64,000 bases of DNA from Bulleidia sp. zg-1006 (GTDB lineage Bacteria > Bacillota_I > Bacilli_A > Erysipelotrichales > Erysipelotrichaceae). Position numbers and translations under genes: made by a program. Below the pieces are notes generated by a model, which was not told the DNA's origin, ran no database searches, and worked only from the letters and a program-made list of their open reading frames with translations. Positions 1-64,000 of this stretch are shown in pieces. How positions within the stretch are numbered: position 1 is the stretch's first letter; each line of letters starts with the position of its first letter. The stretch is taken from contig NZ_CP069178.1 in the NCBI RefSeq assembly GCF_016812035.1, forward strand, positions 1,054,001-1,118,000, given 5' to 3'.

Positions 1-25
1 TAAAAATTCCAAGAGCCAGTGCCAT
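1..25 (-). CDS. 5' end of a gene leaving the window
   Basis: An ATG on the minus strand (complement of 23-25) begins a frame reading M-A-L-A-L-G-I-F up to the window edge. It is preceded at good spacing by a GAGGAG ribosome binding site (complement of about 31-36). Only eight codons are visible, so the product cannot be named. It would be divergent from the gene at 81. The start call rests on the Shine-Dalgarno alone. Confidence 0.45.
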
Positions 26-67
26 AAATTCTCCTCTTTCGACATTCTAATATCTTAACACTTTCAG

Positions 68-73
68 TATAAT
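68..73 (+). promoter_or_regulatory. -10 box directly in front of the first gene
   Basis: A perfect TATAAT ends only seven bases before the ATG at 81. Transcription would start about at the start codon, giving a leaderless mRNA. No Shine-Dalgarno is visible and the -35 region is weak. Confidence 0.5.
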
Positions 74-80
74 AGTAGAA

Positions 81-1106
81 ATGAATATCCAAGTTTCTAA
101 AACATTAGATGCCTTTTTTAATCGTTGTCTAGCCCATATCCAACAAGACTATAAAGCTGATTTTTTGGCTTATCATGTAACCAAAGCTGGCGAAAGAAAG
201 GTTCAGAAATTACTCCAAGAAGCTAACTTTGCGGAATTTCAAGGTCCTAAGAAAGAATGGCCCTCTCTTTTTCTATCCACAAAAGAATGGGAAAATAATC
301 CCTATCACCAGCAGATTCACTTAGATTATGTTAAAGATGAACATTTCTCTTTCAAGAAAGAAAAGACAGCCGGTTTTGAATTATTCAATAGTGATGAAAT
401 TCAAAAAGATCCGCAACGGGAATTAAACGATTGGATGAAATTAAGAGCCATGGATCAACACTTTGAAACTCTTTATCTCTATCAAGACGATAAGGATTGG
501 ATGATGGATGCTCCAAGTGAATACAATACTAATTATCGCCCTGCTCAAAAGGCTCATGGAAAAGTACTTACCTTCGGTTTGGGAATTGGCTATTTCCTAT
601 GGTTTGCTTTGGATAATCCAAAGGTTAAAGAAATTACCGTAATTGAAAAAAGTGAAGCTGTTCTTTCGATGTTTCAGCGCTTTCTTTACCCACAATTCCC
701 ACAAACAAAAAAAGTTCATTTTATGTTAGGTGATGCTTTTGATTATTTTAATGAAGAATATCTAAATTCGTTTAATTATGTGTACACGGATATTTGGCAA
801 TCTCCACAGGACGGTTTATTTCTAATCGAAAAATTATTGGAACAAGTTGATCTCCCTTTAGAGAAAGGCGATTTTTGGATTGAAGAAAGTTGCTATGAAG
901 TCATGTGGACACTTAGCTTCTGGTATTTTTATTCCTTATACACAGGACAAGATTTTCAAATGAGTGAATCCTATCAGTCTTTATACAAAAAAATCCAACT
1001 GTATTACAGTCGGATTGATGAAACATTAGAGGAAGAAAAAATCAAATTTTATATCTATGACACCCAAACCATTCGTCATATTCTACACCAACCATGGCAA
1101 GAATAA
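81..1106 (+). CDS. Spermidine-synthase/SAM-methyltransferase-fold protein
   Basis: A 341-residue soluble protein. Residues about 160-190 carry a Rossmann-type glycine motif (TFGLGIGYF) followed by an acidic strand end (VIEKSE), and an acidic YTDIW segment follows near residue 235. This is the layout of class I SAM-dependent methyltransferases and polyamine aminopropyltransferases. The N-terminal 150 residues match nothing I recognise, so the substrate is unknown. The gene is monocistronic and converges on mgtE, their 3' ends overlapping by 24 bp. The start at 81 has no Shine-Dalgarno but has a -10 box just upstream. Fold assignment is fairly secure; function is not. Confidence 0.75.
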   Translation: MNIQVSKTLDAFFNRCLAHIQQDYKADFLAYHVTKAGERKVQKLLQEANFAEFQGPKKEWPSLFLSTKEWENNPYHQQIHLDYVKDEHFSFKKEKTAGFELFNSDEIQKDPQRELNDWMKLRAMDQHFETLYLYQDDKDWMMDAPSEYNTNYRPAQKAHGKVLTFGLGIGYFLWFALDNPKVKEITVIEKSEAVLSMFQRFLYPQFPQTKKVHFMLGDAFDYFNEEYLNSFNYVYTDIWQSPQDGLFLIEKLLEQVDLPLEKGDFWIEESCYEVMWTLSFWYFYSLYTGQDFQMSESYQSLYKKIQLYYSRIDETLEEEKIKFYIYDTQTIRHILHQPWQE

Positions 1107-2438
1107 CTTCGCTAGGGATAAGAATATAAAGAAACCCAATACATCCGTAGCCGTCGTCAAAAAGATACTGGAAGCAACCGCCGGATCAGCTCCCAGTTTT
1201 TTTAATAATACCGGAACCGCAAAACCAAATACCCCACCAACAATTAAATTACCAATCATTGCGATAAAGATAATCAATGCTAAATAGAAATTGTGATAAA
1301 TTATCCATACCGCAATACCGGTAACCAAGCCATTGATAGCACCATTGATGATACCAAGAAGTATTTCTTTATTAAAAGATTGGAAGTGTTTCTTAAAGCT
1401 AATCTCTTCCGTAGCAATGGCTCTAACCATAATGGATTGTGTCTGACTGCCGGAATTGCCTCCCATTCCTGTCACAATCGTCATAATGGAACTAAGGGCA
1501 ACGACTTGAGCAATCGTATTCTCAAACATCTTAACTGTCATAGAAGCTAAAAAGGCTGTCGCTAAATTAATCAATAACCATGGTAAGCGTAAGCGAACCG
1601 ATTCCCATAAGGTTGTATCTAAACTTTCTTCCTTTGATACACCCCCTAATTCCAAGATGTCTTCGTTATACTCTTCAATCATGACATCAATGACATCATC
1701 GACGGTAATAATGCCTAAAATCACATTATGTTTATTCACCACAGGAATCGCATTTAAGTCATATTTAGAAACCAAACGAGCTACTTCTTCTTGGTCCATT
1801 TCCGGTGGAACAGAAATCACATTTCCTTTTGCAAAACTGGAAATCAAATCCTCTTTTGGTGCTGTTAAGAAATTACGTAAATCAGCTGTTCCTATTAGTT
1901 GACCACGAGAATTAACGACATAAATGGTTTCAATCACTTCTGTTTTTGGGGCAATTTCACGAATTTTATGCAAACCTTCTGCGACCGGTAAATCACTTTT
2001 CAAAGCAATATAAGCAGTGGTCATAATACCACCCGCCGAATCTTCTGGATATTCCAACAAACGCGAGATGATGCTTCGATCTCCTTTGTGCATCTTATTG
2101 ATAAAATTCTTTCTTTTTCCAATAGGCATTTCACCAATCAAGTCAACAATATCGTCCTTTTGCATGTAACTCAAAACATCCATCACATCCTCTAAAGGAA
2201 TATTATCAATAATACGCATCCCCAATTCTTCATCGGATTGTTCCAGAATAAGCGCAATATCTTGCACATTTAGAAGTGAAAGAAGCTTCCATATTTCTTC
2301 ATCTTCTAACTCTTTAGCACAATGAGCAATATCCACCGCATTGATTTCATGTATATATTCCGAAAGGGAAGCAGCTTCTGAATGATCAATCATCTCTCTA
2401 AGTTGTCTGACACTCATTTCTTCCATGAATTCATCCAT
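1083..2438 (-). CDS. mgtE: Magnesium transporter MgtE
   Basis: A 451-residue Mg2+ channel/transporter of usual family length. The order is an N-terminal helical MgtE_N domain (about 1-125), two CBS domains (about 130-255, including an RNFLTAP segment and the DLNAIPVV strand), then about five membrane helices containing the family signature around GMGGNSGSQTQS. The cytosolic domains sense Mg2+ and gate the pore. A longer frame begins at 2456, but AAGGAGGT lies seven bases before the ATG at 2438, which fixes the start at MDEF. An extended -10 (TGATATAAT, complement of 2465-2473) lies just upstream. There is no room for an M-box riboswitch. Confidence 0.95.
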   Translation of the reverse strand: MDEFMEEMSVRQLREMIDHSEAASLSEYIHEINAVDIAHCAKELEDEEIWKLLSLLNVQDIALILEQSDEELGMRIIDNIPLEDVMDVLSYMQKDDIVDLIGEMPIGKRKNFINKMHKGDRSIISRLLEYPEDSAGGIMTTAYIALKSDLPVAEGLHKIREIAPKTEVIETIYVVNSRGQLIGTADLRNFLTAPKEDLISSFAKGNVISVPPEMDQEEVARLVSKYDLNAIPVVNKHNVILGIITVDDVIDVMIEEYNEDILELGGVSKEESLDTTLWESVRLRLPWLLINLATAFLASMTVKMFENTIAQVVALSSIMTIVTGMGGNSGSQTQSIMVRAIATEEISFKKHFQSFNKEILLGIINGAINGLVTGIAVWIIYHNFYLALIIFIAMIGNLIVGGVFGFAVPVLLKKLGADPAVASSIFLTTATDVLGFFIFLSLAKLFLPWLV

Positions 2439-2494
2439 CTTATCTACCTCCTTCATGCTTTTTTATTATATCAACTCAAGTCCTTTTTTACATG

Positions 2495-2521
2495 AAAAAA
2501 GCCAGGGTTTTTACCTGACTT
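2495..2521 (-). terminator. Terminator of the tRNA pair
   Basis: On the minus strand AGTCAGG and CCTGGCT form a stem (one G-U pair) with a short A-rich loop, followed by a run of T. It lies directly after tRNA-Leu and before the mgtE promoter. Confidence 0.75.
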
Positions 2522-2528
2522 CTCGTGA

Positions 2529-2611
2529 TGGGGAAGATGGGACTCGAACCCACACGCTGTCTCCAACACAGGATTTTAAGTCCTGTGCGTCTACCATTCC
2601 GCCACTTCCCC
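2529..2611 (-). tRNA. tRNA-Leu (UAA)
   Basis: The minus strand reads GGGGAAG at the 5' end and CTTCCCC at the 3' end as a seven-base acceptor stem. The anticodon arm is CAGGA-CTTAAAA-TCCTG with anticodon TAA. There is a long variable arm and a normal TTCGAGT T-loop. CCA is not encoded. It is cotranscribed with tRNA-Cys upstream. Confidence 0.95.
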
Positions 2612-2614
2612 AAG

Positions 2615-2685
2615 AGGTTCCTGCCGGAGTCGGACCGGCGCTCGCTGAGTTGCAGTCAGCTGCCTTACCACTTGGCTAAGGAACC
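2615..2685 (-). tRNA. tRNA-Cys (GCA)
   Basis: The acceptor stem is GGTTCCT/AGGAACC, the D-loop AAGTGGTAAGGC, and the anticodon arm GCTGA-CTGCAAC-TCAGC gives anticodon GCA. The T-arm is GCCGG-TCCGACT-CCGGC. CCA is not encoded. Three bases separate it from tRNA-Leu downstream. Confidence 0.95.
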
Positions 2686-2852
2686 GTTACTTATTTAAGT
2701 TGCTTTAATATATTACCGAATATTTCTTTTCTTTGCAAGACATAAATTGAAAAACTTTATATAACAGTCTAGGATTGTCAAAACTTCATTTTACCCGAAC
2801 CTCCTGCTTTGGAAAGGTGATGATAAGAGTGTTTTGTGGTAAAATAAACAGC

Positions 2853-2919
2853 AGGCATACTCATCTCTTTCTATACTTATTTTGCGACTTAGTATATCCG
2901 ATGAGCATGTCTTTTTTTG
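2853..2919 (+). ncRNA. Structured hairpin with T-run, possible small RNA or terminator
   Basis: On the plus strand 2853-2865 pairs with 2900-2912 (12 of 13, one G-U, one mismatch). Inside is a second stem, TATACT/AGTATA. A run of seven T follows at 2913-2919. This is terminator-shaped, yet no plus-strand gene lies upstream: the tRNAs and the phosphatase gene are on the minus strand. It may be a short independently transcribed RNA or a remnant. Function unknown. Confidence 0.35.
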
Positions 2920-2978
2920 TTACACTTCATTTTACAACGGAGTGTTTTTATTTTTGTAAAATTGTAATATTTATTTTT

Positions 2979-3854
2979 TTATTTATATTCTTCAACTGTC
3001 TTTTTTTCTATATTAAATATTTTTAAAGCTGATTTTCTAAGTTTGTCTTTCTCTTCGTCTGATTTTTTGAAGTCGTTGTTGTATAATGTTCCTTCCCAGC
3101 TTCCATACATTGGGTTTGGTAACATGATGAATTTATCTCCCCATTCTTTAGCATTTTCTTTAACGAAATTATCTCTTCCTTGTAGAGAGCCATCTTTTGG
3201 AGTCGCGAAGTCGTGTAAGTTATCCCCAACTAACATAACAATTTTGTGTGTTTCTTCAACTTTCTTTCTTCTAGCGTCTTTCCCTTTTTCTCCCTTAGCT
3301 TTTAACATTAGATTTGCATCGGATTGTAAAGGAAGTTTCTTTTCTATAAGATTTTTCTTAGTAGCTTCAAATTCGGTTTCAGCATTCCTATCTGTTACAT
3401 AGAAAATTCCAACACCGTTTTTGTTAGCAAAATCTAAAAATTCTTTTGCGCCATAAACAACATCAGCTTTTCCATACATAACCCATTCGTGCCATCCTTT
3501 CGGATATGCTTTGCCATTAACGGCATAATGTGCTTGAATTGGTGAGTTATCCAATACAGTTTCGTCTAAGTCAAGAACAACTGCTAATTTTTTGTTTGAT
3601 TTATTATTTTTGATTTTTTCTTCTAATGATTTAATAGCAGCATTATATCCTTGAGTATAAAGTGCCTTGGCTTCAGCAGAAGTTTGATACCAAGCAACAG
3701 CCATCATTCCCTGAGCAGGTAATTTAACGCCGTCTTTCTTTTCTTGAGTTGCAACTGGTTGCTTAGGCGCTTCTGTTGCCTTTTTAGCAGGTGTTGAACA
3801 AGCAGTTAATAATAACAGTGCAGATAGTATTAAAATAGACTTTTTCTTAAACAT
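2979..3854 (-). CDS. Surface lipoprotein acid phosphatase, 5'-nucleotidase e(P4) type
   Basis: A 291-residue lipoprotein. The signal peptide ends in the lipobox LTAC, so it is anchored outside the membrane. The HAD catalytic motif DLDETVLDN sits near residue 95, motif II-like FYVTDRN near 155, and the C-terminal acidic motif VGDNLHDF near 210. This matches class C acid phosphatases of the e(P4) family, which dephosphorylate nucleotides or other phosphomonoesters at the cell surface. AGGAGG precedes the ATG. The gene stands alone. Substrate preference cannot be read from the sequence. Confidence 0.9.
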   Translation of the reverse strand: MFKKKSILILSALLLLTACSTPAKKATEAPKQPVATQEKKDGVKLPAQGMMAVAWYQTSAEAKALYTQGYNAAIKSLEEKIKNNKSNKKLAVVLDLDETVLDNSPIQAHYAVNGKAYPKGWHEWVMYGKADVVYGAKEFLDFANKNGVGIFYVTDRNAETEFEATKKNLIEKKLPLQSDANLMLKAKGEKGKDARRKKVEETHKIVMLVGDNLHDFATPKDGSLQGRDNFVKENAKEWGDKFIMLPNPMYGSWEGTLYNNDFKKSDEEKDKLRKSALKIFNIEKKTVEEYK

Positions 3855-4171
3855 AATATCCTCCTAAATTTATTACAATCTTACAAAGACATTATATCGT
3901 ATCCTATTTTTGTTAATCAATATATTCATGCTTATAATAGCCTAAGGTGTTTTTCAATATGTAAGAATTCAAGCAATATGAAGCATCGTTGAAGATAAGG
4001 TTTAAACCGCTTATTTAAAAGATTAAATCTACTTTTACTTAATGATGTATCACTTATATCATAATATCTGGAACTAGATTCTTTGCGTCGACAAATAAAC
4101 TGACTTTCATTTCTAAAGCCTATTCCCATCTCATCTAATTTGAACTTCTATTTAATGACAGTCCACAAGAT
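3855..4171. other. Intergenic stretch between phosphatase and aroQ
   Basis: This 317-bp stretch holds the phosphatase promoter region at its left end and otherwise nothing I can assign. A 65-codon minus-strand frame at 3932-4129 lacks a ribosome binding site and resembles nothing I know, so I do not call it a gene. Confidence 0.4.
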
Positions 4172-4606
4172 TTATTCTATATATTTCAATAAATCATCTA
4201 TCGCTAATTGATAACTCTGAAATCCTTCTCCTTGAATTTGTTTTAAACAATAAGGTTTGATGTATGAAATTTTTCGGAATTCTTCTCTTTCATCTACTTT
4301 AGAAAGATGGACCTCGATAACGGGAAGCGGTGAAATGGCTTTGATGGCATCGGCTAACGCAATCGAGCTATGGGTATAACCGGCCGGATTAATAACAATA
4401 CCATCCACTTTTTTAAAATAAGCTTCTTGAAGCCAATCAATGATTTGACCTTCATGATTGGACTGAAAAAACTCCAATTGAACCTTTGGATTATCTTTTA
4501 ATAATTGTTTCTCTAAATCCTTCAGGCTTTTTCTTCCATAGATTTCTTTTTCACGAATACCCAACATATTTAAATTTGGTCCATTGATAATCCAAATGGT
4601 TTTCAT
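4172..4606 (-). CDS. aroQ: 3-dehydroquinate dehydratase, type II
   Basis: A 144-residue protein of the dodecameric type II family, which converts 3-dehydroquinate to 3-dehydroshikimate (shikimate pathway step 3). The N-terminal signature IWIINGPNLNMLGIRE, the FFQSNHEG segment, the INPAGYTHSS motif and the EVHLS segment with the catalytic histidine are present. It is the last gene of the aro operon. Its ATG overlaps the aroA stop (ATGA) and a GGAGG lies inside the end of aroA, indicating translational coupling. Confidence 0.96.
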   Translation of the reverse strand: MKTIWIINGPNLNMLGIREKEIYGRKSLKDLEKQLLKDNPKVQLEFFQSNHEGQIIDWLQEAYFKKVDGIVINPAGYTHSSIALADAIKAISPLPVIEVHLSKVDEREEFRKISYIKPYCLKQIQGEGFQSYQLAIDDLLKYIE

Positions 4607-5820
4607 TCTTTTTCCTCCACTCTAACGCCCAGTTTCTTTAAATCATTAAAGAATTGCGGATAACTTTTTTGCACGGCTTCGCTACCTTGAATCATAGTAT
4701 GGTTAGTTAAAGTAGCCAATACCGACAAAGCCATCACAATGCGATGATCCTGATGACCATATAACACTTGATTTGGTTTTAACCTTCCCCCGGTAATAAA
4801 AGCATCATTTGCATAGACTTCCATTTCAATCCCAAGCTTCTCTAGTTCCTCTTTCATGGCTTGAACACGATCGCTTTCTTTCATACGTAAGCGGTGAATA
4901 TTCTTAAAGTGACTTCTACCCTCTAATTGTGAAGCAACCGCCATTAAGATAGGCGCAAGATCCGGACAATCTTCTACATCGAAAAAGGAAGCTTGCCTTG
5001 TTTCAAGCTGTTTTAAAAATTCGATTATTTTAAAATCGGCTTGCTTGGAATGGCTATTTAAATTTTCAATATGAATATCTTTATTCTGTAAAAAGGCTAG
5101 CGCAAATAGAAAAGCGGCGGAACTATAATCCCCTTCAACTCCATAATCAAAGGCTTGATAGTTTTGATTACCTTCTATGAAATAACAATTTCCTTGTTTC
5201 TCAACCTTAATTTTCGCTAAGCGAAGCATATCTAAAGTCATTTCAACGTAATCTTTTGAAACCAACTTTCCTTTTATCTCTAAGCTGGAATTTCCATCTA
5301 ATAACGGTAACGCAAATAAAAGACCGGTGATGAATTGTGAAGAAATACCACCATCCACCACATAATGACCCGCTTGAATGGGTCCTTTTACTAGAATTGA
5401 ATAAGCTTCTTTTTGGAAGAGAAAGTCTTTTTCTTTCGCCAGTTTTTCATAAACCATTTGTCCTCTTTCTAAAAGTCGTTTCGTACCGGTGAATTCAATT
5501 GGTGAATTACCTGTCAATGCCAAAGGAATTAAGAAACGAAGTGTTGAAGCACTTTCATGACAATCTAGTACTAATTTATCTTGTAGATGAAAATTAGATT
5601 GCACAAAGGTTTGAGTTCCATCTTGTCGAAAAGAAACACCCAAGCCTCTTAAACAAGCCATAGTTGCCTGAATATCTTGATTATCCGAAAGATTTTGAAT
5701 GCTGGAAATCCCTTTGGCTAAAGAAGCCGCTATTAAAGCACGGTGACCATAAGACTTAGAAGTCGGTACCTTTAAACTTATTTCTTGCCCATTAAAATGT
5801 TCAATACAAACGGAAGTCAT
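4603..5820 (-). CDS. aroA: 3-phosphoshikimate 1-carboxyvinyltransferase (EPSP synthase)
   Basis: A 405-residue enzyme that joins shikimate-3-phosphate and PEP (step 6). Visible signatures are the substrate-binding KSYGHRALIAASL near the N-terminus, ESASTLRFLIPLAL near residue 90, and the RMKESDR segment with the DHRIVMAL motif near the C-terminus. Length is slightly below the usual 420-430. It overlaps aroF upstream and aroQ downstream by four bases each. The ESASTLRF motif deviates from the common GNAGTxxR form, placing it nearer class II-like enzymes; glyphosate response cannot be judged. Confidence 0.95.
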   Translation of the reverse strand: MTSVCIEHFNGQEISLKVPTSKSYGHRALIAASLAKGISSIQNLSDNQDIQATMACLRGLGVSFRQDGTQTFVQSNFHLQDKLVLDCHESASTLRFLIPLALTGNSPIEFTGTKRLLERGQMVYEKLAKEKDFLFQKEAYSILVKGPIQAGHYVVDGGISSQFITGLLFALPLLDGNSSLEIKGKLVSKDYVEMTLDMLRLAKIKVEKQGNCYFIEGNQNYQAFDYGVEGDYSSAAFLFALAFLQNKDIHIENLNSHSKQADFKIIEFLKQLETRQASFFDVEDCPDLAPILMAVASQLEGRSHFKNIHRLRMKESDRVQAMKEELEKLGIEMEVYANDAFITGGRLKPNQVLYGHQDHRIVMALSVLATLTNHTMIQGSEAVQKSYPQFFNDLKKLGVRVEEKE

Positions 5821-6833
5821 AATTCACGCCCTATCGCCTTCGCAACCAATTTTGCTTTTGGAATCAACTCTTTTAACTTTTCCGGTTTTAAGGATTGCGC
5901 TCCATCAGACCACGCTTTCTCTGGATTATCATGAGCTTCTATCAACAAGCCATCCGCCCCTGCCGCAATGGATGCCAACGATACCGCTTCAATTAATTTC
6001 CAATCCCCTGTCGCATGCGATGGGTCAATCACAATTGGTAAATGCGTTCTTTGTTTAATAATAGGAACCACCGCTAAATCCATGGTGTTTCGCGTATACT
6101 TTTCAAAACCACGAATACCTCGTTCACACAAAATCACATTTGGATTACCGGATGAAAGAATATATTCGGCTGACATAATCCACTCTTCAATCGTGGCTGA
6201 CAAAGCTCTTTTTAATAAAATTGGTTTCTTCGTGCGACCAACCGCTTTCAATAAATCATAGTTTTGCATATTTCGTGCGCCAATTTGAATGATGTCCACA
6301 TTTTCAACAAATTCCTCTAATTTATCACTCGACATTAATTCTGAAATAATAGGCAATCCTGTTTTTTCTTTCGCTTTTTTCATGGCTAAGATACCTTCAT
6401 AGCCCAAACCCTGAAAGGAATAAGGCGATGTTCTAGGTTTGTATGCGCCACCTCTTAAAACCGAAGCACCACACTCTTTCACCGCTGTACCAATACGAAT
6501 AATTTGTTCTTCACTTTCCACAGAACAAGGACCCGCCATTAAAACAATCTTTTCTTGACCACCAATCTTGAAATCAGCCACTTGAACAAGAGAATCTTCC
6601 GGATGAAAAGCACGGTTAGCCAATTTATAAGGGACTGAAATACGACGCACCACTTCTACCCAAGGACTTGCTTTAATGGAACTTTCATCTAAGGAAGCTG
6701 TATCACCTGTCAAACCAAAGATATAGAATTCATCGGCCGGTATTTCATGCACCTGTAAACCAAGGCTTTCAAAATGCGCTCGCATTTTTCCCATTTCTTC
6801 TCTTGGCATTTCTTTTTTCATCGTTATAATCAT
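5817..6833 (-). CDS. aroF: 3-deoxy-7-phosphoheptulonate (DAHP) synthase
   Basis: A 338-residue enzyme for the entry step, PEP plus erythrose-4-phosphate. Residues about 1-68 form a ferredoxin-like ACT-type N-terminal domain as in Thermotoga-type type I-beta DAHP synthases. The barrel begins near VLMAGPCSVES and contains RGGAYKPRTSPYSFQG, the metal-site ILCERGIRGFE region and the IDPSHATG motif. The N-terminal domain usually gives allosteric feedback by aromatic products. The gene has four-base overlaps with aroEK upstream and aroA downstream. Confidence 0.95.
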   Translation of the reverse strand: MIITMKKEMPREEMGKMRAHFESLGLQVHEIPADEFYIFGLTGDTASLDESSIKASPWVEVVRRISVPYKLANRAFHPEDSLVQVADFKIGGQEKIVLMAGPCSVESEEQIIRIGTAVKECGASVLRGGAYKPRTSPYSFQGLGYEGILAMKKAKEKTGLPIISELMSSDKLEEFVENVDIIQIGARNMQNYDLLKAVGRTKKPILLKRALSATIEEWIMSAEYILSSGNPNVILCERGIRGFEKYTRNTMDLAVVPIIKQRTHLPIVIDPSHATGDWKLIEAVSLASIAAGADGLLIEAHDNPEKAWSDGAQSLKPEKLKELIPKAKLVAKAIGREL

Positions 6834-8020
6834 TTCATTTTCTCCTTCAAGCGAAAGATGGTTTCCGCTATGGATGAATTATTATCTAATTCTATATCCG
6901 CATATTTCGCATACAATTCTTTTCTTTCCGCATAAATTTGATATAGTTTTTTCTTTGATGGATAAAGTGGACGATGATTATCTAAAATCATTTTATCCAC
7001 ATCCCGTTTCACCCAAATAAGAATACCATTGGCTCTTAAGTAAGTCATCGCTTCTTCATTCAAAACAATTCCCCCACCTGTCGCAATGACTTGGTGATTG
7101 GATAACGCTAATTCTTTCGCTACTTCTAATTCTTTTTCCCGAAAATAAACTTCTCCTTTTTCTTGAAAAAGACAATTTATGGAAAGACCTTCTCTTTTTT
7201 CAATGATAGCATCCATATCCAAAGCCTCTTTATTAAAGGCTTTTGCGATGGTGCTTTTGCCGGAAGTTGCCATACCAATGAAAACAATATTCCTTTGTTC
7301 AAAACAAAGTGCCTTTAAACAAGATTGAATTTGTTTTTCATTTATGTCCACACCAAAAAAGATTTCATCCGCCTTAGCAGCTTGACGAACCAACATTTCT
7401 AAACCACTCATGGAGGGGCAAGGAGCTTCTTGCAATAACTTCGTACGCAATGGATTAGCGATAACATCCACCAACCATTCAACTTTTGAAAAATCCAAAT
7501 ACTTAGTTAAGCTTTCATTTAATCTTGGAAACATGCCCACTGGTGTACAGTTCACAATGGCTTGGTAATCCATATCCTTAATTTCTTCATAAGCAATCGC
7601 GTTGTCTTTTTTGCTTCGAGAAACCGGTTGAACCACAGCTCCTTCTTTTTTTAATACATAACGAATTGCCTTAGAAACGCCACCTGTTCCTAAAACTAAA
7701 ACCCTTTTCTTCTTTGCCTTAAAACCATGGACTTTTAAACAATCCGCAAAAGCCAAAGCATCGGTATTATAGCCAATACAATGATGAATGGTATTCACAG
7801 CCCCTATTTCTTTCGCTTCTTTACTTAAACTTTTTAAAAGAGATAGAACTTTTTCTTTATACGGTATAGTCACATTCAAACTATCTTCTTCTTGGATAAA
7901 AGAAGCCAACTCTTGTTCGGAAATATCCCATAATTGATACTCTTTATTTAAGAAAAAATGATGGATAAAAGAAGACATGGAGTGATGTAAGGGATGACCT
8001 ATTAAACCTAATCGTGCCAT
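6830..8020 (-). CDS. aroEK: Bifunctional shikimate dehydrogenase / shikimate kinase fusion
   Basis: One chain covers two consecutive steps. Residues about 1-235 are an AroE-type NADP-dependent shikimate dehydrogenase, with the substrate motif NVTIPYK (catalytic lysine), AVNTIH, GYNTDA and the nucleotide-binding GTGGVSKA. Residues about 240-396 are a shikimate kinase, with Walker A GMATSGKST, shikimate-binding DMDAIIEKREG, the ATGGGIVL segment and the NHRPLY lid. Each half is close to a full-length stand-alone domain. An earlier ATG at 8026 sits against AGGA; the second ATG at 8020 has better spacing. The start lies inside the end of aroC. Confidence 0.93.
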   Translation of the reverse strand: MARLGLIGHPLHHSMSSFIHHFFLNKEYQLWDISEQELASFIQEEDSLNVTIPYKEKVLSLLKSLSKEAKEIGAVNTIHHCIGYNTDALAFADCLKVHGFKAKKKRVLVLGTGGVSKAIRYVLKKEGAVVQPVSRSKKDNAIAYEEIKDMDYQAIVNCTPVGMFPRLNESLTKYLDFSKVEWLVDVIANPLRTKLLQEAPCPSMSGLEMLVRQAAKADEIFFGVDINEKQIQSCLKALCFEQRNIVFIGMATSGKSTIAKAFNKEALDMDAIIEKREGLSINCLFQEKGEVYFREKELEVAKELALSNHQVIATGGGIVLNEEAMTYLRANGILIWVKRDVDKMILDNHRPLYPSKKKLYQIYAERKELYAKYADIELDNNSSIAETIFRLKEKMK

Positions 8021-9093
8021 AGACATTCCTGTTCTCGTTTCATATAGGCGTTTAAAATCACAAAAGCAGTCATAGCGTCAACGACCACTCTTGCCCGATG
8101 AATGATGGCCGGATCGTGTCTTCCTCGGATGGCAAGCCTTGTGTTCTTTTTGTTTGCTAAATCAATCGTATCTTGCGATAAGCCAATCGATGATGTTGGT
8201 TTTACAACGGTATGGAAGATCAATGGCATTCCATTTGAAATACCACCATTGATACCGCCATTGTGGTTGGTCTTTGTTTTAACAGCACCATTATCATAGT
8301 ACAAAGCATCGTTGATTTCTGAACCTTTGTATTTTGTAAAATCAAAACCTAAGCCAAATGAAATTCCTTTAATAGCCGGGATAGAAAATAAAGACTTCGA
8401 TAATTCACTTTCTAAACCATCAAACAACGGATTCCCTAAGCCAAGTGGTAGACCAATGACAACCGTCTCTAAAATACCCCCAAGAGAATTCTTTTCTTCT
8501 TTTGTTTCTAAAATCAATTCTTGCATAGTTTTTGCAATAGAGCTATCTAAAACCGGAAAATCCAATTGACTTAACACTTGAATATCTTCCTTATACACCT
8601 GAAATGGTCGATCTTGAAGATTATATAGTTGTTCAATATGACTGCCAATATAAATTCCCTTATCTTCCAATAATTTCTGACAAAGCGCTCCGGCAACGAC
8701 AAAAATAGCGGTTAAACGACCACTAAACATATTTCCACCCGCCATATTCATATAACCAAAATACTTTTCATAGGCCACATAGTCGGCGTGCGATGGTCTT
8801 GGTTTATTTAATTCATAATCCTTGGATTGTGCATTCTTATTTTCCAGCACAAACGAAATCGCCGTTCCCTCGGTATAACCATGATGAATACCTGATAAAA
8901 AGACAGGTCGATCTTCTTCTTGACGAGCCGTTGAGATAGAGCTCTTCGCCTTTCTTAACTTTAATTTGTCTTGAATGTAGTCAAGCGGTAATAAAATACC
9001 TGCTGGAATACCTTCTAAAACACCACCCAGCTTAGTTCCATGACTTTCCCCGAAAACCGTTAGACGAATTATTTCACCGATATGGTTGGACAT
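8008..9093 (-). CDS. aroC: Chorismate synthase
   Basis: A 361-residue FMN-dependent enzyme that converts EPSP to chorismate (last step). It begins with the family start GEIIRLTVFGESHG. AGGNMFSGRLTA lies mid-protein, a GGISNGMP segment further on, and RGRHDPAIIHRA near the C-terminus. The start overlaps the end of aroB by 25 bp and the end overlaps aroEK, so translation is probably coupled. Reduced FMN is needed, consistent with the flavin-rich genome context. Confidence 0.96.
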   Translation of the reverse strand: MSNHIGEIIRLTVFGESHGTKLGGVLEGIPAGILLPLDYIQDKLKLRKAKSSISTARQEEDRPVFLSGIHHGYTEGTAISFVLENKNAQSKDYELNKPRPSHADYVAYEKYFGYMNMAGGNMFSGRLTAIFVVAGALCQKLLEDKGIYIGSHIEQLYNLQDRPFQVYKEDIQVLSQLDFPVLDSSIAKTMQELILETKEEKNSLGGILETVVIGLPLGLGNPLFDGLESELSKSLFSIPAIKGISFGLGFDFTKYKGSEINDALYYDNGAVKTKTNHNGGINGGISNGMPLIFHTVVKPTSSIGLSQDTIDLANKKNTRLAIRGRHDPAIIHRARVVVDAMTAFVILNAYMKREQECLWHD

Positions 9094-10082
9094 ACGACCA
9101 TCCTTTCTAATTCCGAAAATGAAATGGTTTGAATTGTGGCTTCTCCTAGTTGTTTAACCAAAACAATGGAAATGCCGGCAGAATTGACTTTTTTATCTTG
9201 TTCCATATAAGGTAAGAGTTTTTCACGATTGACTTCATAGTGAATCGGACAATTCATTTTCTTTAAAACACGTTGAAGCCTTGTTTTTAATGGTTCTTCT
9301 AACATTTCCAGCATACCCAGACCAACCGCTTCGCCATGCAATAATTTTCCTTTCGCATAAGCTTCATAAGCGTGTCCCCATGTATGTCCGAAATTTAAAA
9401 TCATTCTTAATCCAAGTTCTTTTTCATCTTTCTCGACAATTTTCTTTTTAACAAATAGACTTTTTTCGATAATATCTTCCATCACCCATTCATCTTGTTC
9501 AAAGAGTTGAAATAAACTGGAATCCGCAATCAAACCGGCTTTTAAAGCCTCTATTAAGCCATTATAAACTTGTCTTACCGGTAATGTCTTTAAAACCAAA
9601 GGATCGATAAGAACCAACTCCGGTTGATAGAATGTTCCCACTATATTTTTATAGCCTTCTAAATCAATCGCTGTTTTTCCACCAATCGAAGAATCCACCA
9701 TGGATAAAGTGGTTGTGGGTATTTGAATATAGGCAATTCCACGTCGATAAGTACTCGCTACAAAACCGGCTAAATCACCAACAACCCCGCCCCCTAAAGC
9801 CAATATCATATCCTTGCGTGTTACCTTTAAGGACACAAGTTTCTTTAAAAGAAAAGAATATGTTTCTAAGGATTTATGTTTTTCTCCTTGTTCAAATTCA
9901 ATTAGAGCGGTATTTGATAATTGGTCTAATATCAAATCTTTCCATTTCTTTGGAACACCTGTATCGCTAATGATGATGTACCTTTTTTGTGTATTTAGAT
10001 AGGTATTTAAATGAGCAAGCAATCCATCTTCCAGATAAATAGAATAGCTCTTATTTGGGATTTTAACATCTATTTTCTTCAT
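9069..10082 (-). CDS. aroB: 3-dehydroquinate synthase
   Basis: A 337-residue NAD- and metal-dependent enzyme for step 2. Signatures are EQGEKHKSLETY, the glycine-rich ALGGGVVGDLAGFVASTYRRG, the PTTTLSMVDSSIGGKTAID motif, the NGLIEALKAGLI segment and the metal ligands in LNFGHTWGHAYE. It is the first gene of the aro operon, preceded by GGAGAAAG and a recognisable promoter. The C-terminus is slightly shorter than in enterobacterial homologues. Confidence 0.96.
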   Translation of the reverse strand: MKKIDVKIPNKSYSIYLEDGLLAHLNTYLNTQKRYIIISDTGVPKKWKDLILDQLSNTALIEFEQGEKHKSLETYSFLLKKLVSLKVTRKDMILALGGGVVGDLAGFVASTYRRGIAYIQIPTTTLSMVDSSIGGKTAIDLEGYKNIVGTFYQPELVLIDPLVLKTLPVRQVYNGLIEALKAGLIADSSLFQLFEQDEWVMEDIIEKSLFVKKKIVEKDEKELGLRMILNFGHTWGHAYEAYAKGKLLHGEAVGLGMLEMLEEPLKTRLQRVLKKMNCPIHYEVNREKLLPYMEQDKKVNSAGISIVLVKQLGEATIQTISFSELERMVVCPTISVK

Positions 10083-10129
10083 TTCTTTCTCCTATCAGCA
10101 CACCAAAAAATAGCGATGTTTACTGAATT

Positions 10130-10158
10130 ATGATAACTTTCTTCCGGCTTTCTTTCAA
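10130..10158 (-). promoter_or_regulatory. Promoter of the aro operon
   Basis: On the minus strand TTGAAA (complement of 10153-10158) is followed after 17 bases by TATCAT (complement of 10130-10135), about 48 bases upstream of the aroB start and just downstream of the ferredoxin terminator. Confidence 0.55.
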
Positions 10159-10183
10159 TTGTTTCTATCGTCTTAGAGAAATG

Positions 10184-10208
10184 AAAAAGAGCCCGGGCAT
10201 TGGCTCTT
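10184..10208 (-). terminator. Terminator of the ferredoxin gene
   Basis: The minus strand has AAGAGCC, a short loop and GGCTCTT running into T residues. It separates the ferredoxin gene from the aro promoter. Confidence 0.7.
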
Positions 10209-10221
10209 CTCATGTTGTTGA

Positions 10222-10401
10222 TTAGTCTTTTTCGGAAATTGCTTCGACTGGGCAAACGGGAATGCATGAGAAACAAGAAATACAGGTGTTTTCATCGCAT
10301 TCGGATTTTCCATCTTCATCTAAGCTTAAAGCTCCTACGGGGCAAGTGTCAACACAAGCTCCACAACCAATACAAGTATCTTTATCAACTGTCACCGGCA
10401 T
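10222..10401 (-). CDS. 2[4Fe-4S] ferredoxin
   Basis: A 59-residue clostridial-type ferredoxin. It has two cluster motifs, CIGCGACVDTCPVGAL and CISCFSCIPVCPVEAI, each CX2CX2CX3CP, and an acidic surface. It is a cytosolic low-potential electron carrier. An upstream in-frame start exists at 10440, but AGGAGG lies directly before the ATG at 10401, fixing this start. The gene is monocistronic with its own terminator. It is a plausible electron partner for the Rnf complex encoded at 25-31 kb, whose RnfB lacks ferredoxin clusters; that link is inference. Confidence 0.93.
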   Translation of the reverse strand: MPVTVDKDTCIGCGACVDTCPVGALSLDEDGKSECDENTCISCFSCIPVCPVEAISEKD

Positions 10402-10472
10402 GAATAAATCCTCCTCGTAATTTGATTGTACAACTGACAAGCCATGTTAGAAAAGACTAACTTCTTACAAAA

Positions 10473-10495
10473 GAAAAAGGCTGAAAAATCAGCCT
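10473..10495 (-). terminator. Terminator after panE
   Basis: Perfect 7-bp stem AGGCTGA/TCAGCCT (10478-10484 and 10489-10495) with a four-base loop and a T-run on the minus strand, touching the panE stop codon. Confidence 0.8.
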
Positions 10496-11419
10496 CTATT
10501 TAATCTTTAAAACATGTTCCTTAGCATGAACTAAATCTGTAATCATATGGCAATAAGGGGTTGGAATACCTAAGGCATCACCTTTCTTCGCTACTGCTCC
10601 ATTGATGTAATCAATTTCCGTTAGACGATGATTTTGAACTAAATCTTGATGCATAGATGGATAGTGACCGGCCGCCACAACGGATGTATGCATCACATAA
10701 TCCTTAATCGCCTGTTCATCCAGTTCAACACCGGTCGCTTCGCCAACTGCTACAAATTCATGAATGATTGTATTGACAACCCTTAGTGCTTCTTCACTTG
10801 CAAAGAATTCACCAATGGTACAATCTAACAAAGCACAAGTGGAGTTCATCGTTCCATTAACACAAGCTTTACGCCAAATAGATGGAACCACATCTTTATC
10901 ATAAGTAACCTTCAAACCGGCTTCATTCATTAAGTCCACAAAAGCTTTCGCTTCTGCTTCTCCCTTTGGATCAATGGATTGTAAGTTAACCGAACCGGTG
11001 GAGGTTAATAAAGCCGTTCCCGGTCCCTTTAGACCAGCTGTCCAAACCGTAACACCCATCAAAATATCTTTTTCCGGGATATACTTTTTAATCACATCCT
11101 CATGTCCTAAACCATTTAGTAAGCATAGAACCTTTGTTTTATCCGTGATAATTCCTTTTAAGCTTTGTAGCATATTTTCCAGCTGCATTGCTTTTGTGAA
11201 TAAGATGATGAAATCAGCTTTTTGTGTCGCTTCCTCCGGTTTCATAATTGGAATACGAACACAATCTTCTTGATCACCAACAATCTTTAAACCATTTTCT
11301 TGAATGGCTTTAATATGATCTTCCCACTTATCTAATAAAATAACTTCTTTACCTGCTTTAAATAATTGATAACCAAAGCGACATCCCATCGCACCTGAAC
11401 CGGCAATATATGTTAACAT
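10496..11419 (-). CDS. panE: Ketopantoate reductase family protein
   Basis: A 307-residue member of the ApbA/PanE family, which reduces 2-dehydropantoate to pantoate with NADPH (coenzyme A synthesis). The N-terminus has the dinucleotide motif GSGAMGCRFG, KVLCLLNGLGHED follows, and the C-terminal helical domain carries KACVNGTMNSTCALLDC, with the family's lysine and asparagine, and SMHQDLVQNHRLTEIDYINGA. No panB, panC or panD is nearby. It is cotranscribed with the IIC-like permease upstream (25-bp gap), so a catabolic 2-keto-acid role for this paralogue is possible. Confidence 0.85.
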   Translation of the reverse strand: MLTYIAGSGAMGCRFGYQLFKAGKEVILLDKWEDHIKAIQENGLKIVGDQEDCVRIPIMKPEEATQKADFIILFTKAMQLENMLQSLKGIITDKTKVLCLLNGLGHEDVIKKYIPEKDILMGVTVWTAGLKGPGTALLTSTGSVNLQSIDPKGEAEAKAFVDLMNEAGLKVTYDKDVVPSIWRKACVNGTMNSTCALLDCTIGEFFASEEALRVVNTIIHEFVAVGEATGVELDEQAIKDYVMHTSVVAAGHYPSMHQDLVQNHRLTEIDYINGAVAKKGDALGIPTPYCHMITDLVHAKEHVLKIK

Positions 11420-11444
11420 TTTTTATCCTTCTTTCTATAATTGA

Positions 11445-12512
11445 TTAACCTTTAAACACGAATATTTCTTTCTTATACAGATGTAGCATATCCCCTAACA
11501 CTTTGTCAACGATATAGCCAACTGCGAAAGGAACCACAATCCAAGCCACTAACATCATCCACACATTCACTGAACCGGCGTTTAAAGCCGCTAATGGTGA
11601 AACTAATCCAACAAAACCGAATCCTGCTGAACTAGGTGTACCAACCATTCCTAAAAGAGGAACTGTTAAGGAACTAATCGCCGCCGTTGTCGCAACCGGC
11701 AAAGCCATAATTGGATTGGTTAGGAAATTAGGCATCATCATCTTCATACCACCTAAAGCAATGGCTGTAGGAACGCCAGGTTTATTTACTTTTAAGGTTG
11801 CCCACACCAACAAAGCCGCCGCACTAGCAACGCCCATACCGGCCGCCGCTGAGGACATACCATTTAAACCAATGGCTAAACCAATTGCAACAGTCGAGAT
11901 TGGCGAAATGATAATGATAGAGAATGAAATTGAAATAAGAATACTCATTAAGATTGGTTGTAGAGTGGTAAAGGAATTAATACCTTTACCAATTAAGGTT
12001 GTAATCATGGAAACATAAGGTAATGTAAGTGTTCCAATCCAACCTACACCAAAACCAACAATAATTGGTAAGAGAACTAAGTTCAATGAACCTAGCTTTG
12101 GACTAACGGCTTTAATCACCAAAACAGCCAAAGCCGCTATCAACATGGTATTAATAACATCACCAATACCGGCCAATTGGAACAAACCAACTTCCTTACC
12201 GGCCACCATAGCCGTCACATACTTCCAAGCTCCCGAAGCAATGTAGGTCGTTCCACCTAATGTAGCGGACTGAATAGCATTCATCTTAAATTGCATACCA
12301 ATCAAGAAACCAGCCATAATTGGTGTAAAGAATTGGAATACGGTTACAATATGTAGCCAATCCGCAACCAATGGATTTGACGCAAATGGCTTTAGAAATG
12401 TTGCTAAAATCGCATTTGGAATTAAAGCCACTACAATCGCAATAGTTGTCCCATTTAAGATTTTAAGAATAAATGAACCAACTGTTTCTTTTTGAACAGC
12501 TTTTTCAGACAT
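11445..12512 (-). CDS. PTS-type IIC membrane permease (PTS_EIIC_2 family)
   Basis: A 355-residue, very hydrophobic protein with about nine or ten membrane segments rich in glycine, alanine and small residues, for example the PTAIALGGMKMMMPNFLTNP region and VGTPSSAGFGFVGL. These features match the stand-alone PTS_EIIC_2 group, whose transported compounds are mostly unknown. No IIA or IIB gene is adjacent. It is the first gene of a two-gene operon with panE. GGAGGT precedes the ATG, and a cre-like palindrome sits just upstream. Confidence 0.75.
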   Translation of the reverse strand: MSEKAVQKETVGSFILKILNGTTIAIVVALIPNAILATFLKPFASNPLVADWLHIVTVFQFFTPIMAGFLIGMQFKMNAIQSATLGGTTYIASGAWKYVTAMVAGKEVGLFQLAGIGDVINTMLIAALAVLVIKAVSPKLGSLNLVLLPIIVGFGVGWIGTLTLPYVSMITTLIGKGINSFTTLQPILMSILISISFSIIIISPISTVAIGLAIGLNGMSSAAAGMGVASAAALLVWATLKVNKPGVPTAIALGGMKMMMPNFLTNPIMALPVATTAAISSLTVPLLGMVGTPSSAGFGFVGLVSPLAALNAGSVNVWMMLVAWIVVPFAVGYIVDKVLGDMLHLYKKEIFVFKG

Positions 12513-12532
12513 ACGAATCTACCTCCTAATTA

Positions 12533-12547
12533 TGTGAACGATTTCAC
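12533..12547 (-). promoter_or_regulatory. cre-like operator upstream of the IIC permease
   Basis: GTGAA-CGAT-TTCAC is a perfect inverted repeat 21-35 bases before the IIC start codon. Read as TGTGAACGATTTCA it agrees with the CcpA cre consensus at 12 of 14 positions by my comparison. This suggests carbon catabolite control, or another LacI-type regulator. Confidence 0.45.
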
Positions 12548-12788
12548 TTTATATATTTATATTAGCTCCTCCATCCTTAAATTCAAGTAAAAAAATTTCA
12601 AAATCCCATCAAATTCCCATCTTTTTTTCTTTTATTGTTTGAAATTTTAAATTTTTTTCACTTTTCCTTTTACTTTAAAGAATAAAATAATTCAAAAAAG
12701 CAGTATTTTGAGCCTTTTAAATTTGTTTTTATTTCATTCTTTCATGAACTTTTAATTTTTTACATTTTTCATTTTTAATCCATCTTTC
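12548..12788. other. AT-rich intergenic stretch
   Basis: Very AT-rich DNA with T-runs on the plus strand. It should contain the promoter of the permease operon and the end of the esterase transcript. I see no gene or clear hairpin. Confidence 0.4.
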
Positions 12789-13433
12789 CTAATTTTTCTT
12801 TTTCAACAGCCATTGAATACCCTTTAGAATTCTTGCCTCCGGATCTTGAAAATGCCCACCTTCATTCCATTCAAATGTAGTTTCAATTCCTCTTTGTTTT
12901 AAAACACCATAAATTTCTTTCGTACATATTTCAACTTTAGCCATCCGATTATTCTTAGATTGTGCTTCTTTATTGCCTAAACTAAAATAAACCTTTTTGG
13001 CATAAACAGTATTTTGTTTCAAATAAGACACAAAGTTATCGTACCAAAGCGATGCTGATACTGATAAAACAGCTTGAAAGCTGGTTGATTGTATCGAACT
13101 ATATAAAGCAAATAAACCGGCTAAGGAATACCCGCCAATCCAACGTTGTGAAAAAGAAATTCCTTTTTCAATATCCAATCGTTCCTTTTCAAAGGCTTCT
13201 AAGAAATTAGACGCATGACCTTTGAAATCATCTGCCTTTTTAAACAGCTTTTCACTTGGCCAAGGGCTTAAATCCCCGTTCCAATCAAATTCATCTATCA
13301 TCACCAAATGAATTTGTGCAACAAAGTTTGTGTTGGCGTACATTTCTTCAAAAGCCAATCGCTCTTTTGTTTCCATAAATAGATACAAAATAGGTTTTTG
13401 TTCTTGTAAGTTTCCGTATAAATGCATTTTCAT
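12789..13433 (-). CDS. Esterase of the alpha/beta hydrolase fold (enterochelin-esterase-like)
   Basis: A 214-residue cytosolic protein without a signal peptide. The nucleophile elbow WIGGYSLAGLFALYSS (G-Y-S-L-A) lies near residue 105, an FSLGNKEAQSKN acid-loop region near 150, and the likely catalytic histidine in the WNEGGHFQDPE segment near 192. These features match the putative-esterase/esterase D family, here a short form. AGAGGT precedes the ATG. The substrate is unknown; no siderophore genes are adjacent. Confidence 0.8.
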   Translation of the reverse strand: MKMHLYGNLQEQKPILYLFMETKERLAFEEMYANTNFVAQIHLVMIDEFDWNGDLSPWPSEKLFKKADDFKGHASNFLEAFEKERLDIEKGISFSQRWIGGYSLAGLFALYSSIQSTSFQAVLSVSASLWYDNFVSYLKQNTVYAKKVYFSLGNKEAQSKNNRMAKVEICTKEIYGVLKQRGIETTFEWNEGGHFQDPEARILKGIQWLLKKKN

Positions 13434-13496
13434 AGTCTACCTCTTGTTATTATTATATGAAAAAAGAGCTGTTTCTAGCTCAATTTTGTTAGTTCC

Positions 13497-14957
13497 TTAT
13501 TTTGATAATTCTTTCATTTTGGGTAAAACAGTTAGTGCTTTTACAACGCCGTCTTCATAACTTAAATCAGAAGCTGAAATTCTTACCAACTCATCCCCAT
13601 TGACGATAATCACATAATTACCTAGAAACCATCGTACTCTTCTAACTGGTACCTTATAGTAATCAGCAATAAACTTTGCCTTAGCTTCCATTTCTTCTTC
13701 GGTATCAATTTTATCTTTGATTTCATAACCATGGTTAACTTTATACTTCAAAAACGCAACCACTTCTTTCGCTGTAACACCATTAAAATAACCTTGCTTT
13801 TCCATAGCAATGATGTCATTGATACTAATCGCATGATAATGGGAATCATGTAACCAGTAGAAATACTTACCATTTTTATCTGGTGTTTGAATACCAAAGA
13901 CAGCCAAGCCATCTGTAACCATTCCATAATGCGTCATTTTTTGTAGGTTCTTAGATAGAACTTTTTCTACCTTTTTATCAAACCTTTCTTTCACATCCTC
14001 ATAAGTGAATTTATCTTTATCTTGAATTTCCGGTTGTTTCTCGGGTTTGGTTTCATTCGGAATATATTCTGCCTTAGGGAACATAGCCTTTGGATTTTCC
14101 TTTGTGATACCAATTTCTTTGCCATTTTCATACACATGAAAATGGTCACCATGGTCAACAATCTTTGTGATATTTTTACCCTTTAAATCCGATAAACGCA
14201 AAACACCGACAATTGGTCCCATTTCTTTATCTTGATTAGGAACACTTGGCTTTGGTAAAAGCGCCTTTGGGTTTTTTGGCTTATTGGTAGGATGGTCCGC
14301 ATGATTTCCCTTGTATTCACCATATTTAGCGTTTGGATAAAAGGGACGAGGATCTTGGTGGGTGATGAATTCTCCACCATCTGTTGTGTAAATATGATAG
14401 TGATCGCCATGTTTTAGAATCTTATACACCGATGGTTTAGAATCTAAATTTTGAATAGAATGACTTGGTTTTTTAGGATGATGAGAACCTTCATACTTAG
14501 CAATCTTAATTTTCTTAAATAGTGAAGATGGATTTTGGTAAGTTAAATATTCTTTACCATCCGCTGTATACACATGCCAATGATTACCATGAACCTTGAT
14601 AGACACCACTTTCTTTGTTTTTAACTGCTTTAACGTGATAACTGGAATTAAATCCAAATGATTAGCATCCTTTAAATGAGATGGATTCGTGTAAGTAATA
14701 TGTTCTTTACCATCTTTGGTATAAACATGCCAATGATCCCCATGTTTTACAACTTTGGTAATGTTGGATTTTTGGATGTTTGTGTCATCCACTAAGACCG
14801 TTGTCGTCGTATCTTTTTCATAGGTTGTGACTTTTGTTTCCACAACTTCTTTCTTTTCAGGCTCTGTTTTAGAAACCGGCTTTTGCGTTAAAGTACACGC
14901 ACTTAAAGAAAGAATAGTCAAAATAGCCATACTTGATTTTTTAACAATAGAATTCAT
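13497..14957 (-). CDS. pht: Histidine-triad lipoprotein (Pht-like zinc scavenger)
   Basis: A 486-residue lipoprotein with lipobox LSAC. Five HxxHxH triads are visible: HGDHWH, HGNHWH, HGDHYH, HGDHFH in repeated units that read about VVKHGDHWHVYTKDG, plus a divergent HDSHYH in the C-terminal domain. Such repeats bind Zn2+ on streptococcal Pht proteins and pass it to AdcA-type receptors. It is the last gene of the zinc import operon, 13 bp after adcB. The C-terminal 190 residues (from about KFTYEDVKERFDKK) are a separate globular region typical of Pht proteins. Confidence 0.88.
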   Translation of the reverse strand: MNSIVKKSSMAILTILSLSACTLTQKPVSKTEPEKKEVVETKVTTYEKDTTTTVLVDDTNIQKSNITKVVKHGDHWHVYTKDGKEHITYTNPSHLKDANHLDLIPVITLKQLKTKKVVSIKVHGNHWHVYTADGKEYLTYQNPSSLFKKIKIAKYEGSHHPKKPSHSIQNLDSKPSVYKILKHGDHYHIYTTDGGEFITHQDPRPFYPNAKYGEYKGNHADHPTNKPKNPKALLPKPSVPNQDKEMGPIVGVLRLSDLKGKNITKIVDHGDHFHVYENGKEIGITKENPKAMFPKAEYIPNETKPEKQPEIQDKDKFTYEDVKERFDKKVEKVLSKNLQKMTHYGMVTDGLAVFGIQTPDKNGKYFYWLHDSHYHAISINDIIAMEKQGYFNGVTAKEVVAFLKYKVNHGYEIKDKIDTEEEMEAKAKFIADYYKVPVRRVRWFLGNYVIIVNGDELVRISASDLSYEDGVVKALTVLPKMKELSK

Positions 14958-14970
14958 GTTTCTTCCTTTT

Positions 14971-15765
14971 TTACTTTCTTTTAATAAACATTGCGATGAT
15001 TAAGAAAGCCACCGCGATTAACACAATCACGGATCCCGGTTTCAAATTGGCATAATAAGAAACCAACAATCCTAAGTAAACAAACAAAAATGATAAACCA
15101 ATGGATAAGAATAAGGTCGCCTTATAAGTGCGTGCAAATTGCATCGCACAGATGACCGGTATAACCAACAAGGAGGACACAATCAAAGAGCCAATGGTTT
15201 TCGCAGAAATAGAAATCGCAATTGCACTTAAGAAGGTGAATACAAAATTCACAAACTTTGCATTGACTCCTAAAATTGGAGCCGCCTTTGCGTCAAAGAC
15301 GCTTAAATACAATTGATCGTATATCCATCGATAAAGGACAATCACCAGTATTGATATTCCTATAACCAAATAAAACTCATCATCCGAAATGGTTACGATT
15401 GACCCAAACAAATAGGAATTAATGGAATTACTATTTCCTGTAAAACCGGAGAAGATACCGGCTAAGCCAATTGCGGCGGCCAGAATAATCACCGTTGATA
15501 TTTCTTGATAAGACTTTAATTTTTGTTGAATAAACTCGATGCTAAGACCAGCTATCACACAGGCAACAATAGCTCCTAATAAAGGATTAATTCCTAAGCA
15601 CAAACCAATCGCAACACCCGCTAAAGAAGAATGTGCCAAGGTATCACCCATCATGGATAGACGCTTTAATAGAATTGGTAAGCCTATACAAGGTAAGATA
15701 ATCGCTAATAAAGTTCCCACAAGGAAGGCTCTTTGCATGAATTCATAGCTTAACAAATTAAGCAT
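14971..15765 (-). CDS. adcB: Zinc ABC transporter permease
   Basis: A 264-residue inner-membrane permease of the ABC-3 family with about eight membrane segments. It carries the family segment GDTLAHSSLAGVAIG and a DAKAAPILG cytoplasmic loop. It pairs with the ATPase AdcC and receptor AdcA for Zn2+ (possibly Mn2+) import. A start eight codons further upstream is possible, but GAGGAGG lies before the ATG at 15765, and this ATG overlaps the end of adcC. Confidence 0.93.
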   Translation of the reverse strand: MLNLLSYEFMQRAFLVGTLLAIILPCIGLPILLKRLSMMGDTLAHSSLAGVAIGLCLGINPLLGAIVACVIAGLSIEFIQQKLKSYQEISTVIILAAAIGLAGIFSGFTGNSNSINSYLFGSIVTISDDEFYLVIGISILVIVLYRWIYDQLYLSVFDAKAAPILGVNAKFVNFVFTFLSAIAISISAKTIGSLIVSSLLVIPVICAMQFARTYKATLFLSIGLSFLFVYLGLLVSYYANLKPGSVIVLIAVAFLIIAMFIKRK

Positions 15766-16408
15766 ACTGAACCTCCTCACATTGTCCATTCACAATTTTT
15801 AAAACTCGATCAACATGACTTTGCACATCCTGAAGATGATGCGTAACCATTAAAATGGTTCTGCCTTCTTTCCTCAATTGTTCAAGCATTTGATAGAGTT
15901 CTTCCGAAAAGACTTGGTCTACCCCTGTGGTTGGTTCATCCAGAAGGATGAATTTTGCGTTCTTAATCAACGCCAACAAAATAGCTACTCTTTGAAGCTG
16001 ACCGCCGGATAATTCACTTAATGTCTTATTGCCCTGTTCTTCTAAGTTAACCAGCTTCAAATAGGATGAATCATCTTTTCCTTTTTTTAAATAACGCAAA
16101 TGAACTTTAACCACTTCGCTAACAGTTGTTGGAAAATGGCGATAATTCATGACGGAATTTTGCGAGATATAAGCGATATCTTCATAGTGATTCTTCTCTT
16201 GCACCAAATCCCCAAATAAGCGAATTTCACCCTCTTGGGCTTTTAGATTGCCTAGGATTAGATTGAGCAAAGTGCTCTTTCCAGCCCCATTTTCTCCAAC
16301 CATCGCAACGAACTCACCTTCATTTATGCCACTATTTAAATGGCGCAAAATCCATTCTTTGTTGTCATAGGTATAGCCTACATTGGATAGCTGAAGAATT
16401 TTATTCAT
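15758..16408 (-). CDS. adcC: Zinc ABC transporter ATP-binding protein
   Basis: A 216-residue ATPase with Walker A GENGAGKST, a Q-loop (YISQNS), the signature LSGGQLQR, Walker B FILLDEPTTG and the H-loop VTHH. It energises AdcB. Its ATG lies inside the last codons of adcA. The length is typical of ZnuC/AdcC without the extra C-terminal regulatory region. Confidence 0.95.
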   Translation of the reverse strand: MNKILQLSNVGYTYDNKEWILRHLNSGINEGEFVAMVGENGAGKSTLLNLILGNLKAQEGEIRLFGDLVQEKNHYEDIAYISQNSVMNYRHFPTTVSEVVKVHLRYLKKGKDDSSYLKLVNLEEQGNKTLSELSGGQLQRVAILLALIKNAKFILLDEPTTGVDQVFSEELYQMLEQLRKEGRTILMVTHHLQDVQSHVDRVLKIVNGQCEEVQYA

Positions 16409-17360
16409 GAAATGATTTCACCAAATTTTCTAAGTTCTTTTCCATCAATCCAAGATACCCTAGTTTCTCTTCTTCGCTTGTTACACTTTCTAAGGTATAA
16501 AGAACATCGGTACGAACACCCGTTTCTTTTGCTAAGGTTTCCGCTACTTTTGGCGTTGCCTTACCTTCAAAGAAAATCACTTTGATTTTATGACTCTTCA
16601 CAAAATCTGCCAATGTTTTTAACTGTTTCGCTGTTGGTTCTTCCTCCGGAGAAATACCCGCAACCGCAACTTGTTTTAAACCATAATCCCTTGCTAAGTA
16701 GTTAAAGGCAGAATGAGATACCACAAAATATTTCTCCGAATTAGCCGGTAATTTCGCTAATTCTGTCTTAAATTTTTCATCTAATTTCTTAAATTCAGCT
16801 AAAGACTTCTCTAAGTTTTTCTTATAAAAATCTTTATTTTCTGAATCTAGTTGTGATACTTTTTCATAAATGCTTCGTAATTCAACCATCGCATTTTTTA
16901 TACTTAACCAAGTATGTGGATTCACATGATGTTCTTCTTTATGTTCCTTCTTATGCTCTTCTTTCTTATCATGGTCATGGTTCGCTTTTGCTTCAAGAAG
17001 CGTTAAGCCATTCGATAAATCAAGAAACTTCTTATCTTCTTTTACCGTTTTTTTAAGACTATCCATAAAGGATTCCATCCCTGCCCCATTATAAACAATC
17101 AAATCAGCCTTTGAAATTTCAGCCATATCCTTGGTTTGAAGTTCATAATCATGAGGCTCTTGATCCCCTCTGATAATTTGATGGACTTCCATCTTATCGC
17201 CAACGATACGCTTCGTTAAATCCCGCACTGGATAAAAGGTCGTATAAATGACTTTCTTCTTTTGTTTTGCTTCACGTGTCGTTGCTTTTCTCGAACATCC
17301 AGCCAATCCCAAAGTTGAAACCAAGAAAACAGCCAATAGTTTTTTAATCGGATGGTTCAT
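16401..17360 (-). CDS. adcA: Zinc-binding lipoprotein receptor
   Basis: A 319-residue cluster A-I substrate-binding protein with lipobox LAGC. The metal ligands are suggested by HxxP context at residues about 65-70 (GDQEPHDYE), a His/Glu/Lys-rich loop (repeated HKKE and EEH near 130), HVNPHTW, and the SHSAFNYLA and PEEEPTAK segments. The histidine-rich loop is characteristic of zinc rather than manganese receptors. It lacks the C-terminal ZinT-like domain found in streptococcal AdcA. First gene of adcA-adcC-adcB-pht. Confidence 0.94.
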   Translation of the reverse strand: MNHPIKKLLAVFLVSTLGLAGCSRKATTREAKQKKKVIYTTFYPVRDLTKRIVGDKMEVHQIIRGDQEPHDYELQTKDMAEISKADLIVYNGAGMESFMDSLKKTVKEDKKFLDLSNGLTLLEAKANHDHDKKEEHKKEHKEEHHVNPHTWLSIKNAMVELRSIYEKVSQLDSENKDFYKKNLEKSLAEFKKLDEKFKTELAKLPANSEKYFVVSHSAFNYLARDYGLKQVAVAGISPEEEPTAKQLKTLADFVKSHKIKVIFFEGKATPKVAETLAKETGVRTDVLYTLESVTSEEEKLGYLGLMEKNLENLVKSFHE

Positions 17361-17705
17361 TTTTTCCTCTCTTTCCCTAATCTAATAGTTGAATGAAATG
17401 AATTCAATATCACAAATATACTCATCTATGTTTCACTCGTCAAGCCTTATTATTCAAAAAGATAAAATCTATTAAAAATAACGATAAAATAAGGCTTTTC
17501 AATGCTTTGATTGTTCATTTGAATGAATATTCACGCAAGTGTTATCTGCCTTTATAGTTGAATTATTGCTCAATTATTATGTGATTATAAATGCGATAAT
17601 ATTCAAATGTTATTTCCTGAGATAGATCAGATTAAATCCGAACTTTTCTTGAACATACCCTAACTAATCTTATAATAATAGAAGGAAAGGGATATTTATC
17701 TATTT
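17361..17705. promoter_or_regulatory. Divergent regulatory region between adcA and the PII-like gene
   Basis: This 345-bp AT-rich stretch contains inverted repeats that may be operators: TTGAAT-N7-ATTCAA (17389-17407) about 30 bases before adcA, TTCATT-TG-AATGAA (17514-17527), and the overlapping palindrome TGAATATTCA (17524-17533). They share a TTCA/TGAA half-site. A zinc-responsive repressor (Zur or AdcR type) is the natural candidate, but none is encoded here. The right end holds the promoter of the PII-like gene. Confidence 0.4.
17649..17676 (+). promoter_or_regulatory. Promoter of the PII-like/antiporter pair
   Basis: TTGAAC at 17649-17654, a 16-base spacer and a perfect TATAAT at 17671-17676, thirty bases before the ATG at 17706. 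Confidence 0.65.
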
Positions 17706-18050
17706 ATGCAATTACTTGTTCATATTACAAATCACGAAGAAAGTATTTCTCCCATTTTGGCGAAAATGATGGAAGCCGGCTTCCATGGTGCTAGTGTCTT
17801 GGACTGTGAAGGGATGTTAGCGAATTTAAACAATTCCAATGCCGTAAGTGAACTATCTATGTTCGGCGGCTTACGTCAATTCCTAAATCCGGAACGCCCT
17901 CAAAACAAGCTCATTATGGTTGTTCTCAAAGATGAACAAATCCAAAAAGGAATTGAAATCATTCATCAAATTTCCGGTGACTTAAAATTACCAAATAGTG
18001 GGGTTCTATTCTGTGTACCTGTCACTAGATGGGAAGGGGTAAGCGATTGA
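17706..18050 (+). CDS. PII-like signalling protein
   Basis: A 114-residue protein with the alternating strand-helix pattern of the PII/CutA-type fold. LLVHITNHEES and a helix with KMMEAGFHGASVLDCEG resemble the nucleotide-binding N-terminal half of PII. It lacks the classic uridylylated T-loop tyrosine motif. Its stop codon overlaps the antiporter start (TGATG), so the two proteins are made together and the PII-like protein probably gates or senses for the antiporter. The ligand is unknown; adenine nucleotides, bicarbonate or c-di-AMP are all possible for this superfamily. Confidence 0.6.
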   Translation: MQLLVHITNHEESISPILAKMMEAGFHGASVLDCEGMLANLNNSNAVSELSMFGGLRQFLNPERPQNKLIMVVLKDEQIQKGIEIIHQISGDLKLPNSGVLFCVPVTRWEGVSD

Positions 18051-19219
18051 TGAGTATTACCTTTCATCTTGGTTTAGCCATTTTAACCGGATTACTATTA
18101 ACCCTACTCACTAAAAAAGCTCAATTACCAAATGTAACAGCGTATATTCTTATTGGCGTATTGATTGGCCCTCATCTTTTACAATTTATCAACCATGATA
18201 TCTTATCGTCTTTAGGAGTCATTCCCGAAGTGGCTTTGGGATTTATCGCTTTTTCCATTGGTGATGAATTTGAATTGAAAGCTTTAAAGGCGATTGGAAA
18301 ACCGGCTTTAATAATCACTCTTTTTGAAGCCTTAGGGGCAGTTCTTATTGTGGATACAATCACTTTATTATTAGGCTTTCCACCAGCGGAATGTCTTATC
18401 CTTGGCGCACTGGCCGCTTCAACAGCCCCCGCCGCCACTTTGATGATTATTCGCCAATACAAAGCAGATGGTCCTTTAACAAGAATGTTACTACCCGTTG
18501 TGGCGGCGGATGACGCAATTGGTTTAATCGCTTATTCTATTTCTATTTCCATTGCCGTTGGCATGGTTAACCACCAAAGTTTCTCTTTTATAAGTACCAT
18601 TTTATTACCAATCGCAAAGGTACTTGGTTCTTTAGTCCTAGGAATTGTTTTAGGCATTTGTCTATCATTCTTACATCGCTATTTCCAAGTGGTTATGAAC
18701 CGAATGTCCCTATGTGTTAGTTTTGTACTAATGGCTTGTGCTTTAGCGAAATACCTTGGCTTAAGCGATTTATTGGTCTGCATGGCTTTGGGTTCTGCTT
18801 ATGTGAATACTCGAAAAGATGCTCAAAAAGTATTGCTGTCCATCAATGATTGGACTTACCCTCTTTTCATTCTTTTCTTTGTTTTATCGGGAGCTGAATT
18901 AGATTTAGCCGCTTTACCAAAAGTTGGTGTTTTAGGCGTTCTTTACATCGTACTTCGTTTTGGTGGAAAGTGGTTGGGATCTTATCTTGGTTCTGGTTTA
19001 TCAAAACAACCATCTGTCATTAAAAACTACATTGGCTTTGCCCTTATGCCTCAAGCTGGAGTAGCCATTGGTTTAGCTACTTTAGTCATCAAAGATATGC
19101 CGGGAGAAATTGGTAAGGAAATTCAAACTATTATTCTTTCCGCCACTTTAGTCTATGAACTAATTGGACCATTAGCGGCTAAGTTTGCTTTGAAACAAGC
19201 AAATGAAATCCATGTTTAA
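18050..19219 (+). CDS. Cation:proton antiporter, CPA2 (Kef/NapA-like)
   Basis: A 389-residue integral membrane protein with about 12 to 13 helices. It shows the CPA2 features LIGVLIGP in helix 2, an internal ALAASTAPAATLMIIR crossover segment and PVVAADDAIGLIAYS with paired aspartates that carry ions. No TrkA-N/RCK regulatory domain is attached, unlike KefB/KefC, which fits regulation by the small protein encoded just upstream. The ATG at 18050 overlaps the upstream stop and follows GGAAGGGG; an upstream in-frame start at 18029 is less likely. It exchanges Na+ or K+ for H+. Confidence 0.85.
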   Translation: MSITFHLGLAILTGLLLTLLTKKAQLPNVTAYILIGVLIGPHLLQFINHDILSSLGVIPEVALGFIAFSIGDEFELKALKAIGKPALIITLFEALGAVLIVDTITLLLGFPPAECLILGALAASTAPAATLMIIRQYKADGPLTRMLLPVVAADDAIGLIAYSISISIAVGMVNHQSFSFISTILLPIAKVLGSLVLGIVLGICLSFLHRYFQVVMNRMSLCVSFVLMACALAKYLGLSDLLVCMALGSAYVNTRKDAQKVLLSINDWTYPLFILFFVLSGAELDLAALPKVGVLGVLYIVLRFGGKWLGSYLGSGLSKQPSVIKNYIGFALMPQAGVAIGLATLVIKDMPGEIGKEIQTIILSATLVYELIGPLAAKFALKQANEIHV

Positions 19220-19223
19220 TATA

Positions 19224-19254
19224 AAAACAATGTCCTCAAAAGACATTGTTTTTT
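19224..19254 (+). terminator. Terminator after the antiporter gene
   Basis: AACAATGTC, a short loop and GACATTGTT followed by T residues. Being flanked by A and T runs it can serve both convergent genes. Confidence 0.8.
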
Positions 19255-19263
19255 AGTGTATAC

Positions 19264-19602
19264 CTACTTAGCTTCTTCTAAATAAGAAATCTTTTTACCC
19301 ATTTTCTTAGCGTAAGCAATCTCTGATTTTGTACTATCGCCGATATAACCATTTTTATTAATCACAAAGATTTCATCCGCCATATCAATTTTTCTTTTAT
19401 GCATATCATCTAACATTTCTTTGGTTTTCGTCAAAGTACCCTCATCCATCTTTTCCCAAACCTCATTATCACCAGAATGACCAAATAAGCCAACACCAAT
19501 CACAATCTTACCAGCTAAAGTAAGATTCTTTTGTACTTGCATAAATTCATCTTCGAAACGAGTACTTCCACACAATGTGACAACCTGATATTTTCCTACC
19601 AT
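19264..19602 (-). CDS. Nucleoside 2-deoxyribosyltransferase-like protein
   Basis: A 112-residue protein beginning VVTLCGSTRFEDEF, with AGKIVIGVGLFGHSGD, DMADEIFVINKNGYIG and a C-terminal SEIAYAKKMGKKI. CGSTRF at the first strand end and the DEIFVIN/GYIGxST pattern are typical of the nucleoside 2-deoxyribosyltransferase-like/TIR-like Rossmann group common in phages and Bacillota. The biochemical role is unproven. It ends the marR operon, 12 bp after the YwaF-like gene, with AGGAGG before its ATG. Confidence 0.6.
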   Translation of the reverse strand: MVGKYQVVTLCGSTRFEDEFMQVQKNLTLAGKIVIGVGLFGHSGDNEVWEKMDEGTLTKTKEMLDDMHKRKIDMADEIFVINKNGYIGDSTKSEIAYAKKMGKKISYLEEAK

Positions 19603-19614
19603 ACCATCCTCCTA

Positions 19615-20463
19615 TTAACCAATATGTTTTGGTAAGTTGATTGGAACCACCTTCTTTTCTTCTTCTAGTCTTAATGAAATGTCCGGATACCAAGCCGGTC
19701 TTGATAATAAACTTGTTTTCTTTTGGATCCATCGGACAAGCCAAAATGGTGCTGTTACTTGCACAATAATCAACAATAATGTATAAGAAGATCCTAATAC
19801 ATTAAATAATGTTTCTAAGAAAGTTCCTTCAAAAGGAATAGAAATAAACATAAAGTTCGTATCTAAAAAGATATTCAAAATCCAACTCACCACACAAAAG
19901 GCAGACACATAAAGAGCATATAAATCAAAGTCTTGTTTCTGAATTTTAAAATAGCCGCTTCGATTCATCAATATACCAATATAAACCATGCAACCATGAT
20001 AGAAAAAACTATGTACACATAAGAAATGCAAAGCTGGATAGAGTAATAAAGAAGAACTTGGATACAACAAGAAACAACTTCCACCAACCAAACTACCTGT
20101 CGCTAAAAACACTTCTCCACAATATTTCCATGTGCCTTGACCATATATCATCAACCAGCCGGCATAGATACAAATGGTGCAATAGTACATTGGTACCCAA
20201 GCCGTTAAAATAGCCGCATTGCCAATACGGAAGTTAAAGTATATTTTTATAATTTCTAAAATAGTCAATAAAACAATTAAATTATGAATGATGTTTTCAA
20301 TTTGCTTATAAGGTAACTGTAAAGTTTTCTTTAATGCTATGGTAACACCAATAATTGTCATTGCAAGTAACAGCCAATGCCCCCAAGAAAACATACCGGC
20401 AGCCTCATAAGTTCCTCTTGGTGCCACAAACATTCCCCAACATTTCATTAAAAATTCCATCAT
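19615..20463 (-). CDS. YwaF-like integral membrane protein
   Basis: A 282-residue protein with about seven membrane helices. Features are a conserved-looking WGHWLL start, PMYYCTICIYAGWLMIYG mid-protein and an HFLCVHSFFYHG segment, resembling the YwaF/TIGR02206 family. The family has no established function. It overlaps the glycosyltransferase gene by four bases, so it may take part in the same envelope modification. Confidence 0.65.
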   Translation of the reverse strand: MMEFLMKCWGMFVAPRGTYEAAGMFSWGHWLLLAMTIIGVTIALKKTLQLPYKQIENIIHNLIVLLTILEIIKIYFNFRIGNAAILTAWVPMYYCTICIYAGWLMIYGQGTWKYCGEVFLATGSLVGGSCFLLYPSSSLLLYPALHFLCVHSFFYHGCMVYIGILMNRSGYFKIQKQDFDLYALYVSAFCVVSWILNIFLDTNFMFISIPFEGTFLETLFNVLGSSYTLLLIIVQVTAPFWLVRWIQKKTSLLSRPAWYPDISLRLEEEKKVVPINLPKHIG

Positions 20464-21647
20464 TTCATATCCTCAATTCTAAGCTTCCGATCATGAACAA
20501 CTGCTTGCCATTCAATCTTTTTACGGAATAAATTCAAGACAATCAGTAATATAAACAAAAAGATAAACCCGGGGAAAAAAACCATTCCTTTCCAAAGTTC
20601 TACCAGCTTTGAGCCATTCTTTCGAATCGCAAAAGACCATACTATCAGCATCAAGCCATAGGCTACTAACAAAATCCAAAGAATGGATTTCCCTAACCAC
20701 CGGGCAAAGCCGGCTTGTAAAAAATACATTCCAATTACTATCGCAAAAAATAAAACCACGATTAATGGGAAAACCAATATCACCACCATATCCAAGCAGC
20801 TTAAAGAACGATGAATCACCGTTTCTTTTAATAATTGCCAAGTATATTTTCGCATACATTGTAATTGCCCAAACACCCAACGTTTTAATTGAATCCAAGC
20901 GGTTTTTAGCTTAGCCGGATATTCATCATAAACAAAAGCTTCATGCACATAACCAATCTTTTCACCATGTAGTAGAGCTATCGTGCTTAATTCAATATCT
21001 TCGGTCAATAATTCAGCCGAAAAACCATAGTCTTTTAAGAAAGATTTTTCCATCATCCAAGCTGTACCATTTAAAGAAGCACTATGTCCTTCTTGCACGT
21101 GAGCATGATTAAACACCATATTTTGTAAAATATAAAACACTTCATAACAAGAGGTTAACCAATTATCCTGAACATTTTTACCTGTTCTTCTACCTTGGTA
21201 TAGTCGGTAACCTTGTCCATAAGCGCGGTTCATATTCTCTAAAAAATGAGCATCAACTAAATTGTCTGCATCAAAAATAATATAAGCTTCTATCTCTTGA
21301 TTGGTATCTAATTTTTCAAAAGCCACTTTTAATACATCCGCTTTAGAATGCACCGGGCGATCCATACTAATCCTCTTCGCCCCTTTACTTAAAGCAATCT
21401 CTTCAGTACGGTCTTGGCTATTATTGACCAAGACATAAATATCATAAGCCTCCTTTGGATAATTCTGTTTTTGAAGTGATTCAATCAGGGGACCAATCAC
21501 CACTTCTTCATTCCGAGCCGGAATTAAAAGAGCAAAATGGTGATATATTTCTGTCTTTGGATAAACTCTAAAAGCCTTTCCTAAGGAAATGAAAAAGGTA
21601 TATAGAAAATACAACAACACAGCTAGTACGATCATCCAAAATATCAT
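20460..21647 (-). CDS. Membrane glycosyltransferase, family 2
   Basis: A 395-residue protein. An N-terminal membrane helix is followed by a GT-A domain: ALLIPARNEEVVIG, VLVNNSQDRT, the FDADNLVD metal motif, and a TEDIELS plus QLKRW (QxxRW) processive-type signature. Several C-terminal helices follow. These are features of processive polysaccharide synthases of the N-acetylglucosaminyltransferase/cellulose synthase-like type. Product unknown. It is 12 bp downstream of the marR gene. Confidence 0.85.
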   Translation of the reverse strand: MIFWMIVLAVLLYFLYTFFISLGKAFRVYPKTEIYHHFALLIPARNEEVVIGPLIESLQKQNYPKEAYDIYVLVNNSQDRTEEIALSKGAKRISMDRPVHSKADVLKVAFEKLDTNQEIEAYIIFDADNLVDAHFLENMNRAYGQGYRLYQGRRTGKNVQDNWLTSCYEVFYILQNMVFNHAHVQEGHSASLNGTAWMMEKSFLKDYGFSAELLTEDIELSTIALLHGEKIGYVHEAFVYDEYPAKLKTAWIQLKRWVFGQLQCMRKYTWQLLKETVIHRSLSCLDMVVILVFPLIVVLFFAIVIGMYFLQAGFARWLGKSILWILLVAYGLMLIVWSFAIRKNGSKLVELWKGMVFFPGFIFLFILLIVLNLFRKKIEWQAVVHDRKLRIEDMK

Positions 21648-21659
21648 TTTCTTTCCTTT

Positions 21660-22109
21660 CTAGTCTTCTTTAAGACCAATCTCTTTTTGTACAATTTGAA
21701 TATAAGTTTGTAAAAAATGAATGGCTGCTAAACGATCTTTTTCATCCACCTTCGCAAAGGATCGTCTTTCTGCCTTCAGTACCGGTCGAACAATGGATTC
21801 ACCGAACTTTTTTCCTTCTTCGGTTAGTCGAATAACTTTTTTCTGCTTATTTTTAATGTCTACTTCTAAACTGATTTGCCCTTTCGATACCATTCGATTG
21901 ACAATCGAGTGAATGGTTTGTTTGGATAAAGACCACATCGACACAAGCTCTTGTTGGCGAACTGCTTCATCAGAAGTAATTAAGGTATACCATACCCAAA
22001 ATTCATTTTCGGATATACCGGTTTGGGAAACAGCGCTTCGATAAATCCCCATGATCTCCTTAATACTATGATTCATGATAGACAGTTGTTCTTGTATCTT
22101 TTTATCCAT
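21660..22109 (-). CDS. MarR-family transcriptional regulator
   Basis: A 149-residue winged-helix regulator. It has the recognition-helix region LSKQTIHSIVNRMVSKGQISLE, the wing DIKNKQKKVIRLTEEGKKFG and a dimerising C-terminal helix. It leads the operon with the glycosyltransferase, the YwaF-like protein and the deoxyribosyltransferase-like gene, and probably represses it. A palindrome inside its own promoter spacer supports autoregulation. Confidence 0.9.
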   Translation of the reverse strand: MDKKIQEQLSIMNHSIKEIMGIYRSAVSQTGISENEFWVWYTLITSDEAVRQQELVSMWSLSKQTIHSIVNRMVSKGQISLEVDIKNKQKKVIRLTEEGKKFGESIVRPVLKAERRSFAKVDEKDRLAAIHFLQTYIQIVQKEIGLKED

Positions 22110-22132
22110 ATCTTCCCCTATTGTACACGTCC

Positions 22133-22161
22133 ATATTAGTCTGATTTCGGACTATAGTCAA
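22133..22161 (-). promoter_or_regulatory. marR promoter with an operator inside the spacer
   Basis: On the minus strand TTGACT (complement of 22156-22161), a 17-base spacer and TAATAT (complement of 22133-22138). The inverted repeat TAGTC-N8-GACTA (22137-22154) fills the spacer and touches the -10 box, a size and place typical of MarR dimer sites. Binding would block RNA polymerase. Confidence 0.6.
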
Positions 22162-22162
22162 T

Positions 22163-22186
22163 AATAACCTCATCTCTGAGGTTATT
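22163..22186 (-). terminator. Perfect 10-bp hairpin at the end of the DJ-1 gene
   Basis: AATAACCTCA-TCTC-TGAGGTTATT overlaps the last codon of the DJ-1 family gene. The T-run after it is weak, so it may end or attenuate transcription only partly before the marR promoter. Confidence 0.5.
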
Positions 22187-22745
22187 GTTCTAAAAAGGAG
22201 TGTTCATATTGAATTCCTTTTTCAACTTGTTTACGTGCATCTAAACCAACACATCTTTCAATAATCGCTAAAGCAAAATCAATGGTAGCTCCCATTCCTC
22301 TTCCGGTGATTATATTGCCATCTTGAGCAATTAAACTTTGTTGGTACTCACCAGCAAAACGTTCTTCCTCAAAGCCTGGATAGCAAGTATACTTCTTGCC
22401 TTTTAATAAACCCAGATGGCCTAAAATAGAAGGTGCCGCACAAATGGCGCAAATGAATCTTCCTTGTTCAAAGTGTTTTTGAATCGCCTTTTTTAATTCT
22501 TCATTGGCTTCCAAATTCATAGTCCCCAGCTTTCCACCAGGCAGAATTAGAATATCGTATTCCTCTATCTTTGTTTCTTTAAATAAAACATTGGCTTGAA
22601 CCGCTACTTTATGCGAACTTTCAACCTTTAAATTCTCATTCATGGATACCATATCAATACACATACCGGCTCTTCTTAATAAATCAACGGTAATTAAGGC
22701 TTCACATGTTTCAAAGCCATTGGCTAAAAAAATAGCTGTTTTCAT
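22182..22745 (-). CDS. DJ-1/PfpI family protein (YajL/ThiJ-like)
   Basis: A 187-residue protein with AIFLANGFETCEALITVDLLRRAG at the N-terminus, DILILPGG, and the nucleophile elbow FICAICAAPSILG with its cysteine near residue 103. The downstream FALAIIE region closes the fold. Family members are glyoxalases, deglycases or oxidative-stress chaperones. Two ATGs compete: at 22751 the AAGGAGG is too close, while the ATG at 22745 has about eight bases spacing, so I chose the second. Confidence 0.9.
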   Translation of the reverse strand: MKTAIFLANGFETCEALITVDLLRRAGMCIDMVSMNENLKVESSHKVAVQANVLFKETKIEEYDILILPGGKLGTMNLEANEELKKAIQKHFEQGRFICAICAAPSILGHLGLLKGKKYTCYPGFEEERFAGEYQQSLIAQDGNIITGRGMGATIDFALAIIERCVGLDARKQVEKGIQYEHSFLEQ

Positions 22746-22836
22746 ATCCATTCCTCCTTTGTATTTATTATTTATCTTGCAAAGCTATTTTTTCAAGTGC
22801 ATTATTCTAACAAACAAGAAAACAGACCTAAAGCGG

Positions 22837-23061
22837 ATGAAGAAGAGAGGGTATGATTTATCTTTATTGACTGATATTCTAAACCTTCCGGCAACTGGAA
22901 AGCCATTGCCGGAAAAGAATAAAGACCATACTTTAACCGGAAATTTCAAAGAGTATAGGGAGTATCATATTGCTCCGGATTGGCTTTTAATTTATGAAAT
23001 TTTCGATGGTGAGTTGATTTTGTACTTAACACGAACAGGAACACATAGTGACTTGTTCTAG
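22837..23061 (+). pseudogene. 5'-truncated YafQ/RelE-type toxin
   Basis: From the ATG at 22837 the frame encodes 74 residues: MKKRGYDLSLLTDILNLP, then PLPEKNKDHTLTG, YREYHIAPDWLLIY and LYLTRTGTHSDLF, the body and C-terminus of a YafQ-type mRNA interferase. Upstream in frame only a stub (about ILTNKKTDLKR) of the usual first 20 residues remains, with no start codon or Shine-Dalgarno, and no antitoxin gene is present. I infer a decayed orphan, although the catalytic-type C-terminal histidine is kept. Confidence 0.6.
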
Positions 23062-23069
23062 TTGAAAAA

Positions 23070-23093
23070 CAAAGTGGAGTCATTCCACTTTTT
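23070..23093 (+). terminator. Terminator after the toxin remnant
   Basis: AAAGTGGA and TCCACTTT form a stem with a short loop, followed by T residues. Confidence 0.6.
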
Positions 23094-23303
23094 CATTTGA
23101 AAATTTTTAAAAAATAAATTTATTTTGCAAGAAGAAAGAGAAAAAATGAAAGAAGAAAAGAAAAACCGGGATGGCTAAGTCCGGTGCAATACAGGCTTAG
23201 ACTCTTGGCTGCATAAAAATAGCGGAGCGGCCATACAAACTGCTACGCTAAAAAAGTCTAACTTTTGGGGGTCACATCACTTCGACAGACCTTTTCGATA
23301 AAA
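23094..23303. other. Intergenic stretch with a possible IS-end scar
   Basis: A purine-rich then GC-richer stretch unlike its surroundings. Bases 23256-23275 match the complement of 37567-37586 at 17 of 20 positions, suggesting two copies of a mobile-element end. No open frame with recognisable similarity was found. Confidence 0.35.
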
Positions 23304-25160
23304 CTATTTTACTTTTTTTACGTATTTTGCCATTTCTTTTCCAGCTAATCCACCTGAAGATAAGGACGTACCAAATGCGGCTCCTTCATTATCATAGTAT
23401 GGCGTTGTGAATGCACTGCCTGCATCAACACCAGCTGCGTATAATCCTGGAATAGCTTTGAAATCAGCCTTGATAACACGAAGTTGATCATCCACCTTTA
23501 CACCACCAAGGGTTCCCCATGCACTAGATTGATATTGAAAGGCATAGAATGGACCTTTTGAAATGGGCGTCATAAAGTAAGAACTCTTATAGAACATGGT
23601 ATCTTTCTTATTAGTAGCCATCTTGTTATAAGTGTTTACTGTCTTTGTAAGATTAGGCATATTAACCTTCTTTGCCAGTTCTTCAATTGTGTCCGCTTTG
23701 AATGCCCAGCCTTGTTTGATTGCCTTATCTAACTGTTCACCTTTCGCTTTTAAAACCTTGCCTTTTTGGGTCATTTTACCAACATACCAGCCTTCCGGTT
23801 TACCTAAATATTCATAAACACCAACAGAACTCATACCATTTAAGTAATCTTGGTCAATAATGGAGTAGAAATAACCTTGGCGAAGTGTTTCTTCTCCACC
23901 GGCCAATGGTTTCGTTGCCATAATTTCTTCATTCATGAAACGATCACCATTACCATTTACTAATAAACCGCCATAGATAGCGTATTTAAGATTATCATTC
24001 TTTCGCCAGCCTTCACTCTTTTCATTTTCACCGGCAAATTCATTGAAGATAAGAGAGAAAGAATTCTTTTCCTCAACCCCACCGGCTTCTTTTGCCATAG
24101 CAAGACCATCGCCGGTACTTAATGTACTACCCAATGGAACAACACCAACATGACCAAATTTCTCTGCTAAAAGCTTTTTATTACCAAGGTATCCACCAGT
24201 CGACAATAAAACCGCTTTAGCTTTCACTTCAACCGGTGCTCCAGTGGATGTTTTTCCCTTAATACCGGTCACAATACCCTTATCATTTAGTACAACATGC
24301 TCTCCAGTTGTATTAAATAAGAATTTTCCACCTTGTTTTTCAACATAGTTTTGAATGAACTTAAAACGACCTTCTCCCTTTTCTTCTAACTTCAAGCGAG
24401 CACGGAAACCGGCACCGTAGTTATCCGGACGAAGTGTAGCCTTCAAACCCATCTTCACCATATCATCAATCAGTGGTCCACCTTCTTCAACGACTTTCTT
24501 CAACAATAAAGCGTTGACTGTTCCCCTAGACCAAGCATATTGTTTCTTAAATAATGTTTCCACGGAAACTTCTTGCTTTTCAGCAGCTTGTACTTTATTA
24601 GAAGCCGTTGCAGGACCACCGGCAATTGCTCCATTACTAAAGCCAATAGATGATGCCTTTTCTACCACCAATACTTTCACCCCTGCTTGCGTTGCACGCA
24701 AAGCGGCCGATAAGCCGGCCGCACCTGCTCCAACAATAACAATATCCGCTTCGTATTTTTGCGTTTCTTTCTTCGTGGCTGATTGCTTTCCGGTAAATGT
24801 ATCATCAGAACCGCCAGCTTGTTTTACAGTATCCTTAACCGCATTAATAATCGCATTGCTTGTTATAGTAGCACCAGAAACAGTATCCACCTCTACTGAT
24901 TGTTTCTTAACAATTTCTTCCGGAATTTTCTTTAATGCTCCGGCAGCGATATCCGGAGTTTCTTGTTGCTGTTTTACCTTAACGGATTTAATGGATGATG
25001 TATCAAATTCAACTTCCACCGTAACATTTCCATTCTTGCCCTTGGCAGATGCTGAGTAAGTACCTGCTTTTAGGCTTACAGATGCTTTTTTACTAGTGCA
25101 AGCCACAAGAAGTGTCGCAACCAGAAAGGTTGTAAGCACACGTTTAAAACCGTTCTTCAT
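23304..25160 (-). CDS. Lipoprotein flavoreductase, FMN-binding plus FAD domains, non-fumarate type
   Basis: A 618-residue surface lipoprotein (lipobox LVAC). Residues about 30-115 form an FMN_bind domain with the ApbE target VDTVSGATITS. From about 135 follows a FAD-binding reductase domain (VIVGAGAAGLSAAL). Compared with soluble fumarate reductases, the active-site histidine and arginine segments are replaced: AWGTLGG instead of HHTMGG, and EGAAFGTSLSSGG instead of HGxNRLGGN. The substrate is therefore unlikely to be fumarate. It lies downstream of the Rnf operon with its own promoter region and is probably fed electrons from extracytosolic flavins. Confidence 0.88.
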   Translation of the reverse strand: MKNGFKRVLTTFLVATLLVACTSKKASVSLKAGTYSASAKGKNGNVTVEVEFDTSSIKSVKVKQQQETPDIAAGALKKIPEEIVKKQSVEVDTVSGATITSNAIINAVKDTVKQAGGSDDTFTGKQSATKKETQKYEADIVIVGAGAAGLSAALRATQAGVKVLVVEKASSIGFSNGAIAGGPATASNKVQAAEKQEVSVETLFKKQYAWSRGTVNALLLKKVVEEGGPLIDDMVKMGLKATLRPDNYGAGFRARLKLEEKGEGRFKFIQNYVEKQGGKFLFNTTGEHVVLNDKGIVTGIKGKTSTGAPVEVKAKAVLLSTGGYLGNKKLLAEKFGHVGVVPLGSTLSTGDGLAMAKEAGGVEEKNSFSLIFNEFAGENEKSEGWRKNDNLKYAIYGGLLVNGNGDRFMNEEIMATKPLAGGEETLRQGYFYSIIDQDYLNGMSSVGVYEYLGKPEGWYVGKMTQKGKVLKAKGEQLDKAIKQGWAFKADTIEELAKKVNMPNLTKTVNTYNKMATNKKDTMFYKSSYFMTPISKGPFYAFQYQSSAWGTLGGVKVDDQLRVIKADFKAIPGLYAAGVDAGSAFTTPYYDNEGAAFGTSLSSGGLAGKEMAKYVKKVK

Positions 25161-25363
25161 TTCTTATCCTCCTCTATAGAACTGTATTATTCTATCAAAA
25201 TTACAGTCTACGTGTAAGTAAAATCGTATCTCTAACAAAGCAGTTCATTTTCAACTAATAGATGATGGGATTCAGGCTTTTTATTATTGCCTGTATAAAA
25301 CTCGGATAGCCCATTGAAGGCAATCGTTGCTTACTTTCCTTAATATATTTCCCCAGATATAAA

Positions 25364-25382
25364 AAGTGGCTATAGCCACTTC
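25364..25382 (-). terminator. Terminator of the Rnf operon
   Basis: AAGTGGCTATAGCCACTT is a perfect palindrome just after the rnfB stop and runs into T residues on the minus strand. Confidence 0.75.
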
Positions 25383-25388
25383 TGATTT

Positions 25389-25667
25389 CTACTTATTTTC
25401 TGCTAAATATTGCTTAATCGCTTCCTTTTGAGTTGGATTAGATGGACGACAACGACTTACATCAATTTCTCCATTCACCAACATTTGTGCCATCGCATCA
25501 CAACCGGGCGTTCCACATGCTCCACAATTTAAACCTGGAAGAAGAGCCCGAACATCCTCTACCCGTGTATCCACTTCAACCGCAAACTTCTTTGAAGCAA
25601 AAGATAAGATGACTCCTATTAAAGCTCCTAAAACAATCATCGAAACCGTTGGATAAACAAATTCCAT
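25389..25667 (-). CDS. rnfB: Truncated RnfB: membrane anchor and single Fe-S motif
   Basis: A 92-residue protein. Residues about 1-25 form one membrane helix, and residues 40-80 the RnfB Fe-S domain, LPGLNCGACGTPGC followed by DVSRCRP (CX2CX4C plus a distal Cys). Ordinary RnfB continues into a 2[4Fe-4S] ferredoxin domain and is about 180 to 330 residues; here the frame stops with TAG followed by a terminator, and no cysteine motif follows in that frame. It is the last gene of the operon, with GAAGGTAAG overlapping the end of the upstream gene. Probably functional rather than broken, since the end is clean. Confidence 0.88.
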   Translation of the reverse strand: MEFVYPTVSMIVLGALIGVILSFASKKFAVEVDTRVEDVRALLPGLNCGACGTPGCDAMAQMLVNGEIDVSRCRPSNPTQKEAIKQYLAENK

Positions 25668-25668
25668 A

Positions 25669-25863
25669 TTACTTACCTTCCTCTACCTTATTCTCTTTGT
25701 ATAAATTTCGTATTTCACAATCCAACAAACCACAAGCTTCACAATCCGGCTTCATATTTTCACAATCCTTTGGAACGGGTGTTTTACGATTAGCCCTTAA
25801 TAGCCAAACATTCAAAGCCACTAATCCAACTGCGATTGAAGCGGTAATCATTCCTGCCGGCAT
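25669..25863 (-). CDS. Small membrane protein with a CX6CX2CX4C motif, in the Rnf operon
   Basis: A 64-residue protein I cannot assign to a named family. Residues 4-24 form one membrane helix, followed by a basic stop-transfer (RANRK) and then Cys34, Cys41, Cys44 and Cys49 in the order CX6CX2CX4C. The CX2CX4C part has the same spacing as in RnfB, so a [4Fe-4S] cluster is possible. Its ATG overlaps the rnfA stop (TAATG) and its stop is two bases from rnfB, so it is made in step with the complex. A longer start at 25914 lies inside rnfA and is less likely. I infer an accessory Rnf subunit. Confidence 0.75.
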   Translation of the reverse strand: MPAGMITASIAVGLVALNVWLLRANRKTPVPKDCENMKPDCEACGLLDCEIRNLYKENKVEEGK

Positions 25864-26435
25864 TAAACTAAACCTGCCAAAGCCGAGAACGCAACTGCCA
25901 TAATAGCTGCACAAATCATGGCGATTGGATTGCCTTGGAATGCCTTTGGTACATCATTTTGTTGAAGACGGGTACGAATAGTTGAGAAAATCAGTAACAT
26001 CAACGCAAAGCCGGATGGAATCGCAATCGAATTGACCATGGTATGCACTAAATCATATGCTTGGCTAATGTTATTTTGCGCCACATATAAAACGGCACAG
26101 TTCGTTGTAATCAAAGGAAGATAGATACCTAAGCTCTTATACAAAGATGGTGCACTCTTCTTAATAAACAATTCCACAAATTGAACAAAGGCGGCGATTA
26201 ATAAGATAAAAGTAATCAATTCCATGTATTCAATATGAAGTGGAACTAATACATAATGATAAATCGTCCAAGAAATAATGGATGATCCAAAAATAACGAA
26301 GATAACCGCAACACCCATTCCTAAAGCCGATTCCATCTTAGTTGAAACACCCATAAAAGGACACATACCCAAGAATTTCGTTAGGATGATATTGTTGATA
26401 AATAAACCACTAATCAATAAAGTAAATAAGTCCAT
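25863..26435 (-). CDS. rnfA: Rnf complex subunit A
   Basis: A 190-residue integral membrane protein with six helices. It carries the family start ISGLFINNIILTKFLGMCPFMG, whose cysteine helps ligate the intramembrane [2Fe-2S] cluster shared with RnfE, and a second inverted copy around TTNCAVLYVA. With RnfE it forms the electron and ion pathway through the membrane. Three bases separate it from rnfE. Confidence 0.95.
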   Translation of the reverse strand: MDLFTLLISGLFINNIILTKFLGMCPFMGVSTKMESALGMGVAVIFVIFGSSIISWTIYHYVLVPLHIEYMELITFILLIAAFVQFVELFIKKSAPSLYKSLGIYLPLITTNCAVLYVAQNNISQAYDLVHTMVNSIAIPSGFALMLLIFSTIRTRLQQNDVPKAFQGNPIAMICAAIMAVAFSALAGLV

Positions 26436-26437
26436 AT

Positions 26438-27094
26438 TTATTTACCTCTCTTTTCTTGTAGAGTTAACTTATTTTTATAGTTGGCAACTAATGCCGCTAG
26501 ACAAGCAAAGGTGATAAATGCCCCAAACTGTTCCGTAAATAATGGAATCTCAAATCCGGTCGGAATCAATTGAAGATTAAAAATCAACCGGTCATTAAAT
26601 GGATTGCTTAACGATAAAGCACCCGTTCCAACAATTTGGCGAATGAAAGCCATACACAATAAAGCACCTGTATAAGCCAAGCCCATTTGGAAACCATCTT
26701 TAATAGAATCAACGACATTATTCTTACAAGCAAAGGCTTCGGCACGACCTAAAATAATACAGTTTACTGTAATTAAGTCTAAGAAAGCCCCTAAAGCTGT
26801 AAATAAAGTTGGTGTAAATGCGTGCATCAACATCGATAACACCGTTACTAAAGTCGCAATAATCGTGATGTAGACAGGAATATGAATATCATCGGGAGTA
26901 ATATTACGAACCAATGATACCAACATATTGGATAACACTAACACAAAGATAACACCAATACCCATACCAAGCGCATTATTCAAACTCGTGGAAATCGCTA
27001 ATACTGAACACAAGCCAAGATACATGCTAAATACAGGGTTATCGCTAATTAAACGACCGAAGAATCCTTGTTTTTTAACTTGTTTTTCACTCAT
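26438..27094 (-). CDS. rnfE: Rnf complex subunit E
   Basis: A 218-residue integral membrane protein homologous to RnfA but inverted in topology. It begins ISDNPVFSMYLGLCSVLAIS, with the cluster-ligand cysteine, and has a second motif around LITVNCIILGRAEAFA. GGAGGG precedes its ATG; that leader lies within the 351-bp repeat that also covers the end of rnfG. Confidence 0.95.
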   Translation of the reverse strand: MSEKQVKKQGFFGRLISDNPVFSMYLGLCSVLAISTSLNNALGMGIGVIFVLVLSNMLVSLVRNITPDDIHIPVYITIIATLVTVLSMLMHAFTPTLFTALGAFLDLITVNCIILGRAEAFACKNNVVDSIKDGFQMGLAYTGALLCMAFIRQIVGTGALSLSNPFNDRLIFNLQLIPTGFEIPLFTEQFGAFITFACLAALVANYKNKLTLQEKRGK

Positions 27095-27441
27095 AATCCC
27101 TCCTATTTACTTGCCTCTTGTAAAGCTTTATAAACCATTGCCTTTAACGCATTGGAGCTAAGGGTCGCTCCACTTGTGGCATCAATCGTTGAATCCATTG
27201 TCGCCGCTTCATATTTCTTTAGCTCTGTTGCTTCCGTTGCCTTATCGCCAACCCCTTCTGTATCCCCGAAGGAATCCACAACAACATTCTTTACTTTATT
27301 TCCTTCAAGCGTGATTGTTGCTTTTGAAACACCTTCAAAGCCTTTGGCTTCACAAGCATACACTCCTTTACTCTTCTTTGTACACTTCGCTTCATTACTA
27401 CTGAAATCACTATCCTTTAAAGCTTTGACTTTTGGCTTTTC
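27091..27441 (-). repeat. 351-bp direct repeat, copy 1 (3' end of rnfG)
   Basis: Matches 28002-28352 with only two substitutions that I can see. It covers the last third of rnfG (an FMN-binding domain), its stop codon, and the Shine-Dalgarno and first base of the next start codon. The copies are 911 bp apart in the same orientation. Confidence 0.95.
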
Positions 27442-28005
27442 AGCTTCCTTCGGCTTCGCATTTGGATCATAACGAATGCCCTTAGCTTCATTAAAGACTG
27501 CCTTGGCTGCGTTAAATCCATCACTAACACCTGCCGTCGTTACCGTTGCTCCGGAAATTAATTCCACTGAATCCTTAGAAGTTAATTTCTTCATCTTTTC
27601 AACATAGTCTGAATCAAAAGCCTTTGAACCCTTACCTTTGGTTTCATTTTCTTCAATAGCACTATACCCGGCAACCGTCCCATCGTTATTAAAGCCAACA
27701 ATAAAAGTAAAACCATCCGCATTATAGCCTTTTACTTTTAAAGTGAAGGCTAAACCTTTATCTTTTGCTTCATAAACACCTGTGATTAAACCCGTTTTAT
27801 CCTTAGCCAAATATTGCGAACTCACATCTGAAAACGTAGCACCTGACCAAATTTTTTCTAAAGTAGACTTAACCGACGCAATCGCATTTTCCGCAATCTT
27901 TGGTGCAGTTAGCGCATTGATAAGTGATAACACAAAGCCACATATAGCACACAAGGCTACTAATAGGACTGTCTTATAAACACTTGAAAACTCTTTTTTC
28001 TTCAT
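27103..28005 (-). CDS. rnfG: Rnf complex subunit G with a second C-terminal FMN-binding domain
   Basis: A 300-residue protein with one N-terminal membrane helix. Residues about 50-180 are the normal extracytoplasmic FMN-binding domain, with attachment site VELISGATVTT. Residues about 190-300 add a further FMN_bind domain with the site IDATSGATLSS, joined by a linker carrying two cysteines (KCTKK and YACEA). Normal RnfG is about 180-210 residues and has one flavin. Both threonines are expected ApbE targets. The added domain differs from the one on RnfD in two residues. Confidence 0.93.
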   Translation of the reverse strand: MKKKEFSSVYKTVLLVALCAICGFVLSLINALTAPKIAENAIASVKSTLEKIWSGATFSDVSSQYLAKDKTGLITGVYEAKDKGLAFTLKVKGYNADGFTFIVGFNNDGTVAGYSAIEENETKGKGSKAFDSDYVEKMKKLTSKDSVELISGATVTTAGVSDGFNAAKAVFNEAKGIRYDPNAKPKEAEKPKVKALKDSDFSSNEAKCTKKSKGVYACEAKGFEGVSKATITLEGNKVKNVVVDSFGDTEGVGDKATEATELKKYEAATMDSTIDATSGATLSSNALKAMVYKALQEASK

Positions 28006-28352
28006 AATCCCTCCTATTTACTTGCCTCTTGTAAAGCTTTATAAACCATTGCCTTTAACGCATTGGAGGTAAGGGTCGCTCCACTTGTGGCATCAATCGT
28101 TGAATCCATTGTCACCGCTTCATATTTCTTTAGCTCTGTTGCTTCCGTTGCCTTATCGCCAACCCCTTCTGTATCCCCGAAGGAATCCACAACAACATTC
28201 TTTACTTTATTTCCTTCAAGCGTGATTGTTGCTTTTGAAACACCTTCAAAGCCTTTGGCTTCACAAGCATACACTCCTTTACTCTTCTTTGTACACTTCG
28301 CTTCATTACTACTGAAATCACTATCCTTTAAAGCTTTGACTTTTGGCTTTTC
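28002..28352 (-). repeat. 351-bp direct repeat, copy 2 (3' end of rnfD)
   Basis: Second copy of the 27091-27441 repeat. The two differences visible change Ala to Val and Ser to Thr in the encoded domain. Like copy 1 it extends through the stop codon into the ribosome binding site of the next gene. Confidence 0.95.
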
Positions 28353-29444
28353 CGAAGTCTTTGCTTGCTCAGCTTTTACTTCCTTCGCTTGTAAATTAGC
28401 TCCCACTAAAACCGGAACCACCAAACAAACACAAAGCACAATCGCTGTATTACGCCAAATACGCTTGAAATCCTTTACTTGACTACCATCCACCATCTTA
28501 TCAATCGCAGGTGTTAACATATTCATCAATAAAATTGAGAACAAAGCACCATCTGGTAAATTGGCTTTCCAACGAATCAATAAAGTCAAAGCTGCAGCCC
28601 CAAAGGCGAACACATACTTACCGGCCGGACTAACTGGTGAAGTCACAGGATCTGTCAACATAAACACAGCCCCAAACACAACACCACCACCTAAGACATT
28701 TACAATCGCAAATTCAAGTGCATTGCCATGAAATAAACCGGTGATAAAACTCATCCCAAAAACCGCTGCTAAATAAGTACAAGTCAAACGCCAATCAATA
28801 GCTTTACGGTAAATCAAATAGGCACCAACCAACAAAATACATAGAGCAAAACTAGCACCGATTGTACTGTAATAATTTCCTAATAATAAACCGGTTAAGC
28901 CATTGAATTGATTTAGTACCGAATCCAATGCAGAACCACTAATGACCCAACCATGACTAGCCATGGTAGACATTGGTGTTGCCCCCGTTGTGAAATCCGT
29001 CGCTACACTTGCCCCAAAAGAATTCATGATAATGGCTTCCGCAAAAGCTGCGGGATTAAAAATATTTTGGCCAAAACCGCCAAAGATTAGCTTACCAAAT
29101 AAAACCGCAATAACAGTCGCAATAATCAATGCGTAACAGCTCACATTGATACGCGTGATTAAGGCAATAATCAAAGCTGTAATCCAAACATAAGAATGTT
29201 TCAAAGACAAGCAAACATCCTTCTTCATCACTTTGAAATAAACTGCTTCCGTTAAAAAGGCACTCACACAAGTAGTGATGGTCATGAAACCAATTCGTAA
29301 GCTATAATTCCAACCACTATTAAGACCATACCAAACCATCGCATAGATAAGAACAACAAATAAGCCAAGACTGACATCCATCATAATGCCATCAATTGAA
29401 CGCTTTGCTCGATAGTTAGGAGCTGAATGAAATGAGAACTTCAT
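28014..29444 (-). CDS. rnfD: Rnf complex subunit D fused to an extra FMN-binding domain
   Basis: A 476-residue protein. Residues about 1-345 are a normal RnfD with about ten membrane helices and its own covalent-FMN site TTGATPMST near residue 157. After the last helix and a short charged linker (EVKAEQAKTSEKP), residues about 368-476 are an FMN_bind domain with site IDATSGATLTS, almost identical to that on RnfG. Normal RnfD ends near 310-350 residues. The extra domain should lie outside the membrane and add a flavin relay. Confidence 0.93.
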   Translation of the reverse strand: MKFSFHSAPNYRAKRSIDGIMMDVSLGLFVVLIYAMVWYGLNSGWNYSLRIGFMTITTCVSAFLTEAVYFKVMKKDVCLSLKHSYVWITALIIALITRINVSCYALIIATVIAVLFGKLIFGGFGQNIFNPAAFAEAIIMNSFGASVATDFTTGATPMSTMASHGWVISGSALDSVLNQFNGLTGLLLGNYYSTIGASFALCILLVGAYLIYRKAIDWRLTCTYLAAVFGMSFITGLFHGNALEFAIVNVLGGGVVFGAVFMLTDPVTSPVSPAGKYVFAFGAAALTLLIRWKANLPDGALFSILLMNMLTPAIDKMVDGSQVKDFKRIWRNTAIVLCVCLVVPVLVGANLQAKEVKAEQAKTSEKPKVKALKDSDFSSNEAKCTKKSKGVYACEAKGFEGVSKATITLEGNKVKNVVVDSFGDTEGVGDKATEATELKKYEAVTMDSTIDATSGATLTSNALKAMVYKALQEASK

Positions 29445-29447
29445 AAT

Positions 29448-30767
29448 CTATTTACCTCCCTTAGCCGTTTGAGCAGCCTTCATCTTAGCTCCAACAAAAG
29501 TCTTCGCACGACGCATCTTTTCCGTTACATCAATCTTAGAAGGACAAACATAGGTGCATAATCCACATTCAATACAATCCATCGCTCTTAGCTTCACTAG
29601 GTGAGCATAATCCACTACTTTATGTTCATCAGCAATACGAACCGGTTCTAAACCCATTGGACAATGATCCACACAAGCACCACATCTCAAACAGTTAACA
29701 GCATCGACTTTGACATGTTTCATAACCGTTACACCATTGGTACTTTGTGAAATAGTCCATTGATCATTCGGTACAACACGACCCATCATCGGTCCACCAT
29801 TAATCAATAAAACATCTTCAATGCCATCTTTCACACCACCAGCCACTTTTAATAATTCACCTGAAGTTGTTCCCACCGGTGCATACATAGTTTGTGGATT
29901 TTTAACGGCATCCCCGGAAACCGTCACATACTTATGGGTAATAGGCATACCCGTTACTAAGGCTTTCCCTAAAGCAATGGCAGTATTCGCATTATTGATG
30001 ATTAAACCAATTTCACTTGGTAAACGATCATAATTCTTCTTTGTTAGTTGATAAGCTAATGTTCTTTCATAACCCATTGGATACACGTCCGGAACGGCCT
30101 TGATTTCAACATTTGTTCCGGCAAATGTCTCTTTCAGTTTAGCAATCATGGCTTTCTTATTTTCTTTAATTGCAAGTACCACCTTAGCCGCTTTAGATAA
30201 TTTACCAAGGGCTAAAACACCTAACTTTAAATCATCCATATTTTCTTCCATAGCTTTGTAGTCAGCTGTTAAGAAAGGTTCACATTCAACTGCATTAATC
30301 ACTAACATTTCAATGCCATCCACTTTAGTGTATTTCACATACGTTGGAAAGCCGGCACCACCAAGACCCAAAACTCCCGCATTTTTAACGAAGTCCAGTA
30401 ATTCCTCACGGCTTGCTTTCGTGTAATCAAGAGGCTGGAATGCTTGGGCAGATTCATTTTTATGGTTGTTCACAATATGCAAATGATTGTGCAGACGACC
30501 ATCCCCTGCTAACATTTTCTTTTCTTCTGTCACTGTACCAGACACCGGTGAGAATACCGGCAGGTAGAAATGATTATTTCTTTCCGCCAACTTTGTACCA
30601 ATTTTTACTTCCGATCCAATTTCAACACAAACAGTCATGTCTGATGGACCACTGGCGATCGGCACCCATACATCATTAGGGTCAATCGAGTGATTAACAT
30701 CTACAGATGTCGTTAAATCTTTATGGCCATCCAAATGTCTTTTCATAGGCCCTTTAAAAATCGACAT
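29448..30767 (-). CDS. rnfC: Rnf complex subunit C
   Basis: A 439-residue peripheral subunit on the cytoplasmic side. A barrel-sandwich N-terminus is followed by the NADH/FMN-binding region with LGLGGAGFPTYVK and NAVECEPFLTADY, an SLBB-like segment, and two [4Fe-4S] motifs, CLRCGACVDHCP and CIECGLCTYVCP, near 375-420. It exchanges electrons with NAD(H). First gene of rnfC-D-G-E-A-(Cys4 gene)-B. No strong Shine-Dalgarno is visible. The divergent apbE gene starts about 90 bp upstream. Confidence 0.95.
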   Translation of the reverse strand: MSIFKGPMKRHLDGHKDLTTSVDVNHSIDPNDVWVPIASGPSDMTVCVEIGSEVKIGTKLAERNNHFYLPVFSPVSGTVTEEKKMLAGDGRLHNHLHIVNNHKNESAQAFQPLDYTKASREELLDFVKNAGVLGLGGAGFPTYVKYTKVDGIEMLVINAVECEPFLTADYKAMEENMDDLKLGVLALGKLSKAAKVVLAIKENKKAMIAKLKETFAGTNVEIKAVPDVYPMGYERTLAYQLTKKNYDRLPSEIGLIINNANTAIALGKALVTGMPITHKYVTVSGDAVKNPQTMYAPVGTTSGELLKVAGGVKDGIEDVLLINGGPMMGRVVPNDQWTISQSTNGVTVMKHVKVDAVNCLRCGACVDHCPMGLEPVRIADEHKVVDYAHLVKLRAMDCIECGLCTYVCPSKIDVTEKMRRAKTFVGAKMKAAQTAKGGK

Positions 30768-30841
30768 AATATCTCAGTCCTTTCCCCGAATACGCATAAC
30801 ATTATACCACATTTCAACTTTTTGAATGTTGTCTTTCAAAA

Positions 30842-30847
30842 TATGAT
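30842..30847 (+). promoter_or_regulatory. -10 box immediately before apbE
   Basis: TATGAT lies 13 bases before the ATG at 30861, with TTGAAT upstream at 30822-30827 (spacing shorter than ideal). The transcript would have a leader of only a few bases, and no Shine-Dalgarno is seen. Confidence 0.35.
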
Positions 30848-30860
30848 ACACTGATTGCGT

Positions 30861-31982
30861 ATGAAAAAAATTTCTAAAAAAATGCTTATCGCCCTCTTAA
30901 GTGTCACCCTGTTCAGTGCTTGTTCCGAAACAAAAATCACAAGCTACAAAAATGTCAGCTATGACTCCGGTTTTGATACCTCGTATGCTTATCTTGAAAA
31001 TACCAAGAAAACGGAAGCAGAGGCTAAGAAAAATTTCATTGAAAGCAGCAAGCTTCTAAAACATTACAATGAACTCTTCGATATTTATCGTAGCTATAGT
31101 GGTATCCATAATCTAAAAACCATCAATGACCAAGCTGGTAAAAAACCGGTTCAAGTTGAACAAGAAATCATTGATTTATTAAAAGAAGCGAAGAAGATGT
31201 ACGACTTATCCAAGGGTGAATTTGATGTTACCATGGGGGCTACTTTAAAACTTTGGCATCAATACCGAGAAGAAGGAATGGCTCTTAATCAGAAAAAGAA
31301 AAGGGGCAATCTGCCAAGTAAAGCTGAATTAGAAGCAACGAAGTCCCATCGTGGTTGGGATAAAATCCAAATTGATGAAGAAAAGAAAACGGTCTTTATC
31401 ACGGATCCAAAAGTTAGTTTGGATGTTGGTGGTATTGCGAAGGGTTATGCGAGTGAACTGGTAGCGAAAGAATTGGAAAAGCGTGGTGTCCACTCCGGTT
31501 ATGTGAATGTTGGTAGAAACATTCGTACCATTGGTTCAAAACCAAATAACGAAGCTTGGTCCATTGGTATCACCGATCCGGAAGGTAAACTACCGGGTGG
31601 TTTATTAGCTTATAAGAAACAAGGTAATTTCTCCTTTGTGACATCGGGAGATTATGAACGTTATTACATAGCAAGCGATGGTAAAACTTATTCCCATATC
31701 ATCGATCCAAAAACCTTATTCCCGGCCAATAAATATCGTTCTGTAACCGTATTAACAGCTGACTCCGGTTTGGCTGATGCAATGAGTACAAGCTTATTTA
31801 CTCTAAGCATTGAAGATGGAAAGAAACTAATTGAAAAAATCAAACAAGAAAGCGGACAAGAAATAAATGCAGTTTGGGTTATGAACCCCGATAAAGTTCA
31901 AGATAAGAATTACACCATGGTAGACCAATACGCGATTTCTTATACCGATGGATTAAAAGACCAATTAACTTTCAACCAATAA
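30861..31982 (+). CDS. apbE: FMN:protein transferase, lipoprotein
   Basis: A 373-residue lipoprotein (lipobox FSAC). It transfers FMN from FAD to the threonine of (S/T)GA(T/S) motifs on extracytoplasmic proteins. The family signatures FDVTMGATLKLW, SLDVGGIAKGYA, SGYVNVGRNIR and the metal-site segment GLADAMSTSLF are present. Targets in this window include RnfG (two sites), RnfD (two sites) and three flavoreductases. It is divergent from the Rnf operon. A TTG six bases further upstream is an alternative start. Confidence 0.95.
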   Translation: MKKISKKMLIALLSVTLFSACSETKITSYKNVSYDSGFDTSYAYLENTKKTEAEAKKNFIESSKLLKHYNELFDIYRSYSGIHNLKTINDQAGKKPVQVEQEIIDLLKEAKKMYDLSKGEFDVTMGATLKLWHQYREEGMALNQKKKRGNLPSKAELEATKSHRGWDKIQIDEEKKTVFITDPKVSLDVGGIAKGYASELVAKELEKRGVHSGYVNVGRNIRTIGSKPNNEAWSIGITDPEGKLPGGLLAYKKQGNFSFVTSGDYERYYIASDGKTYSHIIDPKTLFPANKYRSVTVLTADSGLADAMSTSLFTLSIEDGKKLIEKIKQESGQEINAVWVMNPDKVQDKNYTMVDQYAISYTDGLKDQLTFNQ

Positions 31983-32029
31983 AAAAGATGCTCTCGTAGA
32001 GAACCGTTCCCTACTCAAGCATCTTTTTT
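31981..32029. terminator. Bidirectional terminator between apbE and the next reductase
   Basis: AAAAAAGATGCT and AGCATCTTTTTT flank a 24-base loop. A and T runs on both sides allow termination in both directions. Confidence 0.75.
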
Positions 32030-32033
32030 CTTC

Positions 32034-34013
32034 TTACTTATGATCAGCCACTAAGGTATCCGATACAAGCTTACCAAAGACAACTGTATCCACAACAGCG
32101 TTACCGCCTAAGCGGTTTCCACCATGAATACCGCCGGTTACTTCACCGGCCGCGTATAAATTCGCAATCGGCTTCTTCGCTTCATTCAATACACGACCCT
32201 TTGTATCAATTGTGATACCACCCATTGTATGATGGATACAAGCTTGCCTGGAAGTCGCAACCCATGGTCCCTTAGTTAGTTTTGTTGTATAAAGTGTTCG
32301 ACCAAACTCATCTTTTCCAGAATCCACAGAAGCGTTGAATTGATCCACACTAGCCTTTAAGGCAGCCGGATCCATCTTTAACTTCTTAGCCAATTCTTCT
32401 AAAGTATCCGCGGATACAACATAACCATTTTCTTCCAGATACTTGAAAGTAAAGCCATCGGCTGAACGCCAATTTGGATCTTTAATATCTTTATAACCGG
32501 GTCCATCTGCTGATTCCACAATATAGAACATAGCATCTTTTTGTTTCAAAACATTCAAACAAATTTCATCACGACGACCATCTTCACGAACAAATCTCTT
32601 ACCTTCTTTATTCACGAAAAGAATTTGGTCTGTTCCCGAAGCTGCACGAGCCGGATATTTCGTTAATTGTCCATCTTTTGTATTTCCTAAGTACAAGAGT
32701 TGGATTTGTTCCATATCGGTCAAAGAAGCACCGGCCTCTTTCGCCATCACAATACCATCACCCTGAGAAGAAGAGAAACGATTGGTTGATGCTGTCTTGC
32801 TTAAATCTTGCCATTTACCGGACTTGTTATATTCCTGAACCATCTTCGCATTCGCCGCAAAACCGCCTGTTGCTAAAACAACACCGTCTTTCGCTTCGAC
32901 TTTGAATTCCTTCTTTGTATGATTATCCACAACCACAGCCCCAACAGCCTTACCATCTTTCATAATTAACTTAGAGGCTTTCGCTTCATTGATGAAGCTA
33001 ATCTTATCTTTTAAGCTATCCAATTGTTTTGCATAAACAGACATAAAGCCTGTTCCCATAGGCATCGTTGAAGTGTGCGTTCTTTGCCATAAAGAACCTG
33101 CACCTTGACTAATACTATCCTTGAACGTCATACCCATTTTTTGAATCCAAGCCATACCACCATACGATTGGTAACATAATACTTTCACCAATTCAAGATT
33201 AGCGACTTTATCACCATTAATCCAAGTTTGTAAAGCATACCATTCTTTCGTATCAAACAAGCCTTTTTGCCCACTTGATTTATAGGTATTCCATTGCTTT
33301 TGAACCTCTGCTTGTAATGCCTTATGGGCTTCATTCACCGGTTTTTCACTAAGTGCTTTTTCAATCGTTGTTTTAACTGTTGCACTCATCTTTACCTTGG
33401 ATTGCATAGCTGGATCGGGAGCATTATAAATTGCTCCACAGACTAATGTATCGCCACCAATAGCCCCTGCTTTTTCGATAATAACAACTTTTTTACCTTT
33501 TTGAGCGGCACCGATGGCCGCCGCCAAACCGGCACCACCGCCACCTAATACAGCCACATCAGCGGAAACATCCTTACGAGCTTCATAATTTACTGTCTTC
33601 TTGAAAGAATCCGGGTTTCCGCCGGCATCTTTGATTGCCTTTTCAACCCCACGAACAATCGCCGCTGAAGTAATCGTTGCCCCTGTCACATTATCCACTT
33701 TTAAGCTTTGATTTTTTACAATCTCTTGGGGAATCAATTCCACTGGGGCAACACCGCCTGCTCGCATCACTTGACCTTTACTATCTTTCAATTCACCACC
33801 AATACCAGGTGTTTCCGAGTGCTTTGTTACTTTAACACTCTTAATCCTTGTTTCATCTACTTCTACCGAGACTTCAACCTTATCATTCATACCCATTTCA
33901 CTAACGGTATACGTGCCGGCTTTCATCTTTGAAGAAGTAGTGCTACCCTTTGAACAACCAAACATGGACGTCGCAAGTAGTACAGATAATAAAGTCTTGC
34001 TCACTTTCTTCAT
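32034..34013 (-). CDS. Lipoprotein fumarate-reductase-type flavoprotein (FMN plus FAD)
   Basis: A 659-residue surface lipoprotein with signal and MFGCSK lipobox region. An FMN_bind domain (about 30-125) has the site VDNVTGATITS and an unusual 20-residue insert after ETPGIGG. The FAD domain (VAVLGGGGAGLAAAIG) follows. The catalytic set of soluble fumarate reductases appears kept: ACIHHTMGGI, HGGNRLGGNAVVDT and the arginine-rich REDGRRDE segment. It may reduce fumarate or a related enoate outside the cell. Monocistronic. Confidence 0.88.
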   Translation of the reverse strand: MKKVSKTLLSVLLATSMFGCSKGSTTSSKMKAGTYTVSEMGMNDKVEVSVEVDETRIKSVKVTKHSETPGIGGELKDSKGQVMRAGGVAPVELIPQEIVKNQSLKVDNVTGATITSAAIVRGVEKAIKDAGGNPDSFKKTVNYEARKDVSADVAVLGGGGAGLAAAIGAAQKGKKVVIIEKAGAIGGDTLVCGAIYNAPDPAMQSKVKMSATVKTTIEKALSEKPVNEAHKALQAEVQKQWNTYKSSGQKGLFDTKEWYALQTWINGDKVANLELVKVLCYQSYGGMAWIQKMGMTFKDSISQGAGSLWQRTHTSTMPMGTGFMSVYAKQLDSLKDKISFINEAKASKLIMKDGKAVGAVVVDNHTKKEFKVEAKDGVVLATGGFAANAKMVQEYNKSGKWQDLSKTASTNRFSSSQGDGIVMAKEAGASLTDMEQIQLLYLGNTKDGQLTKYPARAASGTDQILFVNKEGKRFVREDGRRDEICLNVLKQKDAMFYIVESADGPGYKDIKDPNWRSADGFTFKYLEENGYVVSADTLEELAKKLKMDPAALKASVDQFNASVDSGKDEFGRTLYTTKLTKGPWVATSRQACIHHTMGGITIDTKGRVLNEAKKPIANLYAAGEVTGGIHGGNRLGGNAVVDTVVFGKLVSDTLVADHK

Positions 34014-34092
34014 ATCTTGAAACCTCCCATTACTTTCATATTAGTTCATTCTTTCACGAAATGTAACCCCTTTTGTATGAAAAACCAAAAAA

Positions 34093-34112
34093 AGGAAGAT
34101 AAACTTCCTTCT
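34093..34112 (-). terminator. Terminator of the MATE gene
   Basis: AAGGAAG-TTTAT-CTTCCTT followed by seven T on the minus strand, touching the stop codon. Confidence 0.8.
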
Positions 34113-35467
34113 TAGCCATAAAAATCTTTTGGAAAGCGGTGAATGGAGCGAAGAATAAATGGAATAGCTAATAAACCACTTACAATTTCCGAAATAGCTT
34201 GTGCCGTTTCTAAGCCCCTTAAACCAAGCAAATTGGACAATAAAAGAATCATGGGAATTAAAATGCCGCCACTACGTAGTATCGAAAGAATGGTTGCAAT
34301 CCCACTTTCACCAATTGCCTGAAACAGCATTGAACCATAAGAGGCTATCGGCATAAACACAAAACTCACACAAAGAAAGCGCAAAGCCACTTTCCCAATC
34401 GCCATTACTTCCGCATCATCACGGAATAATCGTACTAATACATCCGCACTAAAGAAAGTAGCCAATGCCAGAACCAGCATCAAAGAAGAAGCGGTCATTA
34501 AAGCAAACTTCATTCCCTCTTTTACCCTTGAATAATATTTTGCACCATAGTTAAAAGCCGCTACCGGCTGTAGGCCTTGACCAATACCAATCGCAATGCA
34601 GAACATGAAGTTCACCACTCTTGTCGCAATTGAAATCGCCGCTACCGCCGCATCTCCATACAGTGAGGCTGAGCTATTTAAAATCATGGTTGAAATTGAG
34701 TTTAATCCCTGCCTTGCTAAAGAAGGTAGACCACAAGTCACAATATTTTTAATATATTCATATTTTCCTTTAAAATAACGAATGTTTAATTTTGATTGGG
34801 TTTTGCCTTGGGCAAAGGGAAGAATCAATATAAACAAAGAAATATATTGTGAAATTGTTGTACTTAATCCGGCTCCCGCAATTCCCCTATTCATAATCCG
34901 AACGAAAAGATAATCACCGAAGATATTTAAAACAGCACCTGCGGTTAAGCCAAGCATCGCAAAAAAAGCCATTCCTTCATAGCGAAGAATATTATTGCAG
35001 ACACAAGAAGCAGTAAAAGCCGGCGCCGCAATCAAGATGTACCAACCATAAATTCGGGCATAAGGAAGAATGGTATCCGTAGAACCCATTAGTCGCAACA
35101 TTGAATCTAAAAACAATACTCCCAAAACAGCACTTAAAACACCAACAAAAATAGAAAGCCAAAAGGAAGTCGCCCCATATTCACGAGCTCCTTCCTTATT
35201 TTCACTTCCTAATAAGCGGGAAATATTTGAACCGGCACCGTGGCCAAACATAAAACCGAAGGCCTGTAGAATAGCCATAATAGCTACGACAACACCTGTT
35301 GCGGCTGTGGCTGAAGTACCAATCGTACCAACAAAGTAAGTGTCTGCCATATTATAAATATTCGTTACCAACATGGAAATAATCGTCGGTATCGCCAGTG
35401 ATACAATTAAGCGGTTCACCGGTGTTTGGGTCATGCGGATATATTGACTATTATGTTTTTCACTCAT
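34112..35467 (-). CDS. MATE family efflux transporter
   Basis: A 451-residue membrane protein with about 12 helices in two related halves. The family pattern is clear in the first helix (RLIVSLAIPTIISMLVTNIYNMADTYFVG region) and in GIGQGLQPVAAFNYGAK near the middle. It exports drugs or metabolites in exchange for Na+ or H+. Substrate unknown. No adjacent regulator. Confidence 0.92.
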   Translation of the reverse strand: MSEKHNSQYIRMTQTPVNRLIVSLAIPTIISMLVTNIYNMADTYFVGTIGTSATAATGVVVAIMAILQAFGFMFGHGAGSNISRLLGSENKEGAREYGATSFWLSIFVGVLSAVLGVLFLDSMLRLMGSTDTILPYARIYGWYILIAAPAFTASCVCNNILRYEGMAFFAMLGLTAGAVLNIFGDYLFVRIMNRGIAGAGLSTTISQYISLFILILPFAQGKTQSKLNIRYFKGKYEYIKNIVTCGLPSLARQGLNSISTMILNSSASLYGDAAVAAISIATRVVNFMFCIAIGIGQGLQPVAAFNYGAKYYSRVKEGMKFALMTASSLMLVLALATFFSADVLVRLFRDDAEVMAIGKVALRFLCVSFVFMPIASYGSMLFQAIGESGIATILSILRSGGILIPMILLLSNLLGLRGLETAQAISEIVSGLLAIPFILRSIHRFPKDFYG

Positions 35468-35488
35468 CTATATACCCCACTTTCTACC

Positions 35489-36772
35489 TTATTTCACCGG
35501 CTTACCTAATAAGCGGAACATATTCGCCTTATAAACTTCTACCCCCGGTTGATTAAATGGATTAATATCCATCATATAACAAGTCATAGCCGTTGCTAAG
35601 AAGAAGAAATAGCACAAATAACCAAAGCTATAAGCCGACATATCTTCCATAGAAATCACAAGATTAGGAACAGCACCCACTTCCGTATGGGCTTCTAATG
35701 TTCCCTGTTCTGCCATCTTATTCACCCAGTCGACGCCTTTGCCGCTTAAATAATTCATACCATCTAAGTTTTGCGCATCGTTTGGAATGAAGACTTCTTC
35801 TTGCGGTTGATTCACATGAAGAATTGTTTCAAATAAAATCTTCTTTCCTTCTTGGATAAATTGCCCTAAGGAATGCAAATCGGTCGAGAAGTTAGCGGAA
35901 TCCGGTAAAATACCCAGACCATTCTTTCCCTCACTTTCACCTAATAACTGCTTCCACCATTCAGCTAACATTGCTAATTGTGGTTCATAAGCCACAAACA
36001 ATTCGACATTGTAGCCCTGATTTTGCAAGATACGACGACAAATGGCGTATTGATAAGCTGGATTTTGATGCAAATCAGCTGTGTTTAATTCCTCATAAGC
36101 CTTCATTAAACCCGCATAAACTTCATCGATATCAATACCCATAATCGCCATCGGCACTAAGCCAACCGGTGTAATAACAGAGAAACGACCACCAATATCA
36201 TCTGGAATCACAAAAGTTTCATATCCTTCTTGATGACTTAAAGCCTTTAAAGTTCCACGCACTTTATCGGTTGTCGCAATAATACGTGTTTTACATTCTT
36301 CTTTACCATACTTCTTTTCCATGAATTCTTTTAATAAACGAAAAGAAAGAGCTGTTTCGGTTGTTGTTCCCGACTTTGAAATCACATTTAAAACAACCGA
36401 TTTATTTTCAATGTACTTCATCACTTGGGAAATATACGTTGAAGAAAAGGTATTGCCAATAAAAATAAGCTCTGTCTTATTATCCGAATACAAGCCTTGA
36501 ATCATTTCAATCGCTGCCCGAGCACCCAGATAAGAACCCCCAATACCACAAACAACTAAAACCTCTGCCTTATCCTTTACCTTCGTTGCCACTTCTTTAA
36601 TCCGAGAAAGTTCTTCTTGATCGTAATTTTTAGCCCAGTGTACCCAACCCATGAAGTCATTTCCGGCTCCGGTTTGGTTGATAATGGCTTGATGTAATTC
36701 ACTTACTTTTTCTTGATAAGAAAAAATATCTTCTTTTAAATTTGCATGACCGGTGTCTAATTTCATCATCAT
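35489..36772 (-). CDS. pgi: Glucose-6-phosphate isomerase
   Basis: A 427-residue glycolytic enzyme interconverting glucose-6-phosphate and fructose-6-phosphate. Signatures are VCGIGGSYLGARAAIE, NVISKSGTTTETALSFR, GGRFSVITPVGLVPMA and the C-terminal NPFNQPGVEVYKANMF. Length is a little under other Bacillota enzymes. Three ATG codons follow each other; GGAG spacing fits the first or second. It overlaps the end of the S1-domain gene by four bases. Confidence 0.96.
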   Translation of the reverse strand: MMMKLDTGHANLKEDIFSYQEKVSELHQAIINQTGAGNDFMGWVHWAKNYDQEELSRIKEVATKVKDKAEVLVVCGIGGSYLGARAAIEMIQGLYSDNKTELIFIGNTFSSTYISQVMKYIENKSVVLNVISKSGTTTETALSFRLLKEFMEKKYGKEECKTRIIATTDKVRGTLKALSHQEGYETFVIPDDIGGRFSVITPVGLVPMAIMGIDIDEVYAGLMKAYEELNTADLHQNPAYQYAICRRILQNQGYNVELFVAYEPQLAMLAEWWKQLLGESEGKNGLGILPDSANFSTDLHSLGQFIQEGKKILFETILHVNQPQEEVFIPNDAQNLDGMNYLSGKGVDWVNKMAEQGTLEAHTEVGAVPNLVISMEDMSAYSFGYLCYFFFLATAMTCYMMDINPFNQPGVEVYKANMFRLLGKPVK

Positions 36773-37137
36773 TTCATCTCCTTTTTAGCCTCTTCAATCC
36801 ATTTATCTAACTGAATTTCGATGCTACGAAACCCCCTTCTCATCAGAGGCAAGCTTGGTCTATCGTCCCTCAAACTTACATGGCGTTGGTGAAAGCGTCT
36901 TTTTTGAAGAGCCTTTAAGCTTAATTTCACTTGACTATTTTTTTCATCCAAATCAATAATCTTCGCTTTAATAAGCTGACCAACTTCTACATAAGAATGA
37001 ATATCTTTCACAAAGCCATCGGAAATTTCGGAAATATGGATTAAACCACTTATGTTTTTATCAATTGACACAAAAGCTCCATATGGCTGTAATCCTGTTA
37101 CTTTTCCTTCTACAACTTGTCCAACTTTATATTCCAT
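36769..37137 (-). CDS. S1 RNA-binding protein (YugI/CvfD-like)
   Basis: A 122-residue protein. Residues about 5-72 are an S1/OB domain (VEGKVTGLQPYGAFVSIDKNISGLIHISEISDGFV) and the rest is a basic tail ending in an acidic helix. This matches the general stress protein 13/CvfD group, which associates with ribosomes and affects translation. It is upstream of and coupled to pgi, an arrangement seen in several Bacillota. Confidence 0.85.
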   Translation of the reverse strand: MEYKVGQVVEGKVTGLQPYGAFVSIDKNISGLIHISEISDGFVKDIHSYVEVGQLIKAKIIDLDEKNSQVKLSLKALQKRRFHQRHVSLRDDRPSLPLMRRGFRSIEIQLDKWIEEAKKEMK

Positions 37138-37245
37138 TTCTTGCCCCTACCGTTACTAAGTATAGCACAATCCTTAATCACTTCAGTGGACAGTTAAAAA
37201 AACTTAATAGTAGGATATAGGTATAAAGAGGAGAAAAAATAACGT

Positions 37246-37548
37246 ATGCCCGATGTTATTGATAAAATTGCGATTCATCCTGAAAGAAAGGAACTTTTAG
37301 GAAGAATCCAACACACATTAGATAAGATTAGACCCTACATCCAAGCGGATGGTGGTGATTGTGAATTGGTTGGCTTTGATGATGGTGTTGTTATTGTATC
37401 GATGACCGGTGCTTGCCAAGGTTGCGGTATCATCGATGTAACACTGAATGATGGAATTAAAGCCATCTTAATGGATGAAGTTCCTGAAGTCAAAGACGTT
37501 AAAATGTTAGAAGCGAATCCTTATAGTCAATTCACTCCATATTACTAA
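37246..37548 (+). CDS. NifU-like iron-sulfur scaffold protein
   Basis: A 100-residue protein consisting of a single NifU C-terminal domain. It has IRPYIQADGGDCELVGF and the cluster-binding CQGCG (CX2C) motif. It carries and delivers Fe-S clusters, relevant to the many Fe-S proteins here (RnfB, RnfC, ferredoxin). AGAGGAG precedes the ATG. It is monocistronic and divergent from the S1-domain gene. Confidence 0.92.
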   Translation: MPDVIDKIAIHPERKELLGRIQHTLDKIRPYIQADGGDCELVGFDDGVVIVSMTGACQGCGIIDVTLNDGIKAILMDEVPEVKDVKMLEANPYSQFTPYY

Positions 37549-37564
37549 AAAGACTGGTCTTTTT
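37546..37564 (+). terminator. Terminator after the NifU-like gene
   Basis: AAAAAGAC-TG-GTCTTTTT, a short hairpin overlapping the stop codon. Confidence 0.6.
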
Positions 37565-37566
37565 AA

Positions 37567-37586
37567 GTGAAGCCCAAAAGTTGGAC
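37567..37586 (-). repeat. Possible IS-end scar, second copy
   Basis: The complement resembles 23256-23275 (17 of 20 bases) around the shared core AACTTTTGGG. It lies in the loop between an AAGTGAA and a TTCACTT arm. No transposase gene accompanies it. Confidence 0.35.
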
Positions 37587-37608
37587 AAACCAATAAAGGA
37601 GATTCACT

Positions 37609-38754
37609 TCATTTTAAGTGGATTTTTTTCTCTTTCAAGCGTTCCGTTGTTTTATTACGTAACAAAACATAAATCACCGAGAATAAAGGAACACCAATAA
37701 TCATGCCGACGATGCCGAACATAGCACCCCCTGCAATAATGGAAAACATCACCCAAATAGATGGTAAACCAACTGCCGAGCCAAGAATTCTTGGACCAAT
37801 GATATTGCCGTCCACCTGTTGTAAAATAAAGATGAATAGCCCCAATGTTAAGCCACGCCATGGATTAATTAAGATAATCATAATCGTTAATGGGATGCCA
37901 CCAATAAATGGTCCAAAAACAGGTATCATATTCGTCACACCGATAATGACTGATACTAGTGGTGCGTATGGAATTCTTAATAGCAAACAGCCCACGTAAC
38001 AAACAATACCAATAATCAAAGAATCCAAAGCCTTACCGGCAATAAAGTTATTGAAGGTATCAATCACCATACGACAAACACTGAAAAAGCTGGTTGCTCT
38101 TGGAAAAGGAACAAGGGAAAAAACAACTTTTCGTAATTGCGATTTCAACTTTTCTTCATCCAAAAGTATATAGAACGCTATGATAATACCAATAAGGAAA
38201 TCTAATATACCCCGTGCAAAAGAAACGGCTGAATAGTATAACTGACTAATTCCTCCAGCCGTATTTAGGGTTAACCATTTTTGCAGAGATGCTAAGAAAG
38301 TTTGTAAGGTAGCGTTAAGATAATTCCAAACCTCATTCAAATTGATTGGTAAACTTTCTAAATAACGATACCCTGACTGCATATATCCCGGAAAGGCATT
38401 GGAGAAGGTCTGTACACTAGCGTATAGTTGAGGAATTAAGATAGAGAAGAAACCTATCAGTATCAATAAAAAGATGATGATAGAAATGAAACTGGCGACC
38501 ATTCTTTTCATTCGTTCTGTCCAACCCATCGGTTTTAGCACATTATATTCGATAATCTTGCGAATTGGATTTAATAAGAAAGCGAATATAAAGCCAAACA
38601 CAAATGGCATTAAAGCGCGAATGGCACTTGACCATAATTGCATCACAAAGGGAATATATCTAATCGCAAAATAAAATACTATCAATATCATTCCCGAAAT
38701 CGTTAGCGATAAAATCTGTTCTCGTGTTTCCGGTTTTATATTTTTCCAATTCAT
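37609..38754 (-). CDS. AI-2E family transporter
   Basis: A 381-residue membrane protein with about seven or eight helices. It has the family segments FNNFIAGKALDSLIIG, IPVFGPFIGGIP and LQQVDGNIIGPRILG, typical of the AI-2E/YdbI/YrrI permease family. Members export autoinducer-2 or act as Na+/H+ antiporters; the substrate is uncertain. The frame opens at a GTG (38760), but AAGGAGT spacing favours the ATG at 38754. Confidence 0.88.
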   Translation of the reverse strand: MNWKNIKPETREQILSLTISGMILIVFYFAIRYIPFVMQLWSSAIRALMPFVFGFIFAFLLNPIRKIIEYNVLKPMGWTERMKRMVASFISIIIFLLILIGFFSILIPQLYASVQTFSNAFPGYMQSGYRYLESLPINLNEVWNYLNATLQTFLASLQKWLTLNTAGGISQLYYSAVSFARGILDFLIGIIIAFYILLDEEKLKSQLRKVVFSLVPFPRATSFFSVCRMVIDTFNNFIAGKALDSLIIGIVCYVGCLLLRIPYAPLVSVIIGVTNMIPVFGPFIGGIPLTIMIILINPWRGLTLGLFIFILQQVDGNIIGPRILGSAVGLPSIWVMFSIIAGGAMFGIVGMIIGVPLFSVIYVLLRNKTTERLKEKKIHLK

Positions 38755-38829
38755 AAGCACTCCTTCTTGCTTATTATAGCGTAGAACACTTTATTTGACA
38801 GTCCTTTTTTTGCATGCTATAAAGTGAAG

Positions 38830-38980
38830 GTCTTTTATCAAGAATGAGGGAGAGAGTCAGTTCTAGGAACTCATGCCAACCTGCAAACGCAAGGTGGTAC
38901 AGCTGACAACGATGAAGAAGGAGAAATCCCCGGAAGCTCTTCCACTACTCGTATAAGACATAGGAAAGGAGCTTTTTATT
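38830..38980 (+). promoter_or_regulatory. Probable SAM-sensing riboswitch in front of metK
   Basis: A 150-base structured leader. GCCAACCTGC-AAAC-GCAAGGTGGT (38875-38898) forms a hairpin whose sequence closely follows the P3 arm of SAM-I (S-box) riboswitches. GTCAG/CTGAC (38856-38860 and 38903-38907) closes it. Further on, AAGCTCTTCC (38934-38943) can pair either with GGAAG locally or with the Shine-Dalgarno region GGAAAGGAGCTT (38963-38974), giving a translational on/off switch. The 5' half differs from the SAM-I consensus, so this may be a variant class. Confidence 0.6.
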
Positions 38981-40075
38981 GTGGCAAAATATTATTTTAC
39001 ATCTGAATCGGTTACTTCTGGACATTCGGATAAAATCTGTGATTTAATTGCGGACTCTATTCTTGATGCGGCTTTAGCACAAGATCCCAAATCCCACATG
39101 GCTGTGGAAGCGACCATCAAAGACGATACCATCTTTGTTTATGGAGAAGCTTTCACCGGCGCAAAGATTGATTATGAAGGCATTGCCAAGAAAGTCTTAA
39201 AAGACATTGGTTATCCGGAGGAATACCATGTGATTTTAAAAGTTAATAAACAATCCGCAGAAATTAACTCCGCTGTTAATCATGAGGAATATAGTGCCGG
39301 TGACCAAGGCATTATGTTTGGCTTTGCGTCGGATGAAACGAAATCTTATATGCCTTTTGCGATTGATTGTGCCCATATGTTAGCGAAACGTCTCGAACAA
39401 GTTCGTCGAGAAAATCCAACTTTACTAGGTCCGGATGGGAAAACGCAGGTAACTGTTGAGTATGAAGATGGTGAGTTAAAGCGAATTGAAACTATTGTTA
39501 TTTCAAGCCAACATAGCCAAAGCATCTGTCAAGAAGAATTGAAAAAACTTATTCATGAGCAAGTTATTGTTCCTGTTGTCAAACCTGAATTGATAGATGA
39601 AAATACGAAATTCTTAATCAACCCATCCGGTTCCTTTGTTGTCGGGGGCTCTTGGGGAGATTCAGGAACGACGGGTCGAAAGATTGTTGTGGATACTTAT
39701 GGTGGTTATGCGCCAATTGGCGGTGGTTGTTTCTCATCCAAAGATCCAACGAAAGTAGACCGTAGCGCCGCATATTATGCTCGTTATGTTTGTCGCAATC
39801 TTGTCGCAAATGGTTTAGCTAAGAAATGCCAAATTGAATTGTCCTATGCAATTGGTGAACCAAATCCTATTTCTATCAATGTGAATAGCTTTGGTACATC
39901 TGCTTACAGCGATAAAGAACTAGAAGCTATTGTACAAAAAAACTTTAACTTCTCGGTAAAAAATATGATTCAAGAATTAGACCTTGAAAGACCTATCTAT
40001 ACCCAAACCACCAATTATGGTCACTTTGGTAAACCTTATCTCCCCTGGGAACAATTTAAAAAAATCAGCCTCTAG
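38981..40075 (+). CDS. metK: S-adenosylmethionine synthetase
   Basis: A 364-residue enzyme that makes SAM from methionine and ATP. Signatures are TSESVTSGHSDKICD, GEAFTGAKIDYEGI, the GAGDQG-like segment written here SAGDQGIMFGFA, FLINPSGSFVVGGSWGDSGTTGRK and GGGCFSSKDPTKVDRS. It is somewhat shorter than the usual 380-400 residues. It starts with GTG, and AGGAAAGGAG lies ten bases upstream inside the leader that can mask it. Several motif residues vary from the common forms, for example SW for PQ and CF for AF. Confidence 0.94.
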   Translation: MAKYYFTSESVTSGHSDKICDLIADSILDAALAQDPKSHMAVEATIKDDTIFVYGEAFTGAKIDYEGIAKKVLKDIGYPEEYHVILKVNKQSAEINSAVNHEEYSAGDQGIMFGFASDETKSYMPFAIDCAHMLAKRLEQVRRENPTLLGPDGKTQVTVEYEDGELKRIETIVISSQHSQSICQEELKKLIHEQVIVPVVKPELIDENTKFLINPSGSFVVGGSWGDSGTTGRKIVVDTYGGYAPIGGGCFSSKDPTKVDRSAAYYARYVCRNLVANGLAKKCQIELSYAIGEPNPISINVNSFGTSAYSDKELEAIVQKNFNFSVKNMIQELDLERPIYTQTTNYGHFGKPYLPWEQFKKISL

Positions 40076-40086
40076 TGAGGCTTTTT
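40067..40086 (+). terminator. Terminator of metK
   Basis: AGCCTC-TAGT-GAGGCT followed by T residues; the metK stop codon TAG forms the loop. Confidence 0.85.
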
Positions 40087-40217
40087 AAGTACTTCATTCT
40101 TAGTAGTGAACTGTTCAAACTTTCCATCTTCAATTAAATTAAAATCAGCCACTAATGTATCAATTTTCATTGGTAGTCAGAATCTTTCGCTTCACCTTCC
40201 AATTCCGGCAATACCAT

Positions 40218-40247
40218 TTAAAAAAGTCAGCTTTCACTGACTTTTCA
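40218..40247 (-). terminator. Terminator after the third flavoreductase
   Basis: AAAGTCAG and CTGACTTT with a six-base loop, flanked by A and T runs, just after the reductase stop. Confidence 0.8.
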
Positions 40248-40251
40248 ATTC

Positions 40252-42099
40252 TTATTTAACATTATTAGCTGCATTTGTTCCGGCAATACGTCCGAAAATA
40301 ACGAAGTCAGCTACCGCATTACCACCTAAACGGTTAGCCCCATGCACCCCACCAGTTACTTCACCGGCAGCGAATAAGTTCGCAATGGTTTTTCCTTCTT
40401 TATTCAATACTTCAGCCTTTTCATTGATTTGGATACCGCCCATTGTGTGGTGTACACCGGGGCTTACTTTAATTGCATAGTATGGTGCTTTATTTAAAGG
40501 ATTTGTAAAACTTGTACGATTGAATTCCGGATCCTTCTTATTGGCAACATAACCATTCCATGTCTTTAAGGTGTTCGCTAAATTTACTTCATCAGCACCA
40601 ATCACTTTTGCTAATTCTTCTGCACTCTTACCGGTCTTGGTGTAACCTTTCTTGATATAGCCGGCAATAACACTGGATTTATCTACCATAGCCTGATCCA
40701 CAACCAACCATGCAAAACCGCCCGGTTGCTTCAATTCAGCTTGTGATACCGCATCACGTGTACCAACTTCATCAAAGAAACGCTTACCTTCTGAATTTAC
40801 TAAGATAGCTCCATCACCACGAAGACCTTCTGTAATCAAAGATTTTGATTCATATTCAACCGTTGGATGAATTTGAATTTGGTTCATGTCCACTGTATTA
40901 GCCCCAATGGCTTCTGCCATCTTAATACCATCACCTGTGATACCGGATGTATTGGTTGTTGCCATACTCTTTAATTCAGGTTTTAACTTTACAACCATTT
41001 CTGCGTTACCCGCAAAACCTCCCGTTGTTAAAACAACCGATTTCGCATTGACTGTATAACCATCCGCTTTAACCCCAACAGCCTTGCCATCCTTCACTAA
41101 TATTTCCTTTACTGCCGCTTCATAAATAATCTTCACACCCAGTTCTTCCGCTTTCTTTTGCAGAATTGGAACTAAATAAGAACCAACCGCAATTGTCTTA
41201 CCTTCCGCATTCACCGGCTTATGGATTCTCTTAACACTAGCACCACCGAAAGAGCCAACTTGCGATAAATCAGCCCCATTTTCTTTTAACCAATCAATGG
41301 CTGAAGCACTATTTTTAGTCAATGTTTCTACTAAAGTACGATTATTCAAATTCTTACCACCAATCATAGTATCTAAGACGAATAAATCGACAGAGTCAAA
41401 ATAACCGCTTGGATTCTTTTTGTATTCCGTGTATTGTGTTTTCACTTTATCTGCCAAAGGTTTTAATTCCGGATACTTTTCAGCATTCTTCAATGTCTTT
41501 TCAATACCGGAACCTTCAACAAACTTATTTTTATCTTGAAGTTTTGTTTTGGCTGCGTTCATACCACCTGTAGATAAAGTACTGTTACCACCCGCAATGG
41601 CTTTCTTTTCTAAAACAACCACGTTCTTTCCGGCTTGTTTCGCTGTAATAGCGGCGGTTAACCCGGCCCCGCCGGCACCAACAACGACCACATCCGTGTT
41701 TAATGTTTCTTCTTTCTTTTTTTCCTTCTTAATAGCTTTCTTTAAAGCATTTACATCAGCACCGGAAGACTTAATCGCCGCTTCCGTAGCCGATAAAATA
41801 GCTTTACTTGTTAAAGTAGCACCCGAAACACTATCGACAGCCAAAGATTGATTCTTCACGATTTCTTCGGGAATCTTCTTCAAAGCAGTCGATGCAATCT
41901 CCTTTGTTTCTTCTTGCTTGGTAATCTTAACAGTTTCAATCTTCTTTTCGCTTAAAGTCACTTCAACTGCCACATCACCATTTCTGCCCTTAGCACTACC
42001 TGTATAAGTACCGGCTTTAAAACTTAAACTAGACTTTGGTGAACAAGCACTCAAAACCAAAGTAAAAGCTAACAAGATAACTGACAAAAACTTTTTCAT
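40252..42099 (-). CDS. Lipoprotein fumarate-reductase-type flavoprotein, third copy
   Basis: A 615-residue surface lipoprotein (lipobox LSAC). The FMN_bind domain (about 25-110) carries the site VDSVSGATLTS. The FAD domain follows (VVVGAGGAGLTAAIT). Active-site segments typical of soluble fumarate reductases are present: GVHHTMGGIQI, GGVHGANRLGGNAVADF and EVGTRDAVSQ. Its FMN domain resembles that of the 23.3-kb paralogue, but its reductase domain is of the fumarate type. Monocistronic with its own terminator. Confidence 0.9.
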   Translation of the reverse strand: MKKFLSVILLAFTLVLSACSPKSSLSFKAGTYTGSAKGRNGDVAVEVTLSEKKIETVKITKQEETKEIASTALKKIPEEIVKNQSLAVDSVSGATLTSKAILSATEAAIKSSGADVNALKKAIKKEKKKEETLNTDVVVVGAGGAGLTAAITAKQAGKNVVVLEKKAIAGGNSTLSTGGMNAAKTKLQDKNKFVEGSGIEKTLKNAEKYPELKPLADKVKTQYTEYKKNPSGYFDSVDLFVLDTMIGGKNLNNRTLVETLTKNSASAIDWLKENGADLSQVGSFGGASVKRIHKPVNAEGKTIAVGSYLVPILQKKAEELGVKIIYEAAVKEILVKDGKAVGVKADGYTVNAKSVVLTTGGFAGNAEMVVKLKPELKSMATTNTSGITGDGIKMAEAIGANTVDMNQIQIHPTVEYESKSLITEGLRGDGAILVNSEGKRFFDEVGTRDAVSQAELKQPGGFAWLVVDQAMVDKSSVIAGYIKKGYTKTGKSAEELAKVIGADEVNLANTLKTWNGYVANKKDPEFNRTSFTNPLNKAPYYAIKVSPGVHHTMGGIQINEKAEVLNKEGKTIANLFAAGEVTGGVHGANRLGGNAVADFVIFGRIAGTNAANNVK

Positions 42100-42170
42100 T
42101 ATTTATCCCCCTTATCAGCAGTACTATCATACCATAGAAACCTATTAAACTAATGGTCTATATAAAGAAA

Positions 42171-42195
42171 AATCACTAGTGAAACACTAGCGATT
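42171..42195 (-). terminator. Terminator of ileS
   Basis: AATCACTAGTG and CACTAGCGATT form a stem with one mismatch, followed by T residues on the minus strand. Confidence 0.75.
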
Positions 42196-42200
42196 TTATC

Positions 42201-44927
42201 CTATCGAATGATTTTAAAAGTTTCCATCACTTGATGACAACGGGGACATAAACCATTCTCATCCACCTGTTCATCATAATTCCAACAACGAGGGCATTTT
42301 TGACCACTTGCCTTTAGAACTTCAACCCTTTGTTCTCCCACATTCAATTCCACTTGGCTGACAATCAGCCATTGGGCTAAAGAAGAGCCTAAATTCCTTT
42401 CCAATAAGCTCTTGTTTTCTTTGCTAAGAGTTAAAACAAGCTTCGCTTCTTGTGAAGAAGCCACTATTTTTTCATGACGAGCTTCTTCAATTGCTTTGGT
42501 GACTAATGAACGCAAATCGAATAAACGATTGATTTCTTCTCGTAATTCTATTTCTTGCCCATAATTTTGAACCTTTGGGAATTCTTCATAATGAACCGAT
42601 TCTTTTCCTAAATGGGAGAAATGGATCCAAATTTCTTCCGTCGTATAGACTAAGAATGGTGCCCATAACTTCACTAAAGCATCCACACAAGTCCAGTATA
42701 CCGTTTGAACTTGGCGACGGCGTTTATCTTCTTTTGCGGACACATACAGAATATCTTTTGTGAAATCACAATAATAAGAAGAAAGCACATTCACCATGAA
42801 ATACATTAATTCCTTATTCACAGCTAAGTAATTGTATTCTTCGACATCCTTACGGACTTGCTTCACAAGATCATTTAGCAACACAAGAACTTGTTGATCA
42901 ACCTTTTCTAGTTGCTCAAAAGCGACTAAATCTTTGCTTGGATTAAAATCATCACGCGAAATATTTCCTAACAAGAAACGGAAAGTATTACGAATTTTAC
43001 GATATTGTTCAGAAGTTTGTTTGATATTACTATCCCCTAACTTCAAATCTTCTTTAAAGTCGGAAGTCATTGCCCAAAGACGAAATACGTCGGCTCCATT
43101 CACCTTAATAATATCCAATGGATTGACAACATTACCAAGTGATTTTGACATCTTTTCACCTTTTGAATCCACCACATAGCCATGGCTTAACACTTCTTTA
43201 TAAGGGGCTCTACCATTTACAGCTGTTGAAACAATCAAGGATGAGTTAAACCAACCGCGGTATTGATCTGAACCCTCAAAATACAAGTCACATGGATAAT
43301 CATAGCCACGTGCACTTAGTTCATTCCAAGAAGAACCCGAGTCAAACCAAACGTCCATAATATCTTTTTCTTTACTAAACAAACCATTTGGTGAAGCTGG
43401 ATTCGTATATCCTTCCGGCAATAAATCTTGTGCTTGTTTTTCAAACCAAATATTCGATCCAAACTCATCTACTAAATGAGCGATATGCTCAAAAACTTCT
43501 TTTTCCATAATTGGACTACCATCTTCATTGTAGAGGATGGGAATGGGAACTCCCCATAGACGTTGACGCGAAATACACCAATCTCCACGGTCAGCAATCA
43601 TATTATGCATTCGCTTTTGACCAAAGGAATTGTGCCATTTAATTTCTTCATCAATTTCTTTTAAAGCTTGTGTGCGAACTTTATCAATCGAACAGAACCA
43701 CTGCTTGACAGCTCTAAAAATGACTTTCTTCTTTAAACGGTCATCGTGCGGATACGAGTGGGTGATATTTTCTACAGCCAATAAGAATTTTTTTTCATTC
43801 ATATCATGAAGAATAGCCTTCGAGCAATCTTCAAAGAACATGCCTTCATATTTACCTGCTTCTTCATTCATGTATCCACGTGCATTGACCGAACAAATTG
43901 GCGCAATACCATACTTTTGACAAACCAAATAGTCATCCAAACCATGACCGCCTGCGGTATGAACAACCCCTGTACCATCTTCATCGGTCACATGGTTTCC
44001 TAACAAACAAGGACAATCTTTCTCTAAGACCACATGATGATAGGTAATATTTTCTAATTCACGACCTTTAAAGGTTCTTAAAATACCTTTATTTTCTAAT
44101 TGAAATTTGGCTAATAATTTCTCAACAAACTTTTCTAAAAGCACTAGTTTACCAGCATCGGTTAATACCTGTGCATACACTAAATCAGGATGCACCGCTA
44201 CGGCTTCATTAGAAGGAATGGTCCAGGGGGTTGTTGTCCAGATAACGAAGTTATCCTCTTCATCTAAAACACCTTTCCCATCCGCAATTGGAAACTTCAA
44301 ATAAATCGTCGTGTCTTTGACATCTTTATAGATAATTTCCGAATCCGCTACGGCTGTTTCATTAAAAGGCGACCAATACACCGGCTTTAAGCCTTGGAAA
44401 ATCATTCCCTTTAAAGCCATATTCGCAAAGCTGCGAATTTGGCGACCTTCAAATTCTTTTTGTAAGCTAATATATGGGTGATCATAATCGGCAATTTGTC
44501 CCAAACGCTTTTCCGTTTCCATTTGGCTTGCCATTTGACCATGGGCAAACTCTTCGCACTTACGACGGAATTCAGTGGCTGAAATTGACTTACGATCCAC
44601 ACCCAATTTCTGAATCGCATTTTCGATTGGTAAACCATGGGTATCCCAACCCGGAAAGAATGGTGTGTAATAACCAAGCATCGCATGACTTCTCACAATA
44701 AAATCCTTGATGGAACGATTCATCGCTGTTCCGGCGTGTAAGTTACCATTCGCATAAGGAGGACCATCATGCAATACAAAAGATGGCTGTCCTTCATGTT
44801 GCTTTAGGATACTTTCATAATGCTTCTTATCTTCCCAATTCTTTAAAATAGCTGGTTCCTTCTTCGCCAAATTTCCTCTCATTTCAAAATCTGTTTTTGG
44901 CATATTTAGAGTTTCTTTGTAATCCAT
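42201..44927 (-). CDS. ileS: Isoleucyl-tRNA synthetase
   Basis: A 908-residue class I synthetase. It has VLHDGPPYANGNLHAGTAMN (the HIGH site reads HAGT), the editing domain with WTTTPWTIPSNEAVAV, WISRQRxWG-type segment CISRQRLWGVPIP, GWFNSSL, the KMSKS loop GEKMSKSLGN, an anticodon-binding helical domain and a C-terminal zinc finger (CPRCW and CPRC). It charges tRNA-Ile and hydrolyses mischarged valine. Controlled by the T-box just upstream. Length is normal for the bacterial type. Confidence 0.96.
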   Translation of the reverse strand: MDYKETLNMPKTDFEMRGNLAKKEPAILKNWEDKKHYESILKQHEGQPSFVLHDGPPYANGNLHAGTAMNRSIKDFIVRSHAMLGYYTPFFPGWDTHGLPIENAIQKLGVDRKSISATEFRRKCEEFAHGQMASQMETEKRLGQIADYDHPYISLQKEFEGRQIRSFANMALKGMIFQGLKPVYWSPFNETAVADSEIIYKDVKDTTIYLKFPIADGKGVLDEEDNFVIWTTTPWTIPSNEAVAVHPDLVYAQVLTDAGKLVLLEKFVEKLLAKFQLENKGILRTFKGRELENITYHHVVLEKDCPCLLGNHVTDEDGTGVVHTAGGHGLDDYLVCQKYGIAPICSVNARGYMNEEAGKYEGMFFEDCSKAILHDMNEKKFLLAVENITHSYPHDDRLKKKVIFRAVKQWFCSIDKVRTQALKEIDEEIKWHNSFGQKRMHNMIADRGDWCISRQRLWGVPIPILYNEDGSPIMEKEVFEHIAHLVDEFGSNIWFEKQAQDLLPEGYTNPASPNGLFSKEKDIMDVWFDSGSSWNELSARGYDYPCDLYFEGSDQYRGWFNSSLIVSTAVNGRAPYKEVLSHGYVVDSKGEKMSKSLGNVVNPLDIIKVNGADVFRLWAMTSDFKEDLKLGDSNIKQTSEQYRKIRNTFRFLLGNISRDDFNPSKDLVAFEQLEKVDQQVLVLLNDLVKQVRKDVEEYNYLAVNKELMYFMVNVLSSYYCDFTKDILYVSAKEDKRRRQVQTVYWTCVDALVKLWAPFLVYTTEEIWIHFSHLGKESVHYEEFPKVQNYGQEIELREEINRLFDLRSLVTKAIEEARHEKIVASSQEAKLVLTLSKENKSLLERNLGSSLAQWLIVSQVELNVGEQRVEVLKASGQKCPRCWNYDEQVDENGLCPRCHQVMETFKIIR

Positions 44928-44939
44928 TGTGACCTCCTT

Positions 44940-45149
44940 TACAAAAGAAAACGTCCTTATCTTCTAAGGACGTTATAAAACGCGGTACCACCTTAGTTTA
45001 TAGTCAAAGACCATACCCTTCATTTTTCCTTAACGCAGAATCACGTTTACTCCCGGGTGATATCCATTTCTTGTCTTCTTGCCTTTTTCCAGCAAGCAAA
45101 GGCTCTCTATATTTCCGACAAGTTGGCTTGTCCTGTTCATCGTAATCAC
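44940..45149 (-). promoter_or_regulatory. T-box riboswitch controlling ileS
   Basis: The T-box sequence AAGGTGGTACCGCG (complement of 44981-44994) precedes a terminator hairpin, AACGTCCTTA/TAAGGACGTT (44950-44974), with T-run. Upstream is a long stem I region with a candidate isoleucine specifier ATC in the GATATCACC loop. Uncharged tRNA-Ile should bind and prevent termination. The leader begins directly after the divIVA stop codon. Confidence 0.92.
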
Positions 45150-45617
45150 TTATTCAAAATACTTTAGCCATTCTTGATCCGGTAAATCAGGAAGCTTAAA
45201 CGCATCCAATTCCTTATTGATTTGCGCTAATTGTTCTTTCATTTCCTTCTTCACAATGCCCGCATCTTCGTATAGAACGGTTAATTGTCTTAGAACAGAA
45301 TGAGCATTCGCCAGCGTTTCTTGAATCATCATGTCCGCATTTTCATGAGCGGTATTGATAATCTTCGTTGCTTCATTGAGGGCTAACGACTTAATTTGGT
45401 TGGCTTGAACTTCCGCTTCTTGATTTTTATTTTGTAGAAGTGCTAATTCTTGACGCAATCGATCATTCTCCATTTGAAGTTCAACCATACTATTTTGGTA
45501 CAACTCCAATTTTCGTGTCAGCACAGATAAACTAGCTTCCATTTCTTCCATTTTTGCGTCAACCGCAAAACGATCATAACCATTTTTGGTTTTTCGAAAT
45601 CTTGCTCGCTGAACCAT
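45150..45617 (-). CDS. divIVA: DivIVA-type cell-division/polarity protein
   Basis: A 155-residue, largely coiled-coil protein. The N-terminal RFRKTKNGYDRFAVDAKMEEME corresponds to the DivIVA lipid-binding domain (G-Y-D-x-x-x-V-D), followed by long heptad helices from about 30 to 140. It localises to curved membranes at septum or poles. It lies in the conserved order sepF-ylmH-divIVA-ileS. The membrane-domain start is slightly unusual (FRKTKNGYDR instead of the FxKxxxGYxxxEV form). Confidence 0.88.
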   Translation of the reverse strand: MVQRARFRKTKNGYDRFAVDAKMEEMEASLSVLTRKLELYQNSMVELQMENDRLRQELALLQNKNQEAEVQANQIKSLALNEATKIINTAHENADMMIQETLANAHSVLRQLTVLYEDAGIVKKEMKEQLAQINKELDAFKLPDLPDQEWLKYFE

Positions 45618-45628
45618 GGATTCTCCTT

Positions 45629-46366
45629 TCAGATATATTGCTTCATATGCGCAACCAGACGACCGCTTTTCGTCCGCCGAATTATCTCAATAAATTGAAA
45701 TCTTCCACAGCCACGTATAGAAATCGTAGTCCCATTATGGCACAATTTACCGGCATCTTCAATCATTTCATGATTTACCGATACTTGTCCGGCTTGAATT
45801 TGGTGCTTCGCTTTTTCCCGTGATGTTTTCATCAATGCAGATACCATCGCATCAATTCGATAACTAGCCACAATCACTTCAAACTCACGAAAAGCTCTTT
45901 CATAAACAGGATAATCCGTTAGTCTTTCCCAATGAATACGCAACTGATTCACTTGCGTGAGATGTTGCTCAAAAAAGGAAACCATGTCTTCACTTGTGTA
46001 AAGATAAATCGCATCGTTTTCTATCCAGAAATCACCAAAGGAACTTCTTTCCACTTGTAAGCTCATCAGTGCTCCTAAAACATCCTTATGACCAATCTTA
46101 CGAAATCTTTGGTCAATCTTTGCTTTTAGGCAAACAATATCAGAAAAGCCATCCTCTCCCATTGGTGAGAAGATGACTTTTTTCTTCATGGCACCTTTGT
46201 ATCCACCAAAGTAATAAAGACAACTACTCTCAGGAAATAAAGGTAATAGCTTTGTTTGTTCAGCTTCCTCTAAAAAGTTTGAACAGATACAAGTATTCCA
46301 TAATTCACTTTTTAACTGTAAGTCACGCAAATGAGCTACTAAGGTATCAAAATCCCTAGTCTTCAT
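45629..46366 (-). CDS. ylmH: YlmH, S4-domain RNA-binding protein
   Basis: A 245-residue protein. The N-terminal part has FSPMGEDGFSDIVCLKAKID and DVLGALMSLQVERSSFGD, hallmarks of the YlmH family, and residues about 175-245 form the S4 domain, with SREKAKHQIQAGQVSVNHEMIED. YlmH works in ribosome rescue and is linked to division genes. A GTG one codon upstream is an alternative start; both overlap the end of sepF. ylmG, often between sepF and ylmH, is absent. Confidence 0.92.
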   Translation of the reverse strand: MKTRDFDTLVAHLRDLQLKSELWNTCICSNFLEEAEQTKLLPLFPESSCLYYFGGYKGAMKKKVIFSPMGEDGFSDIVCLKAKIDQRFRKIGHKDVLGALMSLQVERSSFGDFWIENDAIYLYTSEDMVSFFEQHLTQVNQLRIHWERLTDYPVYERAFREFEVIVASYRIDAMVSALMKTSREKAKHQIQAGQVSVNHEMIEDAGKLCHNGTTISIRGCGRFQFIEIIRRTKSGRLVAHMKQYI

Positions 46367-46763
46367 CACTGTTTAAATTGATAGCGCCTTCTACCGGAAC
46401 ATTCTTTGGTGTGCATAAAATCACATTATGCCCAATTTTTTGAATAGAGCCATCCACAGCATAAACAACACCGGTTAAGAAATCAATCATGCGTTGCGCT
46501 GCATCCCTTGGTAACTTATGTAAATTAACAACCGCTGCACGACGTTCTTTCAAATGTTTGCCAACCTCTTCCGCTTGGCTAAAATCACGGGGTTCAAATA
46601 ATACCACTTGCGTATCACCTGCTACTTTCTTTATATTCGACTTCGTTGTTTCATAACTGCTCACCGGCGAAATGGTTTCCATTTCTTGTGTATTGACTTC
46701 TAAAGCATCTTCGTCTTCTTCATCAATTGGAGCAATCCAGTTCTTTAATTTATCAAAACCCAT
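46356..46763 (-). CDS. sepF: SepF, septum-forming protein
   Basis: A 135-residue protein. An N-terminal amphipathic membrane-binding segment (MGFDKLKNWIAP) is followed by a variable acidic linker and the SepF domain: VLFEPRDFSQAEEVGKHL, AAVVNLHKLPRDAAQRMIDFLTGVVYAVDG and a final VILCTP strand. It tethers FtsZ to the membrane. The frame extends upstream to a TTG, but GAGGT seven bases before the ATG at 46763 fixes the start. Confidence 0.94.
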   Translation of the reverse strand: MGFDKLKNWIAPIDEEDEDALEVNTQEMETISPVSSYETTKSNIKKVAGDTQVVLFEPRDFSQAEEVGKHLKERRAAVVNLHKLPRDAAQRMIDFLTGVVYAVDGSIQKIGHNVILCTPKNVPVEGAINLNSDED

Positions 46764-46842
46764 ATCTATACCTCTTTTATCTCTTTTCAAATTATATCAG
46801 TTTTTCTTTCTGAATACACTTTTCATTCTTGTTTTTTTCTTT

Positions 46843-46848
46843 TATAAT
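46843..46848 (+). promoter_or_regulatory. -10 box immediately before the DUF3899-like gene
   Basis: A perfect TATAAT ends nine bases before the ATG at 46858, predicting a leader of about three bases. No Shine-Dalgarno is visible. Confidence 0.45.
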
Positions 46849-46857
46849 ACCACTAAC

Positions 46858-47187
46858 ATGTTAAAAGCCTATCGCAACTTAAATACTTGGATCTGGGTTG
46901 GTCTAGCTATTTTAGTAGCTTTCATTTCCCTTTTCTTTCAAAAAACACTCCTGCATTTTATCAATACCCTAGCCATGGTTGGCTTCATTTACTTTGCGAT
47001 TGGAATTTTCCGTCTTTCTTGGATTAAAGGGGATTATGCCTTTCTAAGTTATCGAAAGCTCAAACACCATGATTTTAAAACCTACCGAGAAAATATCATC
47101 GAAAGAAGAAAAGATATTCCCAATACCATTTTTTACGCTTCTTTTGTTGTATTAGTTCTTTGTGTAGTCTTGCATTTATTTTACTGA
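46858..47187 (+). CDS. Small membrane protein, DUF3899-like
   Basis: A 109-residue protein with three predicted membrane helices: an N-terminal WIWVGLAILVAFISLFF region, FINTLAMVGFIYFAIGIF, and a C-terminal FYASFVVLVLCVVLHLF. Between the last two lies a basic cytoplasmic loop (YRKLKHHDFKTYRENIIERRKD). The pattern resembles the DUF3899 family, whose function is unknown. It is divergent from sepF. The longer upstream frame overlaps sepF and is not supported. Confidence 0.65.
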   Translation: MLKAYRNLNTWIWVGLAILVAFISLFFQKTLLHFINTLAMVGFIYFAIGIFRLSWIKGDYAFLSYRKLKHHDFKTYRENIIERRKDIPNTIFYASFVVLVLCVVLHLFY

Positions 47188-47230
47188 TACCGGTTCCTAG
47201 AACCATTTTTTATTGATTGGATGGAAGAAA

Positions 47231-47252
47231 AGACTTAAGCTCGCTTAAGTCT
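47231..47252 (-). terminator. Terminator of the opp operon
   Basis: AGACTTAAG-N4-CTTAAGTCT, a perfect stem next to the oppF stop, followed by T-rich sequence on the minus strand. Confidence 0.75.
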
Positions 47253-48190
47253 TATTTTAATTCCTTACGATACGCTTTCATTTCCGCTTCATTTGCCCAA
47301 ATAAAATGACCGGGCTTGATTTCTTGGAAACTTGGTTTATCCGTATCATAATGGTGGGCATCAATGGAATAAGAAGGAACCATCTTGTTCTTTTCAATTT
47401 GCGGATCGGGAATTGGTACAGCCGCCAGTAATGATTGCGTATATGGATGCAATGGATTACGGAACAATTCATTCGTTTCCGCCAATTCAACAATACGACC
47501 TAAATGAATAACCCCAATACGATCGGAGATAAAGCGAACCACCGATAAGTCATGGGCAATAAAGACGGTTGTTAAGTTTCTTTCCTTTTGAAGCCTCTTC
47601 AATAAATTTAAAACTTGGGCACGAATGGACACATCCAACGCTGAAATAGGCTCATCGGCTATTAACAATTCCGGTTCCATAATAATAGCACGTGCAATAC
47701 CAATACGTTGACGTTGACCACCTGAGAATTCATGTGGATAACGAGATAAATGTTCCTCTAAAAGACCCACTTCCATAAGAGCATCGATCACTTTCTTACG
47801 ACGTTCTTCCTCATCTTTGTATAGATGGAAATTCGATAGTCCTTCAGAAACAATATAATCTACCGTTGCCCTTTCATTTAAAGAAGCGGCCGGATCTTGG
47901 AAAACCATTTGGATTTTCTTAACAACTTCACGATCCAATTCTTTTGAAATTTTACCGGAAATTTTCTTACCTTCAAAAATAACTTCACCATCGCTTAATG
48001 GATTAATACGAATTAAAGCACGGGCAACGGTTGTCTTACCGGAACCCGATTCACCCACAAGCGAAAAGGTTTCACCTCGATAAACATCAAAGTTCACATC
48101 CTTAACCGCCACAAACTTATTATGTCCAGAACCAAAGGTAACTTCTAAATTCTTGGCTGAAATCAATACTTCTTTATCTGTCTTAGCCAT
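47252..48190 (-). CDS. oppF: Oligopeptide ABC transporter ATPase F
   Basis: A 312-residue ATPase: Walker [11 protein letters not shown]-loop VFQDP, signature FSGGQRQR, Walker [14 protein letters not shown]-loop IAHDLSVV, and the C-terminal oligopeptide/dipeptide extension around [16 protein letters not shown]. With OppD it powers peptide import. Its ATG lies in the end of oppD, with GGAGGT upstream. Size equals AmiF of streptococci. Confidence 0.95.
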
Positions 48191-49292
48191 GATAGATACC
48201 TCCTTCTCCTAATGTATTTAATAAACGTTCATGCAAGTTGCGAATCGCTTCCGGTTTTTCCACCTTTGGTGCTCGCGGATCCATTAACCAAGTCTTCGCC
48301 AAATGGGTATTCGTTACCGCAAACATGGGTGGTTCTTGTTCAAAATCAATCTTCATCGCATATGGATTACGTGGCGCAAAGGCATCCCCTTTAATCTCTT
48401 CAAATAGACTTGGAGGGGTTCCGGTAATGGCGTATAAATCTTGACCTTTAATCCCTAACTGAGGTAAAGAGCTTAATAATGCCCACGTATATGGATGTTT
48501 TGGATCATAGAAGATTTCTTCTACCGTACCATATTCCACAATTTGACCAGCATACATAACGGCAACCTTATCCGCTACATTCGCCACCACCCCTAAGTCG
48601 TGGGTAATATAAACTGTTGTGAAGTGGTATTCAGCCGATAAATCCTTAATCAATTTAATGATTTGAGCTTGAATTGTAACATCCAAAGCCGTTGTTGGCT
48701 CATCACAGATTAAAATCTTGGGATGACAAGCCAAGGCAATCGCAATAACGATACGCTGACGCATCCCCCCGGAATATTGGAAAGGATATTCATCAAAGCG
48801 TTTCTCGGCATTATTAATACCAACTTTCTTCATCAAGCTAACCGCTTCAACACGCGCCTCACTGATGGATTTACCTTGGTGCCTCATGATGACTTCCGTA
48901 ATTTGGGAACCAATGGAACGAATAGGATTTAAAGAGGTCATCGGATCTTGGAAAATAGTCGCAATCTTTTTACCACGAATGGCTTCCCATTCCTTATCAT
49001 TCTTATTATCCAATAGATTTTTTCCCTCAAACACAATGCGTCCTTGAGGAATAAAACCATTAGCTTCTAACATACCTGTAAACGTCTTTGTGAAAACCGA
49101 CTTACCGGAGCCGGATTCACCCACAATCGCTAAAGTTTCACCATCGTATAAATCAATCGAAACATTACGAATGGCGGTTAAGATACGTTCACGAACATGA
49201 AACTTAACGATAATATCCCGAGCACTTAAGACCGCTTCCTTACTCCCATTTTTATCTAAAGAAGCGTCTAAATTCATTTTCATCTCTGACAT
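48183..49292 (-). CDS. oppD: Oligopeptide ABC transporter ATPase D
   Basis: A 369-residue ATPase: Walker [20 protein letters not shown], signature YSGGMRQR, Walker [20 protein letters not shown], then the C-terminal [13 protein letters not shown] and PPSLFEE segments with oligopeptide-transporter motifs. Its cysteine content at the C-terminus is low, so the Fe-S-type extension seen in some OppD is absent. GGAGGG precedes the ATG. Confidence 0.95.
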
Positions 49293-49303
49293 GATTTCCC
49301 TCC

Positions 49304-50221
49304 TTACATATGGGTTCTTGGATCAGAAGCATCCGCTAAAGTCTGTCCAACGATATAAAGCGATACGGAAATAATCGCCGACATGAAGACAGGAATCCAG
49401 AATAGATACGCTGCTGATGTCATAAAAGTCGAATATTTTGAAATCAATTGTCCTAAAGAAACGTCGTTTGCACTTAAACCAATGCCTAAGAAAGATAAGA
49501 ACACCTCATAGGAAATATAGTTTGGCACATCACGAGAAACTTGTGTCACAATAACCGATACCAAATAAGGTAAAATATTATGACGAATAATCTTTGGGGT
49601 TGATGTTCCTAAACAGCGGGAAGCCAAGTTGTATTCACGGTCACGAATCATCATAACTTGAATACGGATAGAGTACGCCGTTCCTAACCAAGAAGTAACG
49701 GTTAAAGCAAAAATCAATTGCCAGAAACCTTGCCCGATAACATACATCAAGACCATAACCACTAACGTGAATGGAACATTAGCAATAACATTATAAAGCT
49801 CTAACATGAAGACATCTAATTTCTTGGAATATCCCCAAAAAGCACCAACCACAACACCAACAACGTTTGTGATAATGGTCGCAATAATCGCTAAGTTTAA
49901 AGATGTCCTTGTTCCTAACCAAACGGAATCAAATAAGGAATCGCCAACGGTATCCGTTCCAAACCAGAAAGTCGCATTCGGTTTAATAAAACGTCTGGAA
50001 AAGTCATTAACATGTGGCTTCAACGCTGGATTAAAGCCTGAAATAGATGGATAAATAATTGCCATTAATATAACAATTAAGGACAACACTAAGAAGAAAA
50101 TAGCAGTCTTACTAGAAAAGAATTTACGGGAAACTGATTTCCAATAAGAGTAATGAGGACTAGCAATATGTTCGGATGCTTCTGAATCAATATCCACAAA
50201 TGTAAATAATTCATCATTCAT
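49304..50221 (-). CDS. oppC: Oligopeptide ABC transporter permease C
   Basis: A 305-residue permease with six membrane helices. It has the OppC N-terminal cytoplasmic region, the FGTDTVGDSLFDSVWLGTRTSL motif and the inner-membrane EAA loop around YNLASRCLGTSTPKIIRHNILP. GGAGAAAG precedes the ATG, which touches the oppB stop. Corresponds in size to AmiD. Confidence 0.95.
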   Translation of the reverse strand: MNDELFTFVDIDSEASEHIASPHYSYWKSVSRKFFSSKTAIFFLVLSLIVILMAIIYPSISGFNPALKPHVNDFSRRFIKPNATFWFGTDTVGDSLFDSVWLGTRTSLNLAIIATIITNVVGVVVGAFWGYSKKLDVFMLELYNVIANVPFTLVVMVLMYVIGQGFWQLIFALTVTSWLGTAYSIRIQVMMIRDREYNLASRCLGTSTPKIIRHNILPYLVSVIVTQVSRDVPNYISYEVFLSFLGIGLSANDVSLGQLISKYSTFMTSAAYLFWIPVFMSAIISVSLYIVGQTLADASDPRTHM

Positions 50222-51693
50222 TATCGGCTTTCTCCTTTCGAGGTTAATTGAATACGAGGGTCAACAACCGTTACCAATAAGTCACCTAACAATAATGAGA
50301 TAATCGATAATGTTGTCAAGATAAAGGTAATCGCAATAACCATTGGGTTATTGTATGCCTTAATCGCATCCGGCAGCATCTTACCCATGCCCGGAATCGC
50401 AAAGACAGTTTCTGTAATCACCGCCCCGGAAATTGTTAAAATAACTGCAGCCGGAATACCATTCACTAGGGGAATTGAAGCATTGCGTAAAATATGTTTA
50501 CGGAAGATTTCTCTTTGCGATAAACCCTTCGCTCTTGCGAACTTAACATAATCAGAACTTGCCTGATCCAACATAAATCTGCGCATCCACATCATAATAC
50601 CACCCGTAGACATCAAGCCTAAAATTAAGACCGGTATAATATACGAACGAATATTATGGGCACCCAAAGTTGGAAATTTATCTGGCAAACCAATCTTCAA
50701 ACCAATGAATTGAACAAAGTAAATGAAGGCAAGAGATGGTACTGCCGACATAACATTGATATAAACGGTGCCTAATTTATCTTGCCATTTATCCTTATGC
50801 GAAGCCATAGTCATACCCGCCGGAATACCAATGAGATAGGTAATAATTAAGGCAATAATACCCATCATCATGGAAGTTGCAATCATAGAAGGATCCGCAT
50901 GTAAATTGTCACAATTCGCATAGTTATCCAAGAAACGACCTTTATCTAAATCATCCATCGTACTCGTTGCTTTATATTTACAAGCATGCAACTGTAAAGC
51001 ACTATTGGCTTTCTTACCTGTTTCAAAAGTAATTGGTAATGGCTTACTAGAGCCCTGTGTTTGCGTCAATACATCTTTGACATCCACACCACCAAAAGTC
51101 GGATAAGAAACCCCAAAGTTCAAACCAATAAAGTTTTGATGAATGAAAGGGAATTTATCATCGAAATAAAGAAGATATTTATGAACCGTTCCCGATCCTT
51201 TAATGGCCGGTAAGCCATTATAGTCATTTTCAATATAAAATTTTCTTTCTAAATTCGGATTTTGATCATCCGAAACACGCCATGGATGATCCACTTCAAT
51301 TAAATGCCCAAACCAATTTTTAACCAAGTCTAAAATACTATACTCCTTTGTTGCATAGTATAGTCCTGTACGATAAGTCTTAACGGTATAACCCTTATTT
51401 TTTAATTCATCAAACGCAACTTTGGCTTCTTTCGAGTTTGTGACCATACAGCCATCTCCCTTACCTCGACAAATATCACCTTGTTCCTTGAAATCTAAAT
51501 AACCCAAACGTTGATACACGCTATTCATATAGCGGGTTTTGGAATCTTCATCATTTAACTTCACCCATGTTGGATCTTGTTGGAAGATCTTCGAGCGATC
51601 GATTTGGGTATACACCAGTGTTAGTGCGATAATCACAACCGCAACAATGGAGAATACCGAGCGAATCAATCTTCCTATAACATAACGGCTCAT
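50221..51693 (-). CDS. oppB: Oligopeptide ABC transporter permease B, long Ami type
   Basis: A 490-residue permease. Between the first helix (residues about 9-27) and the usual five-helix core (from about 275) is an extracytoplasmic insert of roughly 230 residues, containing paired cysteines (DICRGKGDGCMV and the HACKYK/YANCDN pair). The core has the EAA loop YVKFARAKGLSQREIFRKHILRNA. Ordinary OppB is about 310 residues, but the streptococcal AmiC permease has the same long form. Confidence 0.94.
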   Translation of the reverse strand: MSRYVIGRLIRSVFSIVAVVIIALTLVYTQIDRSKIFQQDPTWVKLNDEDSKTRYMNSVYQRLGYLDFKEQGDICRGKGDGCMVTNSKEAKVAFDELKNKGYTVKTYRTGLYYATKEYSILDLVKNWFGHLIEVDHPWRVSDDQNPNLERKFYIENDYNGLPAIKGSGTVHKYLLYFDDKFPFIHQNFIGLNFGVSYPTFGGVDVKDVLTQTQGSSKPLPITFETGKKANSALQLHACKYKATSTMDDLDKGRFLDNYANCDNLHADPSMIATSMMMGIIALIITYLIGIPAGMTMASHKDKWQDKLGTVYINVMSAVPSLAFIYFVQFIGLKIGLPDKFPTLGAHNIRSYIIPVLILGLMSTGGIMMWMRRFMLDQASSDYVKFARAKGLSQREIFRKHILRNASIPLVNGIPAAVILTISGAVITETVFAIPGMGKMLPDAIKAYNNPMVIAITFILTTLSIISLLLGDLLVTVVDPRIQLTSKGESR

Positions 51694-51811
51694 AATCTCA
51701 CCCTTTCTTATATCTGTTATAGTTTATCATAACCTTAAGTCATTTTCACGTCATTTATGACATTTTTTTCAAAACAATTTATGAAAACTTTTTCATTTAT
51801 CTTACAAAAAT

Positions 51812-51843
51812 AGAAAAAGGGAAGTTTTCACGAACCTCCCTTA
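51812..51843 (-). terminator. Terminator between oppA and oppB
   Basis: AAGGGA and TCCCTT enclose a loop and are followed by T residues on the minus strand. It lies after oppA and before oppB, so it probably lets oppA be made in excess over the membrane components. Confidence 0.65.
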
Positions 51844-51854
51844 TCAAACGACTT

Positions 51855-53822
51855 TTATTTAGCAGTACGCTTATTCATCCATTCTTCTTTAGCCTTGTTG
51901 TACTCTTCAGCTGTCACGATTTCCTTTTGGATAACCCAGTGTTTGTACTTTTCGCCACCCGGACCAGCATCGGAGTATGCTGCTGTAAATGGCTTCACTC
52001 TGGAAACACGATAACCAATTGGTGTACAAGATATTGGAATTTCTAAAGCATTATCGGTTAGCCAAGCTTCCGCTTTCGCATAAGCTTCATAACGTTTATT
52101 CATATCATCAGAAATCGCATCCGCTTTTTCTAATAGGGACTCATACTCACTCAACTTAACAGCTTCAGCGGCAACCTTATCACTATCGTTATAGAACGAA
52201 GAATTAGATTTAGAATTGATACCTGCGGTCTTAATCATATCTCCATTGTTTGGCGAATAGACGCTTAAGTAAGACTTAGGATCTAAATAGTCCGGGGACC
52301 AACCTGTAGCCGTCGAAATATCCCAGTCAAAGTCCTTCGCATTGTTAACATCATAAGTAACAGCCAGATACTTATTTTGGTTCTTTTCGGAATGAACGTT
52401 AATTAAAATTTGTTTATTTGAGTTCTTTTCAATCGAAGCCTTCATGGAAGCGGCTTGGGCATTAAAAATAGCCGCATCATAATTCACTAAGTCCAACGTT
52501 ACAGGGAATTTAACACCTTCAGCCTTAGCGGCATCGATGTACTTTTGCACCATTTTCGGATTGAAGAAAGCATCGTTACCATCGTTGAAATCACCACGAA
52601 TCTGGTTCTTATCCTTCACATTAGCGGCCACCGTTTCCGCAAAAGTCTTCTTATTAACACTCACAAAGTCACCCTTTGTCATTGTATTACGAATCATCTT
52701 CTTAGCTAAGTCTTCGGAACCCGTTCTTTGTGTCGCAAAAGCCACACGATCAAAAGCGGCACGGAAAGCTTTACGGAAGTTTACATTACGAAGTGCAAAT
52801 TGCGTATTCTTCTTTTGTTCTTCTGTTTTATTAGAATATTTATAAGCCTTACGGTTCAAGTTGAAAGCCAAATTGAATGTGGTTGTATCAGGTAAACCAT
52901 AAGTCACCTTACCGGCGTATTTATCTTTGTAAGATTTTTGTTCACTTGGATCCCATGCACCGGAGATACCGCCCTGAACATAGTTTCCCTTTTCAAAACC
53001 ATTCATAACCGAGTGACTATCTTGTCCATCATCATAAATTAAATTTACTTTATTGATGTAAACATGATCTTTATCCCAGTAGTTAGGGTTCTTGGTGTAT
53101 TCAATCTTGGATTTCGTTGTGAAGTTTGTTAAGAAGTAAGCGCCATTGTAAAGAATAGAGCTTGGATCAGTCTTACCAAAGCTACACTTCGTTGCCTTAT
53201 AAGCACCTAACTTACAGCCTTCTCCCTTGGATTCTAAGAATTTTTTATTGACCGGATAAAGAATAGCATAAGAAGCTAAGGAATTAAAATAAGTTACCGG
53301 CTTAGTAAGTTCGTATTGAACTGTATAATCATCTAAAGCCTTAACACCAACTTGATTAAATGGTACTTTACCTTGTTCATATTCTGCAAGATTCTTAATT
53401 AATCTGTTTACTAAAAACTTCGAACCGGAATCCGCATCTATTGCATGCTGTAAACCGGTCACAAAGTCATGGGCTGTTGTTTCAGCGTATTCTTCTTGTT
53501 CATTTGTGTACCATTTAACACCTTTGCGTAGTTTAAATGTCCATGTCTTATAATCAGCACTGTGCTCAATCTTTTCAGCTAAAGCGCCTACATAGTTACC
53601 ATAGCGGTCATTTTCAACCAAACCATCCACAAAATTAACTAAGTGCTTTGTATCCTCGCCTCGTTGTGATGCTGTATAGTCGAAAGTTATCGGATCAGTC
53701 GCATACACATAATTAAAATCTTCAGATGTTGTCAGAGCTGTGCCACCTTTTCCACCACTACAACCAACAAGAGTTGTAGCAGTAACTAAAATAGCCAAGC
53801 CTTTTTTAAAACCTGTTTTCAT
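51855..53822 (-). CDS. oppA: Oligopeptide-binding lipoprotein
   Basis: A 655-residue cluster C substrate-binding protein (lipobox LVGC). Features are the SBP_bac_5 pattern: DPITFDYTASQRGED, LVENDRYGNYVGALAE, WTFKLRKGVKWYTNEQEEYAETTAHDFV-type region, FRKAFRAAFDR and a C-terminal DWDISTATGWSPDYLDPKSYL. It captures oligopeptides at the surface for OppBCDF. Length equals AmiA-type receptors. It is the first gene of the operon, separated from oppB by a terminator. Confidence 0.95.
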   Translation of the reverse strand: MKTGFKKGLAILVTATTLVGCSGGKGGTALTTSEDFNYVYATDPITFDYTASQRGEDTKHLVNFVDGLVENDRYGNYVGALAEKIEHSADYKTWTFKLRKGVKWYTNEQEEYAETTAHDFVTGLQHAIDADSGSKFLVNRLIKNLAEYEQGKVPFNQVGVKALDDYTVQYELTKPVTYFNSLASYAILYPVNKKFLESKGEGCKLGAYKATKCSFGKTDPSSILYNGAYFLTNFTTKSKIEYTKNPNYWDKDHVYINKVNLIYDDGQDSHSVMNGFEKGNYVQGGISGAWDPSEQKSYKDKYAGKVTYGLPDTTTFNLAFNLNRKAYKYSNKTEEQKKNTQFALRNVNFRKAFRAAFDRVAFATQRTGSEDLAKKMIRNTMTKGDFVSVNKKTFAETVAANVKDKNQIRGDFNDGNDAFFNPKMVQKYIDAAKAEGVKFPVTLDLVNYDAAIFNAQAASMKASIEKNSNKQILINVHSEKNQNKYLAVTYDVNNAKDFDWDISTATGWSPDYLDPKSYLSVYSPNNGDMIKTAGINSKSNSSFYNDSDKVAAEAVKLSEYESLLEKADAISDDMNKRYEAYAKAEAWLTDNALEIPISCTPIGYRVSRVKPFTAAYSDAGPGGEKYKHWVIQKEIVTAEEYNKAKEEWMNKRTAK

Positions 53823-54024
53823 AATCCCTCCTAAGGCTATTGTGCCTCACATTGATTATAGTAATTTTTTTTCATTCTTTTGTCTATCATTTGCAAGAAT
53901 TTTCTCGATATTTTTTCAAATTCATTTCATTTATATGAAATAATTTTCAGAAAATTTTTTCATTTATTGTTATTTACTAGAAGCAAGCATTTGTTTTTTA
54001 TGTATTTTAGTGCTAATTATTTTT
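53823..54024. other. AT-rich upstream region of oppA
   Basis: About 200 bp of AT-rich DNA holding the oppA promoter region. It marks the left border of the decayed mobile island. No gene seen. Confidence 0.4.
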
Positions 54025-54430
54025 TCATGATGAATTACAAATAATACTGTCATAGGAGTTGCGGTAGTGGTCAACACACAACAAATGAAAAGAGAGGACG
54101 GCTATCTGTTGCACAGTAATACTTGGATTACTTTTCATAAGAAGAACTATTTGTTCTTGGATACTACTTTTTTCTTTGGTAGTTTCTTGAGTAGTGCTAC
54201 CATGAACTCTGATTATATTTTCATTTTCTTCGAGGGACATCTTAAGAGACATTGCGAACGACATTGTCGCTCACAACCTTCTGCGCAGCTATCTTCTTCA
54301 GAGAAATAATCGCTCTGAATGTGTCCCCTTCCTCAAATAACAGGTTTTCATCGTAATTTTAGTAGTAGATTTCATGGTGGTTTTTCACTATTACTATTAT
54401 CGAAATTTCTATACCTCTGTCCCATAATAA
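54025..54430 (-). pseudogene. Fragments of an AlbA-type ATP-binding regulator
   Basis: Minus-strand pieces in different frames look like the C-terminal half of an AlbA_2/ATP-binding transcriptional regulator: NYDENLLFEEGDTFRAII in one frame, then MSFAMSLKMSLEENENIIRV and SSIQEQIVLLMKSNPSITVQQ, a winged-helix start, in another. At least two frameshifts and stop codons break it, and the N-terminal DNA-binding part is missing. It is a dead accessory gene at the edge of the island. Confidence 0.5.
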
Positions 54431-54437
54431 TATAATT

Positions 54438-55469
54438 TTATTCATTTGTTTCTTCCGCAATATCTATATATTCTTTTAATTTTCGTTGCAACAAATTCTT
54501 ATCTATCAATTTTAATCTATATTCAGATACCATTGTAGGTGAAAGGCTCCTACTTAACGCAAATTCTACTACCTCATCATCTTTTGAAGCACAAAGGATT
54601 ACTCCTGCACTTGGATTTTCAGCTTGTTTCTTTACTTCTCTATCCAATGCTTCTAAATACAGGTTCATTTTTCCGATATATTCCGGTTTAAACTCCCCTA
54701 TCTTTAGTTCAAATGCAACTAAGCAAGATAACCCTCTATGATAGAATAACAAATCTATATAGTAATCATGATTACCAACCTGTACCCTGTATTCATTTCC
54801 TATGAATGAGAAATCTTTATCAATTTCCAATATGAAATTCTTTAGATTTTCAAGAATTGATTTTTGAAAATCTCTTTCACTTCCAATCTTTGGTGCATCA
54901 AGAAATTCCAACACATAGCTATCCATAAATAGATTATGTGTTTCTTGTTTTGCTCTTTGTATAACAGGCAAATTATTACCATTTGAGAGCATATAGCGTT
55001 CATAGTAGCCACTATCCATCTGTCTTTCCAATTCACGCTTTGAATATCTTTCTTTTACTGCCAATTCAATATAAAATCTTCTCTCTTCTTGACTTTTAGA
55101 AGCTGACATTATTTTCAAGTGATTAGTCCAGCTCAATTGTGTCACCGGTGGTGACACTTTTTCATCATCTTTGTATAGCTCATAGAATTGCTTCATTCTG
55201 TAAAGTCCTCTACGGGTAAACCCTTTTAAATCAGGATAATTTTCAGAGAAAAAGTCAGCAACATTTTCCACAAAATTTGATCCATAACTTGCTTCTTTAC
55301 TTTTCTCACTTATATACTTTCCCACTTCCTGATACATCAAAATCAGTTCTTCATTGACTCTTCTATAAGCACGATCCTTTGCACCTTCAATAATCTTAAC
55401 AATATCATCAAATTGATGATTATCTTTTACCACATCTGTATTCTGCAATACCATCTTATCTTTATTCAT
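54438..55469 (-). CDS. YhcG-family PDDEXK nuclease (DUF1016)
   Basis: A 343-residue protein. The N-terminal half (about 20-180) is the DUF1016 helical domain: YRRVNEELILMYQEVGKYISEKS, GFTRRGLYRMKQFYELY, QLSWTNHLKIM. The C-terminal half holds a PD-(D/E)XK nuclease core: YYIDLLFYHRGLSCLVAFELKIGEF with the D...E-x-K residues, then ALDREVKK and GVILCASKDDEVVE. YhcG nucleases occur with restriction systems and mobile elements and may act in defence or recombination. Only 24 bp separate it from the AbrB-type gene upstream. GAGGT precedes its ATG. Confidence 0.9.
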   Translation of the reverse strand: MNKDKMVLQNTDVVKDNHQFDDIVKIIEGAKDRAYRRVNEELILMYQEVGKYISEKSKEASYGSNFVENVADFFSENYPDLKGFTRRGLYRMKQFYELYKDDEKVSPPVTQLSWTNHLKIMSASKSQEERRFYIELAVKERYSKRELERQMDSGYYERYMLSNGNNLPVIQRAKQETHNLFMDSYVLEFLDAPKIGSERDFQKSILENLKNFILEIDKDFSFIGNEYRVQVGNHDYYIDLLFYHRGLSCLVAFELKIGEFKPEYIGKMNLYLEALDREVKKQAENPSAGVILCASKDDEVVEFALSRSLSPTMVSEYRLKLIDKNLLQRKLKEYIDIAEETNE

Positions 55470-55493
55470 TATTTATTTACCTCTATAAATATG

Positions 55494-55673
55494 TTATTTA
55501 TCCATATTTTCTTCAATGAAAGTCTTGGAGTTTTGAATTTGCACTTTATCTTTATTGACTATAAAAGTAACATAATCTCCATTTTGTAAGTCCAAAAGTT
55601 CTCTTATCCTTTTTGGAATGGTAACTTGCCCCTTTGACATAACTTTTGCAGTATCCATAAATGTATCTTTCAT
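55494..55673 (-). CDS. AbrB/MazE-type DNA-binding protein, probable antitoxin
   Basis: A 59-residue protein in a short frame. After an eight-residue lead it reads AKVMSKGQVTIPKRIRELLD-LQNGDYVTFIV, the full SpoVT-AbrB swapped-hairpin domain of MazE, PrlF and AbrB proteins. Its stop is 24 bp before the YhcG nuclease gene in the same direction, so the two form a small operon. I infer that it autoregulates the pair and may act as antitoxin. No toxin of PemK/VapC type follows. Internal ATG codons leave the exact start open. Confidence 0.8.
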   Translation of the reverse strand: MKDTFMDTAKVMSKGQVTIPKRIRELLDLQNGDYVTFIVNKDKVQIQNSKTFIEENMDK

Positions 55674-55756
55674 ACTCGTTTGTCTTTCTACCTACTTTTC
55701 CTACGAAAGATTGTAGCATTTTTAGGGCATTTTTCCAGCTTGAAATTAGTGTCATC

Positions 55757-56180
55757 TTACTTGTTATAAGTTAAAACCACTTCTTTTATCCCATTTTCCA
55801 TCGCTTCTAAAAATTTTTCCTTTGAGGATTTTCCCTGTGCAATATCCGATAACTCCATTTCCCACTTTGCGGTTGTTTCTGCTGATTTAAAAGTATCCGC
55901 TACAATCGTTACAAGGCTTATTCCTTTATGTGTGGCAATAAGATTCTTTTTATCTCTTCCAATAAAACCTTTAAAAATTAAATTTTCAATAATCCCTGCC
56001 CTTGTTGCCGGAGTTCCAAGTCCTTTCCTAGGTCTGCCCTAGTCCATTTCGTCCCACGAAGAATGAGTTGCTGACGAATTGAGATGAGGGTATTTCACTT
56101 CTACACCTTTTTCTAAGGCTTCATTTCCTGCATTCTCCATAGACTTTAAGAGCGTATCTTCTGATAGCTTTTGTCAAGGG
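55757..56180 (-). pseudogene. topB: DNA topoisomerase III (TopB) C-terminal remnant
   Basis: The minus strand encodes LSEDTLLKSMENAGNEALEKGVEV, then about 20 foreign codons with an in-frame TAG, then RKGLGTPATRAGIIENLIFKGFIG and ALIATHKG-like sequence to a normal end at VVLTYNK. This is the C-terminal third of an ICE-type topoisomerase III. The rest, including the catalytic tyrosine region, is missing. The roughly 60-bp interruption looks like an insertion scar. Confidence 0.75.
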
Positions 56181-56192
56181 TAGTTAAGAAAT

Positions 56193-56320
56193 TTATTTAT
56201 CTTTTTTGTAACTCATATCTTCACATTCTTTCTGAATAAGTCTATTTATTTTATCTGTAATTGTTTCATCACTGGTTTCACTGAAATGCACTGTAACTTT
56301 ATAGTTTGTTTTTCCAATTT
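56193..56320 (-). pseudogene. TnpW-like transposon protein remnant
   Basis: Reads IGKTNYKVTVHFSETSDET, then ITDKINRLIQKECEDM to a stop, the body of the small TnpW family encoded on Tn4451-like and related elements. The frame is closed by stops (TAG, TAA) immediately before, with no start codon, so the N-terminus is lost. It lies beside the topB remnant, as in intact elements. Confidence 0.6.
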
Positions 56321-56366
56321 TTTACTAAATGTGTTTTCAGCGTTATGTTAAGTAATGGAAGGCGTT

Positions 56367-56516
56367 TTAAGGCTTGTTTTTATCTTGGGCATATCTTAAT
56401 GCCTCTTTTATCTGTAATGCTCTAAAAACACCTTTCCACTGTCTTGTATCACGCTTATAAATCTTCCTCTTATAAGAAAGAGAAGCAGATATTACTCCGC
56501 TTCTCCAATCATTCAT
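56367..56516 (-). CDS. Small basic protein downstream of the ToxN gene
   Basis: A complete 49-codon frame, MNDWRSGVISASLSY then KRKIYKRDTRQWKGVFRALQ and IKEALRYAQDKNKP. It is rich in lysine and arginine, with a probable helix at the C-terminus. It begins 16 bp after the toxin stop in the same direction, without a clear Shine-Dalgarno. I do not recognise it; it may be a mobile-element fragment or a genuine companion of the toxin. Confidence 0.3.
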   Translation of the reverse strand: MNDWRSGVISASLSYKRKIYKRDTRQWKGVFRALQIKEALRYAQDKNKP

Positions 56517-56532
56517 AAAGAATTTAGTTTTT

Positions 56533-57090
56533 TTACTTCCAGTCCAGCATTGCTCTTTCTAACTCTGAAAAATTACAATTTGCTCTTCTGATAATTCCTG
56601 TTTCCTTTTGCTTTTGGTATAACTTTTCTACCTTTTTCAAGACCTTTGTTTTTATCTTAAGGCAAAAAGCATATTCTTTTTCAAATAAGTCTTTGTATCT
56701 GATGTCCTCAAGATCATCAAATTCAATTCTTTCATAGCAGTCGGTCGGTACAGGTATCATTTTCTTAATATCCAATATAGATAATATGTGCATTTTTTCT
56801 TCATCAGAGTAATATTTGTATATATCTCCAGTTATAGTAATGTTATTGTCAATTACTTCATAAATCAAAAAATGCTCATCAGAAACATTCTTCCATCTTT
56901 TGTGTTTTTCCTTTGCAGAAGATATTGGAATAAAATAATTATAGTTTTCTATCCCAACAATAATTCCAACAAATGGTTTAATACTATTTCTATACGAAGG
57001 GTTGTAATAAACTTCTGAATCTATTTGATTTAGATATTCAAGATAATCAGGATTTACAGTATAAAATCCATATTTAATCGCTTCTGCCAT
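56533..57090 (-). CDS. toxN: Type III toxin-antitoxin endoribonuclease, ToxN/AbiQ family
   Basis: A 185-residue protein. The N-terminus GFYTVNPDYLEYLNQIDSEV, the strand KPFVGIIVGIENYNYFIPISS followed by AKEKHK (the serine/lysine active-site region of ToxN), and the MIPVP segment near residue 112 match the ToxN/AbiQ endoribonuclease family (usual length 165-190). It cuts RNA unless held by repeats of its antitoxin RNA. GGAGAAGG precedes the ATG. The antitoxin RNA and terminator lie directly upstream, the classical layout. The frame is intact, so the system is probably active in phage defence or element maintenance. Confidence 0.9.
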   Translation of the reverse strand: MAEAIKYGFYTVNPDYLEYLNQIDSEVYYNPSYRNSIKPFVGIIVGIENYNYFIPISSAKEKHKRWKNVSDEHFLIYEVIDNNITITGDIYKYYSDEEKMHILSILDIKKMIPVPTDCYERIEFDDLEDIRYKDLFEKEYAFCLKIKTKVLKKVEKLYQKQKETGIIRRANCNFSELERAMLDWK

Positions 57091-57101
57091 TGCCTTCTCC
57101 T

Positions 57102-57132
57102 AAAAAAACAGAGAGGTTTTATCCTCTCTGTT
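57102..57132 (-). terminator. Terminator between antitoxin RNA and toxin gene
   Basis: AACAGAGAGG and CCTCTCTGTT form a perfect stem followed by seven T on the minus strand. In ToxIN systems this element keeps antitoxin RNA in excess over toxin mRNA. Confidence 0.85.
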
Positions 57133-57133
57133 C

Positions 57134-57215
57134 GCTTTAATGCTTCACCTTTGGGATATAGGTAGTGAGACACCTTCTTTAATGCTCCACCTTTAACGGT
57201 AGTGGGACACCCTCT
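57134..57215 (-). ncRNA. toxI: ToxI-type antitoxin RNA with two repeats
   Basis: Two tandem units read about GGTGTCCCACTACCG...AAAGGTGGAGCATTAAA and GGTGTCTCACTACC...AAAGGTGAAGCATTAAA (57178-57214 and 57136-57176). Each unit can fold with GGTG/CACT-type pairings, as expected of ToxI pseudoknots, and ends in an A-rich single-stranded tail where ToxN cuts. Unit lengths differ (about 37 and 42), the second having a five-base insert. Two repeats is at the low end for the family. Confidence 0.8.
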
Positions 57216-57227
57216 CTATCTACTGAG

Positions 57228-57256
57228 AGTATAACAAATATTTTTAGAAATGTCAA
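57228..57256 (-). promoter_or_regulatory. Promoter of the ToxIN locus
   Basis: On the minus strand TTGACA (complement of 57251-57256), exactly 17 bases, and TATACT (complement of 57228-57233). This near-consensus sigma-A promoter starts transcription just before the first antitoxin repeat, consistent with high antitoxin output. Confidence 0.85.
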
Positions 57257-57322
57257 ATCAGCAAATTTCCTAAATGCTACTCTTTTGTTATTGATATTAT
57301 ACCCTATTTCTTCAAAAAATCA

Positions 57323-58150
57323 CTACCTTTCCTCATTCCTATAATAATCTTTTGCTTTTTCTTTTCTCTGCTCATATTTTGCCCCTTGCTCTTGGTATTT
57401 CTTTAGCTGTGCAATAACGCTTGGCTTTTCTCCTCTCTTAATTGCCTTGTCTATCTCAATGGATAAATCTATACCATAATCATCATTTACAGTCTTAACT
57501 GCATACTTGATATGATTGATACTTTCATATTCTCCTTTGATAGATTGAGCTTGATAGTTTAACTTTGTAATTTCATCTTCAAGGATTTGTATTTCCTTTT
57601 GCCAATCTTTAGACTTAATAGCAGATAAGCCTGTTATCTTCTCAATGATTGCCCTTGCTCTTTTGTATTTGTCTATCTGTTCTTTATGAGAATTATAGAA
57701 GCTATCTTTGAATAATGATTTACTGCTCCATTCCTCAAAGATTTGTTTGTTATCCTTGATGATGTCCGCATAGGCAAAGCACTTATTGAGATTTTCAATT
57801 CATTTTGTTTTAGCCTTTATATCTTGATTGATATTCTTATTTTTTGCTTGAAGTGTGCTTATCTTTTCTTGCAAATTGGCTATGGTTTTAAGGTCATTGT
57901 CTTTCAGATATATTCTTGCCTTTGAAAACCACCTTAGGTCTGCTCCTATCTTCTTATTGCTTGCATAGGGATTTAACTTTCTTGCCTTTTCTCCTTGCAA
58001 GTCATGATAAATGGAAATGTATTCATAGAGATTAAAGAGTTCTGCCTTGTTATCTATTTCATCTTGTCTTGTCTGTTTATACTCATCATATTTTGATTGC
58101 AAGTTTCCAAGTAATGAGCTTATCCAAGATGTAAGTTTTGACAGTTCCGC
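57323..58150 (-). pseudogene. C-terminal remnant of a conjugative relaxase
   Basis: A long charged coiled-coil frame on the minus strand: TKAELSKLTSWISSLLGNLQ, SKYDEYKQTRQDEIDNK, YHDLQGEKARKLNPYASNKK, then an in-frame TGA at about 57800, continuing IENLNKCFAYADIIKDNKQ to an end at YYRNEER. This is the tail typical of Tn1549/Tn4451-type mobilisation relaxases. The N-terminal catalytic domain is lost, replaced by an IS remnant. Dead by truncation and nonsense mutation. Confidence 0.6.
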
Positions 58151-58157
58151 TTTTGTA

Positions 58158-58672
58158 CATTTGTAAATAATGTGAGACCAAAAAAGTAAGAAAGAATCTT
58201 TTGTATGCTACGTTGTGTCTCGGTGTATCGTAAGGCTTGGGCACATAGACCTTCTTTTTCGTCGGCTTTCCCTTATAGAAGCCCTGTTTTCGAAGGAAAC
58301 GAAAAAGAGAGCATGGATGACGTTCTTTATCCAAGTTTTTTCCTGTTGCGTGTGGGCATTCGGATGTAGTGTTTTTGGACGATGTGAACGGTTTCTTAGC
58401 GAGTCCATTGTTCCATCAAAACGAAAATTCCAACGCATAAGTGAGGCTTTTTAGATCTTGTGGCGACGAACAACAAATTTCACAGAAAATCCCGAGCGAT
58501 ACGTTTTAACTGCGTGAAATCTTGTTTCCAAAGTATGTGGCAGATACCGTTGTGTTTTTGCTATACTTATTGGCATAGAGAGAATCCTTTCTTTGTTTGG
58601 TTGTCACTTTCATTGTACAGGACTTCTCTCTATATATTTTTTTCTTGATTTCACACCAACTGTATCTCTACA
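58158..58672 (-). mobile_element. Internally deleted IS with degenerate ends
   Basis: The stretch is bounded by related ends: the right end reads inward TACAAATGTAGAGATACAG with GGTGTGAAATC, the left end TACATTTGTAAATAATGTGAG, sharing TGTA-A-ATA and GTGA elements. Within lies a broken IS481/IS3-like transposase. It cuts off the relaxase remnant on its left. Boundaries are approximate. Confidence 0.45.
58200..58576 (-). pseudogene. Broken helix-turn-helix DDE transposase
   Basis: From the ATG at 58576: QRYLPHTLETRFHAVKTYRS, SVKFVVRRHKI, a TAA stop, then in the same frame KASLMRWNFRFDGTMDSLRN and RSHRPKTLHPNAHTQQEKTW. After a deletion another frame continues RHPCSLFRFLRKQGFYKGKP and KKKVYVPKPYDTP. 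These are the HTH and linker of an IS481-like transposase; the DDE catalytic domain is missing. Confidence 0.65.
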
Positions 58673-58740
58673 TTTGTATAAATCGAAATAAAAATTCCAA
58701 TTCGACTTTTCTTAACTTCATGCTATAATTTTATAGCTAT

Positions 58741-58826
58741 GGAGAAGTACCCAAGAGGCTGAAGGGACTGGTTTCGAAAACCAGCAGGCGTGAAAGCGTG
58801 CAAGGGTTCAAATCCCTTCTTCTCCG
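58741..58826 (+). tRNA. tRNA-Ser (CGA)
   Basis: Acceptor GGAGAAG/CTTCTCC, anticodon arm CTGGT-TTCGAAA-ACCAG with anticodon CGA, a long variable arm (GCAGGCGTGAAAGCGTGC) and T-loop TTCAAAT. CCA is not encoded. It borders the decayed mobile island, and tRNA-Ser genes are frequent integration targets, but no attachment-site repeat was identified. Confidence 0.95.
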
Positions 58827-58931
58827 CTTTGTTAGTTATGGAAAGTCTTTATTTCAAAGGCTTTTTTATTTTAGGTCGAATTTATCCTAATTTTGTGTTA
58901 TACAACTTCCAAAAGAAAGGTAGGTGATAGG

Positions 58932-59126
58932 ATGAACATCAATACAAATAATTTAGTATCTATCAGTGAGGCTAATCAAAACTTCTCTAAAGTCGCAAGA
59001 AAAGTTGAAGAAAATGGCTCTGTGATTATTCTAAAAAATAACCGTCCGAAATACCTTCTCATTGACTTTAACGAAGCGATGGAACAGATGGACTTCGTGA
59101 TGTGGGAATGCTTGACTCAGCACTAA
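58932..59126 (+). CDS. Phd/YefM-type antitoxin, C-terminus altered
   Basis: A 64-residue frame starting MNINTNNLVSISEANQNFSK, then VARKVEENGSVIILKNNRPK-YLLIDFNEAME, the DNA-binding domain of Phd/YefM antitoxins. GGTAGGTGATAGG precedes the ATG. After MEQM the frame runs into sequence that in another frame encodes the toxin Doc, so the toxin-binding tail is lost. It may still bind DNA. The partner toxin is broken. Confidence 0.7.
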   Translation: MNINTNNLVSISEANQNFSKVARKVEENGSVIILKNNRPKYLLIDFNEAMEQMDFVMWECLTQH

Positions 59127-59396
59127 ACGCTCCACTTTAAGTATTCGATAACGTTTCCTTATTTCCAAGTATCATGCAAAAAGCAGTAGGCTTATGACTT
59201 GAACTCCTTCAAACCACCCTTTTGTAGATGGCAATAAGCGTACCGGCACACATATCATGCTCGTTTTTCTTGCACTCAACAATATTAATCTAAGTTATTC
59301 GCAAGAAGAACTATACACCATCATCTTAGGTAACGCTTCCAGTCAAAAATACTTATGAAGATCTTTTAGAATGGATTCGTAGCCATGAAAATTAAG
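59085..59396 (+). pseudogene. Doc (Fic-fold) toxin remnant
   Basis: Pieces in several frames: DVGMLDSALNAPL-stop-VFDNVSLFPSIMQKAVGL, then the Fic motif HPFVDGNKRTGTHIMLVFLA with LNNINLSYSQEELYTIILG, and after another frameshift YEDLLEWIRSHEN. Two stop codons and two frame changes make it non-functional. The deletion that joined it to phd removed its first 30 or so codons. Confidence 0.75.
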
Positions 59397-59525
59397 TCAC
59401 TCATTTAAGAGCGACTTTTTCTTTCATACTCATTGGCTTATACCTATCTTCCTCTTGTCCTATTTCCTGCTTGTTTACTTCACTCATTCGCATCCTCCAA
59501 AAATTATTCTTTCCTATGCAAAAGA

Positions 59526-59565
59526 AAAGGCAACAGGAATTGGGCTGTTGTCTCCTGTTGCCTTT
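59526..59565. terminator. Strong terminator after the adhesin gene
   Basis: A perfect 13-bp stem, AAAGGCAACAGGA/TCCTGTTGCCTTT, with A and T runs on both sides, 40 bp beyond the adhesin stop. Confidence 0.85.
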
Positions 59566-59604
59566 ATCTACTTCTTTTAATGAACTTTTTATTATGCCTA
59601 CTGC

Positions 59605-62600
59605 TTACACTCTTTTTCTTCTCATGTAAGTCACACCTAGTCCTGCACTCGAAGCCAGTAACATCATGAGCAACAGTGTAATATTACTGCTATCTCCTGT
59701 TCTTGGTGAATGTGGATTCTTTGGTTCAGGATTATGAGGAGTCTTTGGTGTTGGATTCTTCACCGTATTGGTATCGTAATCATTTACTCCATCGTTGACT
59801 TTTGCTGTATTAGTAAGCGTTGCTCCGTTAACATCCTTATTTACCTTGACTGTGAACTTAACCGTCCAGCTTTCACCATTAGCTAGCTTCTTTGTCCACT
59901 TAACCATTCCGTTTTCATACTTGCCGTTGTTATCGGCAGATACGAATTCAGTATGCTTTGGTAGCTTATCGGTGATGGTTACATCACGCTCTTCTCCCGT
60001 CGTATTCTTGTAGGTAACGGCATAAGTCAGTTCTTGTCCAGGTTGGACTGCCTTACCGTCAATGTTGGTCGTTGTTCCACCTGTGAATACTTCTTTCTTA
60101 GGTTCAGTTGGTGTAGGGTTATGAGTTTCATTCGTATCATACTCATTTTCACCATCGTTTACCTTTGCCTTGTTATCGACAGGGGCTCCGTTCACGTCCT
60201 TGTCCACTTTGACGGTGAACTTAACCGTAACACTCTTGTCTTTGGCAACATCAGCTGTCCATGTGACTTTACCATTTTCATACTTGCCATTGTTATCAGC
60301 TGATACGAAGCTTGTATGAGCAGGGATGGTATCAGTGATGGTTGCTTTGACATCTTTACCTGTTGTGTTCTTGTAGGTAACGGCGTAAGTCAATTCTTGT
60401 CCAGGTTTCACTGCCTTACCGTCAATGTTGGTAGTCGTTCCACCTGTGAATACTTCTTTCTTAGGTTCAGTTGGTGTTGGATTATGAGTTTCATTCGTAT
60501 CATACTCATTTTCACCATCGTTTACCTTAGCTTTGTTATCGACAGGGGCTCCGTTCACGTCCTTGTCCACTTTGACGGTGAACTTAACGGTAACACTCTT
60601 GTTTTTAGCAACATCCGCTGTCCATGTCACCTTACCATTTGCGTATTGTCCACCATTCTCTGCTGATACGAAGCTGGTATGTGCTGGGATAGTGTCAGTG
60701 ATGGTTGCTTTAACATCTTTACCTGTTGTGTTCTTGTAGGTAATGGCGTAAGTCAGTTCTTGTCCGGGGTTGACCTTCTTACCATCAATGTTGGTTGTTG
60801 TACCACCTGTGAATACTTCTTTCTTAGGTGGGACATGGGTATTGGTGATGGTAAAGCCATCTTTTGCGTTTCCTTGCATACTGATGTCATAAAGTGGCAT
60901 CTTTTCTTCTTCTACGGTGTACTTTATCTCATTTCCGTTCTTATACTTTTCAAGGTTGGTGAAGGTATGTTGCCAATGGTTAGCCTTATTCAGAGTAACA
61001 CCGGCTACTTTCTGACCGTCTGCTAAAAGATGAACGGTTGCTGAAGTTCCTTCTTTTCCTACCCATTTCTTGGTAACCGGTACGGATACTTTACCTGTAA
61101 TGGTATTGGTAATGGTAAAGCCTGATTCTGCTGTACCACTCCTACCTGAGATATATCCCTCTATACTTACTTCTTCAATATCATACTCAATCTTATTTCC
61201 ATCCTTATCATACTTTGGAAGGTCTTTAAAGGTATGTTTCCAAGAATTCGCTTTACTTAGAGTGGCGGTAGCTTTTTCTACACCTCCTGCCTTTAGTTTT
61301 ACAACAACTGAATCTTTTGCAGGTCCTACCCACTGCTTCGTTACCGAAACGGATACCTTTTCTACATTGGTGTTGGTAATCGTAAAACCTGTCTTTGCGT
61401 TTCCTGTGATGACAGTCTGATAGCCCTTTAACTTATCTTCTTTAACGGTATAGGTGATTACTTTACCCTTATCGTCATACTTTGGACGACCACTAAATGT
61501 CCACTGCCATTTATTCGATTCATTCAAATCCTTAAAGGCTACTTCTTTACCATTCGCAAGTAGTCCTACTCTTACCTTATCCTCTTTTTTACCATTCCAA
61601 ACCTTTTTAACCGGAATGTTTACTTTCTCTACATTCTTATTGGTAATGGTAAAGCCATTCTTTGCGTCCCCTGTTGTTTTACTTTCATAGTTAGGGATGG
61701 CGACTTCTTTGACATCGTACTCGATTTCTTTCCCGTCGATATTGTGTTTATCTAGGTTCTTGAAGCTGCCTTGCCATTTTTCAGCTTTTGTAAGAGTAAG
61801 GGTTTTGCCTGTATCTTTTCCATCTGCCAATAGTTTTACGGTGACAGTGTCTTTTTCAGGTCCTACCCACTGCTTCGTTACCTTAACTTCTACCTTTTCT
61901 CCCTTTGGATTATTGTACATAGCTACATAGGCTCCGCTTCCTTGGTTGGTTAGTGTGATGACCTTTGAGTTGGCGGAAGTAGGGTTTTGTGTACTGTTTG
62001 GTTTCGCATCATTGATTGTTACATCTTCGTAGCCTTTTGGATGGGCTGTTTCGACAAAGCGGTATTTTCCGACATTCAGTTTTTTAATCTGAATGGTTCC
62101 TTTATCATTTGGAGTTAAGGTCTTATCAGTATTTAATTTACCTTGCTCAACCATATCCGATTTTACATCTACTTTAGTCCAAGTTTTACCGCCATCTTTT
62201 GTGGTCTGTAGTTTAAACTTAAAGCCTTGTGATAGGGTTGCACCTGTTTTTCTATCTGACTTGACCAGTTTTACAGTTAGCGGGTCAGCTGGTGCGTCGG
62301 CAATACCGGCTGGTGGGGTTAAAACACCTGTTGCTTTCACTTCTTTGTTACCAAGTTGCTTGGTACTGATTGTTGCAGTGTTTGGAATTTCTGTTCTTTC
62401 TTTTACAGGAACGTATCTCGCATGAAAATCCATATACAGATTCTGAACGATTTTCCCCTTGTATATATTATTAATCTTATTGATAGTTGATGCTTTAAGC
62501 TTGCTATACACATCATGGGTTTTCTTTAAATAATTTCCGACACCACCAGCGGCTTTAATTGATGGAATATCATCATATTTAGGAGCATTTCCATCATTCA

Positions 62601-64000
62601 TATCCCACCATTTAAGCATAAGTGTATAGGTACCGTCTTTATTATCATAGATACAATATTCACCCTTTTTAAGTGAGGTTTTAATTTGCGTTTTCGTTTT
62701 ATTTCCTTGTTCTATTTTTTTCAAAATAGACGGTAAATTTACTGGATAGCTACCAGAAACTACTTTCCCTTTATCGTCTATACCTGAAATCCACACATTT
62801 ACTGATTTCAGAGTAGGACTTTCCACGCAATCAATAAATGTATCTTCCATGTATACATCCGTCAGTGTCTTTGGTGAATATTCCCCATTATGTTCTAATA
62901 AATATGAATTAAAAAAGTGGTGTTCTTTTCCATCAATATTTTTTCTGATGTAATCAGACATTAGTCCAAATCGCCAAACAATATGAGAGTCACTCGCTGC
63001 TGGTGCAGACTTATAAACTGTTTGCCATGTCTCATTGTTATTCTGTGATACTACATACTCTTTTTCTCTACCTACTACAAGATCTTCTTTCCCAAGTTTA
63101 CCGATTTGTGTTTTTCTTTCTCCTAAATGAAATGTTTTTCCACCATCAATCAGATATGCTTTCATTTCTCCCGTTTCAAAAGAGGCAGTAAAACTCTTTA
63201 CTTGTTGGTTTTTAATGTAATCGCCACTGAACTTAATTTCAATCTTTCCGTCTTTATATTCCCAAGTGCCTATCTCATGCTTTGTTCCATCCAACAAAGG
63301 TTTTTTGGCAAAATTTTGCTTTTCATGTCCTGCAAATGCCGGAATAGTAAGGGTATCTCCAACTAAGATTGGTTTTTGAGCCGTATAAGTCATCGATAAT
63401 TTCAACTTAAAGTTACTATTTTTTTGTCCCTCACAAAAAGCATTACTAAACTTAGACGGGTCTTTCTTATATGCTTCATACTCTGAACTATCACTTGTTC
63501 TGTAATCAATCTTCTTATTCCCATTTGCGACATCAATGATTTCAAAAGATTTGATGGTTACATTGTCAAGGCTAAGGGGTCCGGGTCCTGCCGGTGCGTC
63601 GGCGTTCTTCTTCTCATAGCCTGCAACGATGGTTTTATCCACCACTTTTCCATAGAGTGTGGATTTTTCACCATTTTTTCCTGTGCCGTAAGTTGTATTT
63701 GAAATGGTTACGTCATCTGTACGAAGTGTTGTGGATAAGTCTTTGACATCATTATTTTTAATGTAGTCTCCTGAAAATTTTAAAATAAATTTTCCTTTGT
63801 TATAAACATAAGTACCAATTTCGTCGCCTGTGCCATATCTTATAGGCTTAGCTGTAGAGGTGGCATTTTTAAATTCATCCCCTAAGTAAGCTGGAATTTC
63901 AAGCGTCTCGCCATCCTTAATCGCTGTTTTTGCGGAGAGGTTGACTGCAAGTTTTAAAGATAGTTTAGAAACTTTTTGGTCTTTTCCGACAGGTTGCGTA
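59605..64000 (-). CDS. Large sortase-anchored adhesin with Cna-B and DUF11-type repeats (5' end outside window)
   Basis: An open frame of at least 1464 residues, continuing past the window. From N to C: two related adhesive modules (each ending near KFSGDYIKN), a collagen-adhesin-like region, one prealbumin-like domain (LTVKLVKSDRKTGATL), four Cna-B domains (about 61900 down to 60840) with the usual Lys, Glu and ITN residues for isopeptide bonds, three 121-residue DUF11-type repeats, a proline-rich spacer and a sorting signal SPRTGD, membrane helix and RRKRV tail. The SPRTG motif departs from LPXTG. A surface adhesin or pilin-like stalk. Confidence 0.93.
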   Translation of the reverse strand, partial: TQPVGKDQKVSKLSLKLAVNLSAKTAIKDGETLEIPAYLGDEFKNATSTAKPIRYGTGDEIGTYVYNKGKFILKFSGDYIKNNDVKDLSTTLRTDDVTISNTTYGTGKNGEKSTLYGKVVDKTIVAGYEKKNADAPAGPGPLSLDNVTIKSFEIIDVANGNKKIDYRTSDSSEYEAYKKDPSKFSNAFCEGQKNSNFKLKLSMTYTAQKPILVGDTLTIPAFAGHEKQNFAKKPLLDGTKHEIGTWEYKDGKIEIKFSGDYIKNQQVKSFTASFETGEMKAYLIDGGKTFHLGERKTQIGKLGKEDLVVGREKEYVVSQNNNETWQTVYKSAPAASDSHIVWRFGLMSDYIRKNIDGKEHHFFNSYLLEHNGEYSPKTLTDVYMEDTFIDCVESPTLKSVNVWISGIDDKGKVVSGSYPVNLPSILKKIEQGNKTKTQIKTSLKKGEYCIYDNKDGTYTLMLKWWDMNDGNAPKYDDIPSIKAAGGVGNYLKKTHDVYSKLKASTINKINNIYKGKIVQNLYMDFHARYVPVKERTEIPNTATISTKQLGNKEVKATGVLTPPAGIADAPADPLTVKLVKSDRKTGATLSQGFKFKLQTTKDGGKTWTKVDVKSDMVEQGKLNTDKTLTPNDKGTIQIKKLNVGKYRFVETAHPKGYEDVTINDAKPNSTQNPTSANSKVITLTNQGSGAYVAMYNNPKGEKVEVKVTKQWVGPEKDTVTVKLLADGKDTGKTLTLTKAEKWQGSFKNLDKHNIDGKEIEYDVKEVAIPNYESKTTGDAKNGFTITNKNVEKVNIPVKKVWNGKKEDKVRVGLLANGKEVAFKDLNESNKWQWTFSGRPKYDDKGKVITYTVKEDKLKGYQTVITGNAKTGFTITNTNVEKVSVSVTKQWVGPAKDSVVVKLKAGGVEKATATLSKANSWKHTFKDLPKYDKDGNKIEYDIEEVSIEGYISGRSGTAESGFTITNTITGKVSVPVTKKWVGKEGTSATVHLLADGQKVAGVTLNKANHWQHTFTNLEKYKNGNEIKYTVEEEKMPLYDISMQGNAKDGFTITNTHVPPKKEVFTGGTTTNIDGKKVNPGQELTYAITYKNTTGKDVKATITDTIPAHTSFVSAENGGQYANGKVTWTADVAKNKSVTVKFTVKVDKDVNGAPVDNKAKVNDGENEYDTNETHNPTPTEPKKEVFTGGTTTNIDGKAVKPGQELTYAVTYKNTTGKDVKATITDTIPAHTSFVSADNNGKYENGKVTWTADVAKDKSVTVKFTVKVDKDVNGAPVDNKAKVNDGENEYDTNETHNPTPTEPKKEVFTGGTTTNIDGKAVQPGQELTYAVTYKNTTGEERDVTITDKLPKHTEFVSADNNGKYENGMVKWTKKLANGESWTVKFTVKVNKDVNGATLTNTAKVNDGVNDYDTNTVKNPTPKTPHNPEPKNPHSPRTGDSSNITLLLMMLLASSAGLGVTYMRRKRV
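59739..60830 (-). repeat. Three tandem 363-bp repeats in the adhesin gene
   Basis: Equivalent bases recur at 60061, 60424 and 60787, a period of exactly 363 bp (121 codons). The first two units in translation order are nearly identical over most of their length; the last diverges after ITYKNTTG-type sequence. Unequal crossing-over could change copy number without breaking the frame. Confidence 0.9.

Follow-up and report, generated by a model that had tools for sequence, protein, structure and literature searches.

In a large branch of the Bacilli, the Rnf complex has lost most of its electron-input subunit RnfB; nearly all of these genomes also encode a small Cys-rich membrane protein, often within the rnf operon, which probably helps to build or feed the Fe-S centres of the complex. 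The arrangement was analyzed from the window, a stretch of 64,000 nucleotides of Bulleidia sp. zg-1006 (family Erysipelotrichaceae), whose genome comprises 1.545 Mb in one contig. Here rnfC, rnfD, rnfG, rnfE, rnfA and rnfB all lie in one operon (25389-30767), in the order known from Clostridia (CDGEAB), and thus provide the six subunits that define an Rnf; a gene for a protein of 64 residues is inserted between the last two (Table 1).

Table 1. Genes of the rnf locus and related genes in the window.
Feature	Position	Strand	Remarks
FMN_bind + FAD_binding_2 flavoprotein reductase	23304..25160	(-)	downstream of rnfB
rnfB, minimal, 92 aa	25389..25667	(-)	helix and one PF04060 FeS domain (CX2CX4CX16C); no C-terminal polyferredoxin
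small gene, 64 aa	25672..25863	(-)	single helix, C-X6-C-X2-C-X4-C; stop codon 25669-25671
rnfA	25863..26435	(-)	[2Fe-2S] ligands C25 and C113, numbered as in A. woodii (PMC11889175)
rnfE	26438..27094	(-)	C29 and C112 match A. woodii ligands C25 and C108 (PMC11889175)
rnfG	27103..28005	(-)	two FMN_bind domains, SGAT motifs
rnfD	28014..29444	(-)	additional FMN_bind domain at C-terminus
rnfC	29448..30767	(-)	NADH/FMN site, two 4Fe-4S
apbE flavin transferase	30855..31982	(+)	divergent from rnfC
second FMN_bind + FAD_binding_2 reductase	32034..34013	(-)	beyond apbE
2[4Fe-4S] ferredoxin	10222..10402	(-)	likely soluble electron donor

The only Pfam match in the window RnfB is PF04060 (FeS), at residues 43-75, and the absence of any Fer4 domain bears out an earlier note on this DNA, which had described a protein of only 92 residues without the ferredoxin-like domain; with TIGR01944 it scores 64.3 bits, just below the cut-off of 68.7. 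A profile of the short RnfBs aligns to approximately residues 1-90 of solved RnfBs (174, 274 and 333 aa) and ends there. The A. woodii structure shows three parts of RnfB: a helix in the membrane, a mobile domain (B8) with one cluster, reaching the [2Fe-2S] of RnfA/E, and a cytosolic part with seven clusters, on which ferredoxin docks; RnfBs other than that of the window are reported to have 3-8 clusters (PMC11889175). The C-terminal multi-cluster docking domain is absent from the window protein, which ends after residue 92, and the system is a variant of Rnf, not a canonical one, with an RnfB that corresponds to the helix and B8 alone. A full-length RnfB broken here by a frameshift, as the earlier note had considered, is ruled out by equally short frames, free of frameshifts, in nearly all same-genus relatives and in most families. 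All four Cys ligands of the membrane [2Fe-2S] in A. woodii (RnfA C25/C113 and RnfE C25/C108; PMC11889175) have their counterparts in the window (RnfA C25/C113 and RnfE C29/C112), from which the transmembrane electron path looks intact. The window system thus resembles the Rnfs of A. woodii, C. tetanomorphum and A. vinelandii, for which structures are available, in its six subunits, its RnfA/E [2Fe-2S] ligands and the helix and single-cluster domain of RnfB, but differs from them in that RnfB stops after this domain (one cluster, against 3-8 elsewhere; PMC11889175), in the presence of the small Cys protein and in the additional FMN_bind domains of RnfD and RnfG.

Concerning these last domains, the second FMN_bind domain of rnfG (27083-27382) and the C-terminal one of rnfD (27994-28293) are 98% identical in DNA over 300 nt, the mark of a recent duplication or gene conversion by which RnfD appears to have gained a flavin-binding domain. 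The two FMN_bind + FAD_binding_2 reductases bracket the rnf/apbE cluster, and multi-flavinylated Rnf has been proposed to feed extracytosolic reductases (PMC8238504); together with apbE, the flanking reductases suggest that the window pump may also do so and reduce an acceptor outside the cytosol. At the input side, reduced ferredoxin is probably available to the pump, because the genome encodes a PFOR besides the 2[4Fe-4S] ferredoxin of the window. Further along (59605-63645), the window encodes a surface adhesin-like protein of 1346 aa with Cna_B repeats.

The small protein has one N-terminal helix followed by C34-X6-C41-X2-C44-X4-C49, exactly as had been read earlier from the sequence. Its start codon overlaps the rnfA stop codon as TAATG, also in accordance with that reading, although the gap between its own stop codon and the rnfB ATG is of one base (25668) and not of two. 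A dN/dS of 0.13 relative to Bulleidia extructa (0.08 for rnfB and 0.04 for rnfA), together with the conservation described below, rules out a chance reading frame. The average number of K/R residues is 0.4 before and 2.4 after the helix, and we infer from this positive-inside bias that the cysteines lie on the cytosolic side, where they would stand beside the contact between RnfA/E and RnfB. In the structure model (pLDDT 79.5, pTM 0.42), residues 2-27 form a helix and a second, short one follows at the C-terminal end, which does not suffice for a fold search. Among 80 named loci, the cysteines are spaced C-X6-C-X2-C-X4-C in 62 and C-X9-C-X2-C-X4-C in 9. An NxxTPxP-type juxtamembrane segment is also conserved, although the pattern used for scanning these loci (TPVP[EK]GCE) partly forces the invariance of TPVP and of the first Cys, the other three Cys lying outside the pattern. 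The most widely kept part of the protein is the CX2CXnC core and not the sequence of the helix.

Within the order, the small gene is conserved, as the earlier proposal demanded: a profile search detected it in 180 of 265 genomes and in 57 of 76 genera, short RnfB with the small gene directly upstream was seen in all 30 same-genus loci examined, and the order rnfA-small-rnfB(short) in 79 of the 80 named loci. RnfB was matched in 194 of the 265 genomes, 179 of which also have the small gene; the other 15 all have a long RnfB (frames of 260-298 aa), encoded directly after rnfA. In the small-positive genomes RnfB is short in every frame listed (all but about ten), with one exception. This genome (G031) carries a long-RnfB operon, the only rnf operon found in it, and an orphan small gene beside apbE (L165, G031:C6), probably the relic of a native operon lost by operon replacement. 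The RnfA tree groups the long-RnfB operons into a single clade (98/85, a single change), the in-operon presence of the small gene changes 4-5 times, and none of the 18 long-RnfB operon rows in the tree has the gene; the correlation of the small gene with short RnfB at the operon level thus amounts to a few events, not hundreds. The nearest named relative for the rnf locus is B. extructa, whose small protein is 80% identical to that of the window and whose strain W1219 shows rnfE-rnfA-small-rnfB at a contig end (L032); this contrasts with an account from 2025, based on B. extructa PP_925, in which the species has no respiratory complexes (PMC12786226).

In the class as a whole, 161 of 346 genomes, from 92 of 181 genera, gave a profile match for the small gene; Acholeplasmatales-like and further basal Bacilli are among them, and RnfB is short almost everywhere; outside the order, 51 of 55 further small-positive genomes have an RnfB and none of these is long. 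Linkage is looser at this scale. In five families (f4, f6, f17, f20 and f22) a short rnfB directly follows rnfA and the genome has its small gene at another site, which for f20 and part of f6 is shown in a same-genus genome or by profile match only. According to neighbours named by eye, the unlinked gene stands between a phosphoglucomutase-like gene (pgm) and ung (L237, L290, L292-L294) or adjoins a dCMP deaminase gene (L231, L295-L298). A strict rule by which short RnfB means an adjacent small gene therefore fails outside the order, where short rnfB operons without the gene occur. Copy numbers differ as well: genomes of family f14 have 2-3 short-RnfB rnf operons, of which a single one includes the small gene, and further copies of this gene occur near CsoR/CopA-like genes. 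Where f14 and f4 genomes possess a second or third rnf-like operon (L268-L276), it encodes a short RnfB but not the small protein. Orphan paralogues (L228-L243), often with three and not four Cys, have pyruvate dehydrogenase-like genes as neighbours or occur in copper-related surroundings of the CsoR/CopA-like kind.

The protein itself varies in the number (3-4) and spacing of its Cys and in length, the shortest forms having about 35 aa; outside the order, many members have only three Cys, and in family f12 forms of 35-40 aa with a helix and 3-4 Cys are encoded between rnfA and rnfB. Several genomes of family f9 encode an RnfB of 184-194 aa with two FeS domains; two loci (L233 and L246, in G306 and G314) encode tandem FeS domains in 184-187 aa, and in G306 rnfB is followed downstream by a second small Cys gene, adjoining a CsoR-like gene. 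Neither rnfA nor rnfB was found fused to the small gene, a long open frame in G406 being upstream read-through.

As regards relatedness, neither Pfam nor NCBIfam covers the small protein, and its profile had no match among solved structures. One of the closest likenesses is to the FeS domain of RnfB (hhalign 89%; score 34.1 against 27.8 for the best of 60 shuffles, and 22.8 against 16.1 for the soluble part alone), in agreement with the CX2CX4C spacing that the earlier note had seen in both proteins. Like RnfB, the small protein has a helix and then CX2CGX3C, but it has no match to PF04060 (CX2CX4CX16C), with which only CX2CX4C is common: the X16-C ligand is missing, and those members that have a fourth Cys carry it upstream. 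The cluster loop of endonuclease III is spaced C-X6-C-X2-C-X5-C, one residue off the dominant pattern, and its family PF10576 matched one member (E 0.046). A single helix and a Cys-rich tail are also found in the FeoB-associated membrane proteins of PF12669, to which 8 of 23 members showed weak similarity (best E 2.6e-4; hhalign 78%); membership of that family is nevertheless rejected, since Rnf-linked copies score 17.4 (G122) and 14.6 bits (G175) against a gathering cut-off of 27, and Cys pattern and gene context differ. NqrM (DUF539, PF04400; 66-75 aa), which is reported to mature the [2Fe-2S] of Na+-NQR (PMC12174285), shares with the small protein a similar length (about 65-75 aa), one N-terminal helix, a basic stop-transfer, four Cys and the link to a pump of the Nqr/Rnf family, but its Cys are spaced C-X11-C-X-C-X3-C. 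Homology between the two found no support: the hhalign probability was 15% in a comparison with five real, retrieved NqrM sequences, and the host genome has no PF04400 match. In the papers searched, neither a one-cluster RnfB nor the small Cys protein was described, an absence that is not proof.

Taking these data together, we lean slightly, and tentatively, towards the small protein being an Fe-S (or iron) assembly factor of a compact Rnf, analogous to NqrM, rather than a relay subunit; we infer its topology, its binding of a cluster or of iron and its role. RnfB is cut down to a helix and a single [4Fe-4S] domain (B8) docking on RnfA/E, and the small protein would be its dedicated partner, with three or four Cys on the cytosolic face. 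In the way that NqrM serves Na+-NQR, it would load or repair either the [2Fe-2S] of RnfA/E or the exposed cluster of RnfB. It would be made beside RnfA and RnfB where its gene is in the operon, and act in trans elsewhere. The genome-level association with short RnfB within and outside the order, the location of the gene outside the rnf operon in five families, the NqrM-like architecture and the [2Fe-2S] ligands kept in RnfA/E all argue in favor of this role, which would account for the unlinked genes, for copies being fewer than rnf operons, for the drift from four Cys to three and for the copper-linked paralogues (copper damages Fe-S clusters); the varying number and spacing of the Cys also suit transient binding better than a fixed relay. 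Against it stand the absence of NqrM homology, a position exactly between rnfA and rnfB that also fits a subunit, and the canonical long-RnfB Rnf without the small gene, whose absence an assembly role alone does not explain; descent might perhaps do so, since the long-RnfB operons form one clade. A fixed Fe-S relay does explain both the operon position and the absence of the gene with long RnfB. The small protein would then bind a cytosolic [4Fe-4S] and, with the single-cluster RnfB, replace the polyferredoxin as electron-input module, a possible but less probable role with which the coupling in 79 of 80 loci, the dominant spacing (62 of 80) close to that of the endonuclease III loop, the resemblance of CX2CGX3C to the RnfB FeS domain, higher than in any of 60 shuffles whether or not the helix is included, and the ferredoxin and PFOR present to donate electrons are all consistent. 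It is harder to reconcile with short RnfB operons lacking the gene in several families, with members of only three Cys and with copies outside rnf loci. The idea put forward in the earlier note, an extra Fe-S subunit replacing part of RnfB, is supported in part, by the conservation, placement, coupling, absence from long-RnfB operons and motif likeness of the small protein, whereas the five families, the multi-operon genomes, the varying Cys and the copper-gene paralogues speak against a strict replacement.

The helix and its juxtamembrane segment (partly subject to the search-pattern bias mentioned), as well as the reduced forms of 35-40 aa, which have few Cys and retain helix and gene position, would also suit a structural or regulatory subunit packing in the RnfA/E/B membrane region and stabilising the minimal RnfB, with Cys that bind zinc or are redox-inactive. 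We regard this as unlikely, the CX2CXnC core being more widely kept than the helix sequence. Marginally less likely still is a protein of the FeoB-associated Cys-rich type that handles metals in general and is tied to rnf by gene order alone: the weak PF12669 similarity and the paralogues near copper genes point that way, but the Rnf-linked members fall well under the cut-off, and the dependence on short RnfB holds at the genome level even when the gene is unlinked.

The solved Rnf structures feed ferredoxin electrons through an RnfB of 3-8 clusters; a branch of gut and oral Bacilli appears to use one cluster and a small protein. Nature thus provides a minimal system in which to study the access of ferredoxin to RnfA/E and the assembly of the unusual membrane [2Fe-2S] in Rnf, NqrM having been reported only for Nqr, and it gives a functional lead for a hypothetical protein found in hundreds of genomes. 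Should the relay role hold, which we consider conceivable but doubtful, much of the basal Bacilli would possess a distinct Rnf subtype in which an RnfB with one cluster and a separate Fe-S subunit with one helix divide the input module between them, and no Rnf/Nqr pump would be known to have a smaller one.
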